A stretch of DNA of 59,877 bases, from positions 1 to 59,877 of the forward strand of contig MGTX01000026.1 of the NCBI GenBank assembly GCA_001799675.1, in the 5' to 3' direction. The notes under the pieces are model-generated. The model had not been told where the DNA came from. It saw nothing but the letters and a program-made list of their open reading frames with translations, and did not search any database. Each line of letters starts with the position of its first letter. The stretch's first letter is position 1. Below are positions 1 through 59,877 of the stretch, piece after piece. This stretch comes from Elusimicrobia bacterium GWA2_66_18 (GTDB lineage: Bacteria > Elusimicrobiota > Elusimicrobia > UBA1565 > UBA9628). A program made the position numbers and the translations under genes.

Positions 1-52
1 GTCGTCGCGGATATTTTGGACTAGGAATCATCACAGGGAATAAGGTACAATC

Positions 53-376
<324 letters not shown>

Positions 377-435
377 CGAGCTTGGCGGACGGCCTTTTTC
401 AGGCTTTCCTAGAGTAAAGAGGAGTTTTTTGCCTT

Positions 436-1233
436 ATGAGCGAGCAGCAGACGACGATCGCCGCGACTGAGAACGACGGGGCCAAGAAGGCTCCGGCGAC
501 GTTCCGCGCCATTCTGGGCGAGAAGATCGGCATGACGCAGATCTTCCATCCGAAGGACCAGAACTTCTACGATGTTACCGTCGTGAAGGCTGGTCCGTGC
601 CCGATCCTGCGGGTCAAGACCGTCGAGTCCAAGGACGGCTATAATGCCGTTCAGTTGGGCTTCGGCCAGGGCCGTGAGAAATCCTGCTCGAAAGCCGAGC
701 TCGGCCAATTTAAGAAGGCTGGCGTTCCCGCGATGCGGTACGTTCGTGAGATACGCGTCTGCGACACCAAGGGTCTCGAGGCCGGACAGACCGTCGTCGT
801 CGACGGCGCCTTCAAGCCCGGCGACTACGTGGACGTTCAGGGTATCTGCAAGGGCAAGGGTTTTGCCGGCGTCATGAAGCGCCATAATTTCAAAGGCCTG
901 CCGGCCTCGCACGGCGCCTCGGACAAGCAGCGTTCGCCGGGCTCGCTCGCCTCGCGCCGCTCCCTGGGACGCGTGATGCCCGGCCAGCGCATGGCCGGAC
1001 ATTTAGGGAACACAAAGATCTCGACGATGAAGATAGAGGTCGTTTCGATCGATCCTGAGAAGAACCTGATCTACCTCGCGGGCGCGGTGCCCGGTCCGAG
1101 GGGCGGCCTAGTCACGATTTTCGAGACGGTCAAGCCCAAGAAGTTCCGCACTGAGATCGTCAAGTCCGCCATCAAGAAGGACAAGATGGGCAACATCATC
1201 AAGGCCGCCGCCAAGCCCGGCGCCAAGAAGTAG
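436..1233 (+). CDS. rplC: 50S ribosomal protein L3
   Basis: L3 is an early-assembly 23S rRNA-binding protein near the peptidyl transferase centre. At 265 residues it is longer than the usual ~210. The core starts at about residue 26 (ILGEKIGMTQIF), after a polar N-terminal extension, and the C-terminus is Lys/Ala rich. The family signature region around FKGLPASHGAS and the tip loop (GSLASRRSLGRVMPGQRM) are present. An AAGAGGAG ribosome-binding site sits upstream of the chosen ATG. Confidence 0.96.
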   Translation: MSEQQTTIAATENDGAKKAPATFRAILGEKIGMTQIFHPKDQNFYDVTVVKAGPCPILRVKTVESKDGYNAVQLGFGQGREKSCSKAELGQFKKAGVPAMRYVREIRVCDTKGLEAGQTVVVDGAFKPGDYVDVQGICKGKGFAGVMKRHNFKGLPASHGASDKQRSPGSLASRRSLGRVMPGQRMAGHLGNTKISTMKIEVVSIDPEKNLIYLAGAVPGPRGGLVTIFETVKPKKFRTEIVKSAIKKDKMGNIIKAAAKPGAKK

Positions 1234-1248
1234 GCAGGGAGTCCGAAT

Positions 1249-1872
1249 ATGGATGCCAAGGTCATCGACGTCGACGGCAAGGAAGTCGGCCAATTCGTCC
1301 TTCCCGAGAACATCTTCGGGCACAAGCCCTCGCGCCGCTTCCTGCACGAGTTCGTCATGGTGTATCTCGCCAACCAGCGCGCCTGGGCGGCCCATACGAA
1401 GAGTCGTTCTGAGGTTTCCGGCGGTGGGCGCAAACCGTGGAAGCAGAAGCACACCGGCCGCGCCCGCGCGGGTTCCATACGCTCGGGTCTGTGGCGTGGC
1501 GGCGGGATCATCCACGGCCCGCGCTTGGGCATGGGCTCCCGCCTCGCCTACCCCCGCCAGAAGGCGCGGCTCGCCCTCGCCCAGGCCCTCTCGGCCCGCG
1601 CGCAGGACGGCAGCCTTGTCTGCGTCAAGGAACTCTCCATCAAGGAGCCTAAGACGAAGCTGGTAGCCGGCCTCCTCAATAAGCTCGGCTGCGAGGGCAA
1701 GACACTGATCGTCCTCGACGCGCCGAATGCGTCTTTGACCCGCGCCGTCCGCAACATTCCCACGGTGCTCCTGCGTCTGGCTTCCGACATCAATGCTTAC
1801 GAGGTCCTGCAGTGTGAGAAGCTGTTGATCACTCAGCCCGCCCTTGAGAAGCTGGGCGCGCGCTGGAACTGA
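1249..1872 (+). CDS. rplD: 50S ribosomal protein L4
   Basis: L4 (207 residues, normal length) binds 23S rRNA and lines the exit tunnel. In many bacteria it also represses its own operon. The conserved basic loop is visible (SGGGRKPWKQKHTGRARAG, then GSIRSGLWRGGG), as is the C-terminal Rossmann-like half ending LEKLGARWN. It lies 15 bp after rplC and 11 bp before rplW in the S10 cluster. Confidence 0.96.
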   Translation: MDAKVIDVDGKEVGQFVLPENIFGHKPSRRFLHEFVMVYLANQRAWAAHTKSRSEVSGGGRKPWKQKHTGRARAGSIRSGLWRGGGIIHGPRLGMGSRLAYPRQKARLALAQALSARAQDGSLVCVKELSIKEPKTKLVAGLLNKLGCEGKTLIVLDAPNASLTRAVRNIPTVLLRLASDINAYEVLQCEKLLITQPALEKLGARWN

Positions 1873-1883
1873 GGCAACCAAAT

Positions 1884-2183
1884 ATGTCCAAAGATCTCCA
1901 CGCCATCCTGGTCCGACCGCTCTTGACCGAGCGCGGCACGCTTATCCAGGAGAAGTACAACCAGTACCTCTTCGAGGCCGCTCCCACGGCGACGAAGACA
2001 GACATCAAGACCGCGATCGAGAAGATGTTCAAGGTATCGGTCGAGAAGGTCCGCACCATGATCATCCCGGGCAAGTTCCGCCGTCATGGCCGGGGTGGCG
2101 GGATGCTTCCTGACTGGAAGAAGGCGATCGTGACCGTGGCCGAGGGCCAGAAGATTGATTTCGCCCAACAGTCGGGTTCCTGA
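1884..2183 (+). CDS. rplW: 50S ribosomal protein L23
   Basis: L23 sits at the exit of the peptide tunnel and is the docking site for trigger factor and SRP. It has 99 residues with the typical N-terminal helix ([12 protein letters not shown]), the [22 protein letters not shown] segment split over the core, and the basic hairpin [10 protein letters not shown]. It has standard length and its usual place between rplD and rplB. Confidence 0.95.
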
Positions 2184-2194
2184 GGTCCACGAAT

Positions 2195-3040
2195 ATGCCC
2201 ATTAAGTCCTATAAGCCGTACACGCCGTCGCGCCGAGGGATGACTTCCGCGGACTTCTCGGAGTTGACGACGAAGACCCCTGAGAAGAGCCTCGTCTCCA
2301 AGGTCACCCGGAAGGGCGGTCGTAACAACACCGGCATGATCATGGTCCGCCACCAGGGAGGCGGCCACAAGCGCGCCTTCCGCCGCGTGGATTTCAAGCG
2401 CGATAAGGCCGGCATCCCGGCGAAGGTCGCCACGATCGAGTATGATCCCAATCGCACCGCGCGCATCTGTCTCCTCCATTACGCCGACGGCGAGAAGCGC
2501 TACATCCTCCATCCCGTCGGCTTGAAGGTTGGCGACGTAGTCACCAGCGGCCCGACGGCCGAGATCAAGGTCGGCAACGCCCTGCCGCTCAACAAGATCC
2601 CGGAAGGCTCTTTTGTCCACAATGTTGAACTCAACCCCGGCAAGGGCGCTCAGATGATGCGTTCCGCCGGTTCCCAGGCTCAAGTCATGAACAAGGACGG
2701 CGGCTACGCCCAACTCAAGATGCCTTCGGGCGAGGTCCGTATGGTTCCCGAGATCTGCATGGCCACCCTGGGCCAGGTGGGCAACACGGAGCACAACACG
2801 ATCACGCTCGGCAAGGCGGGACGCAACCGCCACCGCGGCATCCGCCCGACGGTCCGCGGCGGCGCCATGAACGCGACCGACCACCCGCTCGGCGGTGGCC
2901 GCGGCAAGTCCAAGGGCAATAACCACCCGCGTTCGCCTTGGAATCAACTGTCGAAGGGATACAAGACCCGAAACAAGAAGAAGGTCTGGGGCTGGATGAT
3001 CGTCTCAGACCGGCGCCGCTCGGCGCAGCACGCGGGCTGA
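2195..3040 (+). CDS. rplB: 50S ribosomal protein L2
   Basis: L2 (281 residues) is needed for subunit association and peptidyl transferase centre assembly. The family hallmarks are visible: [17 protein letters not shown], the SH3-like middle with [21 protein letters not shown], and the C-terminal histidine region [20 protein letters not shown], which contains the conserved His. The length is normal, with an 11-bp gap to rplW. Confidence 0.97.
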
Positions 3041-3059
3041 GGAATAGAGGAAAGAAGAT

Positions 3060-3344
3060 ATGAGCCGATCGACAAAGAAAGGACCCTTCATCGACCCGAG
3101 GGTCCTAGCGAAGGTGCAGAAGCTGAACACGGCCGGCGAGAAGAAGCCGATCAAGACATGGTCGCGTAAATGCACCATCGTGCCCGACTTTGTCGGACAC
3201 ACTTTCTCCGTGCATAACGGCCGGAAGTTCCTTCCGATATACGTGACGGAGCAGATGGTCGGCCACAAGCTGGGCGAATTTTCCTTCACCCGGTTTTTCA
3301 AGGCCCACGGCGGCACGTCGAAGGACGCGACGGCGAAGACCTGA
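3060..3344 (+). CDS. rpsS: 30S ribosomal protein S19
   Basis: S19 (94 residues) binds 16S rRNA in the head together with S13. Diagnostic motifs are RSTKKGPF at the N-terminus, [19 protein letters not shown] in the middle, and [13 protein letters not shown] with FKAHGG near the end. A short GAGGAAAG ribosome-binding site precedes the ATG. Gene order rplB-rpsS-rplV is canonical. Confidence 0.96.
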
Positions 3345-3373
3345 GTCTTGCAGGCCTTAACAAAGGAATAGAC

Positions 3374-3748
3374 ATGGAAGCCACAGCTCACGCTCGATTT
3401 CAGAGATATGGGACGCGCAAGGTAGCGCAGGTCCTCAAGGAGATCCGCGGCAAGTCAGTGCTCGAAGCCGAGCGTCTCCTGCCGATGATCCCGCGCATCT
3501 GTTCGCGCATGATTTCTAAGGCCGTCCGGTCCGCCGCCGCCAACCTGGTCAACCAGGCCACGAAGGCCGGCAGGCCGCTCGCGCCGGAGAAGGTCTATAT
3601 CAAATCCTGCTGGTCCACGATGGGGCCGATGGGAAACATGAAGCGCATGCTGCCCGCCCCTCAGGGCCGGGCCTACACCTTCAAGAGGAAGGTCTGTCAC
3701 TTGACCGTCGTCGTCAGCGACGAACGCGTCATGGGGAAGAGGAAGTAA
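3374..3748 (+). CDS. rplV: 50S ribosomal protein L22
   Basis: L22 lines the exit tunnel through its beta-hairpin. The 124-residue product shows the helical core ([21 protein letters not shown]) and the hairpin segment with [15 protein letters not shown] followed by HLTVVVSDE at the C-terminus. Only 4 bp separate it from rpsC, which suggests translational coupling. Confidence 0.95.
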
Positions 3749-3752
3749 CAAC

Positions 3753-4526
3753 ATGGGCAATAAAACCAATCCGAACGCGCTGCGCCTCGGCTACATCCAC
3801 GACTGGCAGTCCAAGTGGTTCTCCGTCAAGGACGCCCCCGCGCTGATCGGCGAAGACTTCAAGATCCGCAACCTGGTTCGCAACACCTTCCGGGCCGCCG
3901 CTGTCAGTTGGGTCGGCATCGAGCGCGCCGGCTCCTACTTGCGTGTCAATATCCACACGGCCCGCCCCGGCGTCGTCATCGGCAAGAAGGGCGCCGACAT
4001 CGAGTCCCTGCGCAAGAACGTCGAGGGCATGACGCAGCGTAAGACCTACATCAACGTGATGGAGATCAAGGACCCCGAGCTCGACAGCCGCCTGGTGGCC
4101 GAATCCATCGCGGTCCAGCTCGAGAAGCGCATCGCCCATCGCCGCGCTATGCGACGCGCCATGGAGCGTACGATTCAGTCGGGCGCTCTGGGCATCAAGG
4201 TGATGGTCTCCGGGCGCATCAACGGCGCCGAGATCTCGCGCCGCGAGTGGAACCGCGAGGGGCGCGTGCCCCTGCACACCTTCGCCGCGGACGTGGACTA
4301 CGGCACGGCCGAGGCGATGACTTCCGCCGGGCTCATCGGCGTGAAGGTCTGGATTTTCAAGAAGCAGCACTTCGTTAAGTCCTTCAAGGAGCTGCAGCAG
4401 ATGGCCAAGAAGGAGGCAGCGCTCGCCGCCGCCGCGATGGCCATCGAGAGCGGCGAGACCCCGGTGGGCGCTCCGGTCCCCGCCGAGATCCAGGCCGTGG
4501 CCGACAAGGTCGAGGGGGCGAAGTGA
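3753..4526 (+). CDS. rpsC: 30S ribosomal protein S3
   Basis: S3 lies at the mRNA entry channel. The KH-domain GxxG region reads [14 protein letters not shown], and the C-terminal domain includes [19 protein letters not shown] and [17 protein letters not shown]. At 257 residues it is somewhat longer than the Escherichia coli protein because of an Ala/Glu/Val-rich C-terminal tail after about residue 215. Its stop codon almost touches the rplP start. Confidence 0.96.
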
Positions 4527-4527
4527 T

Positions 4528-4944
4528 ATGCTGATGCCCAAGCGCGTCAAATACCGCAAGCCCCACAGCCATCCCCGCATCAAGGGCCCGGCCAAGCGCG
4601 GCGTTTCCCTCTCCTTCGGCGAGTTTGGCTTGAAGGCGTTGGAGCCGAAGTGGGTCACCGCCCGCCAGATCGAATCGAGTCGCGTGACCATCAGCCGCCA
4701 CCTCAAGAAGGGCGGCAAGCTCTGGGTCCGCATTTTCCCCGACAAGGCGATCACCAAGCACCCCGCCGAAACTCGCATGGGCAAGGGTAAGGGCGCTCCG
4801 GACCATTGGGCTGCCGTCGTCCGGCCGGGTCGCGTTCTTTTTGAGGTCATGGGCTTGACCCGTGAAGAAGCGCAGAAGGCGCTCAAGATGGCGTCGTATA
4901 AATTGCCGATCCGCACGAAGTTCATCGCCCGGGAGCACGTCTAA
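4528..4944 (+). CDS. rplP: 50S ribosomal protein L16
   Basis: L16 (138 residues) binds near the A and P sites of the large subunit. The start [11 protein letters not shown] matches the family N-terminus, so the first ATG (one base after the rpsC stop) is preferred over the in-frame ATG two codons later. Conserved motifs include [41 protein letters not shown] and the segment [13 protein letters not shown]. Confidence 0.96.
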
Positions 4945-4945
4945 G

Positions 4946-5158
4946 ATGGCCGAAAAAAAGAAGATGCTGACGCAGAATAAGATCGACTTGGCCTCGACCG
5001 AGCTTGTCACCGAGCTCCGCCAGGCTCTGGAAAAGCGCGCCAAGCTCGAGTTCCAACACCAGGTCGCTCCTCTCAAGAATCCATTGGAGCTGCGCCACCT
5101 CCGCCGCGAGATCGCGCGCCTCAAGACCCATATCCGCATGAAGGAGGCCGTGAAGTGA
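4946..5158 (+). CDS. rpmC: 50S ribosomal protein L29
   Basis: A 70-residue all-helical protein of the large subunit near the tunnel exit, in contact with L23. Family features are the N-terminal helix with [20 protein letters not shown], the short linker [17 protein letters not shown], and a basic end. I start it at the ATG one base after the rplP stop because upstream in-frame codons lie inside rplP. Its stop overlaps the GTG start of rpsQ by 4 bp. Confidence 0.93.
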
Positions 5159-5469
5159 CGAAGATCGCCGCCGTCGCGCCCGCTCCCGCCGCCGCTGAAG
5201 AGCGCGGCCAGCGCAAGACCCTGGAAGGCGTCGTCGTGTCCGACAAGATGGACAAGACGCGCGTCGTTCGCGTGACCCGCTCCATGCGCCATGCCTTCTA
5301 CGAGAAGGTCATGACCAAATCCAAGAAGTTCCACGCTCATGACGAGGCCAACCAATCCCGCGAGGGGGACACCGTCGAGATTATCAGCACCCGCCCGCTT
5401 TCCAAAACGAAGCGCTGGCGCGTGGTACGCGTCGTGAAGGCGGCCCCGCGCGTTTCCGAGGTGAAGTGA
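5155..5469 (+). CDS. rpsQ: 30S ribosomal protein S17
   Basis: S17 is a primary 16S rRNA-binding protein with an OB fold. The core is clear: [18 protein letters not shown], then [16 protein letters not shown] and a [18 protein letters not shown] segment. The GTG start overlaps the rpmC stop (GTGA). The product has 104 residues, with about 20 extra Ala/Pro-rich residues at the N-terminus compared with short family members. Confidence 0.94.
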
Positions 5470-5470
5470 G

Positions 5471-5839
5471 ATGATCCAGCTCCGAACCATGGTCAACGTC
5501 GCCGACAACTCCGGCGCGCGCAAGCTGCAGTGCTTCCATGTGATGGGAGGCAGTTATCGTCGCTACGCGAGTCTCGGCGATATCATCGTCTGCTCCGTCG
5601 TGGATGCGCTCCCGAACGGCGCGATCAAGAAAGGAACGGTGGTCAAGGCGGTCGTGGTGCGCGTCAAGCGCAACTTGCGCCGCGCCGACGGCTCCCTCGT
5701 CAGCTTCGACGACAACGCGGCTTGCCTCATCGACGACAAGAACGAGCCGAGGGGCACCCGCGTCTTCGGGCCCGTAGCCCGCGAGCTGCGCGACAAGGAG
5801 TTCCTGAAGATTATCTCCCTCGCGCCGGAGGTCGTCTGA
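5471..5839 (+). CDS. rplN: 50S ribosomal protein L14
   Basis: L14 (122 residues, exactly the usual length) forms inter-subunit bridges. It begins [18 protein letters not shown], shows [20 protein letters not shown] and the signature stretch around [19 protein letters not shown], and ends with the [17 protein letters not shown] helix. It lies one base after the rpsQ stop and one base before rplX. Confidence 0.97.
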
Positions 5840-5840
5840 C

Positions 5841-6167
5841 ATGAAGTTTAAGATCAAGAAGAAGGATAAGGTCGTCGTCATCTCCGGCAAGGACAAAGGG
5901 AAGGTCGGCGAGGTCATCGAGGTCATCTCCGGAGACGGCTTCACGCCGGCCCGCGTTCTCATCACCAAGATCAACATCGTGACCAAGCACCAGAAGCCGA
6001 CGCAAACCGACAGAGGGGGCCTCGTGAAGATGGAGGCGCCGATCTCGATCTCCAAGGTGATGCTGGCCGACCCAAAAACGAATAAACCCACGCGCGTCAA
6101 GTTCAAGACTCTGCCCAACGGCGACAAGATTCGCGTGGCGCTTAAGTCCGGCGAAACGATCGTCTGA
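5841..6167 (+). CDS. rplX: 50S ribosomal protein L24
   Basis: L24 initiates large-subunit assembly. The KOW motif is at the N-terminus (KKKDKVVVISGKDKGKVGEV), followed by LITKINIVTKHQKPTQTDRG and the MEAPISISKVMLADP segment. The length (108 residues) is normal. It directly follows rplN in the spc part of the cluster. Confidence 0.95.
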   Translation: MKFKIKKKDKVVVISGKDKGKVGEVIEVISGDGFTPARVLITKINIVTKHQKPTQTDRGGLVKMEAPISISKVMLADPKTNKPTRVKFKTLPNGDKIRVALKSGETIV

Positions 6168-6199
6168 TCCGGAAAGACCAAGGAAGCGGGATAAAGACA

Positions 6200-6913
6200 A
6201 TGGCTGAGAAGACTCCAGACGAAAAAGCGGCGAGAGCGGCGAAAGCCGCCGCCCTCGCCAAGAAGGCGGGCCTTGAGAAGCAAGCCTCCAAGAACGCGGG
6301 TCCGGTGTACGAGGTGAACGCGGACGGCCGCGAGACCGAGCACGCGATCCCGCGCATGAAGGCGCTTTACAAGGAGGCCGTGGTTCCCGCTCTCATGGAA
6401 AAGCACTCCCTCCAGAACCCGCACCAGGTGCCGCGTCTGAGAAAAATCGTGGTCAATATCGGCGTCTCCGAGGCCCGCGACAATGTCCAGACCCTGGACG
6501 CCGCCCGCGAGGAACTGGCCCTGATCACCGGGCAATTGCCGCAGGTGCGGCGCGCCTCGAAGTCGATCTCCAACTTCAAGCTGCGCGAGGGCATGCCGAT
6601 CGGCGTGCGCGTCACTCTGCGGGGCGACCGGATGTGGGAATTTTTGGACCGCCTCATCACGGTGGCTATACCGCGCATCCGAGACTTTCGCGGTCTTGAG
6701 CCCCGTGGGCTGGACGGCTCAGGCAACTTCAATCTCGGACTCAAAGAGCAGCTGATCTTCCCGGAGATCACATCCGAGAGAGTATCCAAACAGCGCGGCA
6801 TGAACGTTTCCATAGTCATGACCGAGGGCAAGGACGCGCTCAGCCTCGACCTCCTCAAGGAGCTCGGGATGCCGTTCAAGCAGCCGGCGGCCGCGACGGC
6901 CGCGAGGAACTGA
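6200..6913 (+). CDS. rplE: 50S ribosomal protein L5 with N-terminal extension
   Basis: L5 binds 5S rRNA and contacts the P-site tRNA. The core begins at about residue 53 ([17 protein letters not shown]), with [35 protein letters not shown] and [20 protein letters not shown]. The product has 237 residues against about 180 in the family, because of an Ala/Lys-rich extension of about 52 residues. I keep the early ATG because an AAGGAAG ribosome-binding site precedes it, while the internal Met53 has none. The extension could still be untranslated if that choice is wrong. Confidence 0.93.
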
Positions 6914-6915
6914 CC

Positions 6916-7101
6916 ATGGCGACCACCGCTTGGCGTGCGAAGATGACGAAGACTCCGAAATTCTCGACGCGGCACCGCAATCGATGCCAGATCTGCGGTC
7001 GGCCCCGCGCGTTCTACCGCGACTTCGGACTGTGCCGCATGTGCTTCCGCAAGATGGCGCATGGCGGACTGCTCCCCGGCGTTAAGAAATCCTCCTGGTG
7101 A
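6916..7101 (+). CDS. rpsN: 30S ribosomal protein S14, zinc-binding type
   Basis: The short (61-residue) zinc-ribbon form of S14. Two CxxC pairs are visible, [13 protein letters not shown] and [13 protein letters not shown], which bind one zinc ion. The cysteine-free, roughly 100-residue form is not seen in this window. Length and position between rplE and rpsH are typical. Confidence 0.95.
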
Positions 7102-7108
7102 AAATAAA

Positions 7109-7504
7109 ATGGATCCCATCTCAGACCTGCTCACTCGCATCCGCAACTCGAACGTCCGCCAGCAGGATCGCGTGGACGTTCCGATGTCCAAGATGAAGCT
7201 TGAGGTCGTCCGCGTCCTCAAGGACGAGGGTTTCATCGCCAACTACAAGTCGCTCTATAACGGGAACAACAAGCGTGGGACCATCCGCATCTTCCTGAAG
7301 TACTCTCCCGCCAAGGAATGCGTCATCCGCGGCATCCAGCGCGTCTCAAAGCCTGGTTTGCGCGTGTACCGGTCCTACCAGGACATCCCGCGCGTGCGCG
7401 GCGGTTTCGCGGTGACGATTCTCTCCACCTCGCGGGGAGTGATGACGGATCGCCAGGCGAAGGAGAAGAAGGTCGGCGGAGAGATCCTCTGCCAGGTTTG
7501 GTGA
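7109..7504 (+). CDS. rpsH: 30S ribosomal protein S8
   Basis: S8 (131 residues) is a primary binder of the 16S central domain and a translational repressor of the spc operon in E. coli. The N-terminus MDPISDLLTRIRNSN and the C-terminal signature PRVRGGFAVTILSTSRGVMT match the family. The ATG at 7109 is chosen because the longer reading frame would run back into rpsN. Confidence 0.95.
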   Translation: MDPISDLLTRIRNSNVRQQDRVDVPMSKMKLEVVRVLKDEGFIANYKSLYNGNNKRGTIRIFLKYSPAKECVIRGIQRVSKPGLRVYRSYQDIPRVRGGFAVTILSTSRGVMTDRQAKEKKVGGEILCQVW

Positions 7505-7511
7505 AAAAATC

Positions 7512-8084
7512 ATGAGCCGAATCGGAAAACAGCCAGTCGTCATCCCGAACGGGGTCTCGGTCAAGCTCGATGGGGGCGTCATAACCGCCAAAGGTCCCAA
7601 GGGAGAACTCAAGGAACCCCTTCATCCGTACGTCAAAGCTGAGATCAAGGACGGCAAGGTCATTCTCACGGCCGACATCGGCGCCGCTCGCGATGCCTCC
7701 GCCATCTGGGGCATGATGCGCGCGCGCCTGAACAATCTCGTGCAGGGCGTGGCCGTCGGTTACAGCAAGATCCTTGAGATCCACGGCCTGGGTTTCCGCG
7801 CGGAGATCATGGGGCAAAAGCTGACCCTTGCGCTGGGCAAGTCGCATCCGGTGATCTTTGAGGTGCCCAAGGGCATCACCGTCACGGTGGACCCGAAGAA
7901 GACGCTGCTCACCATCTCCGGCATGAGCAAGGACCTCGTCGGAGAGGCGGCCGCGAAGATCCGCGAATTACGCAAGCCCGAACCTTACAAGGGCACAGGC
8001 ATCCGATACCAGGGCGAGTATGTCCGCAAGAAGGCAGGCAAGACGGCCGCGGGCGCAAGCGCCGGCGCGGGAGGCAAGAAATAA
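7512..8084 (+). CDS. rplF: 50S ribosomal protein L6
   Basis: L6 has two similar domains and sits near the factor-binding site. The N-terminus [17 protein letters not shown] and the C-terminal signature region [20 protein letters not shown] are diagnostic. At 190 residues it is slightly long because of a Gly/Ala/Lys-rich tail of about 15 residues. Confidence 0.96.
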
Positions 8085-8088
8085 AGCC

Positions 8089-8451
8089 ATGAAAGACAAA
8101 TGGACCCGCTACCAGCATCGTAAGACCTCCACGCGGAGGCGTCTTTTCGAGCACCGCGGCGAGCGCCCACGCCTGTCGGTGCACCGCAGTCTTAAGTATA
8201 TCTACGCGCAGGTGATCGACGACGCCAAAGGCGTCACGCTCGCGACGGCTTCGTCAATGGACAAGGACCTTAAGGCCGGCGTGAAGTCCGCCAAGAGCAT
8301 CGATGCCGCCAAGAAGGTCGGCGAAGAGATCGCGGCGAAGGCGATCAAGGCCGGCGTCAAGAAGGTCATGTTCGACCGAGGAGCCTACGTGTACCACGGC
8401 CGCGTGAAGGCCCTGGCCGACGCGGCGCGCGCCGGCGGACTCGAGTTTTAA
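8089..8451 (+). CDS. rplR: 50S ribosomal protein L18
   Basis: L18 (120 residues) carries 5S rRNA into the large subunit. Features are the basic N-terminus ([19 protein letters not shown]), [20 protein letters not shown], and the C-terminal [20 protein letters not shown]. The ATG at 8089, four bases after the rplF stop, gives the family-like N-terminus. The longer frame would overlap rplF. Confidence 0.95.
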
Positions 8452-8466
8452 CGGAGATTGATCTTA

Positions 8467-9078
8467 ATGAGCACCGAAACCAAGCCGGTCCCTCAGCAGC
8501 CCGTTCCCCCGCAGCCCCAGCCCGGCGCAGATCGCAATGAGCGCGGAGGAGGCGGCGATCGCGGCGGAAGCCGCGGAGGTCCACGCGGTCCTCGCCGCGG
8601 ACGCAGCGACCAACGCGAAGAGGGCGGCTTCAAGGAAACCGTCGTTGCGATCAACCGCGTGGCAAAGGTCGTCAAGGGAGGCAAGCGCTTTTCGTTCTCG
8701 GCCATCATCGTCGTCGGCGACGGCGCGGGCTCGGTCGGCTTCGGACTCGGCAAGGCCAAGGACGTTCAGGCCGCGATCATGAAGGGGAATGCGTCGGCTC
8801 GCAAGGAGATCGTCAAGTTCGCGATGGTCGGCGACACAATTCCTCACGAGATCGTCGCGAAGTTCGGCTCCGGCAAGGTCTGGATGAAGCCGGCCGCGCC
8901 CGGCACGGGCGTCATCGCGGGCGGCGGCGTGCGCGCGGTCCTGGAGGCCGCGGGAATCAAGAACGTCCTCACCAAGAGCCTCGGCTCTCCAAACCCTTTC
9001 AACACCGTTGGAGCGACCTTCGAGGCTCTCAAGATGCTCCGCACGAAGGAGGATATCGCCAAGCTGCGCGGTAAGTGA
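8467..9078 (+). CDS. rpsE: 30S ribosomal protein S5 with Pro/Gln and Arg/Gly-rich N-terminus
   Basis: S5 acts at the mRNA entry and decoding fidelity sites. The core starts near residue 54 ([23 protein letters not shown]), followed by [14 protein letters not shown] and the C-terminal [19 protein letters not shown]. The first ~50 residues are low complexity: a Pro/Gln stretch, then Arg/Gly-rich RGG-like repeats absent from typical S5. The ATG at 8467 is preferred over the TTG at 8458 because the GGAG ribosome-binding site (8453-8456) lies 10 nt from the ATG but only one base from the TTG. Confidence 0.94.
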
Positions 9079-9100
9079 ACGCGGCCTGACGAGAAACGAC

Positions 9101-9559
9101 ATGAACAGGATCACTCTTTCCAATCTCGAGCCGGTCCCCGGCTCCCGAAAACGTCCCATCCGCCTCGGCATGGGCGAAGGCTCCGGAACCGGCCAGACCG
9201 CCACGCGCGGCCAGAAGGGCCAGCGCTCCCGCTCCGGAGACGGCAAGCAGGTCGGTTTCGAAGGAGGACAGACGCCGCTCTTGCGGCGCATCCCGAAGCG
9301 CGGTTTCACCAACGGTCCGTTCAAGGTTGTCTATCAGATCGTGGACCTGGCCTGCATCGACCGCGTTTTCAAGAATAAGGCAGAGGTCACCGTCGAGGAC
9401 CTGCGCATCCACCGCTTGATCAAGGGTACGAGGCTTGTGAAGGTCCTTGGAGACGGGGAACTCAAGCGGGCGTTGAAGGTCTCGGCTCACGCCTTCTCGC
9501 GGAGCGCGAAGGACAAGATCGAGAAGGTGGGCGGCAAGGCTGAGGTCGTGAAGGCTTAA
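9101..9559 (+). CDS. rplO: 50S ribosomal protein L15
   Basis: L15 (152 residues) is a late-assembly large-subunit protein. The N-terminal glycine-rich region is typical (GSGTGQTATRGQKGQRSRSG and FEGGQTPLLRRIPKRGF). The start at 9101 leaves only 22 bp after rpsE, so rpmD (L30), which normally sits here, is missing. It precedes secY by 3 bp. Confidence 0.95.
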   Translation: MNRITLSNLEPVPGSRKRPIRLGMGEGSGTGQTATRGQKGQRSRSGDGKQVGFEGGQTPLLRRIPKRGFTNGPFKVVYQIVDLACIDRVFKNKAEVTVEDLRIHRLIKGTRLVKVLGDGELKRALKVSAHAFSRSAKDKIEKVGGKAEVVKA

Positions 9560-9562
9560 GAC

Positions 9563-10903
9563 ATGCGCGGACTCGGCGATCTCTTCGAAGTTCCGGACCT
9601 ACGGCGGCGCATCGGCTTCGCGCTGGGCGCCATCGCGGTATTCCGCGTAGGCGCCGCCATCCCTATCCCAGGGGTCAACGGCGACGCGATCCGCGCGATC
9701 TTCAACGCCCAGTCCGGCAGCCTCCTGGGTTTTCTGAACACCTTCTCAGGCGGCGCTTTGGGGCGCTTCTCCATCTTCTCGATGGGCGTCATGCCGTACA
9801 TCAACGCCTCGATCATCATCAGCCTCCTCCAGGGCGCGCATGTCTTCCCGATGCTCGACCGCCTTGCCAAGGAGGGGGAACTCGGGCGGCGCAAGCTGAA
9901 CAACTACACGCGTTATCTCACCCTCTTCCTCGCCACGTTCCAATCCTTCGGCCTGACCCTGGCCATCACCAAGATGCCGACCCCGGGCAACATTCCGGTC
10001 GTGGTGAACCCCGACTGGGCTTTCTACTGCGTGACCGTCCTGACGCTGACTGCCGGCACCATTTTCGTCATGTGGCTCGGCGAGCAGATGACGGAGCAGG
10101 GCATCGGCAACGGTGTTTCCCTGCTTATCTTCGCGGGCATTGTGGAACGCATCCCATCGGCGTCCATGAGCCTCTTTGAGCTTGTGCGCCTGGAGGAGAT
10201 CGGCCTCATCAGTGCGTCCGCCATCGTCGCGGCCTTGATCGCGGTCATCATCGCAGTCGTTTGGGTGGAGACCGCCCAGCGGAAGATCCCGGTGCAGTAT
10301 GCCAAGCGCGTGGTCGGCCGGAAGATGTACGGCGGCGCGCAGAGTTATCTGCCGCTCAAGGTGGATCAAAGCGGCGTTATCGCGGTCATTTTCGCGGTCT
10401 CGCTCTTAGCGGTCCCCATGACCATCGCCCAGTTCTTCCCGCAGAGCGTCATGGGCCAGAAAGTCCTGGAGATCATGAACCGCGGCAGTTGGATCTACGA
10501 CACGTTCTACGCGGGCCTTATCATCTTTTTCTGCTATTTCTACAACTCCGTCTCGATCAACCCTGTGGACTTGGCCGAGAATATGAAGAAGTCCGGCGGC
10601 TTCATCCCGGGCATACGTCCCGGAGAGCCGACGGCCAAGTATATCGAGTGGATCCTAGAGCGCATCACCCTCGGCGGTGCGCTCTTCGTGGCGGCCATCG
10701 CCGTCATGCCGGACGTGCTTAAGCGCAATTTCAGCGTCCCATTCTTCTTCGGCGGAACCTCCCTGCTTATAGCGGTCGGCGTCGCGCTCGACACGATGGG
10801 ACAGGTCGAGGCGCACCTCATCATGAGGCATTACGAGGGCTTTCTTAAGAAGGGACGCATCCAGGGCCGCTGGTTCAATGTCGGGGGAGGAGTCGCCCAG
10901 TGA
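9563..10903 (+). CDS. secY: Protein translocase subunit SecY
   Basis: The channel subunit of the SecYEG translocon in the inner membrane (446 residues, ten expected transmembrane segments). Recognisable parts are the N-terminal LRRRIGFALGAIAVFRVGA, the plug/TM2 region GVMPYINASIIISLLQ, the TM7 area and the cytoplasmic loop RPGEPTAKYIEWILERITLGGA. It is located in its classical place after rplO. Its stop overlaps the GTG start of adk by 4 bp. Confidence 0.97.
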   Translation: MRGLGDLFEVPDLRRRIGFALGAIAVFRVGAAIPIPGVNGDAIRAIFNAQSGSLLGFLNTFSGGALGRFSIFSMGVMPYINASIIISLLQGAHVFPMLDRLAKEGELGRRKLNNYTRYLTLFLATFQSFGLTLAITKMPTPGNIPVVVNPDWAFYCVTVLTLTAGTIFVMWLGEQMTEQGIGNGVSLLIFAGIVERIPSASMSLFELVRLEEIGLISASAIVAALIAVIIAVVWVETAQRKIPVQYAKRVVGRKMYGGAQSYLPLKVDQSGVIAVIFAVSLLAVPMTIAQFFPQSVMGQKVLEIMNRGSWIYDTFYAGLIIFFCYFYNSVSINPVDLAENMKKSGGFIPGIRPGEPTAKYIEWILERITLGGALFVAAIAVMPDVLKRNFSVPFFFGGTSLLIAVGVALDTMGQVEAHLIMRHYEGFLKKGRIQGRWFNVGGGVAQ

Positions 10904-11550
10904 TCGTCATCCTTCTAGGCTCTCCCGGCTCGGGCAAGGGCACGCAGGCCCAGCGCCTCGCGGGCAAGTTCGCCTTCCAGCATCTCGCAACAGGCGATAT
11001 TTTTCGTACGGAGATCGCGCAGAAGTCCGCGCTCGGCCTCAAGGCGCAGGACTACGTGAGGGCCGGTAAGCTCGTCCCCGATGAGGTCGTGACCGAGATG
11101 GTCGCCGCCCGCCTTGAGGTTCGCGGCAAGTATTTGCTTGACGGGTTCCCCCGCAATCTGGCGCAGGCGCAGTCTCTAGATGAGATTCTAAAGCGCAACG
11201 GCTCAACCATCGACCTTGTTTTCTATCTTACACTTCATCCGACCGAAGCGATCCGCCGGATGTCCTCGCGCAGGATCTGCGTCCAGTGTGCCGATGTCTA
11301 TAACGCTCTCAGCCGCCCGCCGAAAACCGACGGCGTTTGTGATAAGTGCGGCGGCAAGGTGATCCAACGCGAGGATGACGCCGAGGCTACGGCCGCTAAG
11401 CGCCTGATGGTCTTCAACGACCTCACGGAACCTCTCGTTGCCTACTACAAGGCTGAACAGGTTTTCCATTCGATCGATGCGGCGAATTCGCCCGATCAGG
11501 TGGAGGCGGCTCTGTCCGCCGTCATCGAGTCCGCGCGGACGGCACGCTGA
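10900..11550 (+). CDS. adk: Adenylate kinase with zinc-type lid
   Basis: Catalyses ATP + AMP = 2 ADP. The P-loop GSPGSGKGT is at residues 7-15, the NMP-binding LATGDIFR follows, and the DGFPRN motif is at about 81-86. The lid carries Cys127, Cys130, Cys147 and Cys150 (CVQC...CDKC), the zinc-binding version of the long-form enzyme. The 216-residue length fits. The GTG start overlaps the secY stop. Confidence 0.96.
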   Translation: MIVILLGSPGSGKGTQAQRLAGKFAFQHLATGDIFRTEIAQKSALGLKAQDYVRAGKLVPDEVVTEMVAARLEVRGKYLLDGFPRNLAQAQSLDEILKRNGSTIDLVFYLTLHPTEAIRRMSSRRICVQCADVYNALSRPPKTDGVCDKCGGKVIQREDDAEATAAKRLMVFNDLTEPLVAYYKAEQVFHSIDAANSPDQVEAALSAVIESARTAR

Positions 11551-11551
11551 C

Positions 11552-12358
11552 ATGTTTATGGCCAAGGCCGTGGAAGTCAAGAGCCGCGAGGAGATCGCGG
11601 CGATGCGTCGGGCCGGCGCCGTCGTGGCGGACATCCTCGCCCTCCTTGCCTCCCGAATCACCGCCGGCGTGACCACGGGCGAGATCGACAGGATCGCCCG
11701 CGAGGAACTCAAGCTGCGCGGCGCCAAGCCGGCCTTCCTTAACTATCACGGCTTCCCGGGCGTCATCTGCGTCTCCCTCAACTGTGAGGTCGTGCACGGG
11801 ATCCCGAGCGTCAAGAGGGCGCTCAAGGAAGGAGACATCGTCGGCCTGGACTTCGGCGCGATGATCGACGGCTGGTTCGGCGACGCCGCGGTGACGGTCG
11901 GCGTCGGCCGTATCTCTCCGGAGGCCGAGCGCCTCATTGGTGTGACGCGCGAATCCCTGGAGAAGGGCATCGCCGCGATCCAGCCCGGCGCGCGGACCGG
12001 GGACATCGGCGCCGCAATTCAGGCTCATGCCGAGGCCGCGGGCTACTCCGTGGTTCGCGAGTTCGTCGGTCACGGCATCGGCCGCGCCCTTCATGAGGAT
12101 CCGCCGGTGCCGAATTACGGCAAGGCCGGCGCCGGGGCGCGTCTCAAGCCAGGCATGACCATCGCCATCGAGCCTATGGTCAATGTGGGCGTGCACGAGG
12201 TCGTGACGCTCGAGGACGGTTGGACCGCCGTCACCAAGGACCGGAAACTATCCGCTCACTTCGAGCACACGGTGCTCGTGACCGAGACCGGCTCCGAAGT
12301 GCTGACGCTCCCTTCGGGACCGTTCCAAAAAATCCCCTCAACCAATCAGATTTCATGA
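11552..12358 (+). CDS. map: Methionine aminopeptidase, type I
   Basis: Removes the N-terminal Met from nascent proteins. All five metal ligands can be placed: Asp100 (GLDFGAM), Asp111 (FGDAAVT), His174 (FVGHGIG), Glu207 (IAIEPMV) and Glu238 (AHFEHTV). Substrate His82 (CEVVHGIP) is also present. The start is one base after adk; a second in-frame ATG two codons later would also work. There is no N-terminal SH3 or zinc domain (268 residues). Its stop overlaps infA by 4 bp. Confidence 0.96.
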
Positions 12359-12570
12359 CGAAAGAAGAGAAGATCGAAGTGGAAGGCAGCATCCTGGAGG
12401 CGCTCCCGAACGCGATGTTCCGCGTGCAGATCGCTCCCGGAAAGACAGTGTTGGCCCACATCTCCGGCAAGATGAGGATGCACTACATCAAGATCCTCCC
12501 CGGAGACCGGGTCCGGATCGAGTTGTCGCCGTACGACCTTACGCGGGGACGCATCACCTATCGGGAGTAA
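12355..12570 (+). CDS. infA: Translation initiation factor IF-1
   Basis: A single S1/OB-fold protein of 71 residues that binds the ribosomal A site during initiation. The sequence has the family pattern: [20 protein letters not shown], then [20 protein letters not shown] and [19 protein letters not shown] at the end. The ATG overlaps the map stop (ATGA). Confidence 0.97.
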
Positions 12571-12574
12571 TACG

Positions 12575-12688
12575 ATGAAAGTCAGAGCGAGCGTCAAGCC
12601 TATCTGCCAGAAGTGTAAGATCGTCAAGCGCAACGGCGTTATCCGCGTTCTGTGCACGAACCCGAAGCACAAGCAACGACAGGGCTGA
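12575..12688 (+). CDS. rpmJ: 50S ribosomal protein L36, zinc-type
   Basis: A 37-residue protein read from the ATG four bases after infA. It has the zinc-ribbon pattern CQKC (residues 11-14) with a distal Cys27 and His32 ([12 protein letters not shown]), the family's MKVRASVK start, and the typical end. Its position between infA and rpsM is canonical. Confidence 0.95.
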
Positions 12689-12723
12689 GTTGGACTGAGT
12701 CAGGAACAAAGGAGAATACGAGT

Positions 12724-13119
12724 ATGGCGCGTGTGGCGGGAGTCGACCTCCCCAAGAACAAGCGGATCGACGTGGCCTTGTGCTACCTCTACGGCGTGGG
12801 CAGGACCCGCGCGGCCGAGGTACTCTCGAGGCTTAATGGAGCCGTGACCCCGCAAACGCGGGTCAAGGACCTGACCGAACAGCAGGTCGGCCTGCTCAAC
12901 ACCATTCTAACCAAGGAGTACAAGGTTGAGGGAGAACTCCGCCGCGAGACGCAGGCTCACATGCAGCGCCTGACCGAGATCGGCTCCTACCGCGGGCACC
13001 GGCATCGCCGCAGCCTGCCGGCGCGCGGACAGCGCACCAAGACGAACGCGCGCACTCGCCGCGGCCGCCGCAAGACCGTGGGCGTTGGCAAGGCCACGTC
13101 GCCGACCGGGAAAGCCTAA
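12724..13119 (+). CDS. rpsM: 30S ribosomal protein S13
   Basis: S13 (131 residues) forms intersubunit bridges and contacts P-site tRNA. The start MARVAGVDLPKNKRIDVAL and the C-terminal basic tail after IGSYRGHRHRRSLPARGQRT are diagnostic. The GGAGA ribosome-binding site lies upstream of the chosen ATG. The longer upstream frame is not supported. Confidence 0.96.
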   Translation: MARVAGVDLPKNKRIDVALCYLYGVGRTRAAEVLSRLNGAVTPQTRVKDLTEQQVGLLNTILTKEYKVEGELRRETQAHMQRLTEIGSYRGHRHRRSLPARGQRTKTNARTRRGRRKTVGVGKATSPTGKA

Positions 13120-13144
13120 GTCCCCATTCTGAGGAGATCGAATC

Positions 13145-13564
13145 ATGGCTGATGAGAAGACCGCCGCCGCGCCGAAGGCAACTCCTTCGCCGGTTCCCCG
13201 CAAGAAGACCTGGAAGTCTCTGACCTTCGCGAAGGTCCACATCCAGTGTTCATTCAACAACACCGTTGTGACGCTCACCGACGATCGAGGCGACGTGCTC
13301 GCCTGGTCAACGGCCGGAGGTTCCGGTTTTCGCGGCACCAAGAAGGGCACGCCCTTCGCCGCCGGCGTGACGGCCAGCAAGGTCGCCAAGAAGGCGATCG
13401 AGATGGGCGTCAAGCAAGTCGCCGTCTTCATCAAGGGCCCCGGACCGGGGCGCGAGACCGCGGTGCGCTCCCTGGGCGCGGCCGGTCTGCTCGTCGTCAG
13501 CCTCAAGGACGTCACGCCGATCCCGCATAACGGCTGCCGCCCGCCCAAGGCCAGGAGGGTCTAG
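13145..13564 (+). CDS. rpsK: 30S ribosomal protein S11
   Basis: S11 lies on the platform of the small subunit. The core runs from [19 protein letters not shown] through SAGGSGF-like [15 protein letters not shown] to the signature VKGPGPGRE region ([14 protein letters not shown]) and the C-terminal [18 protein letters not shown]. The 139-residue product has a short Ala/Lys/Pro-rich N-terminal extension. Confidence 0.96.
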
Positions 13565-13566
13565 AG

Positions 13567-14193
13567 ATGTCGCGCTATACAGACGCCGTCTGCAAGTTGT
13601 GCCGCCGGGAGCAACAGAAGTTATTCCTAAAGGGCGACAAATGCTACACGAAATGCATGCTCGAGAAGCGGCCCGGCATTCCCGGGATGGCCAAGCCCCA
13701 GCGCGGCAAGCCTTCCGCCTTCTCAATTCGCCTGCGCGAGAAACAGAAGCTGCGCCGCATGGTCCAGATGAACGAGCGCCCGTTCGAGCGCAAGGTCGTG
13801 GAGGCGTCCAAAGCTCGTGAGGCTTCAGGCGACCATCTGCTGCGCGCCCTTGAGCTCCGCCTCGACAACATCATCAAGCGTATGGGCGTGTCGACCTCGC
13901 TGAAGACCGCGCGCCAACTCGTCAAGCATGGTCACGTCAAGATCGGCGGCAAGCAGGTCAACATCCCCTCTTACCCGGTCAAGGCCGGCGAGGTGATCTC
14001 CCTGAGCCAGAAGCTTAAGGAGAACGTGGGCGTCAAGCTCAGCCTCGAGACCGCCAAGAAGCTTAACAACCGCCCGAGCTTCATTGAGTTCGATGAGACG
14101 ACCCTCACGGCCAAGGTGCTCCGCATCCCGGAGCGCGCCGAGATGTCGTTCCCGATCAACGACCAGCTGATCATCGAGTATTATTCCCGCTGA
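13567..14193 (+). CDS. rpsD: 30S ribosomal protein S4, zinc-binding form
   Basis: S4 (208 residues) is a primary 16S rRNA binder and a fidelity protein. The N-terminal CKLC and CYTKC cysteines (residues 9-12 and ~29-33) mark the zinc-containing version. The S4 RNA-binding domain covers about residues 98-160 (LELRLDNIIKRMGVSTSLKT, then ARQLVKHGHVKIGGK). The product ends QLIIEYYSR, as in the family. Confidence 0.96.
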   Translation: MSRYTDAVCKLCRREQQKLFLKGDKCYTKCMLEKRPGIPGMAKPQRGKPSAFSIRLREKQKLRRMVQMNERPFERKVVEASKAREASGDHLLRALELRLDNIIKRMGVSTSLKTARQLVKHGHVKIGGKQVNIPSYPVKAGEVISLSQKLKENVGVKLSLETAKKLNNRPSFIEFDETTLTAKVLRIPERAEMSFPINDQLIIEYYSR

Positions 14194-14249
14194 CGCTCGA
14201 ATATCAATAAACATCCTGACCCCAGTCTGATCCCGGAGAAGAAGAGACC

Positions 14250-15260
14250 ATGGCTTACAAAGAACTGATCCTGCCGCAGAAGCTGTCCGTCGACGAGAAG
14301 ACGATGTCTGATAGTTACGCTAAGTTCGTCGCAGAGCCCTATGAGCGCGGCTATGGCCACACGGTCGGCAACGCCCTGCGCCGCGTGCTGCTGTCAAGCC
14401 TTGAGGGAGCCGCGGTCACCGCAGTGCGAATCGAGAAGGCGACGCACGAGTACCAGGCGCTGCCCGGGGTCAAGGAGGACGTGATGAATGTCCTCCTTAA
14501 TCTCAAAAAGCTGCGCGTGAAGCTGTTTTCCAATGGCCCCGAGACCGTCTTCCTCGCCGTCAACAAGGAAGGCGTGGTCACCGCCAAGAACATCTCGGGC
14601 AACGCGAACGTCGAGGTCGTCAATAAGGATCTCGTCATCGCGCACCTGGAAGCGGGCGGCAAGATCGACATGGAGATCGAGATCTCCAAGGGCCGAGGCT
14701 ATGTCCCGGCCGAGGAACTCCGCGCGCAGAACCAGTGGGCCGCCGGCTTCCTGCCGGTGGACGCGCTGTTCTCGCCGGTCGTGAAGGTCCACTACGACGT
14801 GGAGAACGCGCGCGTCGGTCAGGTGACCGATTACGACCGCCTGATTCTCGAGATCTGGACAGACGGCTCGCTCAACCCCGCTGAGGCGCTGATCCAGTCC
14901 TCGAAGCTGCTGCGCGAGTCGCTTAACATCTTCATCCCCGAGGAAGAGCAGCAGGCCGAGGCTGCTACGGCCGGTTTTGAAGCCGCCGGCGAAGAGGGAG
15001 CGTCCGACATCGCCATCGCCGGTCTGGATCCGAAGCTCCGTGAGATCCTCAACCAACCCATCGAGATGATCGAACTCTCTTCGCGCGCCTCCAACTGCCT
15101 CAAGGTCGCGCACATCCGCACTATCGGCGAACTCGTCGGAAAGCGTGACGAAGAGTTGCTCGCCGTCAAGAACTTCGGTAGGAAGTCCTTGGACGAGATC
15201 AAGGACCGCCTCAAGGATATGGGGCTGTCGCTCGGGATGCAGGTCGGCCAGGTCGCTTGA
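14250..15260 (+). CDS. rpoA: DNA-directed RNA polymerase alpha subunit
   Basis: A 336-residue alpha subunit. The N-terminal dimerisation domain shows EPYERGYGHTVGNALRRVLLSS and the LPGVKEDVMNVLLNLK segment. The C-terminal domain, which binds UP elements and activators, spans about residues 265-330 (PIEMIELSSRASNCLK, then LLAVKNFGRKSLDEIKDRL). A GGAGAAGAAG ribosome-binding site precedes the ATG. A 56-bp gap before it could hold a minor promoter, but none is clear. Confidence 0.97.
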   Translation: MAYKELILPQKLSVDEKTMSDSYAKFVAEPYERGYGHTVGNALRRVLLSSLEGAAVTAVRIEKATHEYQALPGVKEDVMNVLLNLKKLRVKLFSNGPETVFLAVNKEGVVTAKNISGNANVEVVNKDLVIAHLEAGGKIDMEIEISKGRGYVPAEELRAQNQWAAGFLPVDALFSPVVKVHYDVENARVGQVTDYDRLILEIWTDGSLNPAEALIQSSKLLRESLNIFIPEEEQQAEAATAGFEAAGEEGASDIAIAGLDPKLREILNQPIEMIELSSRASNCLKVAHIRTIGELVGKRDEELLAVKNFGRKSLDEIKDRLKDMGLSLGMQVGQVA

Positions 15261-15283
15261 CGGAGATTGAATAGGAGTCCAAT

Positions 15284-15631
15284 ATGGCATCGAAAACACT
15301 AGGTCGGCGCCAGATGGGCGTCACGAGTTCGCATCGCCGTTCGTTGCTGCGCAATATGGCGACGAGCCTCTTCAAGCACGAGCGCATCGAGACCACGATC
15401 ACGAAGGCGAAGGAACTTCGCCCCTACGCCGAGAAGATCATTACGCACGCGAAGAAGGGCGAACACTTCATGGTGCGCCGTCAGATTCAGGACAAGGCCG
15501 TCTACAAGAAACTCTTCGAGATACTGGCTCCTCGCTACGCTGAGCGCCCGGGCGGCTATACCCGCATCCTGCGCCTCGATCCCCGCTTGGGGGACAACTC
15601 CAAGCGGGGCCTGATCATGCTCGTCTCTTAA
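15284..15631 (+). CDS. rplQ: 50S ribosomal protein L17
   Basis: L17 (115 residues) lies near the tunnel exit. It has the family pattern [39 protein letters not shown] and the C-terminal [16 protein letters not shown]. It closes the alpha-type part of the ribosomal cluster, and mreB follows after 7 bp. Confidence 0.96.
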
Positions 15632-15638
15632 AACCGGA

Positions 15639-16688
15639 ATGCTCAACTTCCTCTTCGCCCTGTTCTCTAACGATATGGGGATCGACCTCGGCACGGCCAA
15701 CACCCTGGTTTACGTCAAGGGTCAGGGCATCGTGCTGCGGGAGCCCTCGGTGGTCGCGATCGACCGCGAGACCCGCCGCGTCCTGGCGATCGGAGCGGAG
15801 GCGAAGAGAATGCTGGGACGTACGCCTGCGTCGATCATTGCGGTTCGTCCCCTGAAGAACGGCGTCATCGCCGACTTCGAGGTCACTCAGGAGATGATCA
15901 AGTATTTCATCCGCAAGGTGCACAACCGCCGTTCCTTGCTTCATCCGAGAATCGTCATCGGCATCCCTTCGGGCATCACCGAGGTGGAGCGCCGCGCCGT
16001 CCAGGAGTCGGCCGAGCAGGCGGGCGCCCGCCAGGTGTATCTCATCGAGGAGCCCATGGCGGCTGCGATCGGGGCCGACCTTCCGATTTCGGAGCCGCAC
16101 GGCAACTTCATCGTGGATATCGGCGGCGGCACGACGGAAGCTGCCGTCATCTCGTTGGGCGGGTTGGTCGTCTCGAAGTCGCTTGACATCGCGGGCGACG
16201 AGATGGATGAAGCCATCATGATGCATTTCCGCCGGAAATACAACCTCCTGATCGGGGAAACCACGTCCGAGGACGTGAAGATCCAGATCGGCTCGGTCTT
16301 CCCGCTTAAAGAGGAGAAGACTATGGAGGTCAAGGGCCGGGACCAAGCCACCGGCCTTCCGAAGACCGTTCTTATCACCTCGGAGGAGGTGCGGCAGGCT
16401 CTCATGGAGCCGATGCAGCTTATCCTCGATGTCATCAAAAATACGCTGGAGGAGACTCCGGCGGAACTGGCTGCAGATTTGGTGGACCGCGGGATCATGC
16501 TCGCGGGAGGAGGTTCCTTGCTGCGCGGATTGCCGGACTTGATCCGCCAGGAAACCGAACTCCCCGTGCATCGTGCCGCGGACCCCTTGAGCTGCGTCGC
16601 GCTCGGGACGGGGAAGTTCCTCGAGGAGTTGGACAACATCATGAACCGGCACCCCGACTTCGTCACGTCTTATCGGTACCGCTCCTAA
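15639..16688 (+). CDS. mreB: Rod shape-determining protein MreB
   Basis: An actin-like cytoskeletal ATPase that guides lateral wall synthesis. The amphipathic N-terminus (MLNFLFALF) is followed by phosphate-1 motif [18 protein letters not shown], the connect/phosphate-2 region [17 protein letters not shown] and the adenosine motif [14 protein letters not shown]. Length 349 is typical. Placement directly behind rplQ links cell shape to ribosome production in one transcriptional direction. No strong ribosome-binding site is seen, so coupling to rplQ translation is likely. Confidence 0.97.
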
Positions 16689-16753
16689 GGCGCGTCCCTT
16701 CCCGGTCGCAGTCGTTCCGCCGCCGTAGACCCGGCCCTTGTGGCCGGACGGCC

Positions 16754-17632
16754 ATGCAACGCGAAAATCGGATCGCGCATTACGTCGTGGGCATGCTCAC
16801 GACGCTCTCGCTGGTCCTTCTGTCCATGCCGCTCTCGTCGCCCGTTAGGTCCGCCAAGGCCCTTGCGAGCTACATTTTCGACCCCATCTCGTACGAGGGG
16901 GAGAGAGGCGCCCAGAAGATGGCCGGTGTACCCGCGCGGGTGCGCGAGCTGCTGACGGCCGACCTCCAGAACCGGATCCTCCAGGAAGAATTGCGCGGCA
17001 TCACCTGGATCAAGCTCACGATCGAGTCCCTTTCCCTCGAGAACAAGCGCCTGCGGCGCGCGCTGGGCCTGAAGATGTCTTCCGGTCGCCATCCGATCTG
17101 GGCGCACGTGATGGAGCGCGACCCTCTGCACTGGTATCGGTCCGTGTCGGTGGACGCCGGTTCCGACCTAGACGTTTCTCTCAACGATCCCGTGCTGGGG
17201 CGGAATGGAGACGTTCTGGTCGCCGTCGGCCGAGTCGTCGAGGTCCGGCCGCGCACCTCGACGGTCCTTCTCCTGAGCGACGAGCGTTCGGCGGTGGCAG
17301 CCTACCTTTCCTCGGCGACGCTGGAAGGCCTGGCTCAAGGTCAGGACAGCCCCCACCTGCGCATGAATTACATCAACGCGGAGGCGAAACTATTCCTGGG
17401 CGACTTCATCTACACCTCGCCGACGAGCGCGACCTTCCCGCCGGACGTCCTCATCGGACGCGTCGCCAAGGTCTATCCGCGCGACCCCTTCCTAACCTTT
17501 CAGGCCGTCGAGGTCGCTCCCTTTCTCGACGCGACCTCGCTTCAGGAAGTTCTCATCCTCCGCACCCGACAGAGCGAGCGGGAGCCCGCTGCGGAAGAGG
17601 AGCCCGCGGGCACGGAACAGGCGCCCCGATGA
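16754..17632 (+). CDS. mreC: Rod shape-determining protein MreC
   Basis: A periplasmic scaffold of the elongasome (292 residues). One N-terminal transmembrane segment (YVVGMLTTLSLVLLSMPL) is followed by a coiled-coil-like helix (about residues 60-95) and two beta domains with ARVMERDPLHWYRS-like and DVLIGRVAKVYPRD segments. The ATG lacks a Shine-Dalgarno sequence. A GGCCG-GA-CGGCC palindrome sits right before it (16742-16753). It overlaps mreD by 4 bp. Confidence 0.93.
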   Translation: MQRENRIAHYVVGMLTTLSLVLLSMPLSSPVRSAKALASYIFDPISYEGERGAQKMAGVPARVRELLTADLQNRILQEELRGITWIKLTIESLSLENKRLRRALGLKMSSGRHPIWAHVMERDPLHWYRSVSVDAGSDLDVSLNDPVLGRNGDVLVAVGRVVEVRPRTSTVLLLSDERSAVAAYLSSATLEGLAQGQDSPHLRMNYINAEAKLFLGDFIYTSPTSATFPPDVLIGRVAKVYPRDPFLTFQAVEVAPFLDATSLQEVLILRTRQSEREPAAEEEPAGTEQAPR

Positions 17633-18099
17633 GGATTATGCGCTCGTTTTTGCTCTTCGTCGGGGTGATGCTGCTTCAGTGGTGGTGGAACACGCATCTC
17701 GCTTATTGGGGCGCGGCCCCACAATTCCTCCTCGCGCTGACCGTTCTCATAGCGGCGCGCCGCGGGTCCGTCACGGCGATGCTCATTGGTTTCGCGTGGG
17801 GGATTTTTGTCGATACCCTGCGCGCCGACCTCTTCGGCGCCAACGCGCTCCTCTACACGGTGGCCGGTTATTGGGCCGGCATGGCCCGCAAGCAGATCGA
17901 CTTGCGCGCCATGGGCCCGCTGGCCGCCGTCGTCTTCATCCTCTCCTGGGGCTATACGCTTATGATCGGCGTCGTGGGGCTCGTATTCCAAAAATCGTTC
18001 CTGTGGATCGGCTGGGTCCCGGCCCTGCTCACCCCATTCCTCAACGCCTTGACCGCATCCGTGGCCGCTGTCGTTTGGGAAGCATGGGGGGAGCCATGA
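17629..18099 (+). CDS. mreD: Rod shape-determining protein MreD
   Basis: An integral membrane partner of MreC (156 residues, five to six hydrophobic segments). MreD-like features are the N-terminal LLFVGVMLLQWWWNTHLA and the conserved RRGSVTAMLIGFAWGIFVDTLRAD region. The ATG overlaps the mreC stop, and its TGA overlaps the mrdA ATG. This ATGA chaining suggests that the complex is made in balanced amounts. Confidence 0.9.
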   Translation: MRIMRSFLLFVGVMLLQWWWNTHLAYWGAAPQFLLALTVLIAARRGSVTAMLIGFAWGIFVDTLRADLFGANALLYTVAGYWAGMARKQIDLRAMGPLAAVVFILSWGYTLMIGVVGLVFQKSFLWIGWVPALLTPFLNALTASVAAVVWEAWGEP

Positions 18100-19955
18100 A
18101 CCAAGTCTCAGTTCCGCGTGAGCGGCTCGAGCTCCTCTGGTGGGTCATCGCGGCGACAGGCGCGCTCCTCGGCCTGCGACTCTTCCAACTCCAGGTCCTC
18201 GACGTCGTCGAGTACCGGTTGGCCGCGGAGCGCAACCGCTCCCAGATCATCCCCCAAACGGCGCCGCGCGGACGCATCTACGACGGTATCGGAGTCCCCC
18301 TGGCCACTAACCAGCCGGCTTTTACCCTCATATTCATTCCCCCCGGTGAGGGCCACATTCAACAGGATCTAGAGCCGTTGGCGCGAGAACTGTCTCGCCA
18401 GCTTGGGCGAGATCCCATTGCACTCCAGGAGACCCTTCAGACGGCCGTGCGCGAAGAATCCGCCGTCCGCCTTGCCGAAAACCTTCCCACGCGCGCGATG
18501 TTCCAACTCTCGGAGCTCAAGACGATTTATCCAGGGGTGGAGCTCATCGTCGAAGCGAGACGCTATTATCCATACGGCCGCTTCGCCAGTCACCTCCTCG
18601 GCTTCATGGGCAAGATGAGCCCTCGCGAGTGGCGAGAGCTCAAGCCCAAGGGCTACCGCGCCGACGCGCGCGTCGGCAAGATGGGCCTGGAGAAGACCTT
18701 CGAGACCGAGCTGAGCGGCCGCGACGGGGGAATCCGCATGGAAGTGGACGCCCAGGGACGTCTCAAGCGCGTCCTGGAGACCATCCCCTGGGAGACCGGA
18801 AGCAACATCCACCTCACCATCGACGCAGCCGTGCAGAAGGCCGCCGATGACGCCGTACGCAAGACGGCGAGCGGACGCGGCGCGGCCGTGGCGGTCGATC
18901 CCCGCACCGGCGCGATCCTGGCGCTCAGCTCCCAGCCGGACTTCGATCCCAACGCTTTCCTCTCCACTGACCCCGAGGAGGTCAAGCGCACCGTCGCGGA
19001 ACTTCCGGAATTCAACAATGCCATCTCGGGCGCCTATCCCCCCGGATCCATCTTCAAGCCCATCGTCGGTCTGGCCGCGCTCAGCGGCGGCCGGGTCAAG
19101 CCCGACGACGACTTCTGGTGCCCCGGCTATTACGAAAGCGGCGGGCGCATATTCCAGTGCTGGGAGCACAAAGGACACAAGCGCATTTCCTGGCTGATGG
19201 GCCTGGCTCATTCCTGCGACGTCTACTTCTATCAGGTGGGCCTCAAGGCCGGCGCCGCCGCCATCGAAACTTTCGCTCGGGACTTCGGCCTCGGCGCGGC
19301 GACGCAGATCCCTCTGAAGGGGGAGAAGTCCGGTCATCTCTTCGGTCCTGAGACCCGCCGCAAGTCCAAGAAGGGATGGTATGACGGAGACACCCTGAAC
19401 CTGTCCATCGGCCAAGGCGAACTCACGGTCACGCCGCTGCAGATGGCGATGGTCGCCGCCGCGCTCTCCAACCGCGGCACGGTCTGGCGTCCGCACTACA
19501 CCCAAAAGATCGTGTACGCCGACGGGCGTCCGGACTACGTCCAGAAACCAGAGCGCATGAGCCTGGTCCGCGCCCCGGGCGCGGCCTGGGACCAGGTTCA
19601 GGAGGCCTTGCAGCTCGTGGTTTCCTCGGGAACGGGCGTCGGCGCGCGCGTACCGGGTCTTCTCGTGGCCGGCAAGACCGGCACGGCGCAGAACCCGCAT
19701 GGCGATGACCACGCTTGGTTCATCTCCTATGCGGCCCGCCGCGGCGAACCTGCCTCCATTGCCATAGCGGTCCTCATCGAAAACGGCGGCCATGGCGGCG
19801 CCGTAGCCGCCCCCGTCGCCAAGAAGATGATCCTGGCCCGCTTCGGCCTTCCGGACCCGGACGCCGAACGCGAGGTGAGGACAGCCGCGCGCGCCGCTTT
19901 GGCTGCGCCGCGCCTGCCTTCCCTGCGCCCGGCGCCGGCGGGGACGCCGCATTGA
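18096..19955 (+). CDS. mrdA: Penicillin-binding protein 2 (peptidoglycan transpeptidase)
   Basis: A class B PBP cross-linking peptidoglycan during elongation. The 619-residue product has an N-terminal transmembrane anchor (residues 13-32), a dimerisation/pedestal domain that starts with PRGRIYDGIGVPLATNQ, and the transpeptidase domain. Catalytic motifs are Ser318-x-x-Lys321 (GSIFKP), SCD (AHSCDVYFYQVG) and KTGT (VAGKTGTAQNPHG). The start ATG overlaps the mreD stop. rodA follows after 5 bp. Confidence 0.96.
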   Translation: MNQVSVPRERLELLWWVIAATGALLGLRLFQLQVLDVVEYRLAAERNRSQIIPQTAPRGRIYDGIGVPLATNQPAFTLIFIPPGEGHIQQDLEPLARELSRQLGRDPIALQETLQTAVREESAVRLAENLPTRAMFQLSELKTIYPGVELIVEARRYYPYGRFASHLLGFMGKMSPREWRELKPKGYRADARVGKMGLEKTFETELSGRDGGIRMEVDAQGRLKRVLETIPWETGSNIHLTIDAAVQKAADDAVRKTASGRGAAVAVDPRTGAILALSSQPDFDPNAFLSTDPEEVKRTVAELPEFNNAISGAYPPGSIFKPIVGLAALSGGRVKPDDDFWCPGYYESGGRIFQCWEHKGHKRISWLMGLAHSCDVYFYQVGLKAGAAAIETFARDFGLGAATQIPLKGEKSGHLFGPETRRKSKKGWYDGDTLNLSIGQGELTVTPLQMAMVAAALSNRGTVWRPHYTQKIVYADGRPDYVQKPERMSLVRAPGAAWDQVQEALQLVVSSGTGVGARVPGLLVAGKTGTAQNPHGDDHAWFISYAARRGEPASIAIAVLIENGGHGGAVAAPVAKKMILARFGLPDPDAEREVRTAARAALAAPRLPSLRPAPAGTPH

Positions 19956-19960
19956 GCCCC

Positions 19961-21295
19961 ATGCGCATGCACTCGGGACTGGGCGGCAGGGTGGACTGGA
20001 CTTTTGTGGCCGCGGTCGCCAGTCTGGTGGCCGCTGGGACGCTGGCCATGCTCTCGGCAGCGAGCACGACCATCTACTACTCGGCCATCCTCCAGAAGCA
20101 TTTCATCGCCCTGACGCTGGGCGCAATCCTCTTCACCCTCACCGTGGCCTTCAACTACCAGATCTTCCAGGACCAATCGAAATGCGTTTACGGCGTCGCG
20201 CTCTTCATCTTGATCGCCGTTTTGGTCGTCGGCACCACCTCCCGCGGCCATCGCGCTTGGTTGAGGTTCGCGGGTTTCAGCTTCCAGCCGGCGGAGTTCG
20301 CGCGCGTCCTGACGGTGCTCGTGCTGGCCGATCTCCTCGACCGCCGGGCCCGGCAGGCCCGGGACGTCTCGACCGTCCTCATGGCCCTGGCCGTCGCCGC
20401 GCCGGTCATGTTCCTCATCCTCAAGCAGCCTGACTACTCGACGGCGCTCACCTTCCTGCCCATGATTACCGGGATGCTCTTCTGCGCCGGAGCCGACCTC
20501 TTCCATCTGCTGCTCGTCTTCGGCTATGGCGTCCTGACCCTGTCCGTGCCGCTGGTCTACACCTTCTGCCAAACTCGTTTCCCGGGCGCTGCGGCCGGGA
20601 GTCTGCCGGTGCTCGTGCTTGCCACCTCTAAGATGGGCTGGGCCACTCTCGCCGTCGTGGTCTGCCTTGGGGCTCTCTCGGCGATGGCCTGGAGAATGGC
20701 CACTTGGATGCGTCTTCAGGTCAAGCCACACCTGTTTCTCGCCGTTCCGGTCATCCTGTCGGGATCCCTGTTGACCGGCGTCGCCCTCAACCGGCAATTA
20801 AAGAGTTACCAGCGCAACCGCTTCGTGGCCTTCGTCGCTCCGCACACGGACGTCCAGGGCGCGGCGTACAACGTCATCCAGTCTAAGGTGGCCATCGGCT
20901 CGGGGGGCGCCTGGGGCAAGGGACTCTTCTCAGGCACCCAATCCAAACTCGGATTCCTTCCTGAACGCCACACCGACTTTATCTTCGCCAATCTCGGTGA
21001 AGAGATGGGTTTCCTGGGGACCTCTCTCATCCTGGGTCTCTACATGGTCGTGCTCTGGCGCATCGTGACGGCGGCGCGCCAAGCCCGCGACCGCTACGGC
21101 TACCTCGTGTGCGCGGGACTAGCCTCGATGTTCGCTTTCGTGATGGCTCTCAACATCGGGATGTGCGTCGGCCTCATGCCCGTGGCCGGCATCCCGCTGC
21201 CGCTCATCTCTTACGGCGGTTCAAGCCTGGTGATCAATCTCTGGTCGCTGGGCATCGTCGCCAACATCTACGCGCGCCGTTACGCGCTCCTTTGA
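19961..21295 (+). CDS. rodA: Peptidoglycan glycosyltransferase RodA
   Basis: A SEDS-family polymerase working with PBP2. The 444-residue product has about ten transmembrane segments and the family hallmarks RAWLRFAGFSFQPAEFAR, LKQPDYSTALTFLP and the C-terminal LPLISYGGSSLVINLWSLGI. The start at 19961 lies just after mrdA; a second ATG two codons on is possible. The putative catalytic Asp lies in the GTQSKLGFLPERHTDFIFA loop region. Confidence 0.95.
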   Translation: MRMHSGLGGRVDWTFVAAVASLVAAGTLAMLSAASTTIYYSAILQKHFIALTLGAILFTLTVAFNYQIFQDQSKCVYGVALFILIAVLVVGTTSRGHRAWLRFAGFSFQPAEFARVLTVLVLADLLDRRARQARDVSTVLMALAVAAPVMFLILKQPDYSTALTFLPMITGMLFCAGADLFHLLLVFGYGVLTLSVPLVYTFCQTRFPGAAAGSLPVLVLATSKMGWATLAVVVCLGALSAMAWRMATWMRLQVKPHLFLAVPVILSGSLLTGVALNRQLKSYQRNRFVAFVAPHTDVQGAAYNVIQSKVAIGSGGAWGKGLFSGTQSKLGFLPERHTDFIFANLGEEMGFLGTSLILGLYMVVLWRIVTAARQARDRYGYLVCAGLASMFAFVMALNIGMCVGLMPVAGIPLPLISYGGSSLVINLWSLGIVANIYARRYALL

Positions 21296-21307
21296 CCCGG
21301 AGGACAC

Positions 21308-23230
21308 ATGTCCAACGAAAACGATCCGATACAAACGCAGATGTCGAACGCCGACGACGCCCCTAAGATCGAGCGCGTCGATCCGACTCCCGCGGCGGCG
21401 GCGCCGGTTGCGGCGGTCTCACGTGAGGAGCTCTACCCGCGCGCCGACGGCCCGGTCGAGGCCGATCGTGATGTTCCCCAGCCTGAGGAGACCGACGCTC
21501 ACGGCCCCGAAGACGAGGGGCCCGAGGAGGCCGCGCCTTCCCCGCCCCAACCGGGCCAGGCCGGCGAGGGCGGCCGCCGCCGCCGCAGACGCGGAGGGCA
21601 CAGCGGAGAGCGCGCGAAGGGCGGCCAGACCCGGCCTCCGGCTCCCCCGGCGGAGCCGAGACGCGAGGACCGCGGCGCCAAAGGCCGCCGCGAGCCTGAA
21701 CACCGAGACCCAAGCCGCGGCGAACGCGGGCGGGGACGCGACCACGGCCGCAGCGAGGAGCGCACCAATGAAGTGCGCTCCAGCGGCAACCGCATCCCGG
21801 TCAGGCGCGAGGTCCTGGCCAACACGTCTTTCGAGGAGACCCGCATCGCCATTCTCGAGGACGGACGGTTGGCTGAACTCCACTGGGAGCGTAAGAATTC
21901 GCAGAACATCGTGGGTAACATCTACAAGGGCACGGTCGAGAACGTCCTGCCCGGTATCTCATCGGCCTTCGTCAACATAGGCTTCGACAAGAACGCCTAT
22001 CTCTACATCTCGGATGTCCTCGGAGAAAGGAACGCCGCCATCGACGCGACCTTGAAGAAAGGTCAGCAGATCATGGTCCAGGTGGCCAAGGAAGCGATCA
22101 GCACGAAGGGACCCAAGGTCACCATGGACGTGACGCTGCCGGGCCGTTACCTGGTGTTCACGCCCTTTCAGAGCTACGTCGGCGTCTCGAAGCACATTTC
22201 CGATCCCGAGGAGCGGCAGCGCCTGGAGAAGATCGTGGACCGCATGGTCGCCGATCATCTCGGCGGCAAGGGACTGGTCGTTCGCACCGAAGCCGAAGGG
22301 GCCTGCGAGGAAGAGCTCGAGCGCGAGGTGAAGTACCTCCTCGGTATGTGGCATCAGATCCAGAAGAAGTTCGACGAGACGCCGCCCCCGACCCTTCTTC
22401 ATCATGACCTGAGCCTGGCGCTGCAGATCGCGCGCGACATCATGTCGGAGCACGTCTACGTGTACATGGTCGACAGCAAGGATGCCTATAACGAGGTCGT
22501 CTCCTTCGTGGACGGTTTCGCTCCGGAGCTTAAGAACCGCATCCGCCTTTACGAGTCCAAGACCCCGATCTTCAAGGCCTTCAACATTGAGCGGGAGATC
22601 TCAGGAATTCGCGAGACTAAGGTGGCTCTGCCCAACGGCGGATCCATCGTCATCCAGGAGGCGGAATCCCTCTGCGCCATCGACGTCAACACGGGGCGCT
22701 TCACCGGCTCCAAGTCGCAGGAGGAGACGGTCACCCAAACGAATATCGAGGCGGCCCAGCAGGTCGCCCATGAGATCCGTCTGCGCAACATCGGCGGCAT
22801 CATCGTGGTGGACTTCATCGACATGCGCAAGGCGTCCAACCGCCAAAAGGTCATGGAAGCTTTCGCCGAGGCCTGCCGCACCGACCGCGCCAAGATCCGC
22901 ATCCTGCCCATCACACGCCTGGGCTTGATCGAGCTCACCCGTGAGCGCAAGCGGATGTCCACGGCGGCGTTGCTCACCACGGAGTGCCCGGAATGCCGCG
23001 GCTCGGGCCGCGTGCTCTCCAGCGAGACCCTGCGCATCAAGATCCAGCGCGAGATCTTCGAGATGACCGGCGGGCGTCCCGGCGGCTCCATCCGCGTCCT
23101 CCTGCACCCGGACGTGGCCGAGGCCTTCCGGGCGCAGCACTTGGTCATCGAGAAGAACGTCCAGCGCTCCGTGAAGATTCAGGCCGACCCACAGTTGATG
23201 TGGGAGGATTACAAGATCATCCTGGAATGA
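21308..23230 (+). CDS. rng: Ribonuclease E/G family endoribonuclease with long disordered N-terminus
   Basis: A single-strand endoribonuclease for rRNA/mRNA processing (640 residues). The conserved region begins near residue 166: S1 domain at ~200-290 (GNIYKGTVENVLPGISSAFV), the 5'-sensor/RNase H-like part, and the DNase I-like catalytic Asp459 (AIDVNTGRF) and Asp502 (VVDFIDM). The zinc link has CPECRGSG at 560-566. The first ~165 residues are acidic, then Arg/Gly/Glu/Pro-rich with poly-Arg, unlike standard RNase G. The RNase E C-terminal scaffold is absent. GGAGGA precedes the ATG. Confidence 0.93.
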   Translation: MSNENDPIQTQMSNADDAPKIERVDPTPAAAAPVAAVSREELYPRADGPVEADRDVPQPEETDAHGPEDEGPEEAAPSPPQPGQAGEGGRRRRRRGGHSGERAKGGQTRPPAPPAEPRREDRGAKGRREPEHRDPSRGERGRGRDHGRSEERTNEVRSSGNRIPVRREVLANTSFEETRIAILEDGRLAELHWERKNSQNIVGNIYKGTVENVLPGISSAFVNIGFDKNAYLYISDVLGERNAAIDATLKKGQQIMVQVAKEAISTKGPKVTMDVTLPGRYLVFTPFQSYVGVSKHISDPEERQRLEKIVDRMVADHLGGKGLVVRTEAEGACEEELEREVKYLLGMWHQIQKKFDETPPPTLLHHDLSLALQIARDIMSEHVYVYMVDSKDAYNEVVSFVDGFAPELKNRIRLYESKTPIFKAFNIEREISGIRETKVALPNGGSIVIQEAESLCAIDVNTGRFTGSKSQEETVTQTNIEAAQQVAHEIRLRNIGGIIVVDFIDMRKASNRQKVMEAFAEACRTDRAKIRILPITRLGLIELTRERKRMSTAALLTTECPECRGSGRVLSSETLRIKIQREIFEMTGGRPGGSIRVLLHPDVAEAFRAQHLVIEKNVQRSVKIQADPQLMWEDYKIILE

Positions 23231-24714
23231 GACTCCTCCTCCTGACGGCGGCGTCCCTCGTCCTGTCTGCCGCACTTGCGCGCGCGGCCGAGGAGGTCGT
23301 CGTTGTCGTCTCCGACAAGACCGCGGACAGCGCGCTTTCCTATAAGATCGGCTCCGAGATCTACCTGGATGCCAAACGCGTTGGTGCGATCTACGGGGGA
23401 CAGGTCTACTGGTACGCGGTCTCCGGTCGCGTCCAACTGAGCCTGCGGGGGCGTACGCTGCAATTCGTCGTGGACTCCGACAAGGCCTCGGCCGCAGACC
23501 AAGTCATGGTTCTGCCCGCGCCGGTGCGCGTGCGCGCCGGCCGAGCCTTCCTGCCTCTCTCGCTGTTGAAGTCGGAGTCCTTCGCGCGCTGGAGCGGCTT
23601 CGACGCGCGCTACGACGCCGGGACCCGCACCCTGGAAGTCGAGAGGCGCGGCACAGTCGGTCCGTTGCGGGCTTTTTCCTATAAGGGGCGCACGCGGCTG
23701 GCCATGGTCCTGGCTCCCGGGACGTCCTACCAGACGAGCGCGCGGGGCGTCCAAACCCTGGAGATCGTCCTGCCCTACGGCGTCGTCGAGGGAGAAGAGA
23801 AGGTCGGCCTCGACGATGGAGTCGTTAGCTTCTACGCCGTTAAGCAGGAGGTCGCGCAAGCGCGCGTGAGCGTGCGTTTCACGCAAAAGGGACAACGCTG
23901 GCGCGCCTCGGAGCTCGCGGACCCCCGCCGCTTGGTCGTAGACGTGTACGCTTCGGGCGTCGAGCCGCCCGAGGAGACGCCGGCGGATCGCTCCGTCGTG
24001 GCGAAGTCTTCCGCTTCGGCGGAAATGCCGCGCCGTCGCGTCGTGGTCGTCGACCCGGGTCACGGCGGCAAGGACCCCGGAGCGATCGGCGCGCGGGGGA
24101 CCAAGGAGAAGGATATCAATCTTGCCGCGGGCCTGGAGTTGGCGCGCGTTCTGCGCGAGCGCGGCGACTTCTCGGTCGTGCTCACCCGGGAGGATGACAC
24201 GTTCATGCCCCTCTCCGATCGTTCCCAAAAGGCCAACGACCTGGAGGCCGACCTCTTTGTCTCCCTGCACTGCAACGCCTCGTCAAACCATCGCGAGAAC
24301 GGCTTCGAGGTGTACGCGGTCTCCGAGACGGCTTCGGACCCCGAGGCCGAGCGTCTGGCCGCGGCCGAGAACGCCGTTCTCGAGTTGGAAGGCAAAAACC
24401 CTCAAGAGGAGGCGGCTAAGCTCATCCTCCTAGCCATGACGAAGACCGAGATGATCAATGAATCGGCCCCGTTCGCCGCGTTGGTCGAGAGGGAGATCGC
24501 CAAGCGCTCGGACATCAACGACCGCGGCGCCAAGCAGGCGGGCTTCTACGTCCTGCGCGGAACCCACGCACCGGCGATTCTAGTCGAGATGGCCTTCGTC
24601 AGCCACTCCAAGGACGAGGCGAGACTGGGCTCGCGCCGCTTCCGCCGCAAGTTTGCAGAGGGCGTGGCGGCCGGCATCGCGGACTACGCGCACAAGAAGG
24701 GGTGGCTCGAATGA
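23227..24714 (+). CDS. N-acetylmuramoyl-L-alanine amidase, exported
   Basis: A peptidoglycan hydrolase that cleaves the bond between MurNAc and the peptide. A signal peptide (MRLLLLTAASLVLSAALARA) is followed by a copper-amine-oxidase-N-like or AMIN-like beta region (about 25-250). A C-terminal Amidase_3 zinc domain follows, with VVDPGHGGKDPGA, a helix with the second ligand (LAAGLELARVL) and SLHCNAS. The 495-residue length fits AmiC-like enzymes. The ATG overlaps the RNase stop and the TGA overlaps murI. Confidence 0.92.
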   Translation: MRLLLLTAASLVLSAALARAAEEVVVVVSDKTADSALSYKIGSEIYLDAKRVGAIYGGQVYWYAVSGRVQLSLRGRTLQFVVDSDKASAADQVMVLPAPVRVRAGRAFLPLSLLKSESFARWSGFDARYDAGTRTLEVERRGTVGPLRAFSYKGRTRLAMVLAPGTSYQTSARGVQTLEIVLPYGVVEGEEKVGLDDGVVSFYAVKQEVAQARVSVRFTQKGQRWRASELADPRRLVVDVYASGVEPPEETPADRSVVAKSSASAEMPRRRVVVVDPGHGGKDPGAIGARGTKEKDINLAAGLELARVLRERGDFSVVLTREDDTFMPLSDRSQKANDLEADLFVSLHCNASSNHRENGFEVYAVSETASDPEAERLAAAENAVLELEGKNPQEEAAKLILLAMTKTEMINESAPFAALVEREIAKRSDINDRGAKQAGFYVLRGTHAPAILVEMAFVSHSKDEARLGSRRFRRKFAEGVAAGIADYAHKKGWLE

Positions 24715-25526
24715 GGAAAACCTCGGCGCGCGCGCCGATCGGGGTCTTCGACTCTGGTCTTGGCGGCCTGACCGTTTTCAGGGCCCTGTCTCGCCGCATG
24801 CCCGGGGAGTCCCTGGTGTATTTTGGCGATACGGCGCACGTCCCCTACGGCTCCAAGTCTCCACAGTCCGTGGCGCGTTATTCCGTCGAAATCGCGCGTT
24901 TCCTTGCGGCCAAGGGCATCAAGCTCCTGGTAGTCGCCTGCAACACCTCCTCGGCCGTGGCCCTGCCCGCCATCCGCCGGGCCGTGAAGATCCCCGTCAT
25001 CGGCGTCATCGAGCCCGGCTCGCGCGCCGCGCTTGCCGCCACGCGCGGCGGCCGCATCGGCATCATCGGTACCGAGGCGACCGTGCGCTCCGGCGCCTAT
25101 CCTCAGGTCCTGAGGGCTTTGGGTTCGCGCGCTAAGACCGCTTCGCGGGCGTGCCCGCTTTTCGTGCCCCTCGTTGAAGAAGGCTGGTGGGACGGCCAGG
25201 TGACAGAAGAGATCGCCCGCCGCTACGCCGTCCCCCTGCGTCGGGCCCGGGTGGACACGCTCATCCTCGGTTGTACGCACTATCCGTACCTCAAGCCGGT
25301 GCTGGCGCGCGTCATGGGCCCGCGCGTGCGCCTCATAGACTCCGCCGAGGAAACCGCGCGCCGCACCCAGTCGGCTCTCAAAGAGGCGGGCCTGCTCGCT
25401 CCAGCGGGGCGCCGCGGACGGCGCGAGTTCTACGCTTCCGACGCACCCGAGCGCTTCAAGCGCCTGGCTCGCCGCATGCTTGGACCCGGCGTGACGCGGG
25501 TGCGGAGGCACTCCTTCGGCTCATGA
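24711..25526 (+). CDS. murI: Glutamate racemase
   Basis: Supplies D-glutamate for peptidoglycan. Catalytic cysteines are Cys77 (ACNTSS) and Cys188 (GCTHYPYL), with the substrate loop FDSGLGGLTVF at residues 13-23 and FGDTAHVPYG. The 271-residue length is typical. ATG 24711 is chosen over GTG 24702 because it overlaps the amidase stop and lies about 8 nt after an AAGGGG ribosome-binding site. It groups functionally with the cell-wall genes upstream. Confidence 0.95.
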   Translation: MRKTSARAPIGVFDSGLGGLTVFRALSRRMPGESLVYFGDTAHVPYGSKSPQSVARYSVEIARFLAAKGIKLLVVACNTSSAVALPAIRRAVKIPVIGVIEPGSRAALAATRGGRIGIIGTEATVRSGAYPQVLRALGSRAKTASRACPLFVPLVEEGWWDGQVTEEIARRYAVPLRRARVDTLILGCTHYPYLKPVLARVMGPRVRLIDSAEETARRTQSALKEAGLLAPAGRRGRREFYASDAPERFKRLARRMLGPGVTRVRRHSFGS

Positions 25527-26131
25527 AAGAACTGCTTGCCGCCCTAGGTCTCGCCAAGGTCCGCGTCGACGCCGGGTTCTCCCGCATCGGACGGCGCCTC
25601 GTTGCGGGGAATGCCGCGGATCGAGCCCTCATGACGCTGGCCGCCCGCGCCGTCTCGGCCGGCAATGCCCTCATGGCGCTCTGCCGGGAGGGACACGCCA
25701 ACGAGTCCCTGCCCCTCTTGCGCGCGCTCGCGGAGTTCGCGCTCGCCATGCGTTGGGTCTCCGTCGACGCGGAGGCGCGGGCCCCGCAGGCCTGGACGGA
25801 GCTGGAGGCGGCGCGTTGGGAGTTCCTGTGGCCCGAGGCGCGCGCCCGCGAGCGCGCCGAGTCCTTCGGCATGAAGGCGTGGGCCGCCGATGCAGCCTTC
25901 GCCACGGCGTCCGACTTCGTGCGCGGCAATGCCGGAGGCCTGCCGTGGAGCCACGTTTTTTCCGAGTCGCAGTTGCCCGGCCGCAAGCCGGAAGAGGTCC
26001 TCGCCGCGGCGACCGTGTGGCTGGCGCTGGCTTTGGAGGCGTTGGATCGCCGCTGGCCGGGTGAGTTCCCCGGTTCCGCGGAGATGCGCGATCGTGCCCA
26101 GATTTCGAGAGGTCAACGACATGATGAATGA
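25523..26131 (+). CDS. Helical protein of unknown function, DUF5677-like
   Basis: A 202-residue protein that begins by overlapping the murI stop (ATGA) and ends 11 bp inside rho. It is predominantly helical. The segment with ALMALCREGHANESLPLLRA followed by LAEFALAMRWV resembles the central helices of DUF5677-type proteins, but this is only pattern-level similarity. No signal peptide or transmembrane segment is seen. Translational coupling to rho suggests co-expression. The function is not known to me. Confidence 0.7.
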   Translation: MKELLAALGLAKVRVDAGFSRIGRRLVAGNAADRALMTLAARAVSAGNALMALCREGHANESLPLLRALAEFALAMRWVSVDAEARAPQAWTELEAARWEFLWPEARARERAESFGMKAWAADAAFATASDFVRGNAGGLPWSHVFSESQLPGRKPEEVLAAATVWLALALEALDRRWPGEFPGSAEMRDRAQISRGQRHDE

Positions 26132-27239
26132 AGAGAACGCAGGCGGCGGACAATCCACTCCCCAGGGAGGCGGCCAGGGCGCTCACCAGGATCACGGCGG
26201 AGGCGGCGGGCGGCGTCGGCGCCGTAGGCATCGCGGGGGAGGCGGAGGTAATCATCAGCACCAAGGCCAGCGCCAAGGCGGTCAACACCAGGGCCAACGT
26301 CAAGGCCAGGGCGGCCACAACCCGGTTCCTAACGGCGGCAATCGTCCATCCCATGTCCCCGCTCCGCCCCAGCGCAGCGAGGCCGAACTCCTCTTCGCGG
26401 CGAAAACGCCGGTGGATCCTCATGAGTGGCTGCAACTGGAGAAAGGCTCGACCGACCCATCCATGCGCGCCCTCGACCTCTTGGCGCCCATCGGCAAGGG
26501 CACGCGGGGTCTCATCGTCGCACCCCCCAAGGCCGGCAAGACGACCTTCCTCAAGCAGATCTCGAACGCGGTTCATGCCGTGGACCCGACGATCCGCCAG
26601 TACTGCCTGCTCATCGACGAGCGCCCCGAGGAGGTCACGGACTTCAAGCGTTCCGTGCCCGCCGAGGTCTGGGCGTCCTCGTCGGATCAGTCCTACGACA
26701 AGCACAAGAAGCTGGGAGAGGATCTGATGCGCGTGGCCCTCGAGAAGACGGCGCAGGGCGAGGACGTGTTCATCCTGCTCGACTCGCTGACGCGCCTGGC
26801 GCGTGTGCACAACCAGTTCGCGACCGGCACGCGCACGATGTCGGGCGGCCTGGACTCGCGGGCGATGGAGGCTCCTCGCCGCTTCTTCGGCGCGGCGCGC
26901 AAGCTGGAGGAGGGCGGCTCGCTGACCATCCTCGCGACCATCCTCGTCGACACGGGCTCCAAGATGGACGAGATCATCTTTCAGGAGTTCAAAGGCACCG
27001 GCAACATGGAGCTGGTGCTGTACCGCCAGGCCGCGGACATGCGCATCTTCCCGGCGCTGAAGGTCCGCGACAGCGGCACGCGCAAGGAAGAGAAGCTCTT
27101 CCCCAAGGACTACCTGGAGGGCGTCTACAAGCTGCGCCGTCACCTCGCTTCGCTCGGCGACATCGAGGCGATCAAGGCCCTCACCGAATTGATGCGGACC
27201 TACAAGAACAACACGACGCTGCTCGCGTCGTTGAAATAA
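26121..27239 (+). CDS. rho: Transcription termination factor Rho lacking the cold-shock RNA-binding domain
   Basis: An RNA-dependent ATPase that ends transcription. The motor is intact: Walker A APPKAGKT at about 134-141, LLIDERPEEVTD, Walker B VFILLDSLTRLARVHN, and the Q/R-loop region GGLDSRAMEAPRRFFGAAR with VDTGSKMDEIIFQEFKGTGN. Residues 1-85 are Gly/Gln/His/Arg-rich low complexity. This runs straight into ELLFAAKTPVDPHEWL, which aligns with the end of the normal RNA-binding domain, so the N-terminal helical and cold-shock domains are absent. A GAGAGG site lies 8 nt before ATG 26121; ATG 26124 is also possible. Confidence 0.93.
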   Translation: MMNEENAGGGQSTPQGGGQGAHQDHGGGGGRRRRRRHRGGGGGNHQHQGQRQGGQHQGQRQGQGGHNPVPNGGNRPSHVPAPPQRSEAELLFAAKTPVDPHEWLQLEKGSTDPSMRALDLLAPIGKGTRGLIVAPPKAGKTTFLKQISNAVHAVDPTIRQYCLLIDERPEEVTDFKRSVPAEVWASSSDQSYDKHKKLGEDLMRVALEKTAQGEDVFILLDSLTRLARVHNQFATGTRTMSGGLDSRAMEAPRRFFGAARKLEEGGSLTILATILVDTGSKMDEIIFQEFKGTGNMELVLYRQAADMRIFPALKVRDSGTRKEEKLFPKDYLEGVYKLRRHLASLGDIEAIKALTELMRTYKNNTTLLASLK

Positions 27240-27243
27240 CATC

Positions 27244-27624
27244 ATGAAAAGGATTCCCATCATCAGTGCGAAGGCTCCGGCCGCCATCGGTCCATACTCC
27301 CAGGGAGTCTCCTCGGGGGGAATGGTGTTCATCTCGGGACAGATCCCCGCGGGCGTGACCGGCGCCCTGGTCGCGGGGGGCGCGGCCGAGCAGACCGAGC
27401 GCTGCCTGATCAACGTCCGCGAGGTGCTGGTTGCCGCGGGCCTGACCATGAACGACGTGGTCAAGACCACGGTGTTTATGACCGACCTCGGCCAGTTCCC
27501 AGCCATGAACGAGGTCTATGCCCGTCATTTTAAGGCGCCCTTCCCCGCGCGCGCGACCGTGCAGGTCTCGGCCCTGCCCAAGGACGCGGCCGTCGAGATC
27601 GAGGCCATTGCCGTCAGGCCTTAG
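27244..27624 (+). CDS. ridA: RidA family enamine/imine deaminase
   Basis: Hydrolyses reactive enamine/imine intermediates such as 2-aminoacrylate. The 126-residue product has KAPAAIGPYSQGV at the N-terminus, SGQIPAG, and the C-terminal FPARATVQVSALPKDAAVEIEA segment with the conserved active-site Arg. It lies 4 bp after rho and directly before a membrane protein gene. Confidence 0.95.
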   Translation: MKRIPIISAKAPAAIGPYSQGVSSGGMVFISGQIPAGVTGALVAGGAAEQTERCLINVREVLVAAGLTMNDVVKTTVFMTDLGQFPAMNEVYARHFKAPFPARATVQVSALPKDAAVEIEAIAVRP

Positions 27625-28569
27625 GTGAAGGAGAGACTCCGTCCGGCGCTCACCGCGCTCTTTGCCCTGCTCATCGGGGGAGACTTAGCCGTACGCGGCT
27701 GGACAGGGCTCTTCGATCTCTGGCGCTTCCTGTTTCCGTATCTGTGGCTCTTCCTCGCTTTCGAGGCCGCGCGTGCACGCCGGCGTCTGCTCGATACCGA
27801 GGCCTTCCTGATCGCAGCGGCCGTGGGACTCGTCCACGACGGCGTCTACGCCAAAACTCTGCAGGAGGGGGCCTCTTTATTCGGCGTGGACTGGCTGGGC
27901 GCCGCTTGCGCAGCCTTCGACTGGGGCCTAGTGGCGGTCTGCGCCCTGCATGCGGCCGATACACTGCATCCCCGCGGTGAGGCGCCGCCCGGGATCTCCC
28001 TGCTGGAGGCGGCCGGCTTGGTCTTCCTGCCCGGCGCCGCGGCCTGCGTCTATCTGATCAAGACTCTTTCCGGACGCTACCGCTTCGAACGCATGATCGG
28101 CGACACCTGGCTGTTCGCCGACCTCCTCTTCATCGGCGCGTCCTGGCTGCTCGCCCGGCGCGCCTTCGCCCGCGCGGGACTCACGGAGCCCTGCGAGCTC
28201 GACCGCGGGGTCTGGGTTCTGGCCGGCTTCTGCGCGTGGCTGCCGGGCGCCCAACTCCTGGCCCGCTTCCTTCAGGCGCTGCCGTGGTCCTTCATTCTCA
28301 CGGTGGTAGGGGGCTGGACCGCGCTTCTGGGAGCGGGCCTCTGGCGGCTCTGGAGGAAGCGCGGAGATGCGCCGCTTCCCCCGGTCCGCGCCTCCGGCCT
28401 CGTCTTGGGCGCGGCCCTCTGGCGCCTCATCGGGGCCGGCCTTCTTCTTCCCGTCTTCGGGTCCTTCGCGGTCGACGGGCGCGCCGCGTTCGCTTTCACC
28501 CTGTTCGTCGAACTGCCCACCCGCCTCATCTTCTCCTACGCCTTCCTGACCGCGCGTATGCATATCTGA
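27625..28569 (+). CDS. Multi-pass membrane protein of unknown function
   Basis: A 314-residue protein with about eight hydrophobic segments spread over its length and charged loops such as RARRRLLDTEAF and RLWRKRGDAPLPP. It matches no family I recognise. The GTG start directly follows the ridA stop without a clear ribosome-binding site, so translation may depend on ridA. The true start could be slightly downstream. It is the last gene of the + strand run that begins with the ribosomal cluster. Confidence 0.65.
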   Translation: MKERLRPALTALFALLIGGDLAVRGWTGLFDLWRFLFPYLWLFLAFEAARARRRLLDTEAFLIAAAVGLVHDGVYAKTLQEGASLFGVDWLGAACAAFDWGLVAVCALHAADTLHPRGEAPPGISLLEAAGLVFLPGAAACVYLIKTLSGRYRFERMIGDTWLFADLLFIGASWLLARRAFARAGLTEPCELDRGVWVLAGFCAWLPGAQLLARFLQALPWSFILTVVGGWTALLGAGLWRLWRKRGDAPLPPVRASGLVLGAALWRLIGAGLLLPVFGSFAVDGRAAFAFTLFVELPTRLIFSYAFLTARMHI

Positions 28570-28619
28570 CGCCCACACTTTTGTATCATCGGCTCATCTA
28601 GACACAGGAGTATCCCTCC

Positions 28620-30032
28620 ATGACCACGACCGCCGCCAAGACCCGCGTCGAGAAGGACACTATGGGAGAGATCTCAGTGGCCTGCGACCGCTACTGGGGC
28701 GCCCAGACCGAGCGCTCCCTCCGCCATTTCCAGGCCGGCGCCGGCCGTGACACCATGACCCGCGAGATGATCCGCGCCATGGGTGTCTTGAAGAAATCCG
28801 CCGCCATGGCCAACGCCGAGCTGCGCCTGCTCCCCAAGGATAAGGAGAAGCTCATCATTGCCGCGGCCGACGAGGTCATCTCGGGTGCGCTCGACATGCA
28901 TTTCCCGTTAGTCGTCTGGCAGACCGGCTCAGGGACTCAGTCGAATATGAATTCCAACGAAGTGATTTCCAATAGGGCCATCGAAATGGCCGGCGGCGTC
29001 ATGGGCTCCAAGAAGCCCATCCATCCCAACGACGACGTGAACAAGTCTCAGTCATCGAACGACACTTTTCCAACGGCGATGCATATCGCGGCGGCCGAGG
29101 CGCTCATCCATGAATTGGTCCCCGCCGTCAAAAGTCTGCGCGACGCCCTAAAAAATAAATCCGTCGAATTCAAGAACATCGTCAAGATCGGCCGCACCCA
29201 TCTCATGGACGCCGTGCCCCTGACCCTCGGCCAGGAGATCGGCGGTTGGGTGGCGCATCTCGACGCGGGCCTCGCCCGCATCGAGGCGGTCCTGCCCGGC
29301 ATCTACGAGCTCGCCATCGGCGGCACGGCGGTGGGGACGGGCTTAAACACCCACCCCGACTTCGACAAGAAGGCCTCGGCTCACATCGCTGAGATGACCA
29401 AGCTTCCGTTTAAGACCGCCCCCAACAAGTTCGAGGCCCTCGCGGGACACGACGCGCTCGTCTTCGCCCACGGCGCGCTCAAGACCCTGGCCTGCTCGCT
29501 CATGAAGATCGCCAACGACGTGCGCTGGCTGGCATCCGGCCCGCGGGCGGGCTTGGCCGAATTGCGCATCCCGGAAAACGAACCCGGCAGCTCCATTATG
29601 CCCGGCAAGGTCAACCCCACCCAGAGCGAGGCGGTCACCATGATCGCCGCCCAGGTCCTGGGCAACGACGTCGCCATCAACATCGGCGGCGCTTCGGGAA
29701 ACTTCGAGCTGAATGTCTTCAAGCCACTCATCATCCACAACTTCCTGCACTCGGCCAAGCTTCTGGCGGCCGGCTGCCGGGGATTTACCGAGCACTGCGC
29801 CGTCGGCATCCAGGCCGACGAGAAGCGCATCGACGAACTCATGCGCCGCAGCCTCATGCTCGTGACCGCCCTCAACAATCACATCGGCTACGACAGCTCG
29901 GCCAAGATCGCCAAGACCGCCCACGCCGAGGGCCTGACCCTGAGGGAGGCGGCGCTGAAGCTGGGGCTGGTCACGGAGGGTCAGTTCGCCGAGTGGATCA
30001 AGCCCGAGGAGATGACCAAGCCCGGCCTCTGA
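28620..30032 (+). CDS. fumC: Fumarate hydratase class II
   Basis: Oxygen-stable, iron-free fumarase of the TCA cycle interconverting fumarate and malate. The superfamily signature [11 protein letters not shown] is present, with [35 protein letters not shown] and [10 protein letters not shown]. Length 470 is typical. An AGGAG ribosome-binding site (28604-28608) precedes the ATG. A TATCAT at 28584-28589 could be a -10 element, but no good -35 is seen. A histidine kinase gene follows after 1 bp. Confidence 0.96.
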
Positions 30033-30033
30033 C

Positions 30034-30696
30034 ATGGACGCCCAGCAAGCCGAACTCATCCGCCGCATCGCCTCCGTCGTCGGGCACGAACTGCGCAACC
30101 CGCTGGCGGTCATAAACAATTCAGCCTATTTCGTTAAGGCGAAGCTGGCCGGCTCCGCCCTGGACCCGAAGGTCGAGAAGCACCTCAAGATCATTGAGAG
30201 CGAGATCGCCCGAGCCGACGACCTCATCAGCGACATCCTGACCTACTCGCGCAAGTGCGAGCCCATGCCCGAGGTTAGAGTCTTGGACTCCATCGTGCGC
30301 GAGACGGTCGATTTGTATGCCGTCCCCGCAGGGGGAAAGGTCGACTTCAAGTCCGGGGCCCAGGACGCCGAGGCCAAGGTCGACGTCAAGATGCTCCACG
30401 ATGCGCTCATACGTCTGATGGATAATGCTTTCGAAGCCCAGGGCGGCAAGGGGGTCGTGAAGATTTCCACCGGCGCGAGCGAGGACGGCGTCTGGGTCTC
30501 GGTCGCCGACTCCGGGCCCGGCGTGGACGCGAAGGTGAAGAAAGGCCTCTTCGAACCGTTCGTGACCACCAAGCCCCGCGGCCTGGGCCTCGGCCTATCG
30601 CTGGCTAAGAAGCTTCTCGAGGCCAACGGCGGTTCGGTAGACTGCGCATCCGGGCCGCAGGGCGCGATTTTCCGTCTCGTCCTGCCGACGGCCTGA
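30034..30696 (+). CDS. Sensor-less histidine kinase
   Basis: A 220-residue cytoplasmic kinase with only a HisKA and a HATPase_c domain. The phospho-acceptor is His18 (VVGHELRNPLAVINN). The N box (DNAFEAQGG), G1 (VADSGPGVD) and G2 (GLGLGLSLAKKLLEANGG) are visible. No input domain, membrane segment or adjacent response regulator is present. It starts one base after fumC, so expression is probably coupled to fumarase. It ends 7 bp from a convergent operon. Confidence 0.9.
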   Translation: MDAQQAELIRRIASVVGHELRNPLAVINNSAYFVKAKLAGSALDPKVEKHLKIIESEIARADDLISDILTYSRKCEPMPEVRVLDSIVRETVDLYAVPAGGKVDFKSGAQDAEAKVDVKMLHDALIRLMDNAFEAQGGKGVVKISTGASEDGVWVSVADSGPGVDAKVKKGLFEPFVTTKPRGLGLGLSLAKKLLEANGGSVDCASGPQGAIFRLVLPTA

Positions 30697-30703
30697 ATCC
30701 ATC

Positions 30704-32224
30704 TCAGCGTCGGACGGGCTCCGCGCAGGAGAAGGACTGCGCGGCGGCGTCAAGGTCGCCGGCGGCGACCTGGGAGAAGATCCCGAGATAGCGCGAGAGC
30801 CGGTTGCGCCGCAGGGCCACGGCGCGCGCGAACGCGGTCCCGGGCGCCCACTTCAGAGCCAGACCGTCGATGACTTCGCGCCAGCGCGCCTGGCTGACTC
30901 GCGACTCGGCGATGCGCCGAGGCACGCGCGAAAAAACGTCCGTGTCGCGCAGAAGGTTTCGGCGCAGGGACCGGTTGGCGGCCACCAGCCGGTCCACCTC
31001 GGCCAAGGCCGAGGCCCAGCCCTCGGATTCGAGGAGCGATTGAGCTTTCTGAGCGTTCGATTTGGCGGCGGCGTACTTCGCCTTGAAAGCCGCGCCGCGT
31101 TTTCTATATGCCTCGCGAGTGGGCGCCGGCGCGGGGACCGCATCGATGGCGGACAGGAGTTCGGGCGTCAAGAAGTCCTCCTCGGTCTCCAGGCGAGAGA
31201 GTTCTTCCTCCAGGGCCGCAACCGCGATCCAGCGCGAGGCTTCCTTCTGGCCGCGGCCCAGCTCGATGAGCAGAGCTTTGGTGATGGCGGCGGGGTCCTT
31301 GCTCTTGACCGCAGCGGCGTCGAAGGCGGCGGCGGCGGCGCGGGCTTTCTCGAGCAGGGCCGCGCGCCGAGCTAGGCGGGGGGGCAGGGCGGCCGACGCG
31401 GCCAGCGTGCGTCTCGCCATGCGCGCCAGAAGGGAGAGGCGCTCGCGGCTCAGGCGCAGCTCGAGATTTTTCAGGTCGTAGCGCATGGCGTGGCCCGGGT
31501 AGGAGAGCGTGGCATAATCGAGCTTGCCCGTCTCGATGAGCGTCGGCGCCCCTGGCGGGCGCCGCGCGTTCAAGGAGCTCTGCAGGGACAGAAGCTGCGG
31601 CGAGTAACCGCGCAGGTTGCCATCGCTCAAGCGATCATAATAGCCGGTGAAGACGGCGACGGAGACGCTTGGTTTTTCCAAGGAGGCCTTGCCGTCCTCG
31701 TGCTGCGTGATGACCTTTTCGGATTGAGAACCCTTGCCCTCGAAAAGGCTGCGCAGGATCTCGCGGCGCTCGTCTTCGGAGAGTTCCTCGGCCTGCTTCT
31801 TGATGAGCCGGGAGTCCTTGGCCGCCTTGCGCAGACGGCCGAAGACGTTCTTCTCGGCGCCCGGGTTGTCCTCGATGACGGTATGGGTCTGGCGGAAAAG
31901 TGAGTCCTCGAAGCGCGCAGCGCCCTCCTTCTCGTCCTGGGCCAGGCCCATGGAGATGCGCGCGGCGGACTCCGGATCCGCGGCGATCCACTCGCGGATC
32001 GCCGCGCGCCGGGCGTCGGGGTCGGTTTCCCGGGAGATGACCCCTCCCAACCGCGAGCGCAGCAGGCGCTCGGTCAGAGCGTCGGCCATGGCGGGGTCGT
32101 CGGCGAGGCGGTTCTTGACCGAGAGCAGGACTGGGTCGCCGCGGTCAGCCGCGTGCGTCTCGGGCGGTTCCTCCGCCGCGGCGGGCAGTACGAACAGCGA
32201 AGAAAGGAGGAGGACGAGGATCAC
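30704..32224 (-). CDS. Secreted helical protein of unknown function
   Basis: A 506-residue protein with a signal peptide (MILVLLLSSLFVLPAAA with a cleavage-like AEE). Most of the mature part is Ala/Arg/Leu/Glu-rich helix. A mixed segment in the middle (SVAVFTGYYDRLSDGNLRG) may form a small folded domain. No family is recognised. The GTG start overlaps the stop of the upstream gene (GTGA), placing it last in a minus-strand operon with TldD and a histidine kinase. Confidence 0.7.
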   Translation of the reverse strand: MILVLLLSSLFVLPAAAEEPPETHAADRGDPVLLSVKNRLADDPAMADALTERLLRSRLGGVISRETDPDARRAAIREWIAADPESAARISMGLAQDEKEGAARFEDSLFRQTHTVIEDNPGAEKNVFGRLRKAAKDSRLIKKQAEELSEDERREILRSLFEGKGSQSEKVITQHEDGKASLEKPSVSVAVFTGYYDRLSDGNLRGYSPQLLSLQSSLNARRPPGAPTLIETGKLDYATLSYPGHAMRYDLKNLELRLSRERLSLLARMARRTLAASAALPPRLARRAALLEKARAAAAAFDAAAVKSKDPAAITKALLIELGRGQKEASRWIAVAALEEELSRLETEEDFLTPELLSAIDAVPAPAPTREAYRKRGAAFKAKYAAAKSNAQKAQSLLESEGWASALAEVDRLVAANRSLRRNLLRDTDVFSRVPRRIAESRVSQARWREVIDGLALKWAPGTAFARAVALRRNRLSRYLGIFSQVAAGDLDAAAQSFSCAEPVRR

Positions 32225-32970
32225 TTCGCTCCCGGGGCGGCCATGGTGGAAGCCGCGGCTTCGAAGGACGCCACGACTTTCGAGCCCGAGCGCGCCACGC
32301 CGTCGTCGCCGATGCGCGCCAGCCCCAGGAGAAGGTTCGAGGATGGTACATCCAGACGCTTGCGGCCCGTCAGGTCAAAGAAGGTGTGCGTGGCGCTCTT
32401 GTCCATCACGCTCCAGCGCGCCTGGCCGTAGCGGCCGTTGGGTGAGAGCTCCATGGAGATCACGCGAGGGAAGGGGCCGATGGCCAGGATAGACTCGCCC
32501 ATCCAGGTGCGGGCCTCGACGCTCCAATCGTCGAGCGCGCGGCGCGCGATAAGGACCGTTTTGGAGTCGGCGGAAAAAAGCACGGGCACGCCGCGCTCGG
32601 GAACCTCCACGGAGTCGTCTTTCCACAGCTCAGCCCCCGAGGAGCCGAAGAAACGCAGGAGGCGGCGCGTTTCCTCCGTCCGGCTTTTGAGCGGGTTCCA
32701 GACTCGGCGGCTCTCCAGCGTCCAGGCCAGGCGCCCGTCCGGCGAGGTCCCGCCGCGCAGGTCGCGGGCTAGGCCGCTCTCCTCGTCGCCGCGGATGGAG
32801 ATCTCCTGGATGAGCGCGCCTTCCTGGTCGTAGAGGAGAAGCGAGCCGCCCTGCGTGGCCCAGCCCGGCGCCGAGCGTGCGGGGGCCATGTCCGCCAGGG
32901 GCGGCGCGTCCGCGGCCCCTGCCGACGCCGGGGCCAGCGCCAGCGCCAGCGCCAGGAAGCCCGCGTTCAT
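32221..32970 (-). CDS. Secreted beta-rich protein of unknown function
   Basis: A 249-residue protein starting with a signal peptide (MNAGFLALALALAPASAGAA). The mature part has repeated short strands with SPDGRLAW, SADSKTVLIARR and SPNGRYGQARW, which resemble blades of WD40/PD40-like propellers, although too few blades for a full propeller. The ATG at 32970 overlaps the stop of the PrcB-like gene by 4 bp, and its stop overlaps the next gene. The upstream in-frame extension lacks a start signal and is left out. Confidence 0.7.
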   Translation of the reverse strand: MNAGFLALALALAPASAGAADAPPLADMAPARSAPGWATQGGSLLLYDQEGALIQEISIRGDEESGLARDLRGGTSPDGRLAWTLESRRVWNPLKSRTEETRRLLRFFGSSGAELWKDDSVEVPERGVPVLFSADSKTVLIARRALDDWSVEARTWMGESILAIGPFPRVISMELSPNGRYGQARWSVMDKSATHTFFDLTGRKRLDVPSSNLLLGLARIGDDGVARSGSKVVASFEAAASTMAAPGAK

Positions 32971-33416
32971 GGGGCGATGGCCTCGACGATGACTTTTCCC
33001 TTGGGGCGCGCGAAAACCTTCACCTTCCAGGGCTGGGCGAGGGCTTGGGTCGTGAAGCCGGAGGGGATCTTGATTCGGTAGCGCACTAGAAGGTCGTCGC
33101 CCCTCATCACGGACTCCTCGAAGGCGGCGGTGAAGCCGCCTCTCATGCGCTCCCCCACGAACACGGCCACGGCGACGGACTTCGTGAAGTCCGGGGCGGA
33201 CGCGTCCAGGCCGACTTTTGCGGCGAGCGCCTTCCAACTCGTGACGTCGGCTGCTACCATGTGACCCGGCTCCAGCGGACCGCCGTACTGGCCCTTCCAT
33301 TCCTGGCTGGTCATCGTCTTATTCTCCGTGTCCGGCTTGGCCGCGGCCGTCTTCTCTGCCGCGGATGCCGCGGCCGCGGTCGTCAACAAGGCGAGGGTCA
33401 AGAACCTAAATTTCAT
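32967..33416 (-). CDS. Exported PrcB-like protein
   Basis: A 149-residue protein with a signal peptide (MKFRFLTLALLTTAAAASA). The C-terminal half (VAVFVGERMRGGFTAAFEES, then a PSGFTTQALAQPWKVKVF stretch) resembles the PrcB C-terminal domain, which stabilises the PrtP/dentilisin protease complex in treponemes. The equivalence is by pattern only. It overlaps tldD by 11 bp at its start, so it may assist a proteolytic function, but no large secreted protease is in view. Confidence 0.65.
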   Translation of the reverse strand: MKFRFLTLALLTTAAAASAAEKTAAAKPDTENKTMTSQEWKGQYGGPLEPGHMVAADVTSWKALAAKVGLDASAPDFTKSVAVAVFVGERMRGGFTAAFEESVMRGDDLLVRYRIKIPSGFTTQALAQPWKVKVFARPKGKVIVEAIAP

Positions 33417-34791
33417 GCGAGCCTCCTACCACTAGATTCGGCATCCTGATCGTCGGCTGGCCGTCGCTGACCGGAACGCTCTGGCCTTCCTTGCCGCAGG
33501 TCCCGATCCCCCAGCCCAGGTCCCAGCCCACGCGATCGATGGAGCGCAGGGCGTCGGGGCCGATGCCCAGGAGGTTTGCGTCGCGCACGAGATGCCGTAC
33601 CGCGCCGTCCTCTACCCACCAGCCCTCGTCGACCTCGAAGACGAACTCTCCCGTGGCGGTGTTGACCTGCCCGCTGCCCATGCGCGTGACGAGCAGGCCG
33701 CGCTTGAGGCTGCCGACGATCTCCGCGGGGTCGTCTTGGCCCGGCGCGATGTAGAGGTTCGACATGCGCGGAAAGGGACGCGAGGCGAAGGACTCGCGCC
33801 GTCCGTGGCCGTTGGATCTCAGGCCCTCGCGCATGGCGCAGGTCCGATCATAGAGGAAATCGGTCAGCACCCCGCGGTCGACCAGCTTGGTCGGCGCGGC
33901 GGGCAGGCCCTCGTCGTCGAAGAAGAAGGAGCCTCGCTGGAAGGGCAGCGTCGGGTCGTCGATGACCGTGACGGTCTCGGGGGCCACCGACCGACCGATG
34001 GCGCCTCGATAAGCGGGCGAGGAGCCCTCCTGCACATGATCTGCCTCCAGAGAGTGCCCCATGGCCTCGTGGATGAAGGTCCCGCCCGCGGCGGCGGCGA
34101 TGACGACCGGCATCTCACCGGCCTTGGCCTTGGGCGCGCGCAGCTTGGCGAGGGCGCGCGTGGCCGCGCGCCGGGCCGCGGCGAAGGGTTCGCCGCCCTC
34201 GGCCACTTCCCAGCCGCGCTGAGCGCCGATCGACTCCTGACCGCTCTGCAGGCGGCCCTTCTCCTCGACCACGACGGAGATGGACATCACGACGGAGGTC
34301 AGCGACTGGCGGGCGTCGGTCCCGTCGCTATTAAGCACGCGCGTGCGGCGCGAGCGGTCGCCGTAGGAGACGGTCACCTGGCGCACGGAGGGAAACTCCG
34401 AGCGTATGACGAGATCGAGAGCGCGCAGGAGATCCACCTTGCGCGCGAGCGGGACCCGCGCCGGGTCCGCGCGCGGGATCACGCCGCAGCGGACCGCCGC
34501 GGCGAAGCGCGGCGCGGGGCCGCCGGAGCCGGCCGGCAGGTTCGCGCGCAGGCGCGCCGCCGTCTTGGGGCCAATTCCCGGGCCGCTGGCGAAGAAGGTC
34601 TCCACGCGGCCGTCGCGGCGGCGCAGCAAGCGCAACCCCAGGCCGAGATCATTGCCCGAGGCCAGGTCTTGCACGCGTCCGTCCTCCAGGGCGGCGGAGG
34701 TCCAGGAGGTCTCCTCCAGGTAGGCTTCGCCGTAGTCGGCGCCGGAGAGCGCCGAGGCGTAGGCGTCGGCCGGGGCGGCGCCTGTGCTCAC
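33406..34791 (-). CDS. tldD: TldD-family metalloprotease
   Basis: Processes unstructured peptides; in E. coli TldD/TldE mature microcin B17 and degrade CcdA. The 461-residue product has the HExxxH zinc motif His241-Glu242-His246 (FIHEAMGHSLEADH) and the C-terminal GTCGKEGQSVPVSDGQP block with MPNLVVGG. The GTG start overlaps the kinase stop (34788-34791). The usual TldE partner is not in the window, so it may be encoded elsewhere or missing. Confidence 0.93.
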   Translation of the reverse strand: MSTGAAPADAYASALSGADYGEAYLEETSWTSAALEDGRVQDLASGNDLGLGLRLLRRRDGRVETFFASGPGIGPKTAARLRANLPAGSGGPAPRFAAAVRCGVIPRADPARVPLARKVDLLRALDLVIRSEFPSVRQVTVSYGDRSRRTRVLNSDGTDARQSLTSVVMSISVVVEEKGRLQSGQESIGAQRGWEVAEGGEPFAAARRAATRALAKLRAPKAKAGEMPVVIAAAAGGTFIHEAMGHSLEADHVQEGSSPAYRGAIGRSVAPETVTVIDDPTLPFQRGSFFFDDEGLPAAPTKLVDRGVLTDFLYDRTCAMREGLRSNGHGRRESFASRPFPRMSNLYIAPGQDDPAEIVGSLKRGLLVTRMGSGQVNTATGEFVFEVDEGWWVEDGAVRHLVRDANLLGIGPDALRSIDRVGWDLGWGIGTCGKEGQSVPVSDGQPTIRMPNLVVGGSHEI

Positions 34792-36326
34792 GCCGTCACC
34801 CGCGCGGGCAGGGTGATGGTGACCGTCGTGCCCTCGCCCAACTGCGATTGTAGGAGGACCTTGCCCCCATGGAGCTCGGCCACGCGCTTGACGAAGGCTA
34901 GTCCCAGTCCGATGCCGTCCTGCTGGCCGGTGAAGTCCTTCTCGACCTGGTGGAAGCGGGAGAAGACGCTCTCGACCGCCTCGGGCGGGATGCCGGGCCC
35001 CAGGTCCGAGACGGAGAGCTCGGTCCAGCCTCCCTCGGTCTCGACGCGCACGTTCACAGTGGGAGCGGTCTTGGGGTCGAACTTGATGGCGTTCTCGACG
35101 AGGTTCTTGACCGCCTCGACGAGCAGTCCCCGATCGGCGGTCAGGACTAGGCCCGTGGTCCGATAGTCCACCACGGCCTGCTTGGCCGTGATCTTGTCGC
35201 TCAGGGCATTGAGCGCCTCGGCCACGACCTCGTCGATGCCGACGGCCGATGTTTTTATCGCCGCGTCTGGGCTTTCCAAAATGGTGTAGCGCAGGAGCTT
35301 GTCGACCAACTCGCCCACCTTGCAACCCTGCTCGTAGATGTTCCTAACAGCCTTAAGCTTCATCGGGTCGGTCTTGTCGGAATCCAGTTCTCCCAGCAAG
35401 AGCCCGGAGAAGCCGATGACCGAGGCCAGCGGAGTCTTGAGCTTATGGCTGATGAGCGAGAGGAAGGAGCGCTTGAGGACTTCCTGGCGCCAGGCCTCGG
35501 TGTTGTCGCGGAAAACGAAGAGACGGCCCTCGACCCCCGAGAGGTCGGCGCGCGTCGAGCGTCCCGTCACGACCAGCAAGGTCGGCTCCTTCCTTACGGC
35601 CGTGAATTCCTGCGCGGGCGCGTCCTGGGCGAGAAGTTCGGGCAGCGAAGGGGTCACGGCCATGGTCTTGAACCCCCCGGCCAAGTCGACGAGTTCCGTC
35701 CCGAGCAGGCGCCGGGCGGCGTCGTTGGCGATGACGATGCGGCCGTCGGCGTCGGTCAGAGCCGCCCCGTCGTGCATCTGGGCGAAGACCGTGGAGAGCT
35801 TGAACTTCTCCTCGCGCAGGGAGGAGAATAGGCGGGCGTTGTCGATGGCGACGGCGGCCTGGGAGGCTAAGGCCTCGAAGGCCTCGCGGTCAGCCTCATC
35901 GAAGGCGCCGCCGCGCTTATTGATGGCCTCCACCACGCCCAAGAGGCGCCCTTTGAGCAGGATGGGCACGGCCAGGATGGAGCGGGTGACGAATCCCGAC
36001 TTCTCATCCATCTTGGGCGACCAGCGTGGGTCCTTGCGGACCTCGTTGAGGACCTCGGACTTACGGGTTTGCGCGACCGTGCCCGCGATGCCCTGACCCA
36101 GTTTCAGGCGCGTTTTGGCCGCGGCCTCGCCCAACCCTAGGGCCACGTCGAAGTACAATTCCGAGGTCTTCTCGTCTAGGAGGAGAAGGGAGGCGGTCTC
36201 GGCGTCCACCACGCGCGAGGCCAGTTCCAGGACCGTGGCGAGCAGCTCCGAGAGCTCCAGCTTGGAGGACAGGAGCCGGCCGACTTCCAGCAACAGATGC
36301 AGGCGTTCCGCGTCGCGCAATGGCAT
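34788..36326 (-). CDS. Cytoplasmic GAF-PAS histidine kinase
   Basis: A 512-residue kinase without transmembrane segments. A GAF domain covers about residues 25-165 (LGQGIAGTVAQ, ILAVPILLKGRLLGVVEAIN), a PAS-like domain about 175-280 (ALTDADGRIVIANDAARRLL), then HisKA with His294 (LISHKLKTPLASVIGF) and HATPase_c with ENAIKFD, DLGPGIPP and DGIGLGLAFVKRVAELHGG. It sits upstream of tldD with a 4-bp overlap, so sensing and peptidase expression are coupled. No cognate response regulator is adjacent. Confidence 0.93.
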   Translation of the reverse strand: MPLRDAERLHLLLEVGRLLSSKLELSELLATVLELASRVVDAETASLLLLDEKTSELYFDVALGLGEAAAKTRLKLGQGIAGTVAQTRKSEVLNEVRKDPRWSPKMDEKSGFVTRSILAVPILLKGRLLGVVEAINKRGGAFDEADREAFEALASQAAVAIDNARLFSSLREEKFKLSTVFAQMHDGAALTDADGRIVIANDAARRLLGTELVDLAGGFKTMAVTPSLPELLAQDAPAQEFTAVRKEPTLLVVTGRSTRADLSGVEGRLFVFRDNTEAWRQEVLKRSFLSLISHKLKTPLASVIGFSGLLLGELDSDKTDPMKLKAVRNIYEQGCKVGELVDKLLRYTILESPDAAIKTSAVGIDEVVAEALNALSDKITAKQAVVDYRTTGLVLTADRGLLVEAVKNLVENAIKFDPKTAPTVNVRVETEGGWTELSVSDLGPGIPPEAVESVFSRFHQVEKDFTGQQDGIGLGLAFVKRVAELHGGKVLLQSQLGEGTTVTITLPARVTA

Positions 36327-36335
36327 TTTCTTACC

Positions 36336-37271
36336 TTACCAAATCCTTGCGTCCCGGGGCGCCGCGCGGCCGTCCGGGGTGGTCGTGAAGACGTAGTCGA
36401 AGTGAGTTCCCCGGCTTAGGACGACGGACGCGAAGCGCAGGTCGCGCGCCCTGACCACGCGGCTGCCGGAGCTTTCCTCCACCTCCCAGACGGGGGCCTT
36501 GAAGAAGGTCTCGAGCCTTCGGGCGAACGTCGTTCGCCGCGCGGCCTCCACGGCGGGGTCTTCGAGCCGGCTCAGGACCGTGCCCTTGGGCTCGGCTGTT
36601 CCGACCAACGGTCTTACCAGATAGACCCGCCACAGGGGGCCCTCGCGTGCGACGGCTCGCCAGCGGTGGGGTCCGAATGGCTCGGGGAAGGCGTAGACCC
36701 AGTCGGCGTGGGGGGCCAGGTCGCGGGCGATCCTCAGAGCCATGCGCCTGAGCTGGAAGGAGGCGAGGAGGTAGACGCCGGCGGCGAGGAGACCCGCGCG
36801 CGCGGCCCAAGCCAGTTGCGGCCGCCAGGCGGGCGAGAGGCGCGCTAGATGGGGTGCGGCCAGAAGGGCGCTCAGGGCCAAGTCGATGATGAAGGTAATG
36901 GCCAATTCCGGCCGGCTCAAGGACAGCGGCCAGAGCAGCTGAACGCCGAAGGAGTTGATGAGGTCGAAGAAGAGATGGACGAAGGCGCTGAGTCCGACCA
37001 TGAGGAGCAGGTCGCGGTAGGCGATGTCCGCGTACTTCTTCCTGAAGAGCCGGGCCGCGGCCAGGACCCAGAGGGGCAGGAGGAGGAGCGAGTGCCCGAA
37101 GGAGCGTCGCAGCACGATGGCCCCCGGGTCGAAGGTCAGGAGGACGACGGCGTCGATATCGGGCAGGTTGGCCGCCCAGGCCGAGACGACGACGGCCCGG
37201 CGCCCCCAGCGGGGCCGCAGAAAGGCCTCTCCCAGGGCGACGCCCGCCAAGGTATGGGTGACCGGGTCCAC
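36336..37271 (-). CDS. YdjM/DUF457-like membrane hydrolase-family protein
   Basis: A 311-residue membrane protein with the N-terminal pattern DPVTHTLAGVALGEAF, then NLPDIDAVV and SFGHSLLLLP with HLFFDLINSFG. These are the His/Asp-rich hallmarks of the YdjM (metal-dependent hydrolase, LexA-regulated) family. I choose the GTG at 37271 because it gives the family N-terminus and a TATACT lies 7 nt upstream, suggesting a leaderless mRNA. An ATG at 37331 would add 20 atypical residues. The kinase gene starts 9 bp downstream. Confidence 0.8.
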   Translation of the reverse strand: MDPVTHTLAGVALGEAFLRPRWGRRAVVVSAWAANLPDIDAVVLLTFDPGAIVLRRSFGHSLLLLPLWVLAAARLFRKKYADIAYRDLLLMVGLSAFVHLFFDLINSFGVQLLWPLSLSRPELAITFIIDLALSALLAAPHLARLSPAWRPQLAWAARAGLLAAGVYLLASFQLRRMALRIARDLAPHADWVYAFPEPFGPHRWRAVAREGPLWRVYLVRPLVGTAEPKGTVLSRLEDPAVEAARRTTFARRLETFFKAPVWEVEESSGSRVVRARDLRFASVVLSRGTHFDYVFTTTPDGRAAPRDARIW

Positions 37272-37278
37272 GGAGGGG

Positions 37279-37307
37279 AGTATAAAGGGAGGCCCCGATC
37301 CGCGCAA
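37279..37307 (-). promoter_or_regulatory. Promoter for a leaderless YdjM-like mRNA
   Basis: On the minus strand TTGCGC (37302-37307) and TATACT (37279-37284) are separated by 17 bp. Transcription would begin about 7 nt later, at the GTG start codon (37271), and no Shine-Dalgarno sequence is present. This probably drives the whole minus-strand operon down to 30704. Confidence 0.6.
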
Positions 37308-37375
37308 GACGCGGGCGATGCCATTAAGCATGTCCGATCAGAAATACTTGTAAAATAAAACAGTCCCGCCAATTT

Positions 37376-37462
37376 GGAGAGGTGGCCGAGCGGTTTAAGG
37401 CACCAGTCTTGAAAACTGGCGAGGTGTCAAAGCCTCCGTGGGTTCGAATCCCACCCTCTCCG
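37376..37462 (+). tRNA. tRNA-Ser (anticodon TGA)
   Basis: An 87-nt type II tRNA. The acceptor GGAGAGG (37376-37382) pairs with CCTCTCC (37455-37461), and the discriminator G is at 37462. The anticodon stem CCAGT/ACTGG encloses loop CTTGAAA with TGA at 37410-37412, which reads UCA. A long variable arm follows, and the T arm GTGGG-TTCGAAT-CCCAC is at 37438-37454. The 3' CCA is not encoded (CCG follows). Confidence 0.96.
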
Positions 37463-37557
37463 CCGTTTTGGACGCCTTTCGAAACCGAGTCGTTAAAGTT
37501 GCCTCCGGTCACTCGGGTTAGCAGGTCCGCGATTTCTTTGCGGGCTTCCGTGTTGGC

Positions 37558-37971
37558 TCATGGATTGAGCAGGCGGACTCCGCAATCCGCAAAGTCCTTG
37601 GTATTCCTCGTCACGACCGTACAGTCGGCCACAATGGCAGTGGCGGCGATGAAGGCGTCCAGGATCGGCAACGTTTTACCTTTTTTCTCCCGAGCTCCGA
37701 TCAGTTCCCCCCAGCAAGCGGCCACGGCGGCATCGATCGGCAACACTCGATTTCCGAATCTGTTCGTCACGGCATGCCGGACCCATTCGCTCACAGCAGT
37801 TTTTTTCTTACTCTCCGGCAACCGACTAACGCCCTTCTGCAACTCCCCGATGGTCATTGCGCTGAGATAGAGGTCAGACTCGTCAACCTCTGAAATCCAT
37901 TCCACGAGAGATGTGTTTTCCTCCGGTTTTCGAAGCGCGGAGATCACGCATGTGTCCAATAAGAACTTCAC
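37558..37971 (-). CDS. PIN-domain ribonuclease toxin, VapC type
   Basis: A 137-residue toxin of a type II toxin-antitoxin pair. PIN acidic residues can be placed: Asp6 (FLLDTCVIS), Glu43 (TIGELQKG), Asp105 (PILDAFIAATA) and Asp126 (TRNTKDF). VapC enzymes cut tRNA or rRNA. The start ATG overlaps the antitoxin stop (37968-37971). Base composition is visibly more AT-rich than the flanking genes, and the pair lies next to a tRNA gene, which fits horizontal acquisition. Confidence 0.9.
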   Translation of the reverse strand: MKFLLDTCVISALRKPEENTSLVEWISEVDESDLYLSAMTIGELQKGVSRLPESKKKTAVSEWVRHAVTNRFGNRVLPIDAAVAACWGELIGAREKKGKTLPILDAFIAATAIVADCTVVTRNTKDFADCGVRLLNP

Positions 37972-38219
37972 AGGTCGAGCCCCCTGGCCTTCTCCTTGGA
38001 TCTCGAAAGATCAATATCCACCTCACCAAAGGGAGATCGGCTGAAGAAACTGACGATATCTCCTTTCGGACGGGTCAATTTCTTGAATTCCTTGGTGGAC
38101 AAGATCACCACCACCTCTTCACCATGTCGGGTGATTTGTTGCGGGCCATGGGATAGAGCTTCATCAACGACCTCGCTGAAACGGCTTTTAGCCTCCTGCA
38201 GTTGCCAATGGTTCTTCAT
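37968..38219 (-). CDS. Phd/YefM-family antitoxin
   Basis: An 83-residue antitoxin with the Phd N-terminus WQLQEAKSRFSEVVDEAL followed by GPQQITRHGEEVVVILS. This domain normally dimerises and binds operator DNA. The C-terminal part, rich in charged residues (EVDIDLSRSKEKARGLDL), would neutralise the PIN toxin encoded next. It has its own strong promoter and probably represses it. Confidence 0.9.
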   Translation of the reverse strand: MKNHWQLQEAKSRFSEVVDEALSHGPQQITRHGEEVVVILSTKEFKKLTRPKGDIVSFFSRSPFGEVDIDLSRSKEKARGLDL

Positions 38220-38237
38220 GGGACCTCTATGAGACCA

Positions 38238-38280
38238 GTCTGACTAGACATATTGTAAAGGGACTTCGATGCCATGTCAA
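38238..38280 (-). promoter_or_regulatory. Strong sigma70-type promoter and palindrome of the toxin-antitoxin pair
   Basis: On the minus strand TTGACA (38275-38280) and TACAAT (38252-38257) are 17 bp apart, close to the bacterial consensus. Right after the -10, the inverted repeat GTCT-AGTC-AGAC (38238-38249) overlaps the expected transcription start and is a plausible operator for the Phd-type antitoxin. Confidence 0.75.
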
Positions 38281-38310
38281 GTGGTCGATTTGCTCATAGG
38301 ACTGAGCTCG

Positions 38311-38619
38311 TCAGGGCTGGGGCCGCGGCCCCGCAGAAGCATCCGGAGCGGGGCGGCCCCTGCACTTGCCGAGATGGGTCAGCAGGCTTGAGACCTTCTC
38401 GCCGCATTGCTTGCAGTTTCCGGGCTTGTTGAGGCGGCCGTAGCCGCGGTCGGATACGGACTTATTGCGCTGGCGGTAGCGGTTGACCATAGTCGAGATC
38501 TTACGTTTCTTTTCTTCCTCCTCTTTCACCACCGGGCAATTCGGCTTGTGGTCGGAGAGCTTGCCGTGGTCGACGGCGTTACAGCGGAAGCAGGTTTTTG
38601 GAGGGATATCTTGACTCAT
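38311..38619 (-). CDS. Small protein with two C2HC zinc-finger-like motifs
   Basis: A 102-residue protein (ATG 38619; a GTG at 38661 would add 14 residues). Two motifs share the spacing C-x2-C-x9/10-H-x3-C: near the N-terminus CFRCNAVDH...HKPNC, and near the C-terminus CKQCGEKVSSLLTHLGKC. A Lys/Glu/Arg-rich helix lies between them. It is likely a small nucleic-acid- or protein-binding factor, but I recognise no family. It is transcribed away from the DUF4404-like gene. Confidence 0.6.
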   Translation of the reverse strand: MSQDIPPKTCFRCNAVDHGKLSDHKPNCPVVKEEEEKKRKISTMVNRYRQRNKSVSDRGYGRLNKPGNCKQCGEKVSSLLTHLGKCRGRPAPDASAGPRPQP

Positions 38620-38687
38620 ATCGGATGGTCTATTGTGTAGACTACAGGAAGAGGATACCACTCCTGACCCTTGGAGGGGAAACGACT

Positions 38688-39020
38688 ATGATCGAAGAGA
38701 CCGTTGCGAAGATCGAGCAGGCCATCCGCCGAGCCGGCGACGCCGACCCGAAGCACAAGGAAGAGCTCATCCGTCTTCTCGGGCAGTTGAAGGCCGAGGT
38801 GCGTGGTCTGCCGGCGGCGCAGGGAGAGAAGGCGCGCAGCATCGCGCACTACGCGGAGGCGGCGGCGCACGAGGCGGCGCGCAAGGAGAAGTCGGCCAAG
38901 CTCCTGGAGATGTCGCGCGGCGCCCTCCAGGAATCAGTGGTCGGCTTTGAGGCATCGCATCCCCGGCTGACCGCCGTGGTTAACGACATCAGCGCCCTGC
39001 TGGCGCGCATCGGCATCTAG
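38688..39020 (+). CDS. DUF4404-like small protein
   Basis: A 110-residue soluble helical protein. The N-terminal ETVAKIEQAIRRAG with KEELIRLLGQLKAEV and the C-terminal FEASHPRLTAVVNDISALLARIGI-type ending (read in two pieces) resemble DUF4404. The middle is Ala/Glu/Lys-rich. The ATG at 38688 has a GGAGGGG ribosome-binding site 8 nt upstream; earlier in-frame codons do not. Function unknown. Confidence 0.75.
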   Translation: MIEETVAKIEQAIRRAGDADPKHKEELIRLLGQLKAEVRGLPAAQGEKARSIAHYAEAAAHEAARKEKSAKLLEMSRGALQESVVGFEASHPRLTAVVNDISALLARIGI

Positions 39021-39040
39021 TCCCAACGGGCCTCCGGGTC

Positions 39041-39069
39041 TTGACGCGGACAGGCCCGCCTGTTACACT
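39041..39069 (+). promoter_or_regulatory. Sigma70-type promoter
   Basis: TTGACG (39041-39046) and TACACT (39064-39069) are spaced by 17 bp. The expected transcription start is near 39076, which is also the 5' base of the first hairpin in the downstream leader. It would drive the leader RNA and the TPR gene at 39250. Confidence 0.75.
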
Positions 39070-39075
39070 GGAAAT

Positions 39076-39249
39076 GTCGGACGTGCGTGTCTGACGGTGG
39101 GACTTTAAGGATCAACTTGGCCCCGGCCTTAACGGGACCTAAAGCGTTTGGAATGTTGACCCTGGTCCATGTGAGTTCGGGCCGGGGTCGCGCTTTTTAT
39201 GGGCGCGATCTCGGATCCTCCGAGGCGGAAACGACGAGGAGGGGGGAAC
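39076..39249 (+). ncRNA. Strongly folded 5' leader or small RNA upstream of a TPR gene
   Basis: This stretch of about 175 nt has no convincing gene but several hairpins: GTCGGAC/GTCTGAC (39076-39095), TTAAGG/CCTTAA (39105-39132), an 11-bp stem with two G-U pairs (39158-39168 with 39179-39189), CGCGC/GCGCG with a T5 run in the loop (39189-39207), and CTCGGA/TCCGAG (39210-39224). GGACC at 39135-39139 could pair with GGTCC at 39164-39168 and break the long stem. It could be a regulatory leader or a separate short RNA. It fits no RNA family I know. Confidence 0.4.
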
Positions 39250-40032
39250 ATGTCCATCCAATCGAGCGGGGATTATGAAGAACGCGGCCTGCGCCTTCTC
39301 CACGCGGGTCGGGCGGAGGAGGCGCTGTCGGTTTTTGAGGAAGGCGAGCGCCAGTTCCCCGGCGACGCGGAACTTCTGATGGGGAAGGCCGTGGCGCGCC
39401 TGCGCATGGGCGACTTCGCCGGGTCGTGCGGGATACTGGAAGGGCTTCGCAAGGTGCGCCCCACGGCGGAGGGGCTGCAGGCGCTGTCCGAGGCGTACCT
39501 GGAGCGAGGGATGCTCCGGCAGGCGATGGACGTGGCCGTGGAAGCAGCCCAGGGCGTGGGTCCCGACGCGCGATTCCTTTATCGGTTGGGCCGCGCGTTC
39601 TACACTCGCCATCTATACGGGGAGGCGCTTGCGTTCTACGAGCGGGCCGCGGAGATCGCTCCGGCGTGGGCGGAGGCGTGGTTCGGGCTCGGGGCCTGTC
39701 AATGGGCCATGAGGCAGGCGGCCAGCGCCGAGGCGGCGCTTCGCCGGGCCGTCGAGTTGGAACCCACGGATTGGCAGGCCAAGCAGTTCCTGGGCTGCGT
39801 GTTGTGCGACGTGGGACGCAAAGAGGAGGCGAGGACGATGCTGGAGTCCATCCCGCTCGATGCATCTTGGCAGAAGCCGGCCCTTGAGCGGTTGGTGGCG
39901 ATGTCCTGGTGGCCGACGGACGCGGAGCGCAGTCACGCGATGGAAGTCGTCTGGCGCAAGGTGATGGGCGCCTACCCTCCGACGGGAGCGTTGGACATGC
40001 TCGAAGAGGTCAGCCGGAAGATGGAGACTTAG
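39250..40032 (+). CDS. TPR-repeat protein
   Basis: A 260-residue protein made of tetratricopeptide-type helical hairpins, for example GRAEEALSVFEEGERQFPGD, then LYGEALAFYERAAEIAPAWA and ASAEAALRRAVELEPTDW. No signal peptide is visible, so it is probably a cytoplasmic scaffold. A GAGGAGGGGGG ribosome-binding site directly precedes ATG 39250. Its long structured leader suggests post-transcriptional control. Confidence 0.85.
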   Translation: MSIQSSGDYEERGLRLLHAGRAEEALSVFEEGERQFPGDAELLMGKAVARLRMGDFAGSCGILEGLRKVRPTAEGLQALSEAYLERGMLRQAMDVAVEAAQGVGPDARFLYRLGRAFYTRHLYGEALAFYERAAEIAPAWAEAWFGLGACQWAMRQAASAEAALRRAVELEPTDWQAKQFLGCVLCDVGRKEEARTMLESIPLDASWQKPALERLVAMSWWPTDAERSHAMEVVWRKVMGAYPPTGALDMLEEVSRKMET

Positions 40033-40155
40033 CCTGAAGACGCGACGGCATTGACGGCGTCGCGGGATGTTATCACATCGCGGCATAACGACCCTAGGAC
40101 CTTTGCCTGGGTGATAAGTGGGACCTTAGGCCCCGCCGGCGCAAAGACGTTGGGC

Positions 40156-40161
40156 TACACT
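40156..40161 (+). promoter_or_regulatory. -10 element of a putative leaderless promoter
   Basis: TACACT at 40156-40161 lies 6 nt before the ATG at 40168, where a Shine-Dalgarno sequence is missing. The -35 region is not consensus-like. A GTGGGACCTTAGG sequence (40118-40130) a little upstream might serve an activator. Confidence 0.45.
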
Positions 40162-40167
40162 GGACAC

Positions 40168-41565
40168 ATGGAGCGCAGCGCCGTGCGCCGGGCCCTTCTT
40201 TCTGGGGCGCTGTCCGCCCTCAGCCTCTCCGTCTCGGCCCAGGTGCGGCCCGTCCTGACGCCCTCTCTGCCGGCGATGCCTTCCGCGGCTTCGATCTCCG
40301 CCGCGACGATCGTGGGCGTGCCCACGATCGTCACGCTCGTCGCCGCTCCGGCCCTGGACGGCCTGGTTTCGGGCCGCCTCGTTTTCGACGGCGCCCCGCT
40401 CGCCGGTCCGGAGCCGACGGCTCCCGCCTCCCGGGTCCCGGCCCAGCGCGGCGACACGCTCGAGTTCAACGGCCGGATCCTGCCGACCCGGATGTTCTCG
40501 GACAAAGACCGGATCAGCGCCTCCCTCATCCGTGCCATCGACGCGACGCGCAAGACGCTCGACATCGCCATCTACGAGTTGGCCATTAGCGAGGTCCACG
40601 ACGCCCTCAAGCGCGCCAAGGACCGCGACGTGCGCGTGCGCATTATCATCGACCAGAGCCATGTGTTTGTCGAGAAGCAGGGCCAGGGCCGCACGGCCGA
40701 GGTCCAGGCCCTGATCGACGATGGCTTCGACATGAAGATGCTGCGCGGCGGCGACCTGCACGGCATCATGCACAACAAGTTCGCGGTCTTCGACGGAGAG
40801 CTTCTGGGGACGGGATCCTATAACTGGGCTCGTGCCGCGGACGTCCAGCACTACGAGAACGCGCTCTTCCTCAACGAGCCCGCCCGCATCGCCTCCTACC
40901 AGGGCTATTGGGACTGGATGTGGGCGCAGGCCAAGCCCATCGACTTGAATGCTCCGCCCGCCCGTCTTGTCCCAGGCGCGGATGGGCACGGGCCCGACTT
41001 GCCCTCCGCCCCGCAGGACGCGGCCCGGCCGGTGACGTTCAACGGAGTGAACCTCCCCGCTGAGTCGTTCACGCCCAAGGGCACGGCGGGCCTCATCGCC
41101 TCCGCCGTGGACGTCGCCCGCGAGGAGGTGCTGGTGGCCAATTTCTCCTTCACCAACATCACGCTCATCGACGCGCTCAAGCGCGCCAAGAAGCGGGGCC
41201 TTAAGATCCGCATCGTCTTCGATCGCTACCAGTATCGGTTCCTCAAGGAGATGGCCGACATGCGCGACCTGGGATTCGACGTGCGCCTTTCCGACGGCAA
41301 GGGCCCGGGCCGCGGCGTCATGCACAATAAGTTCGTGGTTCTCGACGGCCGCCTCGTCGAGACGGGCTCCTTCAACTGGACCATGAACGGCGAGCGCAAC
41401 AACTACGAGAACGCCGTCTTCCTGGACGCCCCGGACGACGCGGCCGGCTACCGGGCCTACTTCGAGCGCATCTGGGCCCGCGCTCGGCCGGCGACCGACG
41501 CCGACCACCCCGCCCCGGCCGGCCCCCACGCGCTTGCCGAGGACTTCCGCCCCGGGCAGTTTTAG
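40168..41565 (+). CDS. Exported phospholipase D-like protein with two HKD motifs
   Basis: A 465-residue protein with a signal peptide (residues 1-24, ending SVSA) and two PLD domains. Each carries HxK-x4-D: His202/Lys204/Asp209 (MHNKFAVFDGELLGTGSYNW) and His386/Lys388/Asp393 (MHNKFVVLDGRLVETGSFNW). The two halves each begin with a FNG(R/V) segment. The family includes phosphodiesterases acting on lipids or nucleic acids; the substrate cannot be told. An export signal argues for an envelope lipid or extracellular nucleic acid. Confidence 0.9.
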   Translation: MERSAVRRALLSGALSALSLSVSAQVRPVLTPSLPAMPSAASISAATIVGVPTIVTLVAAPALDGLVSGRLVFDGAPLAGPEPTAPASRVPAQRGDTLEFNGRILPTRMFSDKDRISASLIRAIDATRKTLDIAIYELAISEVHDALKRAKDRDVRVRIIIDQSHVFVEKQGQGRTAEVQALIDDGFDMKMLRGGDLHGIMHNKFAVFDGELLGTGSYNWARAADVQHYENALFLNEPARIASYQGYWDWMWAQAKPIDLNAPPARLVPGADGHGPDLPSAPQDAARPVTFNGVNLPAESFTPKGTAGLIASAVDVAREEVLVANFSFTNITLIDALKRAKKRGLKIRIVFDRYQYRFLKEMADMRDLGFDVRLSDGKGPGRGVMHNKFVVLDGRLVETGSFNWTMNGERNNYENAVFLDAPDDAAGYRAYFERIWARARPATDADHPAPAGPHALAEDFRPGQF

Positions 41566-41590
41566 CGGATGAATATGGCATGATTGCGTC

Positions 41591-43510
41591 GTGAGCAAGC
41601 GCCGGGAGCCGAGCTTCGTCGAGGGCGAGGTTCAGCACCACGGGCATTTCGCCTTCCTTGTTTCCGAGGAGCCCGGACAGTCGGACGTGTACCTGCGCGG
41701 CCGCACTCTGCGCCTGGCCATGAACGGCGACCGGATCCAGGCGCGCGTGACCGGCGCGCAAGGCGGCCGCCGCCTGGGAGAGATCGTGCGCGTGGTCAGC
41801 CGGGCGCGGACCTCCATGGTCGGCGTTCTGCGTCGGGCCGGCAAGTTCTGGGCCGTCATCGCCGAGGGCGGCGACGAGGCGGACGGCCTGCAGGTCCTCG
41901 GCTTGGCCAAGGGCGTCAAGCCCCTCGAGGGCCACCTCGTTAGCCTCAAGATCGACCGTTGGCCCACCGAGGACCGCGCCGCGGGCGGCACCGTGACCGA
42001 GATCCTGGGGTCTCCCGCCGACCCTAAGACGCGGGTGCGAGCCCTTCTGGCCGCGCGGGAGTTGCCCACCGTCTTTCCCGACGACGCCCTGGCACAGGCC
42101 GACGCCCTGCCCCGCGAGGTGGAGCCCGACGCCTGGGAGGGGCGGCCCGACCTTTTCGGCCTGCCTCTCTTCACCATCGACGGTTCGGACGCCAAGGACT
42201 TCGATGACGCCGTCTCGCTGGAGGACCTGGGGCGAGGGCGCCTGCGCCTGGGAGTGCACATCGCCGACGTCGCCCACTACGTGCGGCGCGGCACCCCTCT
42301 CGACGCCGAGGCCGCGCGGCGCGGCGCCAGCGTGTACCTCCCCGGCAGAGTCATCCCCATGCTCCCGCCCAAGCTTTCCGACGACCTCTGCTCCCTGCGC
42401 CCCGACGTGCCGCGCCTGACGCTGACCTGCTGGGTCGAGCTCGACGCGCGCGGCCAGGTCCACGGCTCGAAGGTGGAGGAGACCGTCATCCGCTCCCGGC
42501 GTCGCTTCACCTACGAGGAGGTCCAGGACGTGCTGGACGGCAAGGCCGTGGAGCGCGTGCTTCCCGAGGTGCGCGAGTCGCTGCTGCGCATGGGGCCGCT
42601 GGCCAAGGCCCTGACGGCGGAGCGTCTGCGCCGGGGCGCTCTCGACCTGGGCGTGCCCGAATATCAGGTCAAGACGGACCCCGAGGGCCGACCCATCGAG
42701 GTGGTCAAGCGCGCGCGTCTGGACAGTCATCGCTTGATCGAAGAATTCATGCTCGCGGCCAACGAGTCCGTGGCGCGCGCTCTCACCAAGGCGCGCGCGC
42801 CCTTCCTGCGCCGCATCCACGAGGATCCGGACCCTTCGCGTCTGGAGGCTCTGCAGGAGGAGTTGGGAAAACTCGGCATCCGCTCCCAGACCTCCCTCGT
42901 GGCGCATCCCGTGAAGGGACTTCAGAGCCTGCTGCGGGCCGCGGTGGGCCATCCCTTCGAGGAGACCGCGCAGATCCAGGTCGTGAGGAGCCTGAAGCTC
43001 GCTCGCTATTCGTCGCAGCCCGGAGGGCACTTCGGCCTCGCCTCCAAGGACTACTGCCACTTCACCTCGCCCATCCGCCGCTACCCGGACCTCTTCGTGC
43101 ACCGCGCCCTCAAGGGCCTTTTCTCCGGCAAGCCGCGCGGGCACTGCGACGGCATCGACGCCGAGGCTCTGGCCCTGAAATGCTCCGAACGCGAGCGCGC
43201 CGCGCAGGACGCCGAGCGCAAGGCGGTCGATCTAGCGCGCGCGCAACTGCTCGACCGGCAGGTGGGGGCCGAGTTCGTCGGCGTGGCGGTCAACGCGACT
43301 TCCGCCGGCCTCTTCGTGGCCCTGCCCGAGTCCGGGGCCGTGGGCCTCCTGCGAGGGGCCGGCGCGCCGCTCGGCTCGCTGGTCAAGGTCCGCCTGACCG
43401 CCGTCGACGCGGTCACCGGGCGCCTGGAGTTCGCGGCCGTCGGCGACGCCGTGCCCGGCCAGGTCCGGATGTCGTCTCCCTATCGCTCCCGCTCCCGCCG
43501 CCGGCGTTGA
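41591..43510 (+). CDS. rnr: Ribonuclease R-type 3'-5' exoribonuclease
   Basis: An RNB-family processive exoribonuclease (639 residues). An N-terminal cold-shock region (FVEGEVQHHGHFAFLV) is followed by the RNB catalytic domain with the aspartate cluster TIDGSDAKDFDDAVSLE, GVHIADVAHYV and FTSPIRRYPDLFVHRAL. An S1 domain (VGVAVNATSAGLFVALPESG) follows, then a short Arg/Ser tail. It is smaller than E. coli RNase R because the N-terminal helix-turn-helix and long Lys-rich tail are missing. The GTG start has no ribosome-binding site; CATGAT lies 6 nt upstream. Confidence 0.93.
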   Translation: MSKRREPSFVEGEVQHHGHFAFLVSEEPGQSDVYLRGRTLRLAMNGDRIQARVTGAQGGRRLGEIVRVVSRARTSMVGVLRRAGKFWAVIAEGGDEADGLQVLGLAKGVKPLEGHLVSLKIDRWPTEDRAAGGTVTEILGSPADPKTRVRALLAARELPTVFPDDALAQADALPREVEPDAWEGRPDLFGLPLFTIDGSDAKDFDDAVSLEDLGRGRLRLGVHIADVAHYVRRGTPLDAEAARRGASVYLPGRVIPMLPPKLSDDLCSLRPDVPRLTLTCWVELDARGQVHGSKVEETVIRSRRRFTYEEVQDVLDGKAVERVLPEVRESLLRMGPLAKALTAERLRRGALDLGVPEYQVKTDPEGRPIEVVKRARLDSHRLIEEFMLAANESVARALTKARAPFLRRIHEDPDPSRLEALQEELGKLGIRSQTSLVAHPVKGLQSLLRAAVGHPFEETAQIQVVRSLKLARYSSQPGGHFGLASKDYCHFTSPIRRYPDLFVHRALKGLFSGKPRGHCDGIDAEALALKCSERERAAQDAERKAVDLARAQLLDRQVGAEFVGVAVNATSAGLFVALPESGAVGLLRGAGAPLGSLVKVRLTAVDAVTGRLEFAAVGDAVPGQVRMSSPYRSRSRRRR

Positions 43511-43519
43511 CCCGTCAAC

Positions 43520-43556
43520 TCACGATTTGACTCGTGACGTTCCCGTATATTACAAT
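43520..43556 (+). promoter_or_regulatory. Promoter and putative operator of the respiratory operon
   Basis: TTGACT (43527-43532) and TACAAT (43551-43556) are 18 bp apart, so the start point is near 43563. The inverted repeat TCACGA-N6-TCGTGA (43520-43537) encloses the -35 hexamer. A protein bound there would block or modulate transcription of the actA-ctaB operon. Confidence 0.65.
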
Positions 43557-43606
43557 AATTCCAATCACCGTGAATCAATACGCGGGAGGCAAGGACCTAT
43601 GGATCA

Positions 43607-44197
43607 ATGCTGGAAGTGTTGAAGTCCAGACTCCAGGACCCGCTGGTTCGTGTCCTCCTCGTGCTCGGGACCGCCTCGATCGCGGCGACCGTCGTCCTCG
43701 TGGGTTGGTTCACGCAGCCCGACCGCTTCGCGCGGGGCTACGCCCCCAAACAGCCGATATACTTCTCCCACCGCCTGCATGCCGGAGACCTGTCCATCCA
43801 CTGCCTTTACTGTCATTCGGGCGCCCGGCCGTCTTGGAATTCCCGGATTACGGGCGTGCCGCCCGTGGAGACCTGCATGAACTGCCACCGCGTGACCAGG
43901 ACCGACCGACCCGACATCCAGCGTCTGACGCGCCTCTACGACAACGACGAGAAGCTCGAGTGGAACCGCGTCCACGCGCTTCCCGACCACGTCTATTTCG
44001 ACCATCGGCCACACGTGAACGCGGGCATCGTCTGCCAGACCTGCCATGGCCCGGTGCAGACCATGGACGTCCTGGCGCGGCGCATGTCGATGCGCATGTC
44101 CAACTGCCTGGGCTGCCACCGCGCGCCCCGGGAGGCCCTGCCGCCGGGATCTTCCATCCGGCGCGGCCCCGAGGAGTGCTCCGCATGCCACCGCTGA
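43607..44197 (+). CDS. actA: Alternative complex III subunit ActA, pentaheme cytochrome c
   Basis: The electron-transfer subunit of quinol:cytochrome c oxidoreductase (ACIII). The 196-residue product has one N-terminal membrane anchor (about residues 15-34) and five CxxCH heme sites starting at Cys66, Cys90, Cys143, Cys167 and Cys191, with extra histidines as ligands (FSHRLHAGD, FDHRPHVNAG). It is exported across the membrane. It heads a 12-gene respiratory operon. Confidence 0.95.
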   Translation: MLEVLKSRLQDPLVRVLLVLGTASIAATVVLVGWFTQPDRFARGYAPKQPIYFSHRLHAGDLSIHCLYCHSGARPSWNSRITGVPPVETCMNCHRVTRTDRPDIQRLTRLYDNDEKLEWNRVHALPDHVYFDHRPHVNAGIVCQTCHGPVQTMDVLARRMSMRMSNCLGCHRAPREALPPGSSIRRGPEECSACHR

Positions 44198-44352
44198 AGC
44201 AGACCCGTTCGGAGTTGATCCGCTGCCTGGCGGCATTCGCGATCATGACGCTGGCGGCCCCTCTGGAGCGGCTCGCCGCGGCCGGTCGGCGCGCGTTCGA
44301 ACTCCCGCCGCGGCGGCGCTTGCCCGTCCACTCGGTGAGGCGCGATGGATAA
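44185..44352 (+). CDS. Possible small membrane protein between actA and actB
   Basis: A 55-residue reading frame that overlaps the actA end by 13 bp and the actB start by 8 bp and fills the otherwise unusual 147-bp gap. It has a good GAGGAG ribosome-binding site 8 nt before the ATG. A hydrophobic helix (LIRCLAAFAIMTLAAPLERL) is followed by an Arg/Pro-rich end. It could be a small accessory ACIII subunit, but nothing is recognisable by homology and it may be chance. Confidence 0.45.
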   Translation: MPPLKQTRSELIRCLAAFAIMTLAAPLERLAAAGRRAFELPPRRRLPVHSVRRDG

Positions 44353-47083
44353 CAAGATCTCGCGACGACGGTTCTTGGGGCTCATGGGCGCGACGGCCGC
44401 GTTCGCCGGCGCGTGCTCCCGCCCGAACCGCGGTAAGATAGTGCCGTACACGCGGCGGCCCGGGACCGTCCCCGGCGCTCCGGATAAGTTCGCCAGCGTT
44501 TTCCCGGAAGCGGGCCGCGCCCATCCCGTCTTGGTCGTGACGCGCGAAGGCCGTCCCATCCACGTGGAAGGCAACGACCTCCATCCGGACTCCCGCGGCA
44601 AAGCCCCTCTGCGCGCCATCGCCGACATCTTGGGCCTCTACGATCCGGATCGACTGCGCCAGCCGCTGGTGGACGGCCGCCGATCCGACTGGGGCCAAGC
44701 GCTCGCCGCGCTGCGTCCCGCGTTCGACGCGGCCCGCAAGAGCGGCAAGCCCGTGCTGCTGATGACCGGAGCGACATCCTCTCCGACGCGACGCGCGCTG
44801 ATCGCCGAGTTGGGCGCGGATCTGCCGCTTAGCTGGGTCTGCTGGGAGCCCGCCTGCGGCCCGCAGGAGCGCCTCTCGCTGGAGCACGCGAAGGTGGTGG
44901 TCTGCTTCGAAGCCGACATTCTCTCCGGAGAGGTCCCGTCTTGGGTGGCCGATTTCGCCAAGAACCGCCGCGGCGGGACCCTCTCGAGGCTTTATTCCAT
45001 CGAGGGAGGCTTCAGCCTCACCGGCAGCAAGGCCGACCATCGCCTCCGCCTGAAACCCTCGCGCGCCGCGGCCGCGGCCATGGCCTTGGTCCGCGCGCTC
45101 TCCGACCCGACCGGGGCCGGCCTGGATGGGTTTGCCAAGGAGAACGGCCTGTCCGTCGACTTGCTGCGCGGCCTGGCCGCGGACTTGGCGCGTCATCGCG
45201 GCGCGGCGGTGGCGGTCTGCGGTCCCGCCTTGTCCGCCGAGGCGCGCGAGGCCGTGAGCCTGCTCAACGCCATGCTGGGCGCGCAAGGTCGTCTGACCGC
45301 ACGGAGCCCCGAACACGCGGCCTCCACGGGTCTGGGGACCGTCAAGGAGGCTCTTGAGGACGCCTCCCAGGGCAAGTTCTCCGCCGCCGTCTTCTGGGGC
45401 GTCAATCCCGCCTACTCTTTCCCCGACGCCGCCCTCTGGAAGAGGGCGCTGGCCGGTGTGCCCGTCAAGGCGCGCATCGGCCTGCACGTCGACGAGACCG
45501 CCCTGGAATGCGGGCTCGTCTTTGCCGAGAACCATTGGCTCGAGTCCTGGGGCGATCATGAGTCGGATTCCGGATTCCTGACCCTGCAACAGCCGGCCAT
45601 CGGGCCTCTTTACGATACGCTCCAGGGCGAGGACATCCTTCTGCGTTTGTTCTCGGGAGCGCCGCGACCGGAGTATCGACTCTACCTGGAAGAAGGCTGG
45701 CGCAAGAAGGTCTACTCGACGGGAGGGGGTTCTTTCGAGAGTTTCTGGACCGCCTGCCTCCATGACGGTCTGCTCCGCCGCGAAGCCCGGCCGACCGCCG
45801 CGCCCAAGAGCCGACCTCGCTCCGCCAAGCCCTCCGCGACCCCGGACGGATTCGAACTCGTCCTCAGCCCCGGCCTCGCCGTCTTCGACGGCCGCTACGG
45901 CGGCAACGGTTGGCTCCAGGAGATCCCCGACCCTCTGACGAAGCAGACCTGGGGCAACGCCCTGCGCGTCTCGATTGCCGACGCCGGGCGCCTAGGCCTG
46001 AGGGACGGACAGGTGGTGAAAGTGGACGCCGGCGGCCGCGCGGTCGAGATCCCCGTGCTCGTCTCGGAAGGCCAGACGCCGGGCGTGCTCTGCGCCGGCC
46101 TGGGTTATGGCCGACGGACCGGCAACGTGGCGCGCGGCGTGGGAACGAACCTCTATCCCCTGCTCGACTGCGACTCGACCTCGCCGTTCCTGCTCTGCGG
46201 CGTGAGCCTGACGCCGACCGCCGCCGTCGTCGATCTGGCGCTGACGCAAGGCCACCACCGCATGGAAGGCCGCGACATCGCGCGCAGCGTTCCCGTGGCC
46301 GAGGCCCCCCGCAGCCGGGAGCCGCGGAATATCCCCACGATGTACCCCGCTCAGGACTTTCCTCTTCATAAGTGGGGGATGGCCGTGGACCTGAGCATGT
46401 GCGTGGGCTGTTCGGCCTGCGTCGTGGCCTGCCAGTCGGAGAACAACATTCCGTGCGTGGGACCGGAGCAGGTCCGCCGCGGCCGCGAGATGCACTGGAT
46501 CCGGGTGGACCGCTACCTGCTCGGCGAGGGAGCAGCCCTGCGCGCCGTCAGCCAGCCCATGCTCTGCCAGCACTGCGACGACGCCCCCTGCGAGACGGTC
46601 TGCCCCGTCAACGCGACAAACCACAGTCCGGAGGGGCTCAACCAGATGGCGTACAACCGCTGCGTGGGCACCCGCTACTGCGCCAACAACTGCCCCTACA
46701 AGGTCCGGCGCTTCAATTTCTTCGAATACACCGCGGACAAGGAAGAGCCGGAGATCCTCGCCCACAATCCCGAGGTCACCGTCCGGCCGCGCGGCGTGAT
46801 GGAGAAGTGCACCTTCTGCGTCCAACGCATCCAGGACGTCAAGCAGATCGCCAAGACCCAAGGCCGCGGGGTCCGGGACGGGGAAGTCATGCCCGCCTGC
46901 GCCGCCGCCTGTCCCGCGAGCGCCATCGTGTTCGGTGACCTGAAGGATCCCGTCAGCCGGGTGAACTCGTGGTCCGACGATCCGCGCGGCTATCGCGTCC
47001 TCGAGGAAGTGGGCGCCAAGCCCGCGGTGACCTACCTCGCCGAGCTCACCAACCCTCTTGAAGGGGAGGTCCGGCATGGCTGA
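44345..47083 (+). CDS. actB: Alternative complex III subunit ActB, molybdopterin-like/iron-sulfur protein
   Basis: A 912-residue fusion of a molybdopterin-oxidoreductase-like domain (which holds no cofactor in characterised ACIII) and a C-terminal ferredoxin-like domain. The N-terminus has a twin-arginine motif SRRRFLG, and Cys24 (AGACS) may be lipidated. Cysteine clusters near the end (CVGCSACVVACQSE, CQHCDDAPCETVCPVN, CVGTRYCANNCPYK, CTFCVQ, CAAACP) fit four Fe-S clusters. It passes electrons from quinol to ActA. The start follows GTGAGG. Confidence 0.95.
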   Translation: MDNKISRRRFLGLMGATAAFAGACSRPNRGKIVPYTRRPGTVPGAPDKFASVFPEAGRAHPVLVVTREGRPIHVEGNDLHPDSRGKAPLRAIADILGLYDPDRLRQPLVDGRRSDWGQALAALRPAFDAARKSGKPVLLMTGATSSPTRRALIAELGADLPLSWVCWEPACGPQERLSLEHAKVVVCFEADILSGEVPSWVADFAKNRRGGTLSRLYSIEGGFSLTGSKADHRLRLKPSRAAAAAMALVRALSDPTGAGLDGFAKENGLSVDLLRGLAADLARHRGAAVAVCGPALSAEAREAVSLLNAMLGAQGRLTARSPEHAASTGLGTVKEALEDASQGKFSAAVFWGVNPAYSFPDAALWKRALAGVPVKARIGLHVDETALECGLVFAENHWLESWGDHESDSGFLTLQQPAIGPLYDTLQGEDILLRLFSGAPRPEYRLYLEEGWRKKVYSTGGGSFESFWTACLHDGLLRREARPTAAPKSRPRSAKPSATPDGFELVLSPGLAVFDGRYGGNGWLQEIPDPLTKQTWGNALRVSIADAGRLGLRDGQVVKVDAGGRAVEIPVLVSEGQTPGVLCAGLGYGRRTGNVARGVGTNLYPLLDCDSTSPFLLCGVSLTPTAAVVDLALTQGHHRMEGRDIARSVPVAEAPRSREPRNIPTMYPAQDFPLHKWGMAVDLSMCVGCSACVVACQSENNIPCVGPEQVRRGREMHWIRVDRYLLGEGAALRAVSQPMLCQHCDDAPCETVCPVNATNHSPEGLNQMAYNRCVGTRYCANNCPYKVRRFNFFEYTADKEEPEILAHNPEVTVRPRGVMEKCTFCVQRIQDVKQIAKTQGRGVRDGEVMPACAAACPASAIVFGDLKDPVSRVNSWSDDPRGYRVLEEVGAKPAVTYLAELTNPLEGEVRHG

Positions 47084-48464
47084 GGCGCTCCTGCCCGAGG
47101 GCCTGCGCGAACCCGCCCTCACGGACGGAGCGATCACGCTCGGAGAGCTCGACGACCGCGTCCTGTCCGTGCCGGAGACCCGTCCTCCGGCCAAGTGGTT
47201 CGCCGCTTTCGCGCTGACCTCGGCGATCTCGGCGGTCGGCTTGGCCTGCATCGCCTATACCCTCTACACCGGCATCGGGGCCTGGGGCAACAACAGCCCC
47301 GTCTTCTGGGCCTTCGACATCATCAACTTCGTCTTCTGGGTCGGCATCGGCCACGCCGGAACCCTGATCTCAGCCATCCTCTTCCTCTTCCGCAAGCGCT
47401 GGCGAAACTCGATCGCCCGCTACGCCGAGGCCATGACCATCTTCGCCGTCATCTGCGCGGCGATCTTCCCCCTCATCCATGTCGGCCGCCCCTGGCTCGC
47501 CTTCTGGCTCTTCCCGTACCCCAACCAGCGCGCCCTCTGGCCGAACTTCCGCTCCCCGCTCCTCTGGGACGTCTTCGCCGTCAACACCTATTTCATCGTT
47601 TCCCTCCTGTTCTGGTTTTTGGGCATGGTGCCCGACATCGCCTCGATGCGCGACCGGGCGAAGGATCCTCGGCTCAAGTTCGCCTATACCGCTCTGAGCG
47701 TCGGCTGGCGCGGCTCGGCGGAGCACTGGCAGCATTACGAGAAGGCCTATCTCCTCCTGGCCGGCCTGGCCACGGGCCTCGTGCTCTCCGTGCACAGCGT
47801 CGTTTCCTTCGACTTCGCGGTCTCCGTGGTCCCCGGCTGGCACATGACCATCTTCCCGCCCTACTTCGTCACGGGCGCGATCTTCGCGGGTTTCGCCATG
47901 GTCATGATGGTCCTTATCGTGGTGCGCGAGACGATGGACCTCAAACACCTCATCACGATGTATCACCTCGAGGTCATGAATAAGGTCATCCTTGGGACCT
48001 CCTGCCTGATGGGCTACGCCTACATGATGGAAGGCTTCACCGCGTGGTACAGCCAGAACCAGTTCATCCACCATGCCTTCAAGCAATACCTTTGGGGCGC
48101 CTACGGCTGGGCCGGCTGGACGGTTCTCGTCTGCAACGTGCTGATTCCCCAGTTGTTCTGGTCTTCGCGCCTGCGCCGCTCCTACCCGTCGATGATCTTC
48201 GTGGCCGCGGCCGTGACCATCGGCATGTGGTTCGAGCGCTTCGTGATCATCGTGATGTCCCTCCAGCAGGACTATCTGCCCTCCTCGTGGCGTCTCTACC
48301 AGCCCACCCTGATCGATTTCGGGATCCTATTGGGCTCCTTCGGCATCTTCTTCTCCCTGGTCCTTCTCTTCGCGCGGGTCCTTCCCGTCATCGCGACCAC
48401 CGAGGTCAAGGCCATCCTCCCGGGATATCAGCCCGCTCATGGAGGCGACCATGACCGAGCCTAG
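47076..48464 (+). CDS. actC: Alternative complex III subunit ActC, quinol-binding membrane subunit
   Basis: An NrfD-like integral membrane protein with about ten transmembrane helices (462 residues) that binds menaquinol. Recognisable segments are FWVGIGHAGTLISAILFLFR, HVGRPWLAFWLFPYPNQR and WHMTIFPPYFVTGAIFAGFA. ATG 47076 overlaps the actB stop and lies behind AGGGGAGG. It pairs with ActF as the second NrfD-type subunit. Confidence 0.94.
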   Translation: MAEALLPEGLREPALTDGAITLGELDDRVLSVPETRPPAKWFAAFALTSAISAVGLACIAYTLYTGIGAWGNNSPVFWAFDIINFVFWVGIGHAGTLISAILFLFRKRWRNSIARYAEAMTIFAVICAAIFPLIHVGRPWLAFWLFPYPNQRALWPNFRSPLLWDVFAVNTYFIVSLLFWFLGMVPDIASMRDRAKDPRLKFAYTALSVGWRGSAEHWQHYEKAYLLLAGLATGLVLSVHSVVSFDFAVSVVPGWHMTIFPPYFVTGAIFAGFAMVMMVLIVVRETMDLKHLITMYHLEVMNKVILGTSCLMGYAYMMEGFTAWYSQNQFIHHAFKQYLWGAYGWAGWTVLVCNVLIPQLFWSSRLRRSYPSMIFVAAAVTIGMWFERFVIIVMSLQQDYLPSSWRLYQPTLIDFGILLGSFGIFFSLVLLFARVLPVIATTEVKAILPGYQPAHGGDHDRA

Positions 48465-49596
48465 CGCCGCGCGCGCCTGGGCCGTCATCGGCCTTTTCGA
48501 GCGCCCGGAGGACCTCCTGCGCGCCGCCGCGCGCCTGCGCGGCAGTCCGCTTGGCCGCGTGCAGGCCTACACGCCCTATCCGGTCCATCACCTCGACGAG
48601 GCCCTAGGACTGCGCCGCTCGCCGCTGGGCGGCATGGTCTTCGTTATGGGCGTGTTGGGCGCTTTGACCGCCTTCGCTTTCCAGTACTGGATGAGCGCCG
48701 TCGATTATCCCATCGTCACGGGCGGCAAATCCCCCCGGTCCTGGCAGGCCTTCGTGCCCATCACGTTCGAGGTGATGGTCCTCTTCGCGACTTTGACCGC
48801 GGGCCTCGGCATGCTGTTCCTGCTCAACCGGCTGCCGGACATCTTCCATCCGATGCTCGCCTCCCGGGCGATGGAGAAGATCACGCGCGATCGGTTCGCG
48901 CTCGCTCTAGAGTCATCAGGAGGGCAGGGAGTCGACGTCGACGCCGCCAAGAAAGTCATCCTCGAGCTCGGCGCCCAGGAAGTGGAAGTCCTGCCGCTGC
49001 CCGCGCCGGCGCCGGCGGCCCCCCTCAACTTTCTATTGGGCCTGGGCGGCGCCCTCGTCGCGGCCTGCGTCCTCGCCGGATATTCCACTTACTGGGTCAT
49101 CAAGCTCTATCCCGAATTGCCTCCCATGTCCCACATGGAGCGTCAACCTCGCCTGAACGCGCAGAGCCCGAGCGGCTTCTTCAAGGACGGCCGCGGGATG
49201 AGGCCCGCGCCCGTCGGCAGCGTGGCGCGAGGCCATCGCCCCTATCTGATCAAGACCCCCGAAGAGGCGGCCCGCCTCGTTAATCCTCTGCCCCGCACCA
49301 CCGAGACGATGGAGAAGGGCCGCGTCCTCTACGCCGTCTACTGCCGGGTCTGCCACGGCTTCCTCGGCGACGGCAGGACCACGCTCACCAGCGCCTACGG
49401 GGCCAAGCCGGCCGATCTCCGCATCAAGCGCCTGGCGCTCGCGCCCGACGGGACGATCTACCACGCCATCATGGTCGGCAAGAACGCCATGCCCTCCTAC
49501 GCCTACGAACTGAAGGAAGACGAGCGCTGGGCCGTCATCCACTACCTGCGGGCGCTACAGCGCGCCCAAGACGCCCGTGAGTCGGATATACCATGA
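48451..49596 (+). CDS. Fused alternative complex III subunits ActD and ActE
   Basis: A 381-residue fusion. Residues 1-185 are a DUF3341 (ActD) domain with AWAVIGLFERPEDLLRAA, YTPYPVHHLDEALG and two membrane helices. A further membrane helix (about 193-212) leads into a monoheme cytochrome c domain like ActE, with Cys298-x-x-Cys301-His302 (YCRVCHG) and Met347 (KNAMPSY) as axial ligand. In many ACIII operons these are separate genes. ATG 48451 is 5 nt behind GGAGG; ATG 48439 is less likely. Confidence 0.9.
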   Translation: MTEPSAARAWAVIGLFERPEDLLRAAARLRGSPLGRVQAYTPYPVHHLDEALGLRRSPLGGMVFVMGVLGALTAFAFQYWMSAVDYPIVTGGKSPRSWQAFVPITFEVMVLFATLTAGLGMLFLLNRLPDIFHPMLASRAMEKITRDRFALALESSGGQGVDVDAAKKVILELGAQEVEVLPLPAPAPAAPLNFLLGLGGALVAACVLAGYSTYWVIKLYPELPPMSHMERQPRLNAQSPSGFFKDGRGMRPAPVGSVARGHRPYLIKTPEEAARLVNPLPRTTETMEKGRVLYAVYCRVCHGFLGDGRTTLTSAYGAKPADLRIKRLALAPDGTIYHAIMVGKNAMPSYAYELKEDERWAVIHYLRALQRAQDARESDIP

Positions 49597-50717
49597 GGAT
49601 CGCGGCACTCGGAGCCTTGGGGGCGGTCGGCGCGGCGCTCTCCTATTTCGCGGCGGGACCGGCGCGCTTCTGGGTGAACTGGATCGTCTGGATGCTGTTC
49701 CTGGCGAGCGTGGGACTGGGAGCCCTCTTTCTCGTCGGCCTGGAGCACCTCTTCATCGCGCGCTGGAGCGTGCCCCTGCGCCGCACGGCCGAGCGAGTCT
49801 CGGGGCTGGTCGTTCCCGCCGGCGTGGCCGCCGTGGCCGCCCTCGGATCGCTTCGCGTACTCTATCCCTGGACTCGCCCCGAAGCGGCGGCCAAGGCCGT
49901 TCTCGCCGCCAAATCGGCGTGGCTCAACGTTCCCTTCTTCTGCGCGCGCACGCTTCTCTGCGCCGGAATCTGGGCTTTCTCCTATCGTTTCTTCCTGGGC
50001 GGCTCGCTCTCCCAAGACGCCAGCAAGGACCCGGCCATGAACTTACGCGCGCGGCGCTTCGCACCGGTCTTCATGTCGCTCTTCGCGGTGACGGTGACGA
50101 TCACGGCCTTCGACTGGATTTCCAGCCTCCAGCCCGAGTGGTACAGCGACATCTTCGGGGTCTATCTCTTCGCCGGCGTCTTCCTCTCGGGGCTGGCCGG
50201 CACCGCGGCGGCGGTACTCCACCTGTCCGGCCGGGGACGCTTGCCGGGCGTGCGCGGCGACCATCTCTATAACCTGGGCGCCCTGATCTTCGCTTTTACC
50301 GTTTTCTGGTCCTACATCGCCTTTGCCCAGTACATGCTGATCTGGTACGGTAACCTGCCCGAGGAGATCGTCTGGTACAAGAGCCGCGTCGAGGGCCGCT
50401 GGCTGCCGGTCATCCTCTTCCTGGCCCTGCTCCGTTTTGCCGTCCCCTTCGCGGCGCTGGCCGCGCGCGACGCCAAGAAGGACGGCCGCCGCCTGCTTTG
50501 GGTGGCCTGGCTGGTTCTCTTCTCCCACTGGCTCGACTTGTACTGGCTCGTCTACCCCGAACTGGGCATCGGCCCGCGCTTCTCCTGGCCTGAATTCAGC
50601 TTCGCTCTGATGTTCGTCTGCGCCGGCCTGGCCTGGATGCGGCGTCAGTTGACCCTCGGCGAGGACATGCCGACAGGCGACCCGTTCTTGAAGGAGGGAC
50701 TCGAGTTCCGCTTATGA
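49593..50717 (+). CDS. actF: Alternative complex III subunit ActF, NrfD-like membrane protein
   Basis: A 374-residue membrane protein with about ten helices, the second quinol-subunit-like component of ACIII. Segments such as FDWISSLQPEWYSDIFGVYL, FWSYIAFAQYMLIWYGNLPE and HWLDLYWLVYPELG are typical. It overlaps the fused actD-actE gene by 4 bp (ATGA) and the following cytochrome gene by 4 bp. Confidence 0.93.
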   Translation: MRIAALGALGAVGAALSYFAAGPARFWVNWIVWMLFLASVGLGALFLVGLEHLFIARWSVPLRRTAERVSGLVVPAGVAAVAALGSLRVLYPWTRPEAAAKAVLAAKSAWLNVPFFCARTLLCAGIWAFSYRFFLGGSLSQDASKDPAMNLRARRFAPVFMSLFAVTVTITAFDWISSLQPEWYSDIFGVYLFAGVFLSGLAGTAAAVLHLSGRGRLPGVRGDHLYNLGALIFAFTVFWSYIAFAQYMLIWYGNLPEEIVWYKSRVEGRWLPVILFLALLRFAVPFAALAARDAKKDGRRLLWVAWLVLFSHWLDLYWLVYPELGIGPRFSWPEFSFALMFVCAGLAWMRRQLTLGEDMPTGDPFLKEGLEFRL

Positions 50718-51403
50718 TCGACAAGTACGCCGGCCCCGAGGAAGTCAAGCGCCTGGTCTCCGCCCTGCTGGCGGCCGTCGTGGCCGTCGGCCTGACCGCG
50801 CTCTTCTCCTTCATCGTGGTTCCGGGACTGCGCAGCGCCAACCATCCTCCCGCCGCCCGCCTTCCCGCCACGCCCATCGGCCGTTCCGGCTGGCTCGACC
50901 CGTTGGAGTTCCCTCCCGCGGCGGGCTATGTCCTGCCCCCGGTGGACCCGAAGACGGTCATGACCCCCACGCCGCAGATGCTTGAGCGCGGCCGCGTCCT
51001 CTTCGCGGATCACTGCGCCCCCTGCCATGGAGAGAAGGGCATGGGCGATGGTCCCGCCGCCAAGGGCCTGGTCCCGGCCCCCCGAGACTTCACGCGGCCG
51101 TATCGCTGGAAGAACGGGACCTCGCTCACCGCGGTCTTCCAGACGCTCACCGAGGGAGTCAGAGGCGGCGCCATGTCTTCTTTCGACACGCTGCCGCGCC
51201 AGGACCGCATGGCTCTGGCCCACCTGGTCCGCGCCCTTGGCGCTTTCCCCAAGAATCAGGACGATCCGAGGGCCCTTCAAGCCCTTCGTGATTCCTTCGC
51301 CTCCGGCGGGGAAAGGGTTCCCGCGCGCATCCCGGTGAGCCTCGCCATGCGCAAACTGATAGAAGAGGACGCCGCCGCGCGCCTCAAAAGGAACCGACGA
51401 TGA
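50714..51403 (+). CDS. Membrane-anchored monoheme cytochrome c
   Basis: A 229-residue protein with an N-terminal anchor (about residues 14-36) and a single heme site, Cys101-x-x-Cys104-His105 (CAPCHGEKGMGDG). A candidate Met ligand lies in a GGAMSSF segment. It sits between actF and the SCO gene. It is probably the electron carrier between ACIII and the oxidase or an extra ACIII subunit. Its start and stop overlap its neighbours. Confidence 0.9.
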   Translation: MIDKYAGPEEVKRLVSALLAAVVAVGLTALFSFIVVPGLRSANHPPAARLPATPIGRSGWLDPLEFPPAAGYVLPPVDPKTVMTPTPQMLERGRVLFADHCAPCHGEKGMGDGPAAKGLVPAPRDFTRPYRWKNGTSLTAVFQTLTEGVRGGAMSSFDTLPRQDRMALAHLVRALGAFPKNQDDPRALQALRDSFASGGERVPARIPVSLAMRKLIEEDAAARLKRNRR

Positions 51404-52161
51404 TGAGCGAGGTTTTTATGATCTTGGCGCTGTGCGCCCGGCCGTCGTCCGCCGCCGCATTCGCGACCGACCCTAACGGAGTGGGCGTTGTTGAGAAGTT
51501 GGGTTCACGCGTCCCTTTGGATCTCGAATTGATCGATGAGGACGGCAAGAAGGTCGTTCTGCGCCGGATGGTGGACCGCCCGACGGTCCTGGCACTGGTC
51601 TATTACCGCTGCGCCGGCATCTGCACGCCCCTGCTGGTCAGCCTGACCAAGACCCTCAACGAGCTGCCTTTGGAACCGGGCAAGGACTTCAAGGTCGTCA
51701 CGGTCAGCTTCGATCCCCTGGATACGCCCCAACTCGCCAAGAAAAAACGTCTCAATTTTCTCCGCCAGATCCAGCGCCCCTTTCCTCCGTCCGCCTGGCG
51801 TTTCCTGACCGGCTCGCCAAGCTCCACTCGGGCGCTGGCGGATTCGGTCGGCTTCGGCTTCGCCAAGAAAGGCGAGGACTACGTCCATCCCGCCACCCTG
51901 ATGATCCTGGCCAAGGACGGCAAGCTCACGCGCTATATGTACGGCACGACCTTCCTCCCGGCCGATATGCAGCTGGCCCTCACCGAGGCCTCTTCGGGGA
52001 CCATCCGCCCGACCGTCGTTAAATTCCTCGGCTTCTGCTACACCTACGACCCAGAGAGCCGCCGGCAGGTCTTCCGCCTCAACCGCGTCTTCGGCGCGCT
52101 GACCCTGGCGGCCGCCGCGATCTTCCTCGCGGCCCTGCTCCGGCCGAAGAAACGATCATGA
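51400..52161 (+). CDS. SCO1/SenC family copper chaperone
   Basis: Inserts copper into the CuA site of cytochrome oxidase. The thioredoxin-like fold has the copper ligands Cys71 and Cys75 (YYRCAGICTPLL) and His163 (DYVHPATLM). An N-terminal signal/anchor and a C-terminal membrane helix (LNRVFGALTLAAAAIFLAAL) are visible (253 residues). It overlaps the cytochrome c gene and the oxidase subunit I gene by 4 bp each. Confidence 0.93.
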   Translation: MMSEVFMILALCARPSSAAAFATDPNGVGVVEKLGSRVPLDLELIDEDGKKVVLRRMVDRPTVLALVYYRCAGICTPLLVSLTKTLNELPLEPGKDFKVVTVSFDPLDTPQLAKKKRLNFLRQIQRPFPPSAWRFLTGSPSSTRALADSVGFGFAKKGEDYVHPATLMILAKDGKLTRYMYGTTFLPADMQLALTEASSGTIRPTVVKFLGFCYTYDPESRRQVFRLNRVFGALTLAAAAIFLAALLRPKKRS

Positions 52162-53756
52162 ATATGAACTATCTCGAACCTCAAGGCCGCGGCGCGGTGC
52201 GCGACTGGATCTTCTCCACCGACCACAAGCGCATCGGTCTTCTTTATCTCGCCGTCATGACGGCCATGTTCTGGGTCGCCGTGCTCCTCGGCGTGCTGAT
52301 GCGCATCGAGCAGTTGACGATGGGCCCCACCATCATGACCCCCGCGACCTACAACGCGATGTTTACGGTCCACGGCGTCGTCATGATCTTCATGTTCGTC
52401 GTCCCCGGCCTGCCCGCGGTGTTCGGCAACTTCCTACTGCCGATCATGATCGGCGCCAAGGATGTGTCTTTCCCGCGAATCAACCTCCTGTCGTGGTATT
52501 TCTTCATCATCGGCGGCGCCTTGGCCGTGGCGTCGCTGTTCCTGGGCGCAGGGGCTCCGGACACGGGTTGGACCTTCTACGTCCCCTTCAGCCTGAGGAC
52601 CGGCACGAACGTCTCCCTGGCGGTCTTCGCCGCGTTCCTGCTCGGCTTCTCCTCCATACTCACCGGCATCAACTTCATCACCACGGTCCATCGGATGCGC
52701 GCGCCCGGCATGAGCTGGCACCGTATGCCGCTCTTCGTCTGGGCCCTCTATTCGACCGCCTGGATCCAGGTCATCGCCACTCCCGTCATCGGTATCACCC
52801 TCCTGCTCGTCATCCTCGAGCGCAGCTTCGGCATCGGCGTCTTCGACCCGGCCAAGGGCGGCGACCCCGTCCTTTACCAGCACTTGTTTTGGATATACTC
52901 CCATCCTGCGGTCTACGTCATGATCGTCCCGGCCATGGGGGCGATCTCCGAGATCATCCCGACCTTCGCGCGCCGGACGATCTTCGGCTACAAGGCCATC
53001 GCCTATTCCTCCATCGCCATCGCGGCGCTGGGCTCCCTGGTCTGGGCCCATCACATGTTCACGAGCGGGATGGGAGAGCTCGCGAATACGGTCTTCTCGC
53101 TGCTGACTTTCCTGGTGGCCGTGCCCAGCGCGATCAAGGTCTTCAACTGGACGGCGACCCTCTACAAGGGTTCGACCAAACTGGAACCGCCGATGCTCTA
53201 TGCTCTGACCTTCATCCTCCTCTTCTCGATCGGCGGCTTGACCGGCGTCATGCAGGGAGCGCTCGCGCTGAACGTGCACCTGCACGACACCTATTTTATC
53301 GTCGGGCATTTCCACTACGTGATGTTCGGAGGGACCGGCTTTGCCTTTTTCGCGGCGCTCCTGTATTGGTTCCCGAAAATGTTCGGCCGGACCTACGACC
53401 GGCGCTGGGCCTTCGCGGCCTGGCCCCCGCTCTTCATCGGGTTCAACATCCTCTACGGCAGCATGCTTCTCCTGGGTCTCCAGGGGATGCCTCGCCGCTA
53501 CTTCGACCATCTTCCGCAGTACCATGTCCTTCATGTGGCGGCCACGGCGGGCTCCTGGATTATGGTCACGGGTCTGGCGATGTTATTCACCACGCTGTTG
53601 CGGGGGCTTCTTAAGGGAAGCAAAGCCCCCGCCGACCCCTGGGGAGGCCTGACCCTGGAATGGACCGTCTCTTCCCCGCCGCCTCTCGAGAACTTCGAGG
53701 CCATCCCGACCGTGGACCGGGCGCCCTATGCCTACAACCCCGGGAGGACTTCGTGA
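52158..53756 (+). CDS. ctaD: Cytochrome c oxidase subunit I, A2-type caa3
   Basis: Heme-copper oxidase catalytic subunit, 532 residues, 12 helices. Ligands: His72 (low-spin heme), His249/His298/His299 (CuB), His384 (heme a3) and His386. Tyr253 is the cross-linked Tyr. Helix VI reads YSHPAVY, the YS variant without the channel glutamate, which defines the A2 subgroup. D-channel entry residues are present (FGNFLLP, AKDVSFPRINLL). It reduces O2 to water and pumps protons. Confidence 0.96.
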   Translation: MNMNYLEPQGRGAVRDWIFSTDHKRIGLLYLAVMTAMFWVAVLLGVLMRIEQLTMGPTIMTPATYNAMFTVHGVVMIFMFVVPGLPAVFGNFLLPIMIGAKDVSFPRINLLSWYFFIIGGALAVASLFLGAGAPDTGWTFYVPFSLRTGTNVSLAVFAAFLLGFSSILTGINFITTVHRMRAPGMSWHRMPLFVWALYSTAWIQVIATPVIGITLLLVILERSFGIGVFDPAKGGDPVLYQHLFWIYSHPAVYVMIVPAMGAISEIIPTFARRTIFGYKAIAYSSIAIAALGSLVWAHHMFTSGMGELANTVFSLLTFLVAVPSAIKVFNWTATLYKGSTKLEPPMLYALTFILLFSIGGLTGVMQGALALNVHLHDTYFIVGHFHYVMFGGTGFAFFAALLYWFPKMFGRTYDRRWAFAAWPPLFIGFNILYGSMLLLGLQGMPRRYFDHLPQYHVLHVAATAGSWIMVTGLAMLFTTLLRGLLKGSKAPADPWGGLTLEWTVSSPPPLENFEAIPTVDRAPYAYNPGRTS

Positions 53757-54352
53757 GCGTCCCCCACCGCGACGACTTCGGCGCCCGCATCGGGATGTGG
53801 CTCTTCCTCTTTACGGAGATGATGCTCTTCGGAGGGCTCTTCCTGCTTTATTCGGCCTACCGCTCCATGCATCCACTCGAGTTCCACGCGGCCTCGGAGG
53901 AACTCAACGTGGTCCTAGGGGTCTTCAACACCCTCGTGCTCCTGACTAGTTCGTGGACGCTGGCCCTTTCCTTGACCGCCGTCGAGAAAGGAGAGACCCG
54001 GCTTGCCAAGGGTCTGCTCGCCGCGACGATCCTGCTCGGGGTCGTCTTCCTCGTGGACAAGGGCTTCGAATGGTCCGCCGAGTTCCGGCATGGGATATAC
54101 CCGAACGGACCCGAACTTCTCAAGCGCGCTCCGGGAGAGGTGCTGTTTTTCGGCCTCTACTTCACGATGACGGGGCTCCATGGCCTGCACGTCCTGGCCG
54201 GCATGACTCTGCTGTCCGTCGCACTCCTCAAGCTCGCCCAGGGCGAGGTCAAGCTCGGGAACTCGGTCTTTTTGGAGAATATCGGGCTCTACTGGCATCT
54301 CGTGGACGTCATCTGGATATTCCTCCTGCCTCTCTTCTATCTCGCGGCATGA
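53753..54352 (+). CDS. ctaE: Cytochrome c oxidase subunit III
   Basis: A 199-residue membrane subunit with five to seven helices: RIGMWLFLFTEMMLFGGLFL, LLTSSWTLALS and the C-terminal YWHLVDVIWIFLLPLFYL, the family signature. The GTG start overlaps the subunit I stop and follows GGAGG by 5 nt. A shorter length than mitochondrial COX3 is usual in bacterial caa3 operons. Confidence 0.93.
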   Translation: MSVPHRDDFGARIGMWLFLFTEMMLFGGLFLLYSAYRSMHPLEFHAASEELNVVLGVFNTLVLLTSSWTLALSLTAVEKGETRLAKGLLAATILLGVVFLVDKGFEWSAEFRHGIYPNGPELLKRAPGEVLFFGLYFTMTGLHGLHVLAGMTLLSVALLKLAQGEVKLGNSVFLENIGLYWHLVDVIWIFLLPLFYLAA

Positions 54353-54642
54353 CCATGGACACCTCCCACCCCCCCGCCGAGCCGGCGTCGTACCAGACCA
54401 TCACGACGGTCTGGGCGGCGCTGCTCGTCCTGACCGGGCTCCTGGTCGCCGCCAGCGGCGTCTCCCCTTTCTGGGCCGTGGCCGCCATGTTGACGCTGAC
54501 TCCGCTCAAGGCGGGGCTAGTGCTCTACTATTTCATGCATCTCAAGTACGAGGGGCCGCTGATCAAAGGGATGGTCGCCATCGCCCTGACCACGCTCGTC
54601 ATCTTCATCGGGATGATGTTCCTGGACCTCGCCTTCCGGTAA
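54349..54642 (+). CDS. ctaF: Cytochrome c oxidase subunit IV (bacterial type)
   Basis: A 97-residue protein with three hydrophobic helices and the family motif LKAGLVLYYFMHLKYEGP. Its ATG overlaps the subunit III stop; a second ATG two codons on is possible. It stabilises the oxidase assembly. Confidence 0.88.
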   Translation: MTMDTSHPPAEPASYQTITTVWAALLVLTGLLVAASGVSPFWAVAAMLTLTPLKAGLVLYYFMHLKYEGPLIKGMVAIALTTLVIFIGMMFLDLAFR

Positions 54643-54648
54643 ACCGCC

Positions 54649-55605
54649 ATGTTCCCCGACCAAGCTTCCGCCTTCAGCTCCAAAGTCGATTCGATCTTCC
54701 TGGCGTCCTTCATCGCCAGCGCGGTCATCCTGCTGGGCATCACCGCCGTGATCGTCTACTTCGTCGCCCGCTACAGCCGCGCGAACAACCCCGAGCCCGA
54801 GGACATCCAGGGCAACCTCGTCTTAGAGGTCGTCTGGACCCTGATCCCGACCGTCTTGTTCCTGGTCATGTTCTACTTCGGCTGGACCCGCTTCCAGGAG
54901 ATGCGTACGCCTCCGGACGACTCGATGGTCGTCAAGGTGGTCGGCCGCCAGTGGGCCTGGAGCTTCCAGTACCCCGACGGGCGCTGGTCCGACGAGTTGT
55001 ACGTGGCGCTCAACCGCCCCGTCAAGCTCGAACTCCAATCCAAGGACGTCCTCCACGGCTTCGCCATCGCGGCCTTCCGGGTCAAATCGGACGTGATTCC
55101 AGGCCGGAGCACCTATGTCTGGTTCTCCCCGAGCCTCCTGGGAACCTTTGACATCCAGTGCACCGTCATCTGCGGCGTCAGCCACAGCTACATGCTCTCC
55201 AAGGTGAACGTGCTCCGGGAGGACGACTTCCGGGTCTGGTACTTCCGCGATGGTAACGCCCCGAAGTCCTCCTCGCGCAAGAAGATGAGCGCCGCCGGAT
55301 CGCGCGCCTTCGGCCTCCTCAGCGACCGCCAGTGCCTGGTCTGCCACACTCTGGACGGAACGCCCAGGGTGGGACCGTCTTTCCTGGGGCTCTTCGGCTC
55401 CGAGCAGACGGTGGTCTCCAAAGGCAAGAAGACGAAGATGCTGGCCGACGAAGCCTATCTGCGGCGGTCCATCCAGGATCCGAAAGCCGAGATCGTCGAC
55501 GGCTTTCCTCCGAGCATGCCGCTCATCCCTCTCACGGAGTCCGAACTGGACTCCGTGGTGGCCTACCTGAAGTCCCTCGCCCAGCCCCGCGCGAGGCAGC
55601 GATGA
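54649..55605 (+). CDS. ctaC: Cytochrome c oxidase subunit II with fused cytochrome c (caa3)
   Basis: A 318-residue protein with two N-terminal membrane helices and a cupredoxin domain with CuA ligands His136, Cys171, Cys175, His179 and Met182 (CTVICGVSHSYM), plus the aromatic QWAWSFQYP patch. A C-terminal cytochrome c domain has Cys229-x-x-Cys232-His233 and Met290 (FPPSMP). The fused heme defines a caa3 oxidase. No cleavable signal peptide is obvious. Confidence 0.95.
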   Translation: MFPDQASAFSSKVDSIFLASFIASAVILLGITAVIVYFVARYSRANNPEPEDIQGNLVLEVVWTLIPTVLFLVMFYFGWTRFQEMRTPPDDSMVVKVVGRQWAWSFQYPDGRWSDELYVALNRPVKLELQSKDVLHGFAIAAFRVKSDVIPGRSTYVWFSPSLLGTFDIQCTVICGVSHSYMLSKVNVLREDDFRVWYFRDGNAPKSSSRKKMSAAGSRAFGLLSDRQCLVCHTLDGTPRVGPSFLGLFGSEQTVVSKGKKTKMLADEAYLRRSIQDPKAEIVDGFPPSMPLIPLTESELDSVVAYLKSLAQPRARQR

Positions 55606-56456
55606 GGGCCCGGTTGGGCGCGGTCGTCGAACTCATCAAGCCACGCATCGTGACGCTCTCGACTTTATCGAGCCTGGCGGGGATCCTCGCGGCGGGCAAG
55701 TCCGCCCCCTGGCTCGCGCTGACGGCGGGCGTGTGGCTGACGGCCGCGGGAGCCTGCGCTTTGAACCAGTTCCAGGAGTGCGACTCGGACCGCCTGATGC
55801 GCCGAACCAGCGGCCGTCCCATCCCGTCGGGCCGCCTCTCCGCCGCGGCCGCGCTCGCCGTTTCCTTGGCCCTGAGCGCCGCAGGGCTGGCCGTCCTTTT
55901 CGCAGGCTGCGGCGCCGCCTCCTGTTTGCTGGCGGCTTGCGGCGCCTTCTGGTATAACGGCGTCTACACCCCGCTCAAGACCCGGAGCGCTTTCTCCGCG
56001 GTCATCGGCGCGGTGACCGGGGCGATCTCTCCCGCCATCGGCTGGGCCGCGACCGGCCGGCCTCTGTGCGACGGGGCTTTGCTCGCCCTATGCTTCTTCT
56101 TCCTAATCTGGCAGGTCCCGCACTCCTGGCTGCTGAGCATGCGCCTCTCGTCGGAGTACGAGGGCGCGGGATTTTCCACCCCGGTCACCGTGTTCGGCCC
56201 GACCCGCTCGGGACGCGTACTTTTCTGCTGGATGGCGGTGACGGCCCTGGCCTGCCTGCTGCTGCCTCTCTATGGCGTCGTGAAGGCCCCTCTCGCCGTG
56301 GCGCTGCTCACGGCCGGCGCCGCGTGGACTACCCTTGTCTCCGTCCGCCTTTTGGCGGCGGGCACAGATAACGCCTCCATGCGCCGGGCCTTCGGCGTGG
56401 TCAACAGTCTCGCCCTCATCGTCATGGCAGCCGCCTTCCTGGACCGCGTCCTCTGA
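55602..56456 (+). CDS. ctaB: Protoheme IX farnesyltransferase (heme O synthase)
   Basis: A UbiA-family membrane prenyltransferase making heme O for the oxidase. The first Asp-rich motif lies in LNQFQECDSDRLMRRTSGRP, followed by RPIPSGRLS. About eight helices are present (284 residues). It overlaps the subunit II stop by 4 bp and ends the operon. Heme A synthase (ctaA) is not nearby. Confidence 0.92.
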   Translation: MRARLGAVVELIKPRIVTLSTLSSLAGILAAGKSAPWLALTAGVWLTAAGACALNQFQECDSDRLMRRTSGRPIPSGRLSAAAALAVSLALSAAGLAVLFAGCGAASCLLAACGAFWYNGVYTPLKTRSAFSAVIGAVTGAISPAIGWAATGRPLCDGALLALCFFFLIWQVPHSWLLSMRLSSEYEGAGFSTPVTVFGPTRSGRVLFCWMAVTALACLLLPLYGVVKAPLAVALLTAGAAWTTLVSVRLLAAGTDNASMRRAFGVVNSLALIVMAAAFLDRVL

Positions 56457-56549
56457 CCGCCGTCGACGCCGGCCGGCGCCCATAATAAATTCGTAACGCG
56501 CTCCGGCTATTCTCCTGATGTCGCCCCCGCGACAAGGAGTCAAGCCGCG

Positions 56550-56741
56550 ATGAATATCATGATCTCAGCCGTCGGGATGGGGAACGGGTTTGCCGTGGCG
56601 GGAGACTCCGGAGAATGGTTCCTATTCATGGTCGCATTCTCAGGACTCGGCCTCCTGCTGCTGAGCATTGCCGGGTGCATGCTGCGCGGCTGCGAGTCTC
56701 GCCAGCAAAGCGCCGTCCGCTACACCCGGATCCGACGTTGA
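56550..56741 (+). CDS. Small single-helix membrane protein, hypothetical
   Basis: A 63-residue reading frame with one hydrophobic helix (FMVAFSGLGLLLLSIAGCML) and a basic C-terminal tail. An AAGGAG ribosome-binding site lies about 11 nt before the ATG. The 93 bp before it contain a CGCCGGCCGGCG palindrome (56467-56478) but no clear promoter. Coding status is uncertain. Confidence 0.4.
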   Translation: MNIMISAVGMGNGFAVAGDSGEWFLFMVAFSGLGLLLLSIAGCMLRGCESRQQSAVRYTRIRR

Positions 56742-56751
56742 ATAAATCGAT

Positions 56752-57294
56752 CTATTTGATCCGCGGCCACAAAGTCATGCTCGATGTTGATCTCATTGAC
56801 CGTTGAATGTGTTTTTCAGCCGCTTGTTCAATCTGCGTAACCATCTTTTTAAAAACGCTTTTTTGCCTGTTGGTAGGCTGGACTTGGGAGTGAAGGTGAA
56901 TACAACCGCCAGGAGCGCCGTTGGCCCATCTTTTCCCAGCCATTTCAACCTCCAGGCCGGTATCCATCTCATATATATCTTCACTGTTTGTTGGGTCCTC
57001 TAAAGGGAGTTCCCAAATTGGTGCTAAGGCCTGTGCCAAAGAACCGAACTCCTCCTTGCTCATAGAGCCGTTCTTGGTTTTTCCGTCTCTCGTAATACTA
57101 AGGGCAACACCGTTGGCATTCGATATGATGTCGACTTTTTTTCTCACACGGGGTGCTACTTTCCCGCCGACAATTCCAACCCGAAGTGAAATCCGATCAC
57201 CTTCTTGAAGCTCCCGCGGTGCTGCGGCAAAGACTGGAGAAATTTCATGGCAGCCAATATGGAACATTAAAACTATCGTCGATAAAGTTCTCAT
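56752..57294 (-). CDS. Secreted protein of unknown function, AT-richer than neighbours
   Basis: A 180-residue protein with a signal peptide (MRTLSTIVLMFHIGCHEISP, ending VFAAA). The mature part is mixed alpha/beta with GVALSITRDGKTKNGSMSKE and LPLEDPTNSEDIYEMD segments. No family is recognised. The region is visibly richer in A/T than the flanking genes, suggesting recent transfer. ATG 57294 gives the clean signal peptide; the longer in-frame stretch is unlikely. Confidence 0.65.
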   Translation of the reverse strand: MRTLSTIVLMFHIGCHEISPVFAAAPRELQEGDRISLRVGIVGGKVAPRVRKKVDIISNANGVALSITRDGKTKNGSMSKEEFGSLAQALAPIWELPLEDPTNSEDIYEMDTGLEVEMAGKRWANGAPGGCIHLHSQVQPTNRQKSVFKKMVTQIEQAAEKHIQRSMRSTSSMTLWPRIK

Positions 57295-57417
57295 GTTTAT
57301 GAGACTCCACCCCGCCGTTTTAGTTCCACCATGGAAGGAATCAACTCTCCTCCGGTCCGAGCGCAGGATGACGCCGGCGCACACGGGAATCACACGATGA
57401 TTCTATCCGAAATTCAC

Positions 57418-57423
57418 TACACT
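57418..57423 (+). promoter_or_regulatory. -10 element of a putative leaderless promoter
   Basis: TACACT lies 6 nt before the GTG at 57430, the same arrangement as at 40156. No Shine-Dalgarno sequence and no good -35 hexamer are present. Confidence 0.4.
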
Positions 57424-57429
57424 GGTGCG

Positions 57430-58074
57430 GTGAATACAAACACAGCTCGCTCGATTTCAGCCGTGATCATCGGCAACCTTTGCCTATTCCTGGCAGTTGT
57501 CCCCTTGCCCGCCTTCGAGGCCGCGCATCATCATTGGATTTTCCCGATGCTTGCGGTCCTGTTCGCCGCGCAGTGGGGTTTCACCTTCATCCCGTCTTCG
57601 ATCGACCGTTTCGCCCTGCGCGCGAGCGTCGTTTCGATGCTCGTATTCCTGCTCATCATGGGCATCGCGCGTCACGCCGCCATTCTCGCCTGCTTCGACC
57701 GCTGTTCCTTCAAGCTGGCCGCCGCGACTGCGTTGGCGGGCTGTATTTTTCTCGGCCAGGCGTGGACGCGCGACGAGGGCTTTTGGAATCCGCTGCGCGC
57801 GAGTCTCGCGGCGTCCGCGGCGTGGCTATGGGCCCTGTCCTTGGTCCTGCGAGGGCTTAAATGCTCTCAGACACCGCCTTCTACCGAAACGCGAACTACC
57901 ATCAGGCATCGGACCTGCCCGAGACGCTCGACTACGAGCGGATGGCCAAGGTCGCGACCGCCCTCGCAGCGGCGATCAGGACAAGCTAGGGCAATTGAGG
58001 GACGAAGTCGCCCGCAGACCATAGAATCCGCTGGATCGTCGCGGCGAGCTTCGCGTAGCGGATCGGCTTCTTGA
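57430..58074 (+). CDS. Small integral membrane protein, probably with a degraded 3' end
   Basis: A reading frame from GTG 57430 with about four hydrophobic segments (SAVIIGNLCLFLAVVPLPAF, FPMLAVLFAAQWGFTFIP, VSMLVFLLIMGIARHAAIL). After about residue 145 it becomes Arg/Ser/Thr/Pro-rich. That tail is read out of frame through a peptidase remnant (57861-57989) and over the end of the opposite-strand response regulator gene. I infer that the original gene was fused to foreign sequence by a deletion near 57855. Function unknown. Confidence 0.5.
   Translation: MNTNTARSISAVIIGNLCLFLAVVPLPAFEAAHHHWIFPMLAVLFAAQWGFTFIPSSIDRFALRASVVSMLVFLLIMGIARHAAILACFDRCSFKLAAATALAGCIFLGQAWTRDEGFWNPLRASLAASAAWLWALSLVLRGLKCSQTPPSTETRTTIRHRTCPRRSTTSGWPRSRPPSQRRSGQARAIEGRSRPQTIESAGSSRRASRSGSAS
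57861..57989 (+). pseudogene. Remnant of an M28-family aminopeptidase C-terminus
   Basis: In the +1 frame relative to the membrane gene, 42 codons encode FYRNANYHQASDLPETLDY followed by ERMAKVATALAAAI and a stop. This strongly resembles the C-terminal end of M28 peptidases (pattern YHxxxDxPETLDYxRMAxV). The rest of the peptidase is missing upstream, so this is a relic left after a deletion or recombination. Confidence 0.6.
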
Positions 58075-58414
58075 TAAAGCCGACGACATTTGAATCCTGG
58101 CGCAGAACGCCCTCGTTGGCGGGCTCCCAATAGGCGCTCACGATAATGATCGGAATTCGTATGCCGCGCTCCGCGAGCTTGCCGCAGAACTGATGCCCGT
58201 TCATCCGAGGCATCATCAAATCCAACGTGATGAAATCAGGCTTAAACTGCGCCATGATCGCAAGGGCATCGACTCCGTCAGGGGCGCTGGCGGTGTCATA
58301 GCCCGCCGAGGCCAACGTTTGGCTGCACAGCATCAGGAGAGACTCGTCGTCATCGACGATGAGGACGCGCTGCTTGGCACGGGCTTCCATGTCGTCCGCC
58401 AGAGATCCCATCAT
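57986..58414 (-). CDS. Single-domain response regulator
   Basis: A 142-residue receiver domain without an output domain. Acidic residues Asp21-23 (IVDDDES), phospho-acceptor Asp65 (TLDLMMPRMNG), Ser93 (VSAYW) and the Lys of FIKKPI are present. It probably works in a phosphorelay or by protein contact. No kinase is adjacent; two kinases occur earlier in the window. Either of two adjacent ATGs (58414 or 58411) could be used. Confidence 0.92.
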   Translation of the reverse strand: MMGSLADDMEARAKQRVLIVDDDESLLMLCSQTLASAGYDTASAPDGVDALAIMAQFKPDFITLDLMMPRMNGHQFCGKLAERGIRIPIIIVSAYWEPANEGVLRQDSNVVGFIKKPIRYAKLAATIQRILWSAGDFVPQLP

Positions 58415-58457
58415 GCTCCAAGTGTGGCCTGCTCATGTAATCCATTCAAGGGGGATG

Positions 58458-58497
58458 AAGTCAGGTTAAGTCAGTATAGGTCAGGCTAAGTCATGGC
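58458..58497. repeat. Four tandem 10-bp repeats (AAGTCAGGTT type)
   Basis: Units begin at 58458, 58468, 58478 and 58488: AAGTCAGGTT, AAGTCAGTAT, AGGTCAGGCT, AAGTCATGGC. The exact 10-bp period puts the AAGTCA cores on the same face of the helix. The array lies in the gap between the TPR gene end and the response regulator start (both on the minus strand), so it could be an operator for the latter. Confidence 0.75.
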
Positions 58498-58515
58498 GCC
58501 GGGCCTTCAGCGCGG

Positions 58516-59130
58516 TCAGAGGTCGGTCTGGGCTCGGGGATTTCCGGGGCTCAAGAGGAGCACCCGTTGGAAGATCTGGGAGGCCTCCTTCTTCCTCCCG
58601 TCGAGTGTGAGCGACCACCCCAGCCCAAGGAGCATCTCGACGTCCGCCGGGTAGCGCTCGACGAGGCGCATGTAGAGCGAGGCCGATTTTTTGTAGTCCT
58701 TGCGGGAGTAGCGCATCCAAGCCATCCTCGATAGGGCCGTGTAGTTGCCCGGGTCGAGCCGCAGGATCGATTGTCCGGCTCCTATAGCCTCGTCGAAGCG
58801 TCCCGCGGCCTGAAGGGGCAGCATCAGGCCCAGCAGAGGCTCCACGGCTTGCGGCGCGAGTTTGGATGCCTTGCGGTAGTGCGAGACGCTGTCGTTCCAG
58901 GTCTCGCCGCGGTAATTCAACCACCCCAGCCGCAGGTGGACGAAGTAGTCGGCGGCTTCCAGTTCCTCCAGTGAATGGATGGCCGCTCTCAGGTCGCCTT
59001 CGGCCTCCTGCTTGTAGGATGCCGCGAACTGCGCGGCTCGGCCTGCGGGCATATCTCCTGCGGCCGAGGCGTGCGGCCCCGGGATCGGCGTCAGACACAA
59101 CGACAGCAACAGCGCGAGTTTATTTTTCAT
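58516..59130 (-). CDS. Secreted TPR protein
   Basis: A 204-residue protein with a signal peptide (MKNKLALLLSLCLTPIPGPH, ending ASA) and about four TPR units, such as AIHSLEELEAADYFVHLRLG, then DEAIGAGQSILRLDPGNYTA and ASQIFQRVLLLSPGNP. A GGAGG ribosome-binding site is 5-6 nt before ATG 59130. It lies 17 bp downstream of a beta-barrel gene and probably forms a pair with it in the envelope. Confidence 0.85.
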   Translation of the reverse strand: MKNKLALLLSLCLTPIPGPHASAAGDMPAGRAAQFAASYKQEAEGDLRAAIHSLEELEAADYFVHLRLGWLNYRGETWNDSVSHYRKASKLAPQAVEPLLGLMLPLQAAGRFDEAIGAGQSILRLDPGNYTALSRMAWMRYSRKDYKKSASLYMRLVERYPADVEMLLGLGWSLTLDGRKKEASQIFQRVLLLSPGNPRAQTDL

Positions 59131-59147
59131 GCACGCCTCCATTGGTT

Positions 59148-59877
59148 TCAAAATCGCACGCCGACCCCCGCGACCCGTACGATGGAGCGGTAACGCACGG
59201 TGCTCGTCTTGTATTCGGCCAGAATGGAGTCCTCCCCGTAGCGGAAGTAGACCGACAGCCGTCGGGACCCGGTCCAAGTCGCCAAGGCCTGCCAGCCGCC
59301 CAGATAAGTGTCGGTGAGAGAGTCGTACACCACGACGCCTCCTTCTTCGACCGATCCGCGCTTGCGGCCCCACCATTTCCGGGCGCTCACGGTGAATCCT
59401 CCCGCCGGGCCGAGCGCGCCGGCCGCGCCCCAGGAGTCGAAGCGTTGTTTCGTCAGGGTGTTCTGGATGTCATAGGCGAAGAGCTCGCCATAGAGGTATC
59501 CGCGGGAGGCGCCGAGCCTCGGCGCCAGCTGAAGCAGATTGAGGTCCCGATATTGGGAGTAGGATCCGGACGCCCCAACGACGAGGGATCCCCCGTTGTC
59601 GAGTTTTGTCGTCCGGAGAAACCCGCCCGTCAGAGCCTGGCCTCCGCCGGTGGCCGGGTCGTTGCTGGAAATATCGTTCGCCGCCGCCCGCAAAGATGTC
59701 CGGGGGCTCAGCGCCCAGCCGAGCGAAACGTTGATATCGCGCTGGAGCGTGTCGGCGGCGGGAGGAGTCCAGGCGACGCGCGTCTGGGAGACGACGACGT
59801 CGACCGACAGGCGCTGGTAGCCGAAGGAGAGCGGCAGGCAACGGTGGGTCGCGCCCCTCTTGTCGGGGTTGTCTCGG
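59148..59877 (-). CDS. Outer-membrane beta-barrel protein, N-terminus cut by window
   Basis: The frame stays open to the window edge, so the start lies beyond 59877. The visible ~242 residues show alternating polar/aromatic strands with many Gly/Ser/Tyr residues, as in LVVGASGSYSQYRDLNLLQL and SVYFRYGEDSILAEYKTST. They end with the aromatic C-terminal signal VGVRF recognised by the Bam machinery. The pairing with a secreted TPR protein resembles YaiO-type outer-membrane proteins, but this is only suggestive. Confidence 0.75.
   Translation of the reverse strand, partial: RDNPDKRGATHRCLPLSFGYQRLSVDVVVSQTRVAWTPPAADTLQRDINVSLGWALSPRTSLRAAANDISSNDPATGGGQALTGGFLRTTKLDNGGSLVVGASGSYSQYRDLNLLQLAPRLGASRGYLYGELFAYDIQNTLTKQRFDSWGAAGALGPAGGFTVSARKWWGRKRGSVEEGGVVVYDSLTDTYLGGWQALATWTGSRRLSVYFRYGEDSILAEYKTSTVRYRSIVRVAGVGVRF

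Follow-up and report, generated by a model that had tools for sequence, protein, structure and literature searches.

A short Rho paralogue without the cold-shock domain, encoded alongside canonical Rho in Elusimicrobiota

Rho is commonly viewed as one protein per cell, with its specificity provided by the N-terminal domain. In Escherichia coli Rho this domain holds the primary RNA site and contacts to RNA polymerase (PMC8828861). Some Rhos carry an additional low-complexity segment. The N-terminal segment of Mycobacterium tuberculosis Rho, rich in Arg, Gly, Asn and Asp, binds RNA alone (PMC4167861), a disordered insert occurs in Bacteroides Rho (PMC11829017), and inserts of this kind alter the sites used by Rho (PMC4167861, PMC8828861). 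In Caulobacter and Rhodobacter, Rho has also been found in complexes with RNase E (PMC5472812, PMC3071783). A 2025 survey of 632 Rho proteins with lengths of 355–857 residues used the cold-shock domain (CSD, PF07497) as its entry step, which excludes any clade without a CSD (PMC11829017). Among the papers listed in full-text searches of the open literature, none was recognisable as a description of CSD-less Rho paralogues.

The window analysed here is the whole 59,877-nucleotide stretch of contig MGTX01000026.1 from Elusimicrobia bacterium GWA2_66_18. It encodes a Rho-family protein, hereafter short Rho, whose features and neighbours are listed in Table 1. The start MMNEE or MNEE was common to close relatives, and in three of them (L009, L018 and L041) the open frame started only 2–9 residues ahead of it, so that no domain is concealed there; the start is credible by this comparison, and a hidden upstream domain was ruled out. 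Of the 35 genomes in the family to which the window belongs, its own among them, 34 have short Rho, in some cases as a fragment, which rules out a broken or mis-assembled gene. The sole family genome without it (G005) also had no detectable RNase E/G, and an assembly gap is therefore likely. An antisense open frame of 611 codons (25671–27506, minus strand) shadows short rho, and longest-ORF calling would pick it over the real gene.

Table 1 Features of the short rho locus in the window.
Feature	Position	Strand	Basis
RNase E/G	21308..23230	+	PF10150, E 1.9e-95
RNase E/G N-terminal tail, 164 residues, R/E/P-rich, with GGRRRRRRGG	21308-21799	+	Sequence
N-acetylmuramoyl-L-alanine amidase	23221..24714	+	PF01520
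murI-like racemase	24702..25526	+	PF01177, synteny
DUF5677-family gene; 3' end overlaps the short Rho start by 11 bases	25523..26131	+	PF18928, E 1.9e-6, 28.5 bits (cut-off 27.1)
CSD-less Rho paralogue (short Rho), 372 aa	26121..27239	+	ORF, Pfam, TIGR00767, tree
Low-complexity G/Q/R/H tail, residues 1-85	26121..26375	+	Composition, no CSD match, pLDDT
Six consecutive Arg codons (R31-R36), Gly-rich flanks	26211..26228	+	Sequence
Rho motor core, residues 87-372: P-loop, catalytic Glu, Arg finger, Q-/R-loop region	26379..27236	+	Alignment, model, Foldseek
Walker A APPKAGKT, residues 134-141	26520..26543	+	Alignment
ridA (Ribonuc_L-PSP), 4 bases 3' of short rho	27244..27624	+	PF01042, E 1.2e-40

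The window protein has a RecA-type Rho motor with its catalytic and secondary-site residues. It resembled canonical Rho (E. coli b3783 and the canonical copy of its own genome) in the motor core, P-loop, catalytic Glu, Arg valve, Arg finger and loop signatures. A 10-sequence alignment spanning canonical, Verrucomicrobiota and short Rhos was invariant at E. coli positions G183, K184, T185, E211, R212, S266, R269, K336, F355 and R366, and K326 (E. coli numbering) was kept in the window protein. Variation within the motor of some members included P-loop Lys181, replaced by Gly in the Omnitrophota and gammaproteobacterial rows, and an Asn at Walker B in one row. Where the two canonical rows read ASTFDEP, short Rho has an ASSSDxSY-type sequence. 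The roles of the catalytic Glu, Arg valve, Arg finger and R-loop Lys326 are described in PMC8828861. The dN/dS values of the core (0.023–0.124 in six pairs) indicate that the motor is under purifying selection. In the AlphaFold2 model, residues 91–372 mostly had pLDDT >90, with weaker values near 230–250. All 50 matches that Foldseek listed from the PDB for this model were Rho proteins, at 44–50% identity.

Compared with canonical Rho, short Rho has neither Rho_N nor CSD and carries a putatively disordered tail instead. Residues 1–85 comprised 26 Gly, 14 Gln, 11 Arg, 8 His, 7 Pro and 6 Asn plus few others. Entropy was equal to or lower than that of this tail in nine of the 2656 sliding 85-aa stretches from the 55 greedily called ORFs of the window, and these nine fell in only two ORFs, the antisense shadow (25671) and RNase E/G (21308). 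A Pfam search at E up to 1 matched PF00006 ATPase at residues 115–318, together with weak P-loop matches, and gave no match to Rho_N (PF07498) or Rho_RNA_bind/CSD (PF07497). The TIGR00767 alignment began at profile position 124 and covered window residues 83–371, with a score of 340.3 against a cut-off of 509.45. NF006886 was passed by all four CSD-less proteins scanned, the window protein among them (358.7 vs cut-off 315).

We further built a CSD profile from 14 canonical Rhos. At E<1e-3 it recovered each of 20 held-out canonical loci, among which one gene is represented twice, as well as all seven Verrucomicrobiota loci (four genes), and it matched none of the 126 CSD-less loci, a set that takes in duplicates, a canonical fragment without its N-terminus (L170) and a locus cut before the tail (L026). 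Of 52 loci outside the window's group, 50 had 26–54 residues ahead of the core and the remaining two had 70 and 81; a CSD, at about 70 residues, does not fit into fewer than 60. The AlphaFold2 model of the window protein had no secondary structure ahead of residue 87 and pLDDT mostly <50 over residues 1–67, but the same region was modelled as disordered in a control protein whose CSD is evident, so the model neither proves disorder of the tail nor excludes an OB fold; the exclusion of an OB fold comes from the sequence profiles and N-terminal lengths. The sequence-only reading of this DNA had described a complete Rho motor, preceded by neither the N-terminal helices nor the CSD, with a low-complexity Gly/Gln/His/Arg tail in their place and no coding sequence in frame upstream, and each of these descriptions held in the searches of the protein and its relatives.

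The N-termini of short Rhos fell into three types. Proteins of the window's family have the long G/Q/H/R tail, those of Omnitrophota and deep Elusimicrobiota have short ends rich in His, Asn, Pro and Arg, and in Gammaproteobacteria the start is conserved and resembles MTRKILSLKVKR. The motif M-x-[RK]-[KE]-x-L-[STG]-L was present in all 43 gammaproteobacterial short Rhos counted (loci in L059–L115; a 44th, L085, was left out for an N-gap) and is a candidate docking motif. The long R/G/Q/H tail was apparently elaborated later, within the window's order. Poly-CGN runs are frequent in this GC-rich genome (172 places forward vs 63 in the reversed control). A sample of 459,877 bases, which contains the window and amounts to about 16% of the genome, held eight coding-like frames with a run of at least six Arg: two were RNase E/G and short Rho, two had runs that precede the likely start, and the remaining four resembled shadow frames as judged by eye. 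Poly-Arg as a genome-wide trait was rejected on this sample.

The genome from which the window comes (2.79 Mb in 34 contigs, 94.7% complete) also encodes a canonical Rho of 452 aa on another contig (C31:99897-101132), with both Rho_N (E 2.3e-12) and Rho_RNA_bind (E 8.9e-31). The absence of canonical Rho from this cell was thereby ruled out. The sequence-only reading, which took the cell's Rho to have lost its RNA-binding domain and had itself named a second full-length rho as evidence to the contrary, fails on this point, and a different, older thing remains: the window gene is almost certainly a CSD-less paralogue that coexists with canonical Rho. Nor does the tail simply substitute for the CSD in this lineage, as that reading also had it, given that CSD-less paralogues occur in three phyla, those outside the window's group mostly with a short N-terminus. 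Its suggestion of another mode of RNA loading is a reasonable conjecture. Short Rho shares a low-complexity N-terminal segment with the insert-bearing Rhos of Mycobacterium, Micrococcus and Bacteroides thetaiotaomicron; in those proteins, however, the segment adds to the usual RNA-binding domain, whereas short Rho has no CSD and the cell has a separate canonical Rho.

Relatives of short Rho belonged to Elusimicrobiota, Omnitrophota and marine Gammaproteobacteria among the best 80 of 567 related stretches. Within the same best 80, the window protein shared 53–59% identity (best segment) with gammaproteobacterial short Rhos, more than the 48% it shared with its own canonical Rho over residues 91–371. 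In a tree of the core alone, for which 21 of 100 rows were removed for redundancy to leave 79, the 39 CSD-less rows lay on one side of a branch with 100/100 support, 36 canonical rows from E. coli and several further phyla were grouped at 100/99, and four CSD-bearing second Rhos of Verrucomicrobiota formed a third, separate branch. An earlier, first tree also set the CSD-less Rhos apart. The core phylogeny thus places short Rho in a clade of its own, which we interpret as an old group of paralogous Rho-type motors that lack the primary RNA-binding domain at the N-terminus.

Two other groups come close to this clade. NCBIfam NF041509 ("Rho, short form", paralog_Rho2) likewise represents short Rho paralogues, but the window protein scored 289 bits against a cut-off of 628 and aligned from profile position 70, whereas the first part of the profile aligns with stretches of other Rhos that carry a CSD. 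Membership was rejected, with scores of 312–326 for three further short Rhos, two from Gammaproteobacteria and one from Omnitrophota. The Verrucomicrobiota second Rhos (L078, L089, L097 and L109) also occur beside a canonical Rho (three Verrucomicrobiota genomes), and no Rho_N was found in the two that were scanned (L089, L109). Unlike short Rho, they keep the CSD (PF07497 E 4.5e-16 in L089; 4/4 by profile).

Beyond the window's family, short Rho was found in 11 of 12 genomes of two families in the same order, the twelfth having a 46% fragment only, and in 3 of 11 other genomes of the same class. A phylum-wide draw gave 12 of 149 Elusimicrobiota genomes. In Omnitrophota it was present in 26 of 117 genomes, some overlapping the 18-genome set described below. 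Among Gammaproteobacteria it was found in at least 1 of 276 genomes of the class (the centre genome itself) and at least 3 of 197 of the centre genome's order (centre included), both values being lower bounds because 8–11 candidates were scored per genome.

In the window's order, short rho lies in a one-strand string that reads mreC-mreD-pbp2-rodA-RNase E/G-amidase-murI-(DUF5677)-short rho-ridA. The mre, pbp2 and rodA genes were named by sequence reading and the others by Pfam. Across the 27 loci of two families (f1 and f2), murI was present in 26, ridA in 25 and a recognisable DUF5677 gene in 19; in f2, about 2 kb of other sequence separates short rho on each side from DUF5677 and ridA. RNase E/G, located by profile search, was linked in 23 of these loci, and the other four stretches stop at contig ends. 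None of the nine neighbour genes was found in any of the 13 loci (5–16 kb each) from other Elusimicrobiota families and Omnitrophota.

The linked RNase E/G proteins carry N-terminal tails rich in R, G, E and D, of 91–321 residues in 20 of 23 loci, lengths that are upper bounds from longest-start reading; of the other three, one has an N-gap, one meets a contig end and one lacks an early ATG in its frame. In 13 of 14 unlinked relatives from the phylum, at most 41 frame residues preceded the RNase E/G core; the remaining one had 158, of which the 60 shown were not R/G-rich. Arg runs of 5–8 occurred in 8 of the 20 readable RNase E/G tails, and in both RNase E/G and short Rho in 5 of 20, so that the two proteins agree in these runs only in part. 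An Elusimicrobia RNase E/G is listed as 488 aa in a table of PMC3071783. As the string and the RNase E/G tail occur in one order only, they count together as a single evolutionary event at best. Since cell-wall genes are also in the string, the linkage of RNase E/G may be incidental. Elsewhere short Rho is not beside RNase E/G, as the 13 loci show, and its surroundings differ among Gammaproteobacteria; a partnership with RNase E/G therefore cannot be its ancestral function.

We tentatively favour a possible, by no means established, account in which short Rho is an RNA translocase that is loaded by its disordered tail and acts with RNase E/G, instead of a rut-dependent terminator. The protein would form a hexameric ring and translocate RNA via the central (secondary) site, after non-specific capture of the RNA by the basic, Gly-rich tail and its threading through that site. 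In the window's order, short Rho and RNase E/G might meet on RNA through their low-complexity tails, and the motor could then strip or unwind RNA for RNase E/G, by analogy with canonical Rho in alphaproteobacterial degradosomes. In the Caulobacter and Rhodobacter degradosomes the Rho found with RNase E is the ordinary one, whereas the link here consists of gene order and tails only. The frequency of poly-CGN runs in this genome, the partial agreement of the arginine runs and the motor variation in some short Rhos count against the account. Because the CSD and the polymerase-contacting N-terminal domain are missing, a role in RNA turnover would fit better than rut-dependent, polymerase-bound termination. 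A wider version, which we consider unlikely, is that short Rho represents an ancient second Rho lineage without any engagement of RNA polymerase. Its members would be ring translocases devoted to RNA turnover and loaded by a disordered Arg-Gly tail, and in one Elusimicrobiota order they would have evolved with RNase E/G, in one gene string, into a tail-held, degradosome-like body.

A serious if somewhat unlikely alternative is that short Rho is a specialised second terminator with its own targets, reaching nascent RNA via its basic tail or NusG. The conserved motor signature and the passed NF006886 "Rho" model agree with such a role, as does the RNA binding by the mycobacterial segment and the shift of sites by inserts reported in PMC4167861 and PMC8828861. 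A terminator of this kind would nevertheless have to work without the N-terminal domain through which E. coli Rho touches RNA polymerase (PMC8828861), in a cell that already has a canonical Rho for termination.

Short Rho could instead modify canonical Rho, by forming mixed rings with fewer primary sites or by titrating Rho, NusG or RNA. A canonical match above the cut-off was present in 16 of 18 genomes with CSD-less Rho (the exceptions being the bins G077 and G078, with completeness not given), and two Rho matches occurred in all 12 short-Rho genomes among the 149 of Elusimicrobiota; this co-occurrence, the common fold and the identity to the genome's own canonical copy are what such a modifier would show. 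It is quite improbable all the same, as short Rho is separate on the tree and constrained like an independent enzyme, and it retains catalytic residues that a mere modifier would not need.

That short Rho is the ancestral type, without a CSD from the start, and that the domain was acquired in canonical Rho is very improbable. Midpoint rooting does put the split between short and other Rhos at the deepest branch, but it is a drawing aid only. When F1-type and related distant ATPases were added, the support for the short group fell to 60/100 and the outgroup branches were very long, and this rooting was set aside; the CSD-bearing Verrucomicrobiota Rhos, a third kind on their own branch, also speak against it. 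An artefact, that is, a truncated, mis-assembled or mis-started gene or an over-diverged OB fold in the tail, is hardly credible, for although AlphaFold2 on such shallow alignments overlooked a real CSD in the control, it would have to recur throughout the family, in N-termini too short for the domain, behind frames closed just upstream and under dN/dS of 0.02–0.12.

A conserved CSD-less clade alongside canonical Rho would allow the action of the motor alone to be separated from the contribution of the primary site, and it raises the question of whether Rho-type rings have jobs outside termination. The clade is easily overlooked, given the CSD-based entry to the survey in PMC11829017, the passing of NF006886, and plain "Rho" naming, which was the name borne by the one annotated CSD-less member. 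Cultured marine carriers, such as relatives of Marinobacter, Colwellia and Halomonas (among the best 80 of 567 related stretches), make it open to experiment.

Short Rho looks accessory in Gammaproteobacteria. A search for a conserved partner there gave no neighbour that recurs beyond a few related genera. A defence system was rejected: the best PADLOC matches (mad8) were weak, with E 2.7e-4 for the window protein and 2.9e-7 for a Shewanella copy, and lay over the P-loop. A phage origin was likewise rejected: 17 records of a phage collection matched short Rho, none above 53.3% identity, and IMG/VR yielded one record, matched by both queries, whose sequence is the same as that of short Rho on a Spartinivicinus plasmid. 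This plasmid, pB of Spartinivicinus ruber, is phage-like, with short Rho (L177, 5899–6858) near holin, terminase and capsid genes. In Marinobacter (L096, 310–8246), short Rho is located in an array of small same-strand genes, toxin-antitoxin-like and acetyltransferase-like by ORF reading, that is reminiscent of a cassette array. A Kitasatospora plasmid (L178, 2473–3903) encodes a Rho with both Rho_N and CSD that is labelled only as a hypothetical protein.
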